This document shows, in pieces, positions 1-33,052 of a stretch of DNA of 33,052 bases. How positions within the stretch are numbered: the first letter of the stretch is position 1; each line of letters starts with the position of its first letter. The position numbers and the translations under genes are program-made. The stretch lies in contig CAITEF010000662.1 in the NCBI GenBank assembly GCA_903891315.1, positions 1 through 33,052 of the forward strand. The letters run 5' to 3'. This DNA comes from an uncultured Rhodospirillales bacterium. Lineage in GTDB: Bacteria; Pseudomonadota; Alphaproteobacteria; Acetobacterales; Acetobacteraceae. The notes under the pieces were generated by a model that saw nothing but the letters and a program-made list of their open reading frames with translations, was not told the origin of the DNA and ran no database searches.

Positions 1-370
1 AAGGTGCGGGCAGGGGGAGCACTCCTCGGCGCAAATTTCCGAAATCGGCGCAAAACCACACACGCACACCCGTATTGGCTGCCGCCGTCGCGAAAACCGG
101 GGTGCCCCCCCTCGATCTTTTTTCTAGGCCGGAATTCCACAGCAGCCGCCCCCTCGCCGATCACAACATGAGGGAGGCGTCATATGGCGCGGCGTGACGA
201 AACGGATCGCCAGACCGAGCGGACCGGGCCAGATCGATGCTCGGCTTGGTCGCAGAGGGCAGCTTAGACCTGCATGGCTGGCCGCCACCCCGCACCCTGG
301 CCGCACCTCTCAACGCCAATCGTCTCAATAGAGCCTGCCCTAGTGATACGTCTCACGCATCGTGAAAAAC

Positions 371-405
371 TGTCTCATACAAATTGTCTGTTGACTTTAG
401 AGACG
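371..405. promoter_or_regulatory. candidate resolvase-binding (res-like) repeat array upstream of serine recombinase
   Basis: TGTCTCATA (371-379), TGTCTGTTG (385-393) and inverted GAGACG (400-405). Further CGTCTCA copies at 321 and 349. Lies directly upstream of the resolvase gene, the usual place for res sites. Confidence 0.4.
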
Positions 406-453
406 CATCAAATGCTAACGTCTTAGATGTCATTGATACACATGAGGCACACC

Positions 454-1065
454 ATGGCACGCAAGACCGCTCCCGCCGCTTTAACCACGCCAGCAGCCAG
501 GACAGGCAGCATCGTCGGCTATGCTCGCACATCCACCATCGAGCAGGAGGCCGGGCTTGCAGCACAGGAGCGTGATCTCCGGGCAGTCGGCTGCACACGC
601 ATATTCGCCGAGCAGATATCGAGCGTGGTCACGCAGCGTCCCCAACTGATTGCCGCGCTCGACTATCTCCGGGAGGGTGATGTTCTGGTTGTCGCCAAGC
701 CGGACCGCTTGGCACGCAGCACCGCCGATCTCCTCGGCATTGTCGAAACCCTGAACACGCGAGGCATCGGCCTGCGCATCCTTTCCATGGGTGGCGGCGA
801 GGTGGACACGCGCAGCCCTACCGGCAAACTGATGGTTACGATGCTCGGAGCAATCGCAGCGTTCGAGCGCGAGCTGATGCTTGAACGGCAGCGGGAAGGC
901 ATCCGCCGAGCTGCTGAGGAAGGCAAATACAAAGGCCGGGCTCCAACGGCCCAGCGCAAAGCCGATGAAATCGCCAAGCTACAGGCGGAGGGCATTGGCC
1001 CCACAGAAATCGCCCGTCGCCTGGGGATTGGCCGAGCCAGCGTCTATCGCGTGATCGGCAAGTAA
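454..1065 (+). CDS. serine recombinase / resolvase-invertase family protein
   Basis: ORF 427-1065; ATG at 454 preferred (MARKTAPA...). Contains GYARTSTIEQEAGLAAQERDL (catalytic Ser region), KPDRLARSTADLL, GKLMVTMLGAIAAFERELMLERQREGI and a C-terminal HTH (GPTEIARRLGIGRASVYRVI). Confidence 0.93.
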   Translation: MARKTAPAALTTPAARTGSIVGYARTSTIEQEAGLAAQERDLRAVGCTRIFAEQISSVVTQRPQLIAALDYLREGDVLVVAKPDRLARSTADLLGIVETLNTRGIGLRILSMGGGEVDTRSPTGKLMVTMLGAIAAFERELMLERQREGIRRAAEEGKYKGRAPTAQRKADEIAKLQAEGIGPTEIARRLGIGRASVYRVIGK

Positions 1066-1087
1066 GAGACTCGCCGCCCCAATCAGC

Positions 1088-1118
1088 CGAGCTGCATGAC
1101 GCAAGGTCATGCGGCTCG
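1088..1118. terminator. hairpin between convergent resolvase and integrase genes, candidate terminator
   Basis: CGAGCTGCATGAC-GCAAG-GTCATGCGGCTCG: 13-bp stem with one mismatch/wobble and a 5-nt loop, just after the resolvase stop. No strong T tract. Confidence 0.5.
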
Positions 1119-1281
1119 TGCTGTTTCTGAACTACACCGCAACAGCCCAGCAGTCCGGCCCAGTGCTGTCAGGCGGAAAAGCAGATCACGTCTGACAAAC
1201 TAAGGTTAATGTCAGGCGTTCCGTCATACAGACCGCGCATCTGGTCAGACGATTGCAGCCATCTCGCGAGCCTGCGCGCAA

Positions 1282-2694
1282 TCATCGCGCCATCCCTCGC
1301 ATTTCGATCACGTTCGATCCTGCGGAGTGAGCTGCCTTTTTTCGGGATAGCCCAGACGTCGCTCCGCTTGGGTCGGCCCCGGCGGTGGTCACATGCTTCG
1401 CCCAATCCTCTAGCGCCTGCCGTCGCTCCGTCAGATAGTCGTGACGCTGATAGACCGCCGCAACGCCCTGGATGACGCTGCCAGTGTGGTTCAGCACCCG
1501 GTCCGCCACTTCCCACCTTACGCCCAGCTCTGCCATTGCCGTCGCGCCCGATCGGCGGAAGTCATGGATGCGCCACGGGTTCAACGGCTCTGCCGGACGC
1601 CCGGTCTGAGCCGCGCGCTTGATCCGCTCTGTTAGGATCAACCGATCAAGCCGCTCCTTTGCCCTGCTGAAGCCAGAGAGGGGCGTATCGCCCGTTGTGG
1701 TGAAGACGAACTGCGACGGCTCAAGTGAGCTAGGCAAGGTGCGGCGCGGGATACTTTGCAGGATGGCCTGCACCGGAGCTGTCAGGTGCACAATGTGTGG
1801 ACGGCGGTTCTTCGTGCGAGAGCCAGGAATGTCCCAGCGCGTGCAATCTTCGTTCAACTCACACCAACGCATGCCAGCAACTTCGGCCTCCCGCTGCAAT
1901 GTCAGCAGCAGGACCTGGAAGAACTGCATCCAGGGCCAACCAAGATCAGCCGAGCAGCGCCAGACCTCTCCCACCTCACGCTCTGACAACGCGCGCTCGC
2001 GTGCCACAGACCGACCTTCGATGTGAACGGATACAGCCGGATTTGACGGCACCAGGTCATTCTTCAGCCCCCAAGCGAACATTGCATGGGCATAGGCGCG
2101 GACCCGTCGCTGGATAGTGAAGCCCGGCACGTTGCTTTCTGGGGATGGCCCTCGCGCGACGCCGCCGGAGGCACGGCCATTTTGCTCCGCAATCTTGGCC
2201 AGTTCCCTTCGCAGCATCGGTGCGTCCACCTTCACCGCCGGAACATCGAGGATGCTCGCCAACGTGCGCCGAAGCGCTCTCGGGGCCTCGCGCTGGTAAT
2301 TTGCGCTCTTGTGAACCAAGCACTCTTGCTGCCAGCTCGCGATAAGCCTCTCAAACGTGAATTTATCCTGCTGCGCCAGCGCCGCTACATCAGCGCGCTT
2401 GCGCCTCTCCTCATCAATCTCCGCCTTCCTGCGCCCGACTGGATCACCTCCGGCGGCCACCTCCCCGCGTGCTACTTCCGCCAACTTGCGTGCTTGCGCT
2501 GGCGTCAAATCGCCATAGCGCCCGATCCGCAAGCGCTGCACCAATCCGCCGCGCCGGTATTGGAACATGAAAACCTTCGCGCCGTTCGCAGTGACCCGCA
2601 CACCGAAGCCAGGCAGTGCATCATCAAAAACGACCATATCCTTGCGGTCCGGCGGACAGACAAGCGCATCGATATCAGATTTTCCAAGCTTCAT
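1282..2694 (-). CDS. tyrosine-type site-specific integrase (DUF4102/P4-like)
   Basis: ORF to 2730; ATG at 2694 gives MKLGKSDIDALVCPPDRKDMVVFDDALPGFGVRV (DUF4102-like N-terminus). Catalytic-domain motifs: LLTLQREAEVAGMRWCEL, HDFRRSGATAMAELGV, VLNHTG. Confidence 0.92.
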   Translation of the reverse strand: MKLGKSDIDALVCPPDRKDMVVFDDALPGFGVRVTANGAKVFMFQYRRGGLVQRLRIGRYGDLTPAQARKLAEVARGEVAAGGDPVGRRKAEIDEERRKRADVAALAQQDKFTFERLIASWQQECLVHKSANYQREAPRALRRTLASILDVPAVKVDAPMLRRELAKIAEQNGRASGGVARGPSPESNVPGFTIQRRVRAYAHAMFAWGLKNDLVPSNPAVSVHIEGRSVARERALSEREVGEVWRCSADLGWPWMQFFQVLLLTLQREAEVAGMRWCELNEDCTRWDIPGSRTKNRRPHIVHLTAPVQAILQSIPRRTLPSSLEPSQFVFTTTGDTPLSGFSRAKERLDRLILTERIKRAAQTGRPAEPLNPWRIHDFRRSGATAMAELGVRWEVADRVLNHTGSVIQGVAAVYQRHDYLTERRQALEDWAKHVTTAGADPSGATSGLSRKKAAHSAGSNVIEMRGMAR

Positions 2695-2884
2695 TTCGCC
2701 ACCACCAATACCAACAGCCTGCGGACTCACACCTTCAGCGGACTCGCCGAGGACTCTTTCAGAGTCGCAGTCTTGGTGCGTGGTGATGTTTCTTGAAAGT
2801 TAAATCAAGACAAAGCCTCACTATAAAATACGCTTTGCGTCTTCTGATGTGTTCTAATGCAATATAGTGTGAATACTAAGGCTC

Positions 2885-2929
2885 CTCTTAATCAGCGGGT
2901 CGAAGGTTCGAGCCCTTCAGCGCCCACCA
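2885..2929 (+). other. 3' fragment of tRNA-Lys(CTT) including encoded CCA; putative attachment site of the integrative element
   Basis: CTCTTAATCAGCGGGTCGAAGGTTCGAGCCCTTCAGCGCCCACCA matches the anticodon loop, T-arm and acceptor 3' strand of a Lys(CTT) tRNA. Preceding bases do not supply the 5' anticodon stem, D-arm or 5' acceptor strand. Located ~190 bp upstream of the integrase start. Confidence 0.85.
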
Positions 2930-2946
2930 TTTTATTCGGCCCCGCT

Positions 2947-2966
2947 CACGGCGAAAACGCGCCGTG
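2947..2966 (+). terminator. hairpin downstream of the tRNA fragment, candidate terminator
   Basis: CACGGCG-AAAACG-CGCCGTG perfect 7-bp stem shortly after the tRNA 3' end. Confidence 0.45.
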
Positions 2967-3080
2967 GCTTCCCTACCGATTTCCCTGTGGTAGGCCGGCG
3001 AATCCGAGACTTTCCCAATGGCGGCTGCCCTCCCCGCAGTTCATTGATCTGTCCCCGGACTCCCGCCCAAAACTGCGGCT

Positions 3081-3806
3081 ATGATCTCCCTGGCCGCTGG
3101 GCCGTCATGGAGGCCGACATTGCGCAAGGAATTTCACAACACCCATCGCACCGGATGGCTGCGCGCGGCTGTGCTCGGTGCCAATGACGGCTTGGTCTCC
3201 ACCGCCAGCCTCGTGCTCGGCGTCGCGTCTGCGGAGGCGTCCAGAGGCAGCGTCCTGCTTGCCGGAATCGCAGGCCTCGTCGCTGGTGCGATGGCGATGG
3301 CGGCGGGCGAGTATGTCTCGGTCAGTTCCCAGGCCGATACCGAAAAGGCCGATCTGGAAATCGAGCTCAAAGGCTTCGAACTCGATGACGCCGCCGAGCA
3401 TGCCGAGCTTGCCGAAATTTATGTGCAGCGCGGGCTGACGATCGAATTGGCGCGGCAGGTGGCCGATCAATTGATGGAATTCGATGCGCTCGGTGCCCAT
3501 GCGCGCGACGAGCTGGGGATCAGCGAGGTTCTGAAGGCACGCCCGCTGCAGGCGGCGGGGGCGTCGGCGGCCAGCTTTGTTTTGGGGGCCGCGATGCCGC
3601 TGCTGGTCACGCTGGTGGCACCTGATCGATATCTGGGCGAGCTGATCGCCGCCGCATCCCTTGTATTTCTGGCACTCCTCGGTGCGGTGGCCGCCCACGC
3701 AGGTGGCGCCAGCCGAATTCGAGGAGCCGTGCGCGTTCTGGTTTGGGGGGCATTGGCGATGGCCGTGACAGCGGGTGTCGGGCACTGGATCGGCACGCCG
3801 GTCTAA
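3081..3806 (+). CDS. VIT1/CCC1 family (Fe2+/Mn2+) transporter
   Basis: HRTGWLRAAVLGANDGLVSTASLVLGVASA...AGAMAMAAGEYVSVSSQADTEKADLEIE...; typical VIT family motifs. True start may be downstream, near 3120. Confidence 0.9.
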   Translation: MISLAAGPSWRPTLRKEFHNTHRTGWLRAAVLGANDGLVSTASLVLGVASAEASRGSVLLAGIAGLVAGAMAMAAGEYVSVSSQADTEKADLEIELKGFELDDAAEHAELAEIYVQRGLTIELARQVADQLMEFDALGAHARDELGISEVLKARPLQAAGASAASFVLGAAMPLLVTLVAPDRYLGELIAAASLVFLALLGAVAAHAGGASRIRGAVRVLVWGALAMAVTAGVGHWIGTPV

Positions 3807-3933
3807 CGACGGCCGAAGGGCAACATTACCACATTTTATCCCCGCAACGAGCTGTCCTGCCTTACAGTTTCGTCCGAACGCCCAAGCATCAAATTTCTAA
3901 AGTTCAGGTCAACTGAAGCCAGGAGCCTCCAGG

Positions 3934-5058
3934 ATGCGTCTCGCCCTCGCCCTCGCCGCGGCATTCACCATCAGCGCCGCCCAGGCCGCCGAGCCGATCA
4001 AGATCGGTATCACCACCGTGCTCAGCGGCCCGACTGCGGACCGTGGTCAGTCCGAGCAATATGGCGCGCAGCGCGCCATCGATGAGATCAATGCACAAGG
4101 CGGCGTGCTCGGGCGGCGGTTGGAGGCGTATTACGCCGACAATGCCTGCAAGCTCGATATCGGTATTGCTGGCACCAAGCGCCTGATCGAACAGGTGAAA
4201 GCACCGGTGCTGATCGGCGCGCTCTGCACGCCCGTCACCCGCGCCATTCTGCCAGTGGTGGCGGAGGCGAAGGTGCCGCTGATCATCGCAACCTCGGCGG
4301 GCCATGAATTCGTCGATCCGGCGGGTGTCGGTGGCAATGACTTCATGTTCAAGACGATCCCGTCAGACGTCGATATCGCGCGTGGGCAGGTCAAATATCT
4401 CGCTGCCCAGCATGTGAAATCCATCGCGATGATCACCGATGATGGCGGGTTCCAGAAAGCGAACGCCGAGGCGCTGGCCGACGCCGCCAAGGCCGCCGGG
4501 ATCACCATCACCACACAGGAGAACCTGCCCGCCTCCGGCATCGATTTCGCAGCCCTGATCCAGAAGGTGCAGGAAGGCCATCCGGATGCGGTGATGCTCA
4601 ATCTCGGCGGCTCTACAGCGGGATTCTTCAAGGCTTACGAGGCAGCCGGCGGCAAGTTCACCGTCTCGGGCCGGATCGATTTGGGCGGGGCCGCTGTCGC
4701 CGTCTCCCCCACCTTCCGTGACGTCGGGGGGCTTGCCAATGTGACCAGCATCGCGGTGTTTAGCACAGCGTTTGACAAGCCGAAGGTGCAGGATTTCATC
4801 AAATCCTATCGCGACCACACCGGGCTGACGCCGACGCAGCGTTCGTTTTTTGTCTATGAGGCGGTCTATCTCGCCGCCGACGCCATAAGCCGCGCGGGTG
4901 CCGACACGCCCGCCGCCATTCAGAAAGCGCTCAAGACCAGCAAGATGGAATCCCGGCTCGGCGGCACCTACGCGCCGGACGACCACAACCATTCGCACAC
5001 GCCGCTGTTCATCCTGGGTCTGAAGGACGGCAAACCGGCGGTGATCGCCACCGAATAG
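3934..5058 (+). CDS. branched-chain amino acid-type ABC transporter substrate-binding protein (LivK-like)
   Basis: Signal peptide MRLALALAAAFTISAAQAAEPIKIG; periplasmic binding fold motifs (GITTVLSGPTADRGQSEQYGAQRAIDEINAQGGVLGRRLE). Upstream AGGAG. Confidence 0.88.
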   Translation: MRLALALAAAFTISAAQAAEPIKIGITTVLSGPTADRGQSEQYGAQRAIDEINAQGGVLGRRLEAYYADNACKLDIGIAGTKRLIEQVKAPVLIGALCTPVTRAILPVVAEAKVPLIIATSAGHEFVDPAGVGGNDFMFKTIPSDVDIARGQVKYLAAQHVKSIAMITDDGGFQKANAEALADAAKAAGITITTQENLPASGIDFAALIQKVQEGHPDAVMLNLGGSTAGFFKAYEAAGGKFTVSGRIDLGGAAVAVSPTFRDVGGLANVTSIAVFSTAFDKPKVQDFIKSYRDHTGLTPTQRSFFVYEAVYLAADAISRAGADTPAAIQKALKTSKMESRLGGTYAPDDHNHSHTPLFILGLKDGKPAVIATE

Positions 5059-6145
5059 CGATCCGCGCAGGGTCCAACCCCCGGAGCCAACGCTGCATCG
5101 GTCGTTCGATGCCGCGATACGACAGCGTCGACAGCCCGAGCACGATGGCGATGCACATCATCGCCTCGGTCGGGCTGGAGATGAAAAAGAAATCCACCGG
5201 GGCGATGCCGGTCCACCATCCCTCGACCACAGCGCGCAGCGGCAGCACCATCAGGTGCAGCAGATAGACCGAGAACGAGATCGCCCCGAGCCAGCGCGGC
5301 AAGGCCGCGCCGAACCAGCCGGAGAGCCGGGATTCCTGATAGGAACATCCAACGACCAACGCTCCTGCAAGGCCGACAAACAGCAGATCCAGCGCGGGAA
5401 ACGCCGTGCAGATCGCCATCAATCCAAGCAGCAGCGCCTGCGTTGCATCCCGCCCGAGAAACCGCATCGCCTCTGCCCGAACGCGCAATCGCCAGAGATA
5501 GATGCCGAGCATGAATTCCACCGTGCAGCGGATCAGCGAGTCCGGCGCGTAATACCAATTGATCCCACCCGGCATCGGCTTGGCATAGGCGGTCTGGCCC
5601 TGCAGCAGCGCGTCGGTGATCAGTACGACGAGTGCGGCCGCCATCACCAGCATCGCGCGCGGCTTGGAGGCGTGGAGCAGGAGCATCACGAAGAGCGGAA
5701 ACAGCAGGTTCACGCCCCATTCGATGCTTAGCGTCCAGCCGGTGCCGCTGATCGAGTCATCCGGCCACCACCATGCTTGCATCATCAGGAAGTTCAGCGC
5801 GATGGCCAGCGGCGTGCGCGTGCTGCAATTGTCACCGATGCCTGCTTCCATCAGCAGCAAACAGCCCAGTGTCACCAGGGCGTAGAGGGGCCATAGCCTG
5901 GCGAGACGATGTTGCAGAAATTGCGCATAGACGCTCGCGCTGAACGGTGCGGCGAAACGGGCTTCATAGGTCATCGCCAGCACGAATCCGCTGAGGATCA
6001 TGAACAGATCGACGGCGACATACATGTGCGAGATCAGCGTGTGCAGCAGCGGCGACATCGGCAATTCGCCCATGTAATGCCCCACCATCACCCAACACGC
6101 CGCCAGACCGCGCAGGCCGGTGAGGGAGCGGATTTCCGAACGCAT
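5009..6145 (-). CDS. acyltransferase family 3 membrane protein
   Basis: MRSEIRSLTGLRGLAACWVMVGHYM...HMYVAVDLFMILSGFVLAMTYE...; classic acyltransferase_3 N-terminal motifs and many TM segments. Alternative start 6169. Confidence 0.88.
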   Translation of the reverse strand: MRSEIRSLTGLRGLAACWVMVGHYMGELPMSPLLHTLISHMYVAVDLFMILSGFVLAMTYEARFAAPFSASVYAQFLQHRLARLWPLYALVTLGCLLLMEAGIGDNCSTRTPLAIALNFLMMQAWWWPDDSISGTGWTLSIEWGVNLLFPLFVMLLLHASKPRAMLVMAAALVVLITDALLQGQTAYAKPMPGGINWYYAPDSLIRCTVEFMLGIYLWRLRVRAEAMRFLGRDATQALLLGLMAICTAFPALDLLFVGLAGALVVGCSYQESRLSGWFGAALPRWLGAISFSVYLLHLMVLPLRAVVEGWWTGIAPVDFFFISSPTEAMMCIAIVLGLSTLSYRGIERPMQRWLRGLDPARIAIRWRSPPVCRPSDPG

Positions 6146-6285
6146 AATCTCTCCAAGATCACCGATCATTTGCCTTACAGGCAGCGGGTGGAGTGGACAA
6201 GCTCAGCAGTCTTCGCCCCAGGTGCTGTGCTTGCCGATCTTACGTAATAGGCACGCAGTGATCCCGGTGGCTAACGTCATCAGTC

Positions 6286-6678
6286 ATGCCGATCAATTTT
6301 CACCCTTCCGCCGGGCAAATCTTGATTTGCGACTTCAGTTCCGGGTTTCAGCCACCGGAAATGGTGAAAGTGCGACCGCTCGTCGTGATTTCACCAAGGC
6401 GGCGAAGCGGCCAACTCGTCAAGGTCGTGCCGTTGAGCAGTTCACCGCCGACTCCGATTGAACCCTGGCACCACAAGATTTCCGCCAGCGTCTATCCTCC
6501 GGCACGGGCGGAGATGTGGGCCAAATGCGATATGGTGATCACCGTGTCGATCAATCGGCTTGACCGGGTCAAGCATCGGGATGCTTCTGGGAAGCGGCTC
6601 TATATGTCTCGCGCAGTGCCGCCACTCGAACTCGCCATCATCCAGCACGCGGTGAAAGCCACACTGGGATTGCCTTGA
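6286..6678 (+). CDS. type II toxin-antitoxin PemK/MazF-family protein, apparently without an adjacent antitoxin
   Basis: PSAGQILICDFSSGFQPPEMVKVRPLVVISPRRRSGQLVKVVPLSS...AKCDMVITVSINRLDRV; MazF/PemK-like barrel signature. Confidence 0.75.
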   Translation: MPINFHPSAGQILICDFSSGFQPPEMVKVRPLVVISPRRRSGQLVKVVPLSSSPPTPIEPWHHKISASVYPPARAEMWAKCDMVITVSINRLDRVKHRDASGKRLYMSRAVPPLELAIIQHAVKATLGLP

Positions 6679-6782
6679 ATGCCGAAACAAATGGAGCTAA
6701 TATCTGCCTTTACCCGCTCCACGGCTTTGGCCGCGCCGGGCTTGCAAGACCCTACGGGGCCGGTTCTGGACAAACCGCCGTT

Positions 6783-7931
<1,149 letters not shown>

Positions 7932-8681
7932 TCAATCACTCCGTCCACGCGCGAGCACCGCCGCAACCGGGGCAAAATCACGTCGATGATGCGGTGTTGC
8001 GCCGAGTCGCCCCAACCCTTCGAGATGAACCGGCGTGCCATACCCAGCATTTTCTGCCCAACCATAGCCGGGATGGCGCGCATCGAGCCGGCGCATCAGC
8101 CGGTCGCGGACCACCTTGGCGATGATCGATGCAGCGGCGATGGACAATTCGCGGCCGTCCCCGCCCACCACACATTGCACATGGCATCCAAGATCGGGCG
8201 CGCGATTGCCATCCACCAATGCCGCCCCGGGCTGGACCCGGAGTCTCCGGAACGCCCGCTGCATCGCCAGCATCGACGCCCACAGAATGTTGAGCCTGCC
8301 GATATCGGCCACCGACGCCGCCCCGATGCCGATCACCGCCTCGCTGCCCAGCAGGGCGGCAAAGGCGGTGTCACGGGCGGCGGGGCGGAGTTTCTTCGAA
8401 TCATTGAGCAGGCTGGCCAAGCCGGTCGGGAGATCCGGCGGCAGGATCACCGCCGCCGCCACCACCGGCCCCGCCAGCGGGCCTCGGCCAACCTCGTCAA
8501 TTCCCGCGACGAGGCCGCCGAGGCTCAATTCCAGCGAGCGACCGGGCTTTACCCAATCTGGCGCAGCAACGGCGATGCGCTGCGGCGTTGCAGAAGGGCG
8601 TCGAGACCCAGCGCACGACCGGTGCGGTCGGTGACCATCAGCACCTGCAACAGGATGATGAAAACATAGGTCCACGGCCAC
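7932..8681 (-). CDS. rnhB: ribonuclease HII
   Basis: [53 protein letters not shown]. The true start is probably near 8530-8570, because the 5' part of the ORF overlaps the DoxX-like gene. Confidence 0.88.
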
Positions 8682-9178
8682 TCGTCCTGAAAATGATACA
8701 GCCCGATCCAGAGATTGAGCGCGATGCCGATGCCAAGCAAAGCCACCACGCGTACGCCGAAGCCGAGCAGCAAAGAAGAGGCGAGCGCGAACTCGGCAAG
8801 GAAGACCAGCGGATCGACAATGTTGATATTCGGTACGAACAACGCCTTCAACACATCGCCGTATACCTTGAACGCCGCGTTGTCGGCGGTCAGCCCCAGC
8901 CAGTATTTGAACCCGTCAGTGGCCGGAAAGGGCAGCTTCCAGAGACAACCTTCCAGCCACATCCCGCCGAGAACGCCACGAACCAGCCACAGCGAGATAT
9001 TGCGGGCGGTGCGCTGTGTCGGGTCCTCGTTCCAGTTTTTCCAGGCGATCACGAAGCTGCTGATCACCAGAGCCAGCGACAGCACCACAAAAATCCAGCG
9101 AAACGGGCCCAGGCCCGCATGGTCGCCGGTCTGGCCGAACAGAAAATCCAAAGCATCGGCGAATGGGTTGGTACGCAT
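8549..9178 (-). CDS. DoxX/DoxD-like membrane protein
   Basis: [19 protein letters not shown]...[36 protein letters not shown]...; DoxX-like hydrophobic helices. Confidence 0.72.
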
Positions 9179-9245
9179 CAGGGTAAGCCTTTCAAGTTAC
9201 GTGCGACCTGATGACTGGCTCTGGCCCGAAGCGTTACGCACCGGG

Positions 9246-10058
9246 TCAATCGATTGCCGCACCGCACGCATTCGCCGTCGCCACCAACAGCGCAATGGCG
9301 TCATGTGCGCCATCCGCCGCCCCCTTTTCGAAATCACCTTCGTTCTGCGCCATCTGGTTGGTGACATGGGCAAAGCACAGCACCGGGCGCATCCGAGCGG
9401 TGGCGAAGGCATAAAGCGCTGCTGCCTCCATCTCCACAGCGAGCACGCCTGCGGCCTCAGCCGCCGCAATTGCAGCCGCCGTTTCGCGATAGGGCGCGTC
9501 GGTCGTCCAGGTCGCGCCCTGGATCACCCGCAACGCACCTCCCGCCAATCCCGCCATCGCCAAGCGAACCAGTTCTGTATTGCCCTCGGCGAAGTCGGCG
9601 GGCGGCAGGTAATGATGGCTGGTGCCCTCGTCGCGCAACGCCCGGTCAATCGCAATGAAATACGGTGTCGGGCCCCCATCCGCGATCTGGCCGGAGGAGG
9701 TGATGCTGATCAGCAATTCGCAGCCCGAGGCGAATAATTGCTCAGCGACCAGCACCGCGAACGACGCCCCCACCGCGCACCCCACCACGCCGAAGCGGAA
9801 GTCACCCGCCTCGAAGCCGACCATCTCGGTATGATAACACGCCCACCCGCCGAATTTCCGGCCCTCTCCCGACCGCAGCAGATAGCGCACCAGATCGCCA
9901 TCCGGATCGAGCACGCAGATCGCGGGCACGCCTTCGTTTGGCAGGTTGCGCTGCCTGCGCGCCTCGCGCAGCAGATTCTCCGGCCGGAACACCGAGGGGG
10001 CAGCGAAATCCTTGTGCCGCATCAATGGCGAGGATTCGCCGCCCACCACGATTTTCAA
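9246..10058 (-). CDS. nucleoside phosphorylase (PNP/UDP family)
   Basis: GVVGCAVGASFAVLVAEQLFASGCELLISITSSGQI...GVLAVEMEAAALYAFATA. TTG start at 10058 overlaps the metY stop (TTGA). Confidence 0.82.
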   Translation of the reverse strand: MKIVVGGESSPLMRHKDFAAPSVFRPENLLREARRQRNLPNEGVPAICVLDPDGDLVRYLLRSGEGRKFGGWACYHTEMVGFEAGDFRFGVVGCAVGASFAVLVAEQLFASGCELLISITSSGQIADGGPTPYFIAIDRALRDEGTSHHYLPPADFAEGNTELVRLAMAGLAGGALRVIQGATWTTDAPYRETAAAIAAAEAAGVLAVEMEAAALYAFATARMRPVLCFAHVTNQMAQNEGDFEKGAADGAHDAIALLVATANACGAAID

Positions 10059-11347
10059 GCCTGGCTCGCCGCCAGCGCTTGATCGAGATCGGCGATGATA
10101 TCGTCGATATGCTCGATGCCGATGCAAAGCCGCACATAGCCCGCGGTCACGCCCGAGGCCGCTTGCTCTGCCTCGGTAAGCTGGGAATGCGTCGTCGTTG
10201 CCGGGTGGATGGCGAGGCTGCGCGTGTCGCCGATATTGGCGACGTGGTAGAACATCTTCAGCGCGGAGATGAATTTCCGCCCGGCCTCCAGCCCGCCCTT
10301 CAGCTCCATGCCGATCATGCCGCCCATGCCCTTCGGCAGATATTTCGCCACGCGCTCGGCGTTCAGCCCGGTGGCGGTCGAGGGGTGGTTGACGCTGACC
10401 ACGGCCGGATTGCCCGCGAGATAGTTCGCCACCGCCAGCGTGTTTTCCGAATGCGCGCGCATCCGCAACGCCAGAGTCTCGATTCCCTGCAAAATCTGGA
10501 ACGAATTGAACGGGCTGATCGCGGCCCCCAGATCGCGCAGCAGCGTGACGCGCATCTTCAAGATATAGGCAATCGGCCCGAGCGGCTTCACCGCCTGGCT
10601 CCAGACTGCGCCGTGATAGGAGGGGTCGGGCGAGTTCAGCAGCGGCTGCCGCTCGGGGAACGCCTCCCAGTCGAAATTGCCACCATCGACAACCACGCCG
10701 CCGATCGAGGTGCCATGGCCGCCGAGATATTTCGTCGCCGAATGCATCACGATCGCCGCGCCGTGGTCGAGCGGGCGGACCAGCAACGGGGCTGCGGTGT
10801 TGTCCATGATCAGCGGAATCCCGAGCGGACGCCCGATGGCGGCCACCTCGGCAATCGGGAAGACGCGCAGCTTCGGGTTCGGCAGCGTCTCGGCGTAATA
10901 GGCGCGGGTGCGATCATCGGTGGCACGCGCAAAGGCCTGCGGATCGGTCGGGTCGACGAAGCGCACCTCGATGCCGAGATCCTTGAGCGTGTTGGCGAAC
11001 AGGTTCCATGTGCCGCCGTAAAGATCGGTCGAGGAGACGATGTTGTCCCCGGCGCGTGCCAGATTCTTGATGCAATAGGCGGAAGCTGCCTGCCCGGAGG
11101 CAACGGCGAGACCGGCCACACCGCCTTCGAGGGCCGCCACGCGCTTTTCCAGCACGTCGGTCGTGGGGTTCATGATGCGGGTGTAGATATTGCCCAGCGC
11201 CCGCAGCCCGAACAGATCGGCGGCGTGCTCGGGGCTTTCGAACTGATAGGCCGTCGTCTGATAAATCGGCACCGCCACCGCCCCGGTCGCCGGGTCAGCG
11301 CGCCAACCGGCATGCAGGGCAAGGGTTTCGGGGTGTGGTGTGGACAT
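10055..11347 (-). CDS. metY: O-acetylhomoserine aminocarboxypropyltransferase / sulfhydrylase
   Basis: MSTPHPETLALHAGWRADPATGAVAVPIYQTTAYQFESPEHAADLF...; PLP-binding SATKYLGGHGTSIGGVVVDGG. ATG at 11347 preferred over the 11479 ORF start. Confidence 0.92.
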   Translation of the reverse strand: MSTPHPETLALHAGWRADPATGAVAVPIYQTTAYQFESPEHAADLFGLRALGNIYTRIMNPTTDVLEKRVAALEGGVAGLAVASGQAASAYCIKNLARAGDNIVSSTDLYGGTWNLFANTLKDLGIEVRFVDPTDPQAFARATDDRTRAYYAETLPNPKLRVFPIAEVAAIGRPLGIPLIMDNTAAPLLVRPLDHGAAIVMHSATKYLGGHGTSIGGVVVDGGNFDWEAFPERQPLLNSPDPSYHGAVWSQAVKPLGPIAYILKMRVTLLRDLGAAISPFNSFQILQGIETLALRMRAHSENTLAVANYLAGNPAVVSVNHPSTATGLNAERVAKYLPKGMGGMIGMELKGGLEAGRKFISALKMFYHVANIGDTRSLAIHPATTTHSQLTEAEQAASGVTAGYVRLCIGIEHIDDIIADLDQALAASQA

Positions 11348-11411
11348 GGTGTTTCCTTCGCGATGGTGTTGCATTTGGGCGCAGAACACACTGCCGCGCG
11401 TCCGGTTGCAA

Positions 11412-11445
11412 GCTGTCATCCGAGTCACAAATTTACTTCGACAGC
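11412..11445. promoter_or_regulatory. inverted repeat in the metY/oxlT-like divergent intergenic region
   Basis: GCTGTC (11412-11417) ... GACAGC (11440-11445) in the shared upstream region of two divergent genes. Confidence 0.3.
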
Positions 11446-11554
11446 GTGACGACGAACGAAAATTTTTCAATTTGACCATTCGATGCGTAGAATATTGCTG
11501 AAAATTTTGTCTCCTGCTAACGCTGCAATCGGTTGCTCAATGCGGGTTGGGGGA

Positions 11555-12898
11555 ATGACGATGGGTACGATCTTACGCGCGCGGTGGACGCAGTTGGTGC
11601 TCGGCATCGTCTGCATGGTGATGATCGCCAATCTGCAATATGGCTGGACGTTGTTCGTTCTCCCCATCGATCAGGCCAATCACTGGGGCCGCGCGGCGAT
11701 CCAGGTGGCGTTCACTGTTTTTGTCATCTGCGAGACCTGGCTGCTGCCGATTGAGGGCTACGTCATCGACCGGATCGGCCCGCGTGCCACGGTGGCGACC
11801 GGTGGCGTGCTGATCGGTGCGGCCTGGGTGCTGAACGGCTTCGCGACCAGCCTGACCATCCTCTACGTTGCCGCTGCCCTCGGTGGTGTCGGCGCGGGTT
11901 TCATTTACGGGGCGACGGTCGGCAACGCGCTCAAATGGTTCCCCGACCGGCGCGGTCTGGCCGCGGGGCTGACGGCGGCGGGCTTTGGTGCGGGCTCGGC
12001 GGTGACCGTGGTGCCGATTTCAAACATGATTGCCAGTGCCGGGTATCAGACCACCTTCATCACCTTCGGCCTGATCCAAGGCGTGATCGTGCTCTTTGTT
12101 GGCCTTTTGCTGCAGGCACCGCCGGGCGCCAAGAAGGCCCACGAAGTGGCGATTTCTGGCGGCGGCATGATGGCCACCCTGCCGTCTCCTCTGCATGATC
12201 TTACGCATGATTACACCGTGGGCCAGGTCGCCAAGCAGCCGGTGTTCTGGGTGATGTATCTGATGTTCGTCCTCGTCGGCGCGGGCGGGTTGATCGCCAC
12301 CGCGCAGCTTTCGGTGATTGCCACCGATTTCGGGGTGGCGAAGACGCCGGTGACATTGTTCTTCCTCACCATGCCGGCCCTCACGTTCGCGCTGTCGATC
12401 GACCGCGTGCTCAACGGCCTCACCCGCCCGTTCTTCGGCTGGGTGTCGGACCAGATCGGCCGGGAGAACACGATGTTCATGGCCTTCCTGCTTGAAGGCC
12501 TCGGCATTTTCGCGTTGGTGCAGGTGGCCAATGACCCTGTGCTGTTTGTGATCCTGTCCGGCTTGGTGTTCTTCGCCTGGGGTGAGATCTACTCGCTGTT
12601 CCCGGCCACCTGTGGCGACACGTTCGGCCGCAAATACGCCACCACCAATTACGGCCTGCTCTACACCGCCAAGGGCACCGCCGCCCTGCTCGTCCCGTTC
12701 GGCAGCGTGCTGCGCGAGGTCACCGGCGATTGGCTGATGGTGCTCTATGTCTCGGCGAGCGTGAACATTCTCGCGGCCCTGCTTGCGATGTTCGTCCTTA
12801 AGCCGATGCGCCGCGCCTTCATCCGCCGCTCGATGGAAGAGAAGGCGCAGGAGCGGATCCGGGATGCCGAGGCACGGATGGCGGCGGCGCGGGCGTGA
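11555..12898 (+). CDS. MFS transporter, oxalate/formate antiporter (OxlT)-like
   Basis: MTMGTILRARWTQLVLGIVCMVMIANLQYGWTLFVLPI...GVGAGFIYGATVGNALKWFPDRRGLAAGLTAAGFGAGSA; OxlT family signature. Alternative ORF start 11483. Confidence 0.85.
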   Translation: MTMGTILRARWTQLVLGIVCMVMIANLQYGWTLFVLPIDQANHWGRAAIQVAFTVFVICETWLLPIEGYVIDRIGPRATVATGGVLIGAAWVLNGFATSLTILYVAAALGGVGAGFIYGATVGNALKWFPDRRGLAAGLTAAGFGAGSAVTVVPISNMIASAGYQTTFITFGLIQGVIVLFVGLLLQAPPGAKKAHEVAISGGGMMATLPSPLHDLTHDYTVGQVAKQPVFWVMYLMFVLVGAGGLIATAQLSVIATDFGVAKTPVTLFFLTMPALTFALSIDRVLNGLTRPFFGWVSDQIGRENTMFMAFLLEGLGIFALVQVANDPVLFVILSGLVFFAWGEIYSLFPATCGDTFGRKYATTNYGLLYTAKGTAALLVPFGSVLREVTGDWLMVLYVSASVNILAALLAMFVLKPMRRAFIRRSMEEKAQERIRDAEARMAAARA

Positions 12899-12901
12899 AC
12901 C

Positions 12902-12937
12902 CGTAGGGCTGACTGCGCCGCGCTTGTCCGCCCTACG
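12902..12937. repeat. REP-like palindrome (CGTAGGGC...GCCCTACG)
   Basis: CGTAGGGCTGACTGCGCCGCGCTTGTCCGCCCTACG: 8-bp perfect outer stem with further internal complementarity (GAC/GTC, GCGC/GCGC). Intergenic. Confidence 0.7.
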
Positions 12938-12978
12938 CCTGCTCGTATAGTCAGACAAAATTATCCCAAGAGGTTCAC

Positions 12979-14502
12979 ATGACCGTCTATCTCGCCGACA
13001 CCATGGCCAATCTGCTCGCCAAGGGTGCCGACACTGCCCCCGCCATCGGCGCCCCCGGTGGCAAGTGGCTCACCCATGGCGGCCTGCGTGCCCTCGCCAC
13101 CCGCACCGTGGCCTCGCTCAACGCGATGGGGATCGGGCGGCAGGATCGGGTGGGCATCGTGATGCCGAACGGGCCGGAAATGGCCGCCGTCTTTATCGCC
13201 GTCGCTTGCGGCGCCACCACCGCCCCGCTCAATCCAGCCTACAAAGAAGACGAGTTCGATTTCTACCTCTCGGACCTCAACGCGAAGGCCCTCATCGTCC
13301 TCAAGGGCTGGGACACCCCCGCCCGCATTGTCGCCGAGCGGCGCGGCATCGCCATCGTTGAACTCGTCCCCGGCGAACTGGCCGGTGACTTTACCCTCGA
13401 ATCCCCGCTCAGCGGTACGCCAGCCCTCCCCGGCCTTGCCGAGCCCGAGGATGTGGCGCTGGTGCTGCACACCTCCGGCACCACCTCGCGCCCGAAGATC
13501 GTGCCGCTGCGCCAGATCAACATCACGGCGTCGGCCTATCACATCGGCGAGGCGCTCGCCCTGACGCCGGACGACGTTTGCCTCAACATCATGCCGCTGT
13601 TCCACATCCACGGCCTGATCGCCGCCGTTCTCTCCTCGCTCGCCGCCGGTGCCGCCGTCTCCTGCACGCCGGGCTTCAACGCCTTCAAGTTCTTCGCCCA
13701 ATATGACGAAGTCCGCCCGACCTGGTTCACCGCCGTCCCCACCATGCACCAGGCTTTGCTCGGCCTGACCGCCCGCAACGCCGACACCATCGCGCGTGGC
13801 CGACTGCGCCTGATCCGCTCCTCGTCCGCCTCGTTGCCGCCGCAGGTGATGATGGATGTGGAAGCCGCCTTCCACGTGCCCGTCATCGAGAGCTACGGCA
13901 TGACCGAGGCCGCCCACCAGATGGCCGCCAACCCGCTGCCGCCGCGTGAGCATTTCCCGGGCTCGGTCGGCGTCGCCGCAGGCCCAGAGATCGCCATCAT
14001 GTCCGAGGAGGGGGCGCTGCTGCCCACCGGCGAACTCGGCGAGATCGTCATTCGGGGCCGCAACGTCACCGCGGGCTATGAGAACAATCCGGACGCCAAC
14101 GCCAAGGCCTTCACCGATGGCTGGTTCCGCACCGGCGACGAGGGCTATCTTGATGCCGACGGCTATCTCCGCCTCACCGGCCGCTTGAAGGAGATCATCA
14201 ATCGCGGTGGTGAGAAGGTGAGCCCGCTCGAAGTGGACAATGTCCTCTCCGAGCACCCCGACGTGGCACAGGTGCTCACCTTCGCCATGCCACACCCCAA
14301 GCTCGGCGAGGAAGTCGCCGCCGCCATCGTGCTGCGTGAGGGCACCGATCCGACCGAGCATGACATTCGCGAATTCGCGGGCAAGAAACTCGCCGCCTTC
14401 AAAGTGCCGCGCAAAATCGTCTTCCTTGCCGAAATTCCGAAGGGCGCGACAGGCAAGCTGATGCGCATCGGGCTTGCGGCCAAACTCGGCGTCTCGGGCT
14501 GA
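12979..14502 (+). CDS. acyl-CoA synthetase / AMP-dependent ligase, likely oxalate--CoA ligase
   Basis: LHTSGTTSRPKIVPLRQIN (P-loop), IESYGMTEAAHQMAANPLPP, GWFRTGDEGYLDADGYLRLTGRLKEIINRGGEKVSPLEVD. AAE3/oxalyl-CoA synthetase-like, supported by the adjacent OxlT-like gene. Confidence 0.85.
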   Translation: MTVYLADTMANLLAKGADTAPAIGAPGGKWLTHGGLRALATRTVASLNAMGIGRQDRVGIVMPNGPEMAAVFIAVACGATTAPLNPAYKEDEFDFYLSDLNAKALIVLKGWDTPARIVAERRGIAIVELVPGELAGDFTLESPLSGTPALPGLAEPEDVALVLHTSGTTSRPKIVPLRQINITASAYHIGEALALTPDDVCLNIMPLFHIHGLIAAVLSSLAAGAAVSCTPGFNAFKFFAQYDEVRPTWFTAVPTMHQALLGLTARNADTIARGRLRLIRSSSASLPPQVMMDVEAAFHVPVIESYGMTEAAHQMAANPLPPREHFPGSVGVAAGPEIAIMSEEGALLPTGELGEIVIRGRNVTAGYENNPDANAKAFTDGWFRTGDEGYLDADGYLRLTGRLKEIINRGGEKVSPLEVDNVLSEHPDVAQVLTFAMPHPKLGEEVAAAIVLREGTDPTEHDIREFAGKKLAAFKVPRKIVFLAEIPKGATGKLMRIGLAAKLGVSG

Positions 14503-14512
14503 GGGCGCGGCC

Positions 14513-15490
14513 ATGAAAGTCGCCATCTTCGGTGCCGGTGCCATTGGCGGCATGATGGGCGTCAAGCTCGCCCAGGCCGGGGCCGACGTCACATTCATCG
14601 CCCGTGGCCCGCATCTCGCGGCCATGCAGGCCAATGGCGTGACGATGCATTCGGGCGGTGAGACCATCGTTGTCCACCCGCGCTGCGTGGCCGCCGCCGC
14701 CGAGGCGGGCCAGCAGGACTATGTCATCGTCACCCTCAAGGCCCATTCGCTTCCGGGGGCTGCCGCCGACATCGCCAGCATGATGGGCCCGAACTCGGCG
14801 CTCATCACAGGCGTCAACGGCGTGCCCTATTGGTATTTCCACGGTCTCGCTGGGCCCTATGAAGGCCGCATCGTGGAGAGCGTGGACCCAGGCGGCATCG
14901 TCTCGGCCAAGCTCCCGCCGTGCCAGGCCATTGGCTGCGTGGTCTATCCTGCCGCCGAAGTGATCGCGCCGGGCGTGATCGAACACACCTATGGCGACCG
15001 CTTCTCCCTCGGCGAGCCCGACGGAACCCGCTCCGAGCGGGTGGAGGCGATCTCAAAATTGCTGATTTCGTCGGGCCTCAAGGCCCCGGTCCGCCCGAAG
15101 ATCCGTGACGAAATCTGGGTGAAACTCTGGGGCAATCTCTGCTTCAACCCGGTCTCGGCGCTGACCGGCACCACGCTTGACGTGATCACCGCCCGCCCCG
15201 ATTTGCGCGCTCTCTGCCGAAGCATGATGCTGGAGGCCCAGAGTGTGGCCGAAGCGCTGGGCGTGAAATTCGCCATCTCTGTCGAAAAGCGCATCGATGG
15301 CGCGGCCGAGGTCGGCGTGCACAAAACCAGCATGCTGCAAGACCTCGAACGCGGTCGCCCGATGGAGATCGACGCCCTGCTCGGGGCCGTGGTGGAACTC
15401 GGCACCCTGGTCGGTCAGTCGATGCCGATTTGCGAAAGCGTCCTTGCCTTGGTCCGCCAACGCGCCAGAGAGGCGGGGTGTTACGCGTAG
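14513..15490 (+). CDS. 2-dehydropantoate 2-reductase family protein (PanE-like; candidate oxalyl-CoA reductase PanE2)
   Basis: MKVAIFGAGAIGGMMGVKLAQAGADVTFIARG (Rossmann), KLWGNLCFNPVSALT, DLERGRPMEIDALLGAVV. Begins 10 bp after the ligase stop. Confidence 0.88.
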   Translation: MKVAIFGAGAIGGMMGVKLAQAGADVTFIARGPHLAAMQANGVTMHSGGETIVVHPRCVAAAAEAGQQDYVIVTLKAHSLPGAAADIASMMGPNSALITGVNGVPYWYFHGLAGPYEGRIVESVDPGGIVSAKLPPCQAIGCVVYPAAEVIAPGVIEHTYGDRFSLGEPDGTRSERVEAISKLLISSGLKAPVRPKIRDEIWVKLWGNLCFNPVSALTGTTLDVITARPDLRALCRSMMLEAQSVAEALGVKFAISVEKRIDGAAEVGVHKTSMLQDLERGRPMEIDALLGAVVELGTLVGQSMPICESVLALVRQRAREAGCYA

Positions 15491-15520
15491 GGTGCCCATT
15501 CCTGCGGAATGGGCACCCTA
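15488..15520. terminator. perfect 15-bp palindrome overlapping the panE-like stop codon; bidirectional terminator or REP-like element
   Basis: TAGGGTGCCCATTCC-TGC-GGAATGGGCACCCTA between convergent genes. Confidence 0.75.
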
Positions 15521-15536
15521 CCAACCTGAATTCGCC

Positions 15537-18500
15537 CTATGATTCCAGCAACGCGCTGACCGCCGGGTAGTTCACCTTGCCGCTGCCCAGCAGCGGGATT
15601 TTTACCACGATATGGATCTGGCGCGGCACCATGATCTCGCCAATCCCCCGCCCGCGCGCGAATTCGAGTAGCGCGCGCACGGTGGCATCCTGTTCGGTGG
15701 TGACCAACATCAGCGCCTCGCCCTTGCGGGCATCCTGCACGGCAACGACGGCGTGATGCGCTTTCGGCCAGCAGGCCAGCGCCAATTCCTCGCAGCCATC
15801 GAGCGAAATCCGCTCGCCGCCCGGCTTGGCGAAGCGCTTCAAGCGCCCGACGATCCGCACGAAGCCGTCTGTGTCGATTTTGACAATATCGCCGGTGTCG
15901 TACCAGCCGCCCGCTGGCGCGTGGATCACGTCCGGATGCATCGCATCCACCGTGCCCACCATCACATTCGACCCGCGCACCACCAACGAACCACCCTCGA
16001 CGCCCTCGACCGGCTCCAGACGATGCTCGATGCCAGGCAGGATGCGACCGACGGCCCCCTTGCGGTAATTGGTCAGGCTGGAGATCGCGATGGCGGGGGA
16101 ACACTCAGTCGCCCCATAGGCCTCCATCACCCGCACGCCGAAGCGGTCGAAATAGAGCTGGCGTGTGGTGTCGCGCAGCTTCTCGGCCCCGGCGAAGACC
16201 ATGCGCACCGAGTGGAAATCATAGTCATGGGCGTAGCGCGCCCAGCCATTGAGGAAGGTGTCGGTGCCGAAGACGATGGTGCTGTCGAAATCATAGATCG
16301 CTTCGGGCACCATCCGGTAATGCAGCGGCGAGGGGTAGAAGAAGATGCGCGCGCCGATCAGCAGCGGCAGCATCGTCCCCCCGGTGAAGCCGAAGCTGTG
16401 GAACATCGGCATCGCGTTCAACACCCGGTCACCCGGATTGAAATCGACCACCGAAATGCCCTGTGCCCAGTTGGTCAGCACATTGCGATGGCTGAGCAGT
16501 ACCGCGCGCGGTGAGCCGGTGGTGCCTGAGGTGAACAGGATCGCCGCTGGTGCGTCCGGGCGGACATTCAGGCCGGGCAGGCGCTTGGGAAAGCGGGCGC
16601 GCCACATGCCGCGCAGCTTGTCGCCCTTGCTGACCGTCTCGCGCACATCGTCGAGCCAGATGAACTCGACATGCCCCTTCATGCGCTCGACCACCGCTTC
16701 GAGCTTCGCCTTGGTGATGAAGGCGCGCGAGGAGACCACGTATTTCGCCCGCGCCGCCCGGCAGGCATCCAGCATCGCCTCCGAGCCAGCCGAGACGTTG
16801 AGCAAAGCGGGCACCCGCCCATAGGCCATCAGCGCCATTAACGTCACCAGCGCACCCGACGCGTTGGGCAACATCACTGCGACCCGAATGGCGCGGTTGA
16901 TCTCGCCGTAAAGGGCGGGGTCCATCCCCTCCGGTGGCGGTGAGAGGGGGGCGGCCAGAGTCTGACGCGTCAGTTCTTCGAGCTTCTGGCCCAGGATCAC
17001 CGAGCCCAGCACCAGGCGGCCATAGGTCAGCGGCGTGTAGGTGATGTCGTTGGCAGCGATCCGCTTGGGGCCGAAGATGTCCTTGGCATCCAGCACCGCC
17101 TTGAACAGCGGCCGGTCGATATCGCGCGCGGCGAAGCTGCTCTCCTCCATGATCCGCTGCACCTGCCGCCCCAGCGCCTCACGACGCGGGCGACCGAAAA
17201 TGTCACCGGGGGAGGTGAGACGGACCGGCTTGTTGATCGTCACCGTGAAGGGGGCAAATGTGCGCAGCCGCACGAGACCGTGCAGCCAGCCCAGCGGCGT
17301 CCATTGCGGGCCGTCGATATGGATCGGCACGATCACCGCACCGGTCTTGTCGGCCAACATGCCGGTGCCCGCGTAGATTTTCATCAGGCTGCCCGAGCGG
17401 CTGATCCGCCCCTCGGGGAAGATCATCAGGCGGCGGCCTTCCTTCACGGCGGCGATCATCGAGCGCATCGAATAGGCGCTCATCGGATCGACCAACAGCA
17501 CATCGACCAACTTGAACGGGTATTTCACCCACCATTTTCGGGCGATGAAGATGTTGCTCACGAAGGTGATTGCAGTCGCCTGCGGCAGGCATGCGCCGAC
17601 CAGCACGCCGTCGATATAGGAGAGATGGTTGACGGCGTAGACCACGCGGTCGCCGAGATTTTCCAGGTTCTCCAACCCCGAGATCTTCACCTTGTGGAAG
17701 ATCTCGAAATACAGCCGCGTGAAGCCGCGCAGCGTCTCGCGCGGCCAGACGCTGACCATCCAGCCGACCGCGACGAGATTGGCCAAAGCGGTCAGCGCGA
17801 TGATGCGCGGTGCCGAGACGCCCGCGCGCACCAGGGCCGTGGTGATCAGCGCGCCGACCACAATGAAGGCCGCGTTGATGATGTTGTTCGCCCCGATCAT
17901 CCGGCTGCGCTGGCCGTGCGGCGATTGTTCCTGAATCGTGGCATAGAGCGGCACGCTGAACAGACCGCCGCAGATCGCAAGCAGCGCCAGATCGACAAGC
18001 GCGTGCCAGAGCGTGAACGTGCCGAGCAGCAATCCGAGCCGCTCATCGCCCGGAACGCCTGCGGACAGGCTCGCCATCGGCCCGCATTGCGCGGCGAAAT
18101 CGAAGGCGAAGATCGAAATGCCGAGGGCTGCGAACGGCACGTAGCGCACCGTTACCTCGCCGCGCAGCACGCGGGCACAGATCGCCGAGCCGAAGCCGAT
18201 GCCGAGGGCAAACATCGTCAGCAGCAATGTCACCACCGCCGCCCCTCCGCCGATCACGTCCTTGCCGATCACCGGGAACTGCGCGATCAAAATCGCACCG
18301 AGATTCCAGAACCAGGACAGGCCAAGCAGTGCGAGCCACACCGGCCGATTGCGCCGCGCCTCGCGCAGCACATCCAGCGTGGCACCCACAATATTCCAGC
18401 CCGCCCGCAGACCGGGCTGCTCGGGCGCCGCTTCCGGCACCCGCCATGCGGCGGCGAGCCCGGCGAGCGACATCGCAACACCGAGTCCGGAGACGATCAT

Positions 18501-19004
18501 AGTGCCAGCATCGAGCAGGACCAGCGCGCCGCCCAGGATCGTTCCGAGCAGGATGCCGATGAACGTGCCCGCCTCGATCAACCCGTTGCCTGCCATGAGT
18601 TCGGTCGTGGCGAGGTGGGTCGGCAGGATGGCGTATTTCAGCGGCGAGAAGAATGTCGCCTGCAGCCCCAGGCCGAACAGCACCGCCAGCAAGCCGGGCA
18701 GGCTGCCGGTGAGGAATCCGGCGGTGGCCGCCAGCATCAGCAGCACTTCCCAGATCTTGGTCAGCCGGATCAGCCGGGATTTCTCACCACGGTCGGCAAT
18801 CTGGCCCGCGGTGGCGGAAAAGATCAGATAAGGCAGGATAAATATCCCGCTGGCGAGTGCCACAATCTCCGGCCCGCCTTCGGACGCCTTGAACAGGGCC
18901 AGCACCGCAAGCGCGTTCTTGAACAGATTGTCGTTGAAGGCCCCCAATGTTTGGGTGACGAACAACGGCAGGAATCGTCGCGTACGCAACAGCGGCGGCA
19001 GCAT
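15537..19004 (-). CDS. fused MFS (LplT-like) - PlsC acyltransferase - AMP-dependent acyl ligase (Aas-like)
   Basis: N-terminal MFS (FVTQTLGAFNDNLFKNALAVL), central PlsC (VNHLSYIDG, IFPEGRISRSGSL), C-terminal adenylation domain (ILFTSGTTGSPRAVLLSHRN, EAYGATECSPA, GWYDTGDIVKID). Confidence 0.93.
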   Translation of the reverse strand: MLPPLLRTRRFLPLFVTQTLGAFNDNLFKNALAVLALFKASEGGPEIVALASGIFILPYLIFSATAGQIADRGEKSRLIRLTKIWEVLLMLAATAGFLTGSLPGLLAVLFGLGLQATFFSPLKYAILPTHLATTELMAGNGLIEAGTFIGILLGTILGGALVLLDAGTMIVSGLGVAMSLAGLAAAWRVPEAAPEQPGLRAGWNIVGATLDVLREARRNRPVWLALLGLSWFWNLGAILIAQFPVIGKDVIGGGAAVVTLLLTMFALGIGFGSAICARVLRGEVTVRYVPFAALGISIFAFDFAAQCGPMASLSAGVPGDERLGLLLGTFTLWHALVDLALLAICGGLFSVPLYATIQEQSPHGQRSRMIGANNIINAAFIVVGALITTALVRAGVSAPRIIALTALANLVAVGWMVSVWPRETLRGFTRLYFEIFHKVKISGLENLENLGDRVVYAVNHLSYIDGVLVGACLPQATAITFVSNIFIARKWWVKYPFKLVDVLLVDPMSAYSMRSMIAAVKEGRRLMIFPEGRISRSGSLMKIYAGTGMLADKTGAVIVPIHIDGPQWTPLGWLHGLVRLRTFAPFTVTINKPVRLTSPGDIFGRPRREALGRQVQRIMEESSFAARDIDRPLFKAVLDAKDIFGPKRIAANDITYTPLTYGRLVLGSVILGQKLEELTRQTLAAPLSPPPEGMDPALYGEINRAIRVAVMLPNASGALVTLMALMAYGRVPALLNVSAGSEAMLDACRAARAKYVVSSRAFITKAKLEAVVERMKGHVEFIWLDDVRETVSKGDKLRGMWRARFPKRLPGLNVRPDAPAAILFTSGTTGSPRAVLLSHRNVLTNWAQGISVVDFNPGDRVLNAMPMFHSFGFTGGTMLPLLIGARIFFYPSPLHYRMVPEAIYDFDSTIVFGTDTFLNGWARYAHDYDFHSVRMVFAGAEKLRDTTRQLYFDRFGVRVMEAYGATECSPAIAISSLTNYRKGAVGRILPGIEHRLEPVEGVEGGSLVVRGSNVMVGTVDAMHPDVIHAPAGGWYDTGDIVKIDTDGFVRIVGRLKRFAKPGGERISLDGCEELALACWPKAHHAVVAVQDARKGEALMLVTTEQDATVRALLEFARGRGIGEIMVPRQIHIVVKIPLLGSGKVNYPAVSALLES

Positions 19005-19023
19005 GGACGTTGTTTCTCTCGTG

Positions 19024-20016
19024 TTACAGGTCCGGTATGCTCCGGACCTCCACCGTCACATGAGACAGTCCGGCCATTCCCGCAAGACGTGCGTGATAAT
19101 GATCCGGCGTGCGCGGCCCGCTGGTGATCACCGCGAGGATGGCACCCATATGGCCGGGGCCGAGGCGCCAGAGATGCAGATCGACCAGCGAATCGCCTTC
19201 GTCCTCGACGATTTGTCGCAGTTCCGACGCCATCCGCCCACCCGGTGTCATGTCGAGCAGCACGGCACCGGTGTCGCGGATCAATGTGGCGGCCCAGGAG
19301 GCGATCACCACGGCACCGATCACGCCTGCCAGCGGGTCCATCCACATCCAGCCAAAGCTGCGCGCCAGCAACAGCGCCACGATCACCAGCACCGAGACGG
19401 CGGCGTCAGCGATCACATGCAAAAAGGCCGCGCGCATATTGTTGTCGCGATGGTGTTTCTTGTCGTGGTCGTGATGATCGTGGCCATGATGATCATGATC
19501 GTGATGGTCGTGCTCATGGTGATCGTCGTGATCATGGCCATGGCCGTGATCATGACCGTGCCCATGCCCGTGATGATGATCGCCGCCCAGCAGCCAGGCG
19601 CTGGCGATGTTGATCACCAGACCGAGGACTGCAATCGGGATCGCCTGGGTGAAATCGATCTGACCCGGATGCAGCAGATGATCCGCCGCCTCCCAGAAGA
19701 TCAGAATCGAGATCATCGCCAGGATCACAGCCGAGGTGAAGCCTGCCAGATCGCCAAGCTTGCCGGTGCCGAAGGCGAAACGCGGATCATTGGCGTGTTT
19801 GCGGGCATAGGTATAAGCCAGAGCGGCGATGAGCAGGGCGGCGGCATGGGTGCTCATGTGCAACCCGTCCGCCACCAGCGCCACCGAGCCGAACAGCAGG
19901 CCACCGCCGATCTCCAGCGCCATCATGGCGGTGCACAGTACGATCACCATCCAGGTGCGACGTTCATTGGCGGCGTGTTGCTCGCCGAGAAACACGTGGC
20001 TATGGCCCGACATCAC
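19024..20016 (-). CDS. dmeF: cation diffusion facilitator (CDF) metal efflux transporter, DmeF-like
   Basis: MMSGHSHVFLGEQHAANERRTWMVIVLCTAMMALEIGGGLLFGSVALVADGLHMSTHAAALLIAALAY...; long His/Asp-rich loop between TM segments. Confidence 0.9.
   Translation of the reverse strand: MMSGHSHVFLGEQHAANERRTWMVIVLCTAMMALEIGGGLLFGSVALVADGLHMSTHAAALLIAALAYTYARKHANDPRFAFGTGKLGDLAGFTSAVILAMISILIFWEAADHLLHPGQIDFTQAIPIAVLGLVINIASAWLLGGDHHHGHGHGHDHGHGHDHDDHHEHDHHDHDHHGHDHHDHDKKHHRDNNMRAAFLHVIADAAVSVLVIVALLLARSFGWMWMDPLAGVIGAVVIASWAATLIRDTGAVLLDMTPGGRMASELRQIVEDEGDSLVDLHLWRLGPGHMGAILAVITSGPRTPDHYHARLAGMAGLSHVTVEVRSIPDL
19449..19584 (-). repeat. low-complexity His/Asp-rich codon repeat inside dmeF
   Basis: Encodes DHHHGHGHGHDHGHGHDHDDHHEHDHHDHDHHGHDHHDHDKKHH; the DNA is a degenerate CATGATCGTG-like repeat. 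Confidence 0.85.
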
Positions 20017-20030
20017 AGTCCCCCGACAGA

Positions 20031-22814
20031 TTACGCTTTGGCGGTATTCACCTTCGGCTGATCAGCCTCGTCCTCGGGGGGTTCAAGAGCACGGAGCAAC
20101 GCATCACGCAACGGGGCCAGTTTGCGCTCGTTCTCCACTTTCAGGCCAAACACGTCCTTCACGTAGAAAACGTCCACCGCGCGCACGCCATAGGTCGTTA
20201 CATGGGCGGAGGCGATTTGCAGACCGGCGTCGGAAATCGCCGCCGTCACGTCATGCAGCAGGCCGGGGCGATCTCGCCCGTTCACTTCCAGCACGGTGTG
20301 AGTGTTGGAGGCCCGGTTGTCGATCACCACCCGCGGCGGCACATGGATGGCGCGCATGCGGCGGCCCAACATCGCACCAGAGGCCTTGCGGATTTCGCTG
20401 GCGAATTTCAGCCGCCCCGACAGCGCCTGATCGACCAGCGCGTAAAGCCGCGCCAGTCGGTGCGGTTGATCGAACGCGCCACCGGCGGCGTCCTGGATCC
20501 AGAACGTGTCGAGCGCCATGCCATTGGTCAGCGTGTGAATCCGCGCATCGACGATCGACGCCCCGGCGACGGCCAAGGCACCGGCGATGCGGCTGAACAG
20601 ACCGGCATGGTCGGTGGTGTAGACCATCACCTCGGTCACCGCGCGCGCCGGGAGCGGTTGGGTCTCGACGGTCAGCGGTGCCTTGCGACGCTCCGCCTCT
20701 CGGATCAGCGTGGCATGGCGGGCGTGGGATTCGGGGTCGAACGATAGCCAGTAAGCGCCATAGCCAAGCGTCTGGAAATGTTCGAGATCCTTCTCGGTCC
20801 AATCCGCCAGCAACTCGGCTGCCGCCGCCTTCGCGCGTGCGACGCGCACATCGCGCTCGGTGGTGGACAGACCGCCAGCCAGCACTTCGGCCACGCGGGC
20901 GAACAGTTCGCGCAGAAGAGTGGCCTTCCAGCCATTCCACACTTTCGACGACACCGCGCGCATATCCGCAACCGTCAGCACCAGCAGCAGGCGCAGACGC
21001 TCGGGCGATTGGATCACATCGGCCAGATCGAGGATGGTTTTCGGATCGTCGATGTCGCGCTTGAAGGCGGTTTGGCTGAGCAGGAGATGATGCAGCACCA
21101 GCCAGGACACCGTCTCGGTCTCCTCGGCGGTCATGCCCAAAGCCGGGCAGATTGTCAGCGCCAGTTCGGCGCCGAGTTCCGAATGGTCACCACCGCGCCC
21201 CTTGGCGATGTCGTGCAGAACGGTGGCCATGTAGAGGGCGCGACGGGATTGCAGATGATCGACAAGGCCGGAGGCGACCGGCGCGATTTCCGCCAACTCG
21301 CCGCGTTCGAGCGTGTTGAGCACGCGGATCGCCTCGATGGTGTGCTCATCGACGGTGAAGACATGGTAGGTGTCGAACTGCATCTGGCCGACGATGCGCG
21401 CCCAGTCCGGGATGAAGCGACCGAGAAAGCCGGTCTCGTTGAGCACTTTCAGCCAGCGCGCGCCATCGGCCTTGCTGCGCTCGGTGCCGCCGCAGAGCAG
21501 ATCCATGAACAGATCGGCGGCATCCGGTTCATCGCGCAGCGAGATCGCGCGGCGCTCGTTGCGGATCAGCCCGCGCATCGCCAGCGGATGCAGTTCGAGA
21601 TCGCGGTCACGCGCCACGATCAGGATGCGCAACATCAGGATCGGGTCATCACGGAAATCCCGACCGCGGGCGAGCATCAGCTTGCCGTCAGCCAGCACGA
21701 AGCCAGCTTCGATCAGCGCTGCATCGGTCTTCGGCTCGACGGCTGGGGGGCCGAGGGCTGCGCGGATCAGAGCGGGTTCGAGCACATGTGTCAGGCGCGT
21801 CACCTCACGCGCGGTGAGGAAATAATGCCGCATGAAGCGCTCAACCCCGTCCTGCCGCCCGTGGCGCGTGTAGCCCATGCGGGCACCGACAACGGGTTGC
21901 AGATCGAAGGTCAGCCGGTCCTCAGCGCGCCCTGCGACATAGTGCAAATGGAAGCGCAGCGACCACAGGAAATCCCAGCTGCGCATCGCCATGCGCGCTT
22001 CGATGGTGGTGATGATCCCCTTCGCCGGGCCGTCCGGATCGGCGAGTTCGGCGATGTTGCTCACCCCGAAAATCGCGCGCGAGAACCAATACAGCGTCTG
22101 CAGATCGCGCAGCCCGCCGCGGCCTTCCTTGATGTTCGGCTCAACGACAAACGGACTGTCGCCGTAGCGGCGATGGCGGCTGTCGCGCTCGGCCTGTTTG
22201 GCCACCAGGAACTGTGTGGTGCGTTTGCGGCTCGCCTCGGTGAAGCTGGTCTGGAAGCGGGTGAACAGCTCTGCATCGCCGGTGATCAGCCGCGCATCGA
22301 GCAAGGTGGTGCGCACCGTGACGTCATTGTCCGCCTCGGTCAGGCAGTCGGTGATCGAGCGGGTGGCGTGGCCCACTTTCAGGCCGAGATCCCACAGGAA
22401 GTAGAGCATGAACTCCACCGCCTTGAGCACGTCCGGCTGCGGATTGCCCGAGGTGAGGAAGAGCAGATCGATGTCGCTGAACGGGGCGAGCACCCTCCGT
22501 CCGTAACCGCCGGTCGCGGCCAGGGCGAGCTGCTTGGGGACATTGTGTTGTTCGCAGGCGTAATCGAACAACGAGGCGATCAGCCCGTCGGTCAGCGAGG
22601 CCAGCCTGCGCGCCGCTGGAATGCCGGTGATTTGGTTGCTTTCGAAGGCATCGCGGACATCGGTCTGGATGCGGGCGAGATGGCGTCGGAACACCCCCAG
22701 CGCCGCATCACGCGGGGCGGGGCTGGCGACATCGAAGCAAAGGGCCTCCAGGGCCTCATGCAACAGGGCGGTTGCGGCCTCGGGGGCGCGCGGCAAGGGG
22801 GTCGGTGGCAACAT
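20031..22814 (-). CDS. glnD: [protein-PII] uridylyltransferase
   Basis: LAATGGYGRRVLAPFSDIDLLFL nucleotidyltransferase motif, HD-domain ATVLHDIAKGRGGDHSELGAELA, two C-terminal ACT domains. Confidence 0.96.
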   Translation of the reverse strand: MLPPTPLPRAPEAATALLHEALEALCFDVASPAPRDAALGVFRRHLARIQTDVRDAFESNQITGIPAARRLASLTDGLIASLFDYACEQHNVPKQLALAATGGYGRRVLAPFSDIDLLFLTSGNPQPDVLKAVEFMLYFLWDLGLKVGHATRSITDCLTEADNDVTVRTTLLDARLITGDAELFTRFQTSFTEASRKRTTQFLVAKQAERDSRHRRYGDSPFVVEPNIKEGRGGLRDLQTLYWFSRAIFGVSNIAELADPDGPAKGIITTIEARMAMRSWDFLWSLRFHLHYVAGRAEDRLTFDLQPVVGARMGYTRHGRQDGVERFMRHYFLTAREVTRLTHVLEPALIRAALGPPAVEPKTDAALIEAGFVLADGKLMLARGRDFRDDPILMLRILIVARDRDLELHPLAMRGLIRNERRAISLRDEPDAADLFMDLLCGGTERSKADGARWLKVLNETGFLGRFIPDWARIVGQMQFDTYHVFTVDEHTIEAIRVLNTLERGELAEIAPVASGLVDHLQSRRALYMATVLHDIAKGRGGDHSELGAELALTICPALGMTAEETETVSWLVLHHLLLSQTAFKRDIDDPKTILDLADVIQSPERLRLLLVLTVADMRAVSSKVWNGWKATLLRELFARVAEVLAGGLSTTERDVRVARAKAAAAELLADWTEKDLEHFQTLGYGAYWLSFDPESHARHATLIREAERRKAPLTVETQPLPARAVTEVMVYTTDHAGLFSRIAGALAVAGASIVDARIHTLTNGMALDTFWIQDAAGGAFDQPHRLARLYALVDQALSGRLKFASEIRKASGAMLGRRMRAIHVPPRVVIDNRASNTHTVLEVNGRDRPGLLHDVTAAISDAGLQIASAHVTTYGVRAVDVFYVKDVFGLKVENERKLAPLRDALLRALEPPEDEADQPKVNTAKA

Positions 22815-22825
22815 TGTCGGTGATG

Positions 22826-25522
22826 TTAAGCGGAGCCGGGTGAAGTCAACAACGCCTGCAACGCATAGATCGCCTCCATTGCCTCACGCGGGCTCATATT
22901 GTCGGCGTCCAGTGCCGCAAGCGCCACACGCAGCGCATCGGGTTCCGGCGCTGCTGCGGGCGGAACTGCTTGGTTTTGCGCGGCAAACAGCGGCAGGCTG
23001 GCGGCATCCGTCAGGCGTCCGGCGCGCGTCTCCAATGCGGCGAGAAGTTGCCCGGCGCGGCGGACAACCGGGGCAGGCACGCCCGCGAGCTTGGCGACAT
23101 GCACGCCCCAGCTCCGCCCGGCGGCTCCCTTCGCCACCTCGTGCAGGAACACGACCTCCCCACGCCAATCCTTCACCCGCATCGCGTGCGGGGCGAGATT
23201 GGGCAATTCGCCGGAGAGTTCCGACAATTCATGGAAATGGGTGGCGAAGATCGTCCGGCATCGGATCGAGTTGTGCAGCGCCTCCAACACCGCCCAGGCA
23301 ATCGCCAGCCCGTCGAGCGTGGCCGTGCCGCGCCCGATTTCGTCCACCACCACCAGAGAGCGCGGGCCCGCCTGATGCAGGATGGACGCGGTCTCGGTCA
23401 TCTCGACCATGAAGGTGGAGCGACCGCGCGCGAGGTCATCGGCGGCACCGACGCGGGAGAACAGCCGATCCACGATGCCGATCCGCGCCGAGGCGGCGGG
23501 GACGGGCAGACCGGCCTGGGCGAGAATGACCATCAGCGCGTTCTGTCGCAGGAAGGTCGATTTGCCCGCCATGTTCGGCCCGGTGAGCAGCAGCACGCGG
23601 CCATCGGGCGGGAGTGCGCAATCATTCGGTACAAACGCCGCCTGCCCGGCGATGGCGGCTTCGACCACCGGGTGACGCCCGGCTGAGATGTTGAAATCCG
23701 CGCCATCGGTCAGTGTCGGACGGTTCCAGGTGCCGGGTGCGGCGAGGCTTGCGGCGGATTGCACAACGTCGAGGCGGGCGAGTGCGTCGGCACAGCGGGC
23801 GAGGCTGTCGGCTTGGGCGAGCACGTCGGCGACCAAGGTGGCGAAGATCGCGCGCTCCCGAATCCAGGCCCGCTCAGCGGCCTCGGCGATGCGGCGGTCG
23901 AGATCGGAGAGTTCCGGCGTGGTGAAGCGTGCGCCGTTGGCCATCCCCTGGCGCAATGTGAGCAGCGGGTTGTCGCGCAGCTTCTCCACCGCCACCGCCG
24001 GGGCTTCGATAACATATCCGAGTTGCGCGTGATGCTTGATCTTTAGGCTCGCCACCCCGAAACGCTGGGCGAAATCGAGTTGGAGGGCGGCGATCACGCG
24101 CCTGCTGTCGTCGCGCAGGGCTCGATGCGCGTCGAGTTCACCGTCGAAACCGGCGGCAATCGCGCCTTCTTCCAGACGCGCCGGGGCTGGGTCGGCAAGG
24201 GCTGCGTTCAGGCGGTCGCAGAGGGTGGGATCGATGTCGAGATCGGCGCGGATGTCGAGCAGGAAGCGCGGCAGTATTTCACCGTCATTGCGAGCGGAGC
24301 GAAGCAACCCAGAAGTGCCGCCAAGTGACTCTAGGGTTACTTCGTCGTGCCTCCTCGCAATGACGAGCAGGGAACGCAACGCAATCGCCGCCTGCATCCC
24401 GGCCCGCACCGCCCCCAAATCGCGCGGGGTCCCGCGCCCGAGCGACAGCCGCCCCAAGGCGCGCGCAATATCCGGCACACCGCGCAGGCTCGCGCGGAGC
24501 TGCGAGGCCAGTTCAGGCACGGCAAGCAGATGCCCCCATCCCGCCTGCCGCTCGATAATCGCGTCCAGATCGGTCAGCGGAGCCGACAACCAGCCCGACA
24601 ACAGCCGCGTGCCCGGCGCGGTCAGCGTGCGCTGAACCGAGGCGAGCAGCGTGTGCGCCGTGCCGCCATCCCGCGCACGGGTGATCTCCAAACTCGCGCG
24701 CGTTGCCGCATCCAACTCCAACCGCCCGGCCTCGCCCAGCGGCACCGGACGCGACAGATGCGGCAACTGCCCGGCTTGGGTCAGCCGCACATAATCGAGC
24801 AGAATCGCCGCCGCCTGCGCCTCGGCATCGGAGAAATTGCCGAACGCGTCGAGCGACGCTGCCCCGAACGCCTCCTGCAACACTCGCCGCGCTTGTCCCG
24901 CAGGAGCCGCGCGTGCCTCGGATTGCGAGCGCCCGGCGAAATCGCCGAGATCAACCCGACCTGACGCCAAAATCTCCGCCGGATCGAGCCTGCCGAGCAG
25001 AGCCGCCAGACCCTCGGCGGTGACAAACTGCGTCTCGAACAGCCCGGTTGAGATATCGAGCCACGCCGCCCCAACCCCGCCATCGCTGGCCACCAACCCG
25101 GTGAGCAGATTGGCGCGGGCGGATTCGAGCAGAGATTCCTCAGTGAGCGTCCCCGGCGTCACCAGCCGCACCACATCCCGTCTGATCGGGGCTTTGCCGA
25201 CCCGCAATTTCGGGTCCTCCATCTGCTCGCCCACCGCGACCCGGAATCCGCGCCGGATCAGCCGTGCCAGATAGGCCTCCGCCGCATGCACCGGCACGCC
25301 ACACATCGGAATTGGCGCACCACCATGTTCGCCGCGATGGGTGAGGGCGATGTCGAGCGCCACCACGGCGGCTTCCGCGTCGGCGAAGAACATCTCGTAG
25401 AAATCGCCCATGCGGAAAAACAGCAGCGCATCCGGGTTGCGCGCCTTCAACTCGAACCACTGCGCCATCGCGGGCGTGGCACCATTCGACTCGGGGGGCT
25501 GAAGGTTTGGTGTGCGGGTCAT
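22826..25522 (-). CDS. mutS: DNA mismatch repair protein MutS
   Basis: MAQWFELKARNPDALLFFRMGDFYEMFFADAE (FxE mismatch motif), LLTGPNMAGKSTFLRQNALMVILAQ, LVVVDEIGRGTATLDGLAIAWAV. Contains an in-frame palindromic insert. Confidence 0.97.
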   Translation of the reverse strand: MTRTPNLQPPESNGATPAMAQWFELKARNPDALLFFRMGDFYEMFFADAEAAVVALDIALTHRGEHGGAPIPMCGVPVHAAEAYLARLIRRGFRVAVGEQMEDPKLRVGKAPIRRDVVRLVTPGTLTEESLLESARANLLTGLVASDGGVGAAWLDISTGLFETQFVTAEGLAALLGRLDPAEILASGRVDLGDFAGRSQSEARAAPAGQARRVLQEAFGAASLDAFGNFSDAEAQAAAILLDYVRLTQAGQLPHLSRPVPLGEAGRLELDAATRASLEITRARDGGTAHTLLASVQRTLTAPGTRLLSGWLSAPLTDLDAIIERQAGWGHLLAVPELASQLRASLRGVPDIARALGRLSLGRGTPRDLGAVRAGMQAAIALRSLLVIARRHDEVTLESLGGTSGLLRSARNDGEILPRFLLDIRADLDIDPTLCDRLNAALADPAPARLEEGAIAAGFDGELDAHRALRDDSRRVIAALQLDFAQRFGVASLKIKHHAQLGYVIEAPAVAVEKLRDNPLLTLRQGMANGARFTTPELSDLDRRIAEAAERAWIRERAIFATLVADVLAQADSLARCADALARLDVVQSAASLAAPGTWNRPTLTDGADFNISAGRHPVVEAAIAGQAAFVPNDCALPPDGRVLLLTGPNMAGKSTFLRQNALMVILAQAGLPVPAASARIGIVDRLFSRVGAADDLARGRSTFMVEMTETASILHQAGPRSLVVVDEIGRGTATLDGLAIAWAVLEALHNSIRCRTIFATHFHELSELSGELPNLAPHAMRVKDWRGEVVFLHEVAKGAAGRSWGVHVAKLAGVPAPVVRRAGQLLAALETRAGRLTDAASLPLFAAQNQAVPPAAAPEPDALRVALAALDADNMSPREAMEAIYALQALLTSPGSA
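24283..24365. repeat. REP-like palindromic element inserted inside the mutS coding sequence
   Basis: CGTCATTGCGAG...CTCGCAATGACG: perfect 12-bp terminal inverted repeats, and a second inner stem GAAGCAACCC/GGGTTACTTC. Similar to the intergenic copy at 27981-28061. Confidence 0.88.
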
Positions 25523-25630
25523 GCAGCACTGTTACCCAAGCTGGCCGCATGTGCGAAGCCACCGGCTTGTGTCAATCTTCGGGAGTCGGTTATAAAGTTG
25601 CTCAAGAAACGCTTTGGGGGAAATTATCAT

Positions 25631-27952
25631 ATGGCCGAGACCACTCCTGACAAGCACGATTCCCGCACCGCGCGGGTCTCGGCCGAAGAAGCCCTCGCTC
25701 TGCACAGCTCGGGTCGCCCTGGCAAATTGGAGACCCGCATCTCCAAGCCGATTGCCACTGCGCGCGATCTCAGCCTTGCCTATTCGCCCGGTGTGGCCGA
25801 GCCCTGCTTGGAGATCTTCAAGGATCCCGCGACGGCTTATGAATACACCACCAAGGGCAACATGGTCGCAGTCGTCTCGAACGGCACCGCGGTCCTTGGC
25901 CTCGGCAATCTCGGCGGTCTTGCCTCCAAGCCGGTGATGGAGGGCAAGGTCGCCCTGTTCAAGCGCTTCGCCGATGTCGATGGCATCGATCTCTGCCTCG
26001 ACACCGAAGACGTTGACCAGGTGATCAACTGCGTCCGCTACCTCGGCCCGTCTTTCGGCGGCATCAACCTTGAAGACATCAAGGCCCCCGAGTGTTTCAT
26101 CATCGAGCAGCGCCTGCGCGAGCTGATGGACATCCCCGTCTTCCACGACGACCAGCACGGCACCGCCATCGTTGCAGCCGCCGGCATGATCAATGCCTGC
26201 CATCTGACCGGGCGCGACCTCAAGACCTTCAAGCTGGTGGTCAACGGCGCGGGTGCCGCTGCGATTGCCTGCGTCGAGCTGCTGAAATCGATGGGTGCGC
26301 ATCCGCAGAACATCATCCTATGTGACACCAAGGGCGTGGTCTATCAGGGCCGCATCGAGGGCATGAATCAGTGGAAGTCGGCGCATGCTGTGAAAACCGA
26401 TGCCCGCACGCTGAAAGAGGCGCTGGTCGGCGCGGATGCGTTCTTCGGCCTGTCGGCCAAGGGCGCGCTGACGCCGGACATGGTCTCGGTGATGGCCGAT
26501 CACCCGATCATCTTCGCGATGGCCAACCCGGACCCAGAGATCACCCCGGAAGAGGCCCGCGCGGTCAGCCCGAATGCAATCATCGCCACCGGACGTTCGG
26601 ATTATCCGAACCAGGTCAACAACGTGCTCGGCTTCCCCTACATCTTCCGTGGCGCGCTCGATGTCCGCGCCTCAACAATCAACGAGGCGATGAAGATCGC
26701 GGCCGCCGAGGCGCTGGCGCAACTGGCCCGCGAAGACGTGCCGGACGAGGTGGCCACCGCAGGCTCCGGCTCGGTGGGTGGCAAGCGTCTGATGTTCGGG
26801 CCGGAATATATCATTCCCAACGCCTTCGACCCGCGCCTGATCTCGCGCATTCCCCCCGCCGTCGCCAAGGCGGCGATGGAGAGCGGTGTGGCGCGTCGCC
26901 CGATTGCAGATTTGCAGAAATACGCCCGTGAACTTTCGGGCCGTCTCGACCCCACCGCCAACGCGCTCGACGCCATCATGGAAGCGGTGCGCGCCAAGCC
27001 GCGTCGCGTGGTGTTCGCCGAGGGCGAGGAAGCCAAGATCGTCCGCGCCGCCGTCGCCTACCGCAATGCGGGCTATGGCACGCCGATCCTGATCGGCCGC
27101 GAAGACCGCGTGCGCGCCACGATGGAAACGCTCGGCCTGGGTGACGCCACCGGCATCGAAATCCACAACGCCCGCCTCAGCCATCGCAACGCGGCCTATA
27201 CCGAGTTCCTTTACAATCGCATGCAGCGCAAAGGCCTGCTCAAGCGCGACTGCCAGCGGATGGTCAATCTCGACCGCAACGTGTTTGCCGGTTGCATGGT
27301 CGCCACCGGTGATGCGGACGCGATGGTCACCGGCCTGACGCGGTCCACCTCGGTGGCGCTTGAGGCGATCAACATGGTGTTCGACACCGCGCCCGGCGCG
27401 CTGGCGTTCGGGTTGACCCTGATGCTGGGCGAGAACGGGCGGGCGATCTTCATCACCGACACGCTGATCCATGAGCGTCCGAACCCGGAACAGCTCGCCG
27501 CCATCGCCATCGGCACCGCCGCCGCTGCCCGACTGTTCGGGCAGGAACCGCGCGTGGCGATGCTGTCCTACTCGACCTTCGGCAACCCGATGCACGACAC
27601 CGGGGACGCGATGCGGGAATCGGTCGCGCTGCTGGATCGCTACAAGCAGGAAGGCCGGGTGATCGATTTCGAATATGACGGTGATATGAGCCCGGATGTG
27701 GCGCTGGATGACGAAATCCGCGCGCTCTATCCGTTCTGCCGCCTGACCGCCTCGGCCAATGTGCTGGTGATGCCGGGCCTGCATTCGGCCCACATCACCT
27801 CGCGCCTCGCCCCACGCCTTGGCGGCGGCGGCACGATCGGGCCGTTGCTGCTCGGGATGTCGCACGCCGCGCAGCTGCTGCCGATGGATGCTTCGGTGAG
27901 CCAGATTGTCGATATCGCGACGATTGCGGCGTATCAGTCGGGACGGAAGTAA
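25631..27952 (+). CDS. maeB: NADP-dependent malic enzyme with C-terminal phosphotransacetylase-like domain
   Basis: MAETTPDKHDSRTARVSAEEALALHSSGRPGKLETRISKPIATARDLSLAYSPGVAEPCLEI...; C-terminal PTA-like domain (GDADAMVTGLTRSTSVALEAI). ATG at 25631 preferred over the 25286 ORF start. Confidence 0.95.
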   Translation: MAETTPDKHDSRTARVSAEEALALHSSGRPGKLETRISKPIATARDLSLAYSPGVAEPCLEIFKDPATAYEYTTKGNMVAVVSNGTAVLGLGNLGGLASKPVMEGKVALFKRFADVDGIDLCLDTEDVDQVINCVRYLGPSFGGINLEDIKAPECFIIEQRLRELMDIPVFHDDQHGTAIVAAAGMINACHLTGRDLKTFKLVVNGAGAAAIACVELLKSMGAHPQNIILCDTKGVVYQGRIEGMNQWKSAHAVKTDARTLKEALVGADAFFGLSAKGALTPDMVSVMADHPIIFAMANPDPEITPEEARAVSPNAIIATGRSDYPNQVNNVLGFPYIFRGALDVRASTINEAMKIAAAEALAQLAREDVPDEVATAGSGSVGGKRLMFGPEYIIPNAFDPRLISRIPPAVAKAAMESGVARRPIADLQKYARELSGRLDPTANALDAIMEAVRAKPRRVVFAEGEEAKIVRAAVAYRNAGYGTPILIGREDRVRATMETLGLGDATGIEIHNARLSHRNAAYTEFLYNRMQRKGLLKRDCQRMVNLDRNVFAGCMVATGDADAMVTGLTRSTSVALEAINMVFDTAPGALAFGLTLMLGENGRAIFITDTLIHERPNPEQLAAIAIGTAAAARLFGQEPRVAMLSYSTFGNPMHDTGDAMRESVALLDRYKQEGRVIDFEYDGDMSPDVALDDEIRALYPFCRLTASANVLVMPGLHSAHITSRLAPRLGGGGTIGPLLLGMSHAAQLLPMDASVSQIVDIATIAAYQSGRK

Positions 27953-27980
27953 GGGCTTTCGCCGTCTTTGCGTCTCCCGT

Positions 27981-28061
27981 CGTCATTGCGACGAAGCAAC
28001 CCAGGAATTGCATGGCGTGACTCCTGGGTTGCTGCGTCACCTTCGGCAACACGCAATGACG
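27981..28061. repeat. REP-like palindromic element, intergenic copy of the mutS insert family
   Basis: CGTCATTGCGACGAAGCAACCCAGGA...TCCTGGGTTGC...CGCAATGACG, 10-bp perfect termini and a GCAACCCAGGA/TCCTGGGTTGC inner stem. Confidence 0.88.
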
Positions 28062-28158
28062 ATGGGGGGTCTGTGATGATCGGGAAGGCCTTCCCCCTTC
28101 CCGAACACGATCCGCAACGTCTACTCTCGGACAAATTGGTACCGGGGGAGCATTCAAC

Positions 28159-29472
28159 ATGTCGGCGACAGAAACCTTGCGGGGCAGCGATCTGCTCACG
28201 ATGCCACAGCGCATCAAGGCGATTCTTGGCGGATCGATCGGCAATCTGATCGAATGGTATGATTTCTACGTCTACAATTTCTTCGCGCTGTATTTTGCCA
28301 AGGCGTTCTTCCCCGGTTCCGACCCCACCGTCCAGCTCCTCAACACCTTCGGCATTTACGCCATCGGGTTCATGATCCGCCCGGTGGGTGGTTGGGTGCT
28401 CGGTGCCTATGCCGACCGCGCCGGACGCCGCGCCTCGCTGTCACTGTCGGTGACGCTGATGTGCGTCGGCTCGCTGATGATCGCGGTGGCACCGACCTAT
28501 GCCAGTGCGGGCATCTGGGCCCCGATCATTCTGCTCGCCGCCCGCCTGTTGCAGGGGCTTTCGCTTGGCGGCGAATATGGAGCCTCGGCCACCTATCTCT
28601 CCGAGGTCGCGGGCTCGAAGAACCGTGGGTTCTACTCGTCGTTCCAATATGTCACCCTGGTGGGCGGCCAAGTGCTCGGCAGCCTGACATTGCTGCTGAT
28701 GCAAACCCAGTTCACCGGTGCCGAGTTGGAAGCCTGGGGCTGGCGCGTGCCGTTCTATATCGGTGCGGCCTGCGCGGTGTTTGGCCTGTATCTGCGGCGC
28801 GGCCTGATTGAGAGTGCGGAATACGAGGCGGCGAAAAAGGAGCCACGTGGCAATCCGTTCGCCGAATTGCTCAAGTACCCCCGATCGGTGGCGCTGGTGT
28901 TCGGCCTGACGATGGGTGGCACCACGGCGTTCTACACGTACACGACCTATATGCCCGCCTTCCTGGTCAACACCGTCAAGCTGACCCGCGATCAGGCGAC
29001 ATCGATCTCGTTCATCACGCTGCTGATCTTCGCCGCCTTGCAGCCGATCTATGGCGCGATCTCCGACCGCATCGGTCGCCGCCCGGTGCTGATGTTCTTT
29101 GGCATTTTCGGCACGATTTTCACCGTGCCGATCCTGTCCACGTTGGCGGGCATGGCGGGGACGAAGGACTACACCTCCGCCCTGTTGCTCAGCATGGCGG
29201 CGCTGATGATCGTCTGCGGCTATACCTCGATCAACGCGGTGGTGAAGGCGGAGTTGTTCCCAGCCGGTGTGCGTGCCCTGGGCGTGGGCTTCCCCTACGC
29301 GCTGGCCGCCTCGATCTTCGGCGGCACCGCGCCGTTGATCGCCTTGGCGTTCAAGGATGCCGGGATGGAGAGCGTGTTCTACTGGTATGTGACCGGGCTG
29401 ATCTTCCTGTCCCTGCTGGTTTATTACTTCATGCCAGACACCAAGAAGACCTCGCTGATTGATCGGGATTGA
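28159..29472 (+). CDS. MFS transporter, metabolite:H+ symporter (MHS) family, alpha-ketoglutarate permease (KgtP)-like
   Basis: IKAILGGSIGNLIEWYDFYVYNFFALYFAKAFFPGSD...FMIRPVGGWVLGAYADRAGRRASL...LLQGLSLGGEYGASATYLSE. Confidence 0.9.
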   Translation: MSATETLRGSDLLTMPQRIKAILGGSIGNLIEWYDFYVYNFFALYFAKAFFPGSDPTVQLLNTFGIYAIGFMIRPVGGWVLGAYADRAGRRASLSLSVTLMCVGSLMIAVAPTYASAGIWAPIILLAARLLQGLSLGGEYGASATYLSEVAGSKNRGFYSSFQYVTLVGGQVLGSLTLLLMQTQFTGAELEAWGWRVPFYIGAACAVFGLYLRRGLIESAEYEAAKKEPRGNPFAELLKYPRSVALVFGLTMGGTTAFYTYTTYMPAFLVNTVKLTRDQATSISFITLLIFAALQPIYGAISDRIGRRPVLMFFGIFGTIFTVPILSTLAGMAGTKDYTSALLLSMAALMIVCGYTSINAVVKAELFPAGVRALGVGFPYALAASIFGGTAPLIALAFKDAGMESVFYWYVTGLIFLSLLVYYFMPDTKKTSLIDRD

Positions 29473-29502
29473 CGGCTCTCATTCGGCGACCGGTTGACCT
29501 GA

Positions 29503-31767
29503 TCAAGACGAGGCCGCGAGTTCGGGGATCCAGGCGGGCAGGGATATGGTGAACACCGCACCATCGTTGCGGTTGGCCACCGTGATCTGCCCGCCCATTT
29601 TCTCGATCAGCCCGCGGCAGAGCGACAGGCCAACCCCGACGCCCGCGCCGGCAGACTTGGTGGTGACGAACGGTTCGAAGATTCGTCCGATCACTGCTTC
29701 CGGCACACCACCGGCGTGGTCGGCAATTTCCAAGATGACGTTGTTGCCGGAGCGGCGGGCGTCGATCTCGACGATGCGAAGAGCGTTCGGGGCGGCCAAG
29801 TAAGCGTCGATTGCGTTGTTGATCAAGTTGATCATCACCTGTTCGACCGGAATCGTGTCTCCCAAGACCATCGGCAGGTTCGGTTCCAGTTTCGAGTTGA
29901 TCACGACCTTAACCTGCTGCAGCCGAAGATAGATCATCTCGGTCGCTGAGGTGAGCGCGTCGGAAATGCTCGTCACGCCTCGTGAGCCCGGCGCGGCATG
30001 GGCAAACACCCGCATATGGTCGAGCACGCCCGCGGCGCGCTGTGTCCTCGACAAGATCTTGTCGAATTTTTCGAGCACTTTGGGCAATTTTACGCTGCTG
30101 GCTTCAAGCAGCATCGCGCCATTCGACGCGGCCATGGCGATCATGGTCAGGGGTTGGCTCAACTCATGCGCCAAATTGGCCGCCATCTCCCCCAAGGTCA
30201 TCAGCCGTGAACTCTCCTGCATCACCATCATCGCCTCGCGCTCTGCCGTGACGTCCGTGACAAAGCCGACCAAATCCAGGTCGTTGACGCCCGCTGATTC
30301 TGGAGACGATACGGCGGCGCTCGCCGGACGTGGCCGCAGATAGAGCCGCAGCCAATGCTTGCGTGGATCGTCTGCGCCGCTCTCGTGTTGCATCCGAATC
30401 GGAACATCAACATTGACCTCCAACGCCGAGCGCAGCTTTTGGAAGCACATCGCAAGGTCCGCTGTTGGCAGTTCCGCGAGTGCTGCGTTGAGCATGACAT
30501 CAGCGGGGCTGGGGGCGGTGAGATTGCCAAGCATTCGGCCAAGACCGCCATCGACCTTGGTCACACGAAGGAGGTGCCCCTCCAGTCGTGCACACAGCAA
30601 CAGGCCTGGGGCGACAGCGACGATCTCACTCAGCCGCGCCTCGGTGGCCAGTTTCGCGCGCCGGATGATTTCCGCAACCAGCGAGGCGCGGATCAGCAGC
30701 AGCATCACCGCTGCCAGAATCATCGACAGGTTGGTCAAGGCAATCAGCGCCACCAACTGCCTTTTCTCCTCCCGGATCAGCAGTGCTGTAGTTCCCTGCG
30801 CCCGCTGCATATCGATGCCCGCCACGATTGCAAGATCGTAATCGTATCCTGCGAGTCGGCGTATCGCATAAGCCCGCAAGCGACCGTCGCGAACGGAATT
30901 GACCACTGTAACATATTTGCCATCGTGGAGTTTCCCGAACGGAACCGGCATATACTCGGGGAAGGCGGTATTGCTGGAATTCGCCCCGACCGCACTCATC
31001 AGCACCGCGCCGTCAGACCGCACCAGCGCCGTCACGTCGTTGGCGCCGATTTGGATCCCGGCAGAAAAATATTGCAGCATATCTGCTTTTACGGAGACCA
31101 CCGAGGCTCCGCGCAGCCTCCCTGCTTCATCGCGCACGGCGGCGGAAAATTGCACCGTTTTTTCACCCGACACACGCCCGAGCACCGGCGTGCTGACGAA
31201 ATTCTCCGCCCCGTTCTTCAGGATGGCGCGAATATGCTCGCGATCCGACAGGTCCACAGGCCCTCCATCGATCGGCAAATTCGACCAGAGCAGACGGCCG
31301 GAGAGGTCCGTCGCGGCCACCTGGATGACACCCGAGCGGATCATGGACAAGGCCGTGTCCAGGTCGTGACGGCCCTCCGCCGCACGTTTTGGATCCCCCG
31401 CTTCGATGCTCGATGATAATGTCCGCGCGAGGCTTTGCAAGGCGGCGACTCGAAGTATCGGGTTGCTCAGCAACTGCTCAATCGCCGCCGCCCGCTCCTC
31501 GGCGGCGGCGCTAACCGCGGCCACCCGACTTTCATGAAGGCGTGCCCAGCGATCCTTCGCGTTGTCCCACAACCAGACAGAAATCACAGCGCCAACTATC
31601 AGCACGCACGCCATCAGCCAGAACGGACGCAGCGCCAACAGCGAAGTTTCCAACCGCGGACCCAGCGGGGCAAACACGCGAAGCTTGGCGGCAAATGGCC
31701 GCGCCATGCGCTGGAGAGGATCAGCCGATCTGTCAAATATCAAACGCATACCCCCACGATCCACCAC
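29503..31767 (-). CDS. membrane sensor histidine kinase with periplasmic Cache-like domain (DctB-like)
   Basis: Two TM segments flanking a ~270-aa periplasmic region; HisKA (LMTLGEMAANLAHELSQPLTMIAMAASNG) and HATPase_c (MINLINNAIDAYLAAP, DHAGGVPEAVIGRIFEPFVTTKSAGAGVGVGLSLCRGLIEKMGGQI). Confidence 0.9.
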   Translation of the reverse strand: MVDRGGMRLIFDRSADPLQRMARPFAAKLRVFAPLGPRLETSLLALRPFWLMACVLIVGAVISVWLWDNAKDRWARLHESRVAAVSAAAEERAAAIEQLLSNPILRVAALQSLARTLSSSIEAGDPKRAAEGRHDLDTALSMIRSGVIQVAATDLSGRLLWSNLPIDGGPVDLSDREHIRAILKNGAENFVSTPVLGRVSGEKTVQFSAAVRDEAGRLRGASVVSVKADMLQYFSAGIQIGANDVTALVRSDGAVLMSAVGANSSNTAFPEYMPVPFGKLHDGKYVTVVNSVRDGRLRAYAIRRLAGYDYDLAIVAGIDMQRAQGTTALLIREEKRQLVALIALTNLSMILAAVMLLLIRASLVAEIIRRAKLATEARLSEIVAVAPGLLLCARLEGHLLRVTKVDGGLGRMLGNLTAPSPADVMLNAALAELPTADLAMCFQKLRSALEVNVDVPIRMQHESGADDPRKHWLRLYLRPRPASAAVSSPESAGVNDLDLVGFVTDVTAEREAMMVMQESSRLMTLGEMAANLAHELSQPLTMIAMAASNGAMLLEASSVKLPKVLEKFDKILSRTQRAAGVLDHMRVFAHAAPGSRGVTSISDALTSATEMIYLRLQQVKVVINSKLEPNLPMVLGDTIPVEQVMINLINNAIDAYLAAPNALRIVEIDARRSGNNVILEIADHAGGVPEAVIGRIFEPFVTTKSAGAGVGVGLSLCRGLIEKMGGQITVANRNDGAVFTISLPAWIPELAASS

Positions 31768-31943
31768 TCCTCATCTCGAGCGACTATGATCAAATGTTCG
31801 GACGCAGGATCCCGCCGCGAGGCGACACGTATGATCAGACAGCCCACCGACCGGCAGGAAGTTAGGCGATCACATTAACGTGAGAGTTGTAATTTTTGCA
31901 TGGAAGTTAAGCGTTTCGCTCACAAATCTATAAAATGCAAATG

Positions 31944-31984
31944 TTTGTAGTCTTTTCTAGTCTTTTGTAGTCTTTTGTAGTCTT
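31944..31984. repeat. 10-bp tandem repeat (TCTTTTGTAG) with helically phased T/A tracts
   Basis: ...TTTGTAG TCTTTTCTAG TCTTTTGTAG TCTTTTGTAG TCTTATGG; TTTT tracts at 31953, 31963 and 31973 plus TTT at 31944. Confidence 0.85.
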
Positions 31985-32016
31985 ATGGCGTTGTGGTATT
32001 TATAGGAAATTGCTTT

Positions 32017-32796
32017 TCAATCGCATTTCGTTGCTGGTTCCGTATCAATCACGAAATGCGCGATGCAATCGCCGAAGCGGCGGGCGAATTCGGTGGTGTT
32101 GCCGCCGCCATGCCCGCTGATCCCGTCCGGGCGGTCGATCAGCAGGAAGGCCCCCACCTGCGGGGCCAGCATCTCGCGCAGACGGCTCGAACGCTTGTCC
32201 TCATCCCCGGCGAACGGGTCGGCCACGAACTGGGTGAACATCACCCGGGTGGACTGGTGGGGGATGTCGCTGAGCATGGTATAGAACTGCACCTCGCCCC
32301 TGGTGGCCACCTGCCCGCCATCGGTTCCGGCCAAAGCGGGCGAGACGGCGAGAATGGCATCGACAACTCCCGGTGATTTCAGCAGCAGCAGGGAATTGAT
32401 CCCGCCGCGCGACTGGCCGGCTGAGATCACGCTTTTCCAGCCGCCCTGGCGCAAGCCCGCCAAACTCTCACGCAGGAAGCCGACAATGTCGTCCAGTCTC
32501 GTGTTGCCATCCCATTCCGGTGCGCGCTCGAAACGCATGATGTCGAATCCGGCCTCGTTGAGGGCGCGCAGATAGGGTTGGGTCGGATTGCCGCGCAGAT
32601 CGCGGCGTTGCCCGTCCAGCCCATGCCCCCAGACAATCACGCCGCGCGCCGCCCGCGGGCCGCGCTGGGTGAAACTCGCATCGACCACAATGGCGTATTT
32701 CGCTGCGTCGCCGAACACCACCGCGCCGGGATCTGCGGCCCAGCCCGGGCTCGCCGTCAGTGCGAGCAACGCCGTCAGAATCAATCCCCGCATCAC
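32017..32796 (-). CDS. secreted alpha/beta hydrolase-fold protein
   Basis: Signal peptide MMRGLILTALLALTASPGWA; GVIVWGHGLDGQRRD, nucleophile-elbow-like SAGQSRGGINSLLLLK, C-terminal HGGGNT. Confidence 0.7.
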   Translation of the reverse strand: MMRGLILTALLALTASPGWAADPGAVVFGDAAKYAIVVDASFTQRGPRAARGVIVWGHGLDGQRRDLRGNPTQPYLRALNEAGFDIMRFERAPEWDGNTRLDDIVGFLRESLAGLRQGGWKSVISAGQSRGGINSLLLLKSPGVVDAILAVSPALAGTDGGQVATRGEVQFYTMLSDIPHQSTRVMFTQFVADPFAGDEDKRSSRLREMLAPQVGAFLLIDRPDGISGHGGGNTTEFARRFGDCIAHFVIDTEPATKCD

Positions 32797-32921
32797 CGCC
32801 TCCCGGATTTTTCGCCCGAGGATTCTAACCGTTTCGCATCAGACCCGAAAGGGCTGCGGCTTGCCTCCCCCCGCCCTGTGGCGCTACCTGAGCGGCTTAA
32901 TCTCTGCCAGGGAAGCGCGTG

Positions 32922-33052
32922 ATGGCTGTGAAAGACGTCAAGAAAGTGGTGCTCGCCTATTCCGGCGGGTTGGACACCAGCGTGATCCTGCGCTGGCTGC
33001 AAACCACCTACAAATGCGAGGTTGTCACCTTCACCGCCGATCTCGGCCAGGG
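32922..33052 (+). CDS. argG: argininosuccinate synthase, 5' end (truncated by window)
   Basis: [45 protein letters not shown]-loop SGGLDTS. Confidence 0.95.

Follow-up and report, generated by a model that had tools for sequence, protein, structure and literature searches.

A displaced tRNA-Lys(CTT) 3' fragment beside a tyrosine integrase gene marks the probable edge of an integrative element in an uncultured Rhodospirillales bacterium

The tRNA-Lys(CTT) gene of an uncultured Rhodospirillales bacterium has very probably received a mobile element, inserted by its integrase, and part of that gene is left as a displaced scar beside the integrase gene (int). The element is most likely a prophage or a similar integrative element. 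The scar, CTCTTAATCAGCGGGTCGAAGGTTCGAGCCCTTCAGCGCCCACCA, lies near the left end of the window, that is, the whole stretch of 33,052 nucleotides that was analysed, which corresponds to the complete contig C662 (1-33052) of a draft genome with 697 contigs. Because the window is the whole of this contig, the element breaks off where the contig does; its assembled part comprises only 2.9 kb (Table 1), and its full length and cargo would lie mostly beyond it. Tyrosine-integrase recombination would have taken place between the attP of the element and the 3' half of the host tRNA gene, with a crossover probably in the anticodon loop. The 3' half carried by the element itself would then have completed the tRNA gene anew at the far (left) end, and the original 3' half would have been displaced to the right end, beside int. 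An element of this structure may still be able to excise.

Table 1. Features at the left end of the window, across the border between the putative element and the chromosome
Feature	Position	Strand	Basis or remark
Visible end of the putative element	1..2884	.	Remainder past the contig end; window is C662 1-33052
Serine recombinase (resolvase/invertase type)	454..1065	+	PF00239, PF02796, phrog_125; convergent with the integrase
Tyrosine integrase of 470 aa, reading away from the scar	1282..2694	-	PF00589, PF13356; phrog_1 integrase
int upstream region and putative element-side attachment-site arm	2695..2884	.	Between scar and int; arm function presumed
Attachment-site scar, displaced 3' part (nt 32-76) of tRNA-Lys(CTT)	2885..2929	+	45/45 identity to congeners
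Native sequence 3' of the tRNA gene, resident chromosome	2930..3080	.	Comparison with G001 and G006
VIT-family transporter, resident neighbour	3081..3806	+	PF01988; G006 ortholog 85% identical

The displaced fragment runs from C32 of the anticodon loop to the 3' CCA, with the anticodon CTT at 2887-2889, and is identical at every base to the intact tRNA-Lys(CTT) of the congeners G001, G002 and G006. Comparison with congeners that have an intact site reveals no continuation of the tRNA to the left of 2885 and no match in 2695-2884, bearing out the first-pass annotation, which had read these 45 bp as the portion from the anticodon loop through CCA, with the 5' half absent. ARAGORN calls no tRNA in the window. 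Rfam likewise finds none within the first 6 kb, the fragment presumably being too short for it. The match is far beyond chance, because no dinucleotide shuffle yields even the first 31 bases of the scar at 3 mismatches. The 45-bp sequence is present as a single copy in the bacterium's own assembly.

Just inside this end of the element, as in other tRNA-site integrative elements, lies the gene for a tyrosine integrase possessing an arm-binding domain in addition to PF00589. By homology to relatives that start with MKLGKREIDAL, its start codon is the ATG at 2694, 191 bp from the scar, where about 190 bp had been estimated previously. Candidate catalytic residues (the R in LTLQR, HDFRR, LNH and the tyrosine in VYQRHD) align with those of relatives, and the gene is, as judged from its sequence, apparently intact. 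A scan of genome contigs with the integrase revealed no confirmed relative, none of the phage matches listed for the integrase exceeds 33% identity, and a plasmid search returned matches mainly to resolvase genes. A second resolvase gene was observed on another contig of the same genome (C270:2-146 onward, L119), with a 73% DNA match to window positions 759-903; it is followed by what reads as a terminase/ATPase-type gene, and perhaps belongs to another prophage or to the same element.

The association of the integrase with a tRNA fragment is a property of its relatives as well. A search of 200 genomes of the same family at E <= 1e-60 found matches in 24 of them, the bacterium's own genome counted, and 25 of the 26 relatives examined possess a tRNA 3' fragment that lies upstream of int at a distance of 183-532 bp, with the strand and geometry seen in the window; the exception (L082) is a sequence that ends 307 bp past int. 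These upstream matches are fragments rather than intact tRNA genes, begin mostly near the anticodon loop, and derive from Lys, Ala, Thr, Phe, Pro, Arg, Cys and other tRNAs, an identity that short matches render uncertain at several loci, the Cys case being L091. At 25 loci the 600 bp upstream of int were compared with control stretches taken inside or downstream of it, and at every one of these loci the best upstream tRNA match (26.3-99.6 bits) outscores all the controls (18.3-24.3 bits). Other routes to tRNA fragments exist, and the 45 bp could in principle be a chance resemblance, or a non-mobile partial duplication of a tRNA gene, beside an unrelated integrase. Such an origin is contradicted by the recurrence of the same geometry in the relatives and its absence from the control stretches, and by two-ended elements at the same tRNA gene (described below), and is given next to no credence here. 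Tentatively, and with somewhat less than even confidence, the relatives may represent one integrase lineage within the family whose target changed repeatedly across about eight tRNAs, the 3' fragment nearly always staying on the int side and starting near the anticodon loop; if true, the lineage would be a useful set in which to study how integrases change their tRNA target. At L091 (G166:C45), where the relative integrase adjoins the tRNA-Cys fragment, there is also an ARAGORN call of tRNA-Ile(TAT), 94 nt long, which lies on the other strand and about 1 kb upstream of the integrase.

Complete elements in related bacteria display both ends of the arrangement. On a single contig of G152 (C20), 55-bp direct repeats 21.4 kb apart enclose a prophage with int at the fragment end, an intact tRNA-Lys(CTT) at the opposite end, and terminase, endolysin, primase and virion genes between the repeats, phage structural and packaging functions among them. 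This prophage shares with the window the tRNA and the position of int at the fragment, and differs in that both of its ends are visible, in that its integrase is only 41% identical, and in that no resolvase match was found within it. The regenerated tRNA and direct repeat are also evident in G193 and G023, on two contigs each: in each genome an intact tRNA-Lys(CTT) stands on one contig and a fragment adjoining int on another, the two having exactly 45 bp in common. The G193 element (C104, C137) is, on sequence comparison, the nearest relative of the window's element in layout, because it combines a related integrase (52% identical) with a resolvase 72% identical to that at 454-1065 in the same convergent order with int. 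It comes from a different genus, and its contig, too, is truncated and ends with a primase-like gene; a search of the bacterium's own genome for a 550-aa open reading frame that marks the G193 element found nothing. In the congener G007, 51 bp are common to an intact tRNA-Lys(CTT) (C9) and a fragment with int (C42), the latter encoding a distant integrase (26%). Fragments in the relatives and two-ended elements at the same tRNA thus agree that the layout in the window is the expected outcome of integration into a tRNA 3' end.

To the right of the scar, gene content and comparison with congeners identify resident chromosome. The first 11 bases after CCA are nearly identical to those of G001 (a 56-bp match at 98%), and the tRNA 3' end makes up the first 33 bp of contig C765 of G006, followed by about 160 bp and then the VIT ortholog (85%), a junction that matches the right junction of the window. 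That the right side might be a second element was considered and rejected, since a DNA methylase with a RAMA domain, GlnD and MutS are encoded there. The placement of the border at about 2929, with mobile DNA to the left and chromosome to the right, agrees with the geometry of the integrase relatives, the G006 junction and the housekeeping genes, and a border at 2929/2930 is well supported. The earlier reading of the fragment as an att scar at the right edge of an integrative element is likewise supported, because four lines of sequence evidence agree: fragment geometry in the relatives, the two-ended elements, the tRNA-VIT junction of G006 and the housekeeping genes. Counting against it, VIT in G001 is on a different contig and does not directly adjoin the tRNA. 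As a separate observation, two contigs of G006, C223 (L053) and C765 (L071), both end in the tRNA-Lys(CTT) 3' region; because they differ after CCA, G006 may itself carry an insertion at this gene or be a strain mixture.

A further point against insertion by the integrase concerns the far (left) end. No intact tRNA-Lys(CTT), and no 5' half of it, was found in the bacterium's own draft assembly, and the repeat pair is consequently not seen in this genome; truncated tRNA matches on C489 and C293 were rejected as the missing gene, being not Lys. In congeners, tRNA-Lys(CTT) is preceded by genes that we take to be livH, livM and livG, names that reflect our own reading of the sequences, and the livH-tRNA flank is kept in five of them. 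The bacterium's own livH ortholog (92%) begins at base 1 of contig C479, without its first 123 codons, and because this neighbour is broken there, an assembly gap beyond the end of C479 is the probable place of the intact tRNA, although the gene may instead have been lost. Of the earlier reading, the intact tRNA at the far left is the one part not seen here. In the comparison with empty sites, the left flank (five congeners) and the right flank (G006) were each recovered, but never both on one contig, and the want of a clean one-contig empty site also counts against the insertion. Alternatively, the locus could be a relic in which a deletion removed most of the element together with the regenerated tRNA, leaving int, resolvase and scar, with AAG codons read by tRNA-Lys(TTT). 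Consistent with such a deletion, an assembly that is 96% complete lacks an intact tRNA-Lys(CTT) and contains tRNA-Lys(TTT). A relic is nonetheless improbable, as the reading frames of int and the resolvase are both open, int keeps catalytic-type motifs, and the broken livH points to a tRNA neighbourhood that is an assembly gap.

The scar and int, read as the trace of integrase-mediated insertion, are a fresh example of a well-known and ordinary kind of insertion, and extend by one the record of tRNA-Lys(CTT) as a recurrent site of integration. For annotation, a border at 2929/2930 means that VIT and the genes rightward of it should not be called mobile. Fragments of tRNA genes left by mobile elements have been discussed previously (PMC9897764). 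In Sinorhizobium meliloti, phiLM21-like prophages and islands sit in the 3' end of tRNA-Lys(CUU) gene 039, and their attP, 46-49 bp long, has the same sequence as the tRNA 3' end (PMC11476347). Those elements and the one in the window are both alphaproteobacterial and both at the 3' end of tRNA-Lys(CUU), but they belong to different bacterial families, the window's element is cut, and the likeness is one of site (PMC11476347). Both the principle of the displaced fragment and a subsite in the anticodon loop are standard, as in the tRNA-gene islands catalogued by Islander (PMC4383910). Unlike in those islands, the intact tRNA end of the window's element is outside the assembly; like those with an anticodon-centred attP (site A), it has a displaced 3' fragment with int inside, and in both the fragment starts in the anticodon loop (PMC4383910).
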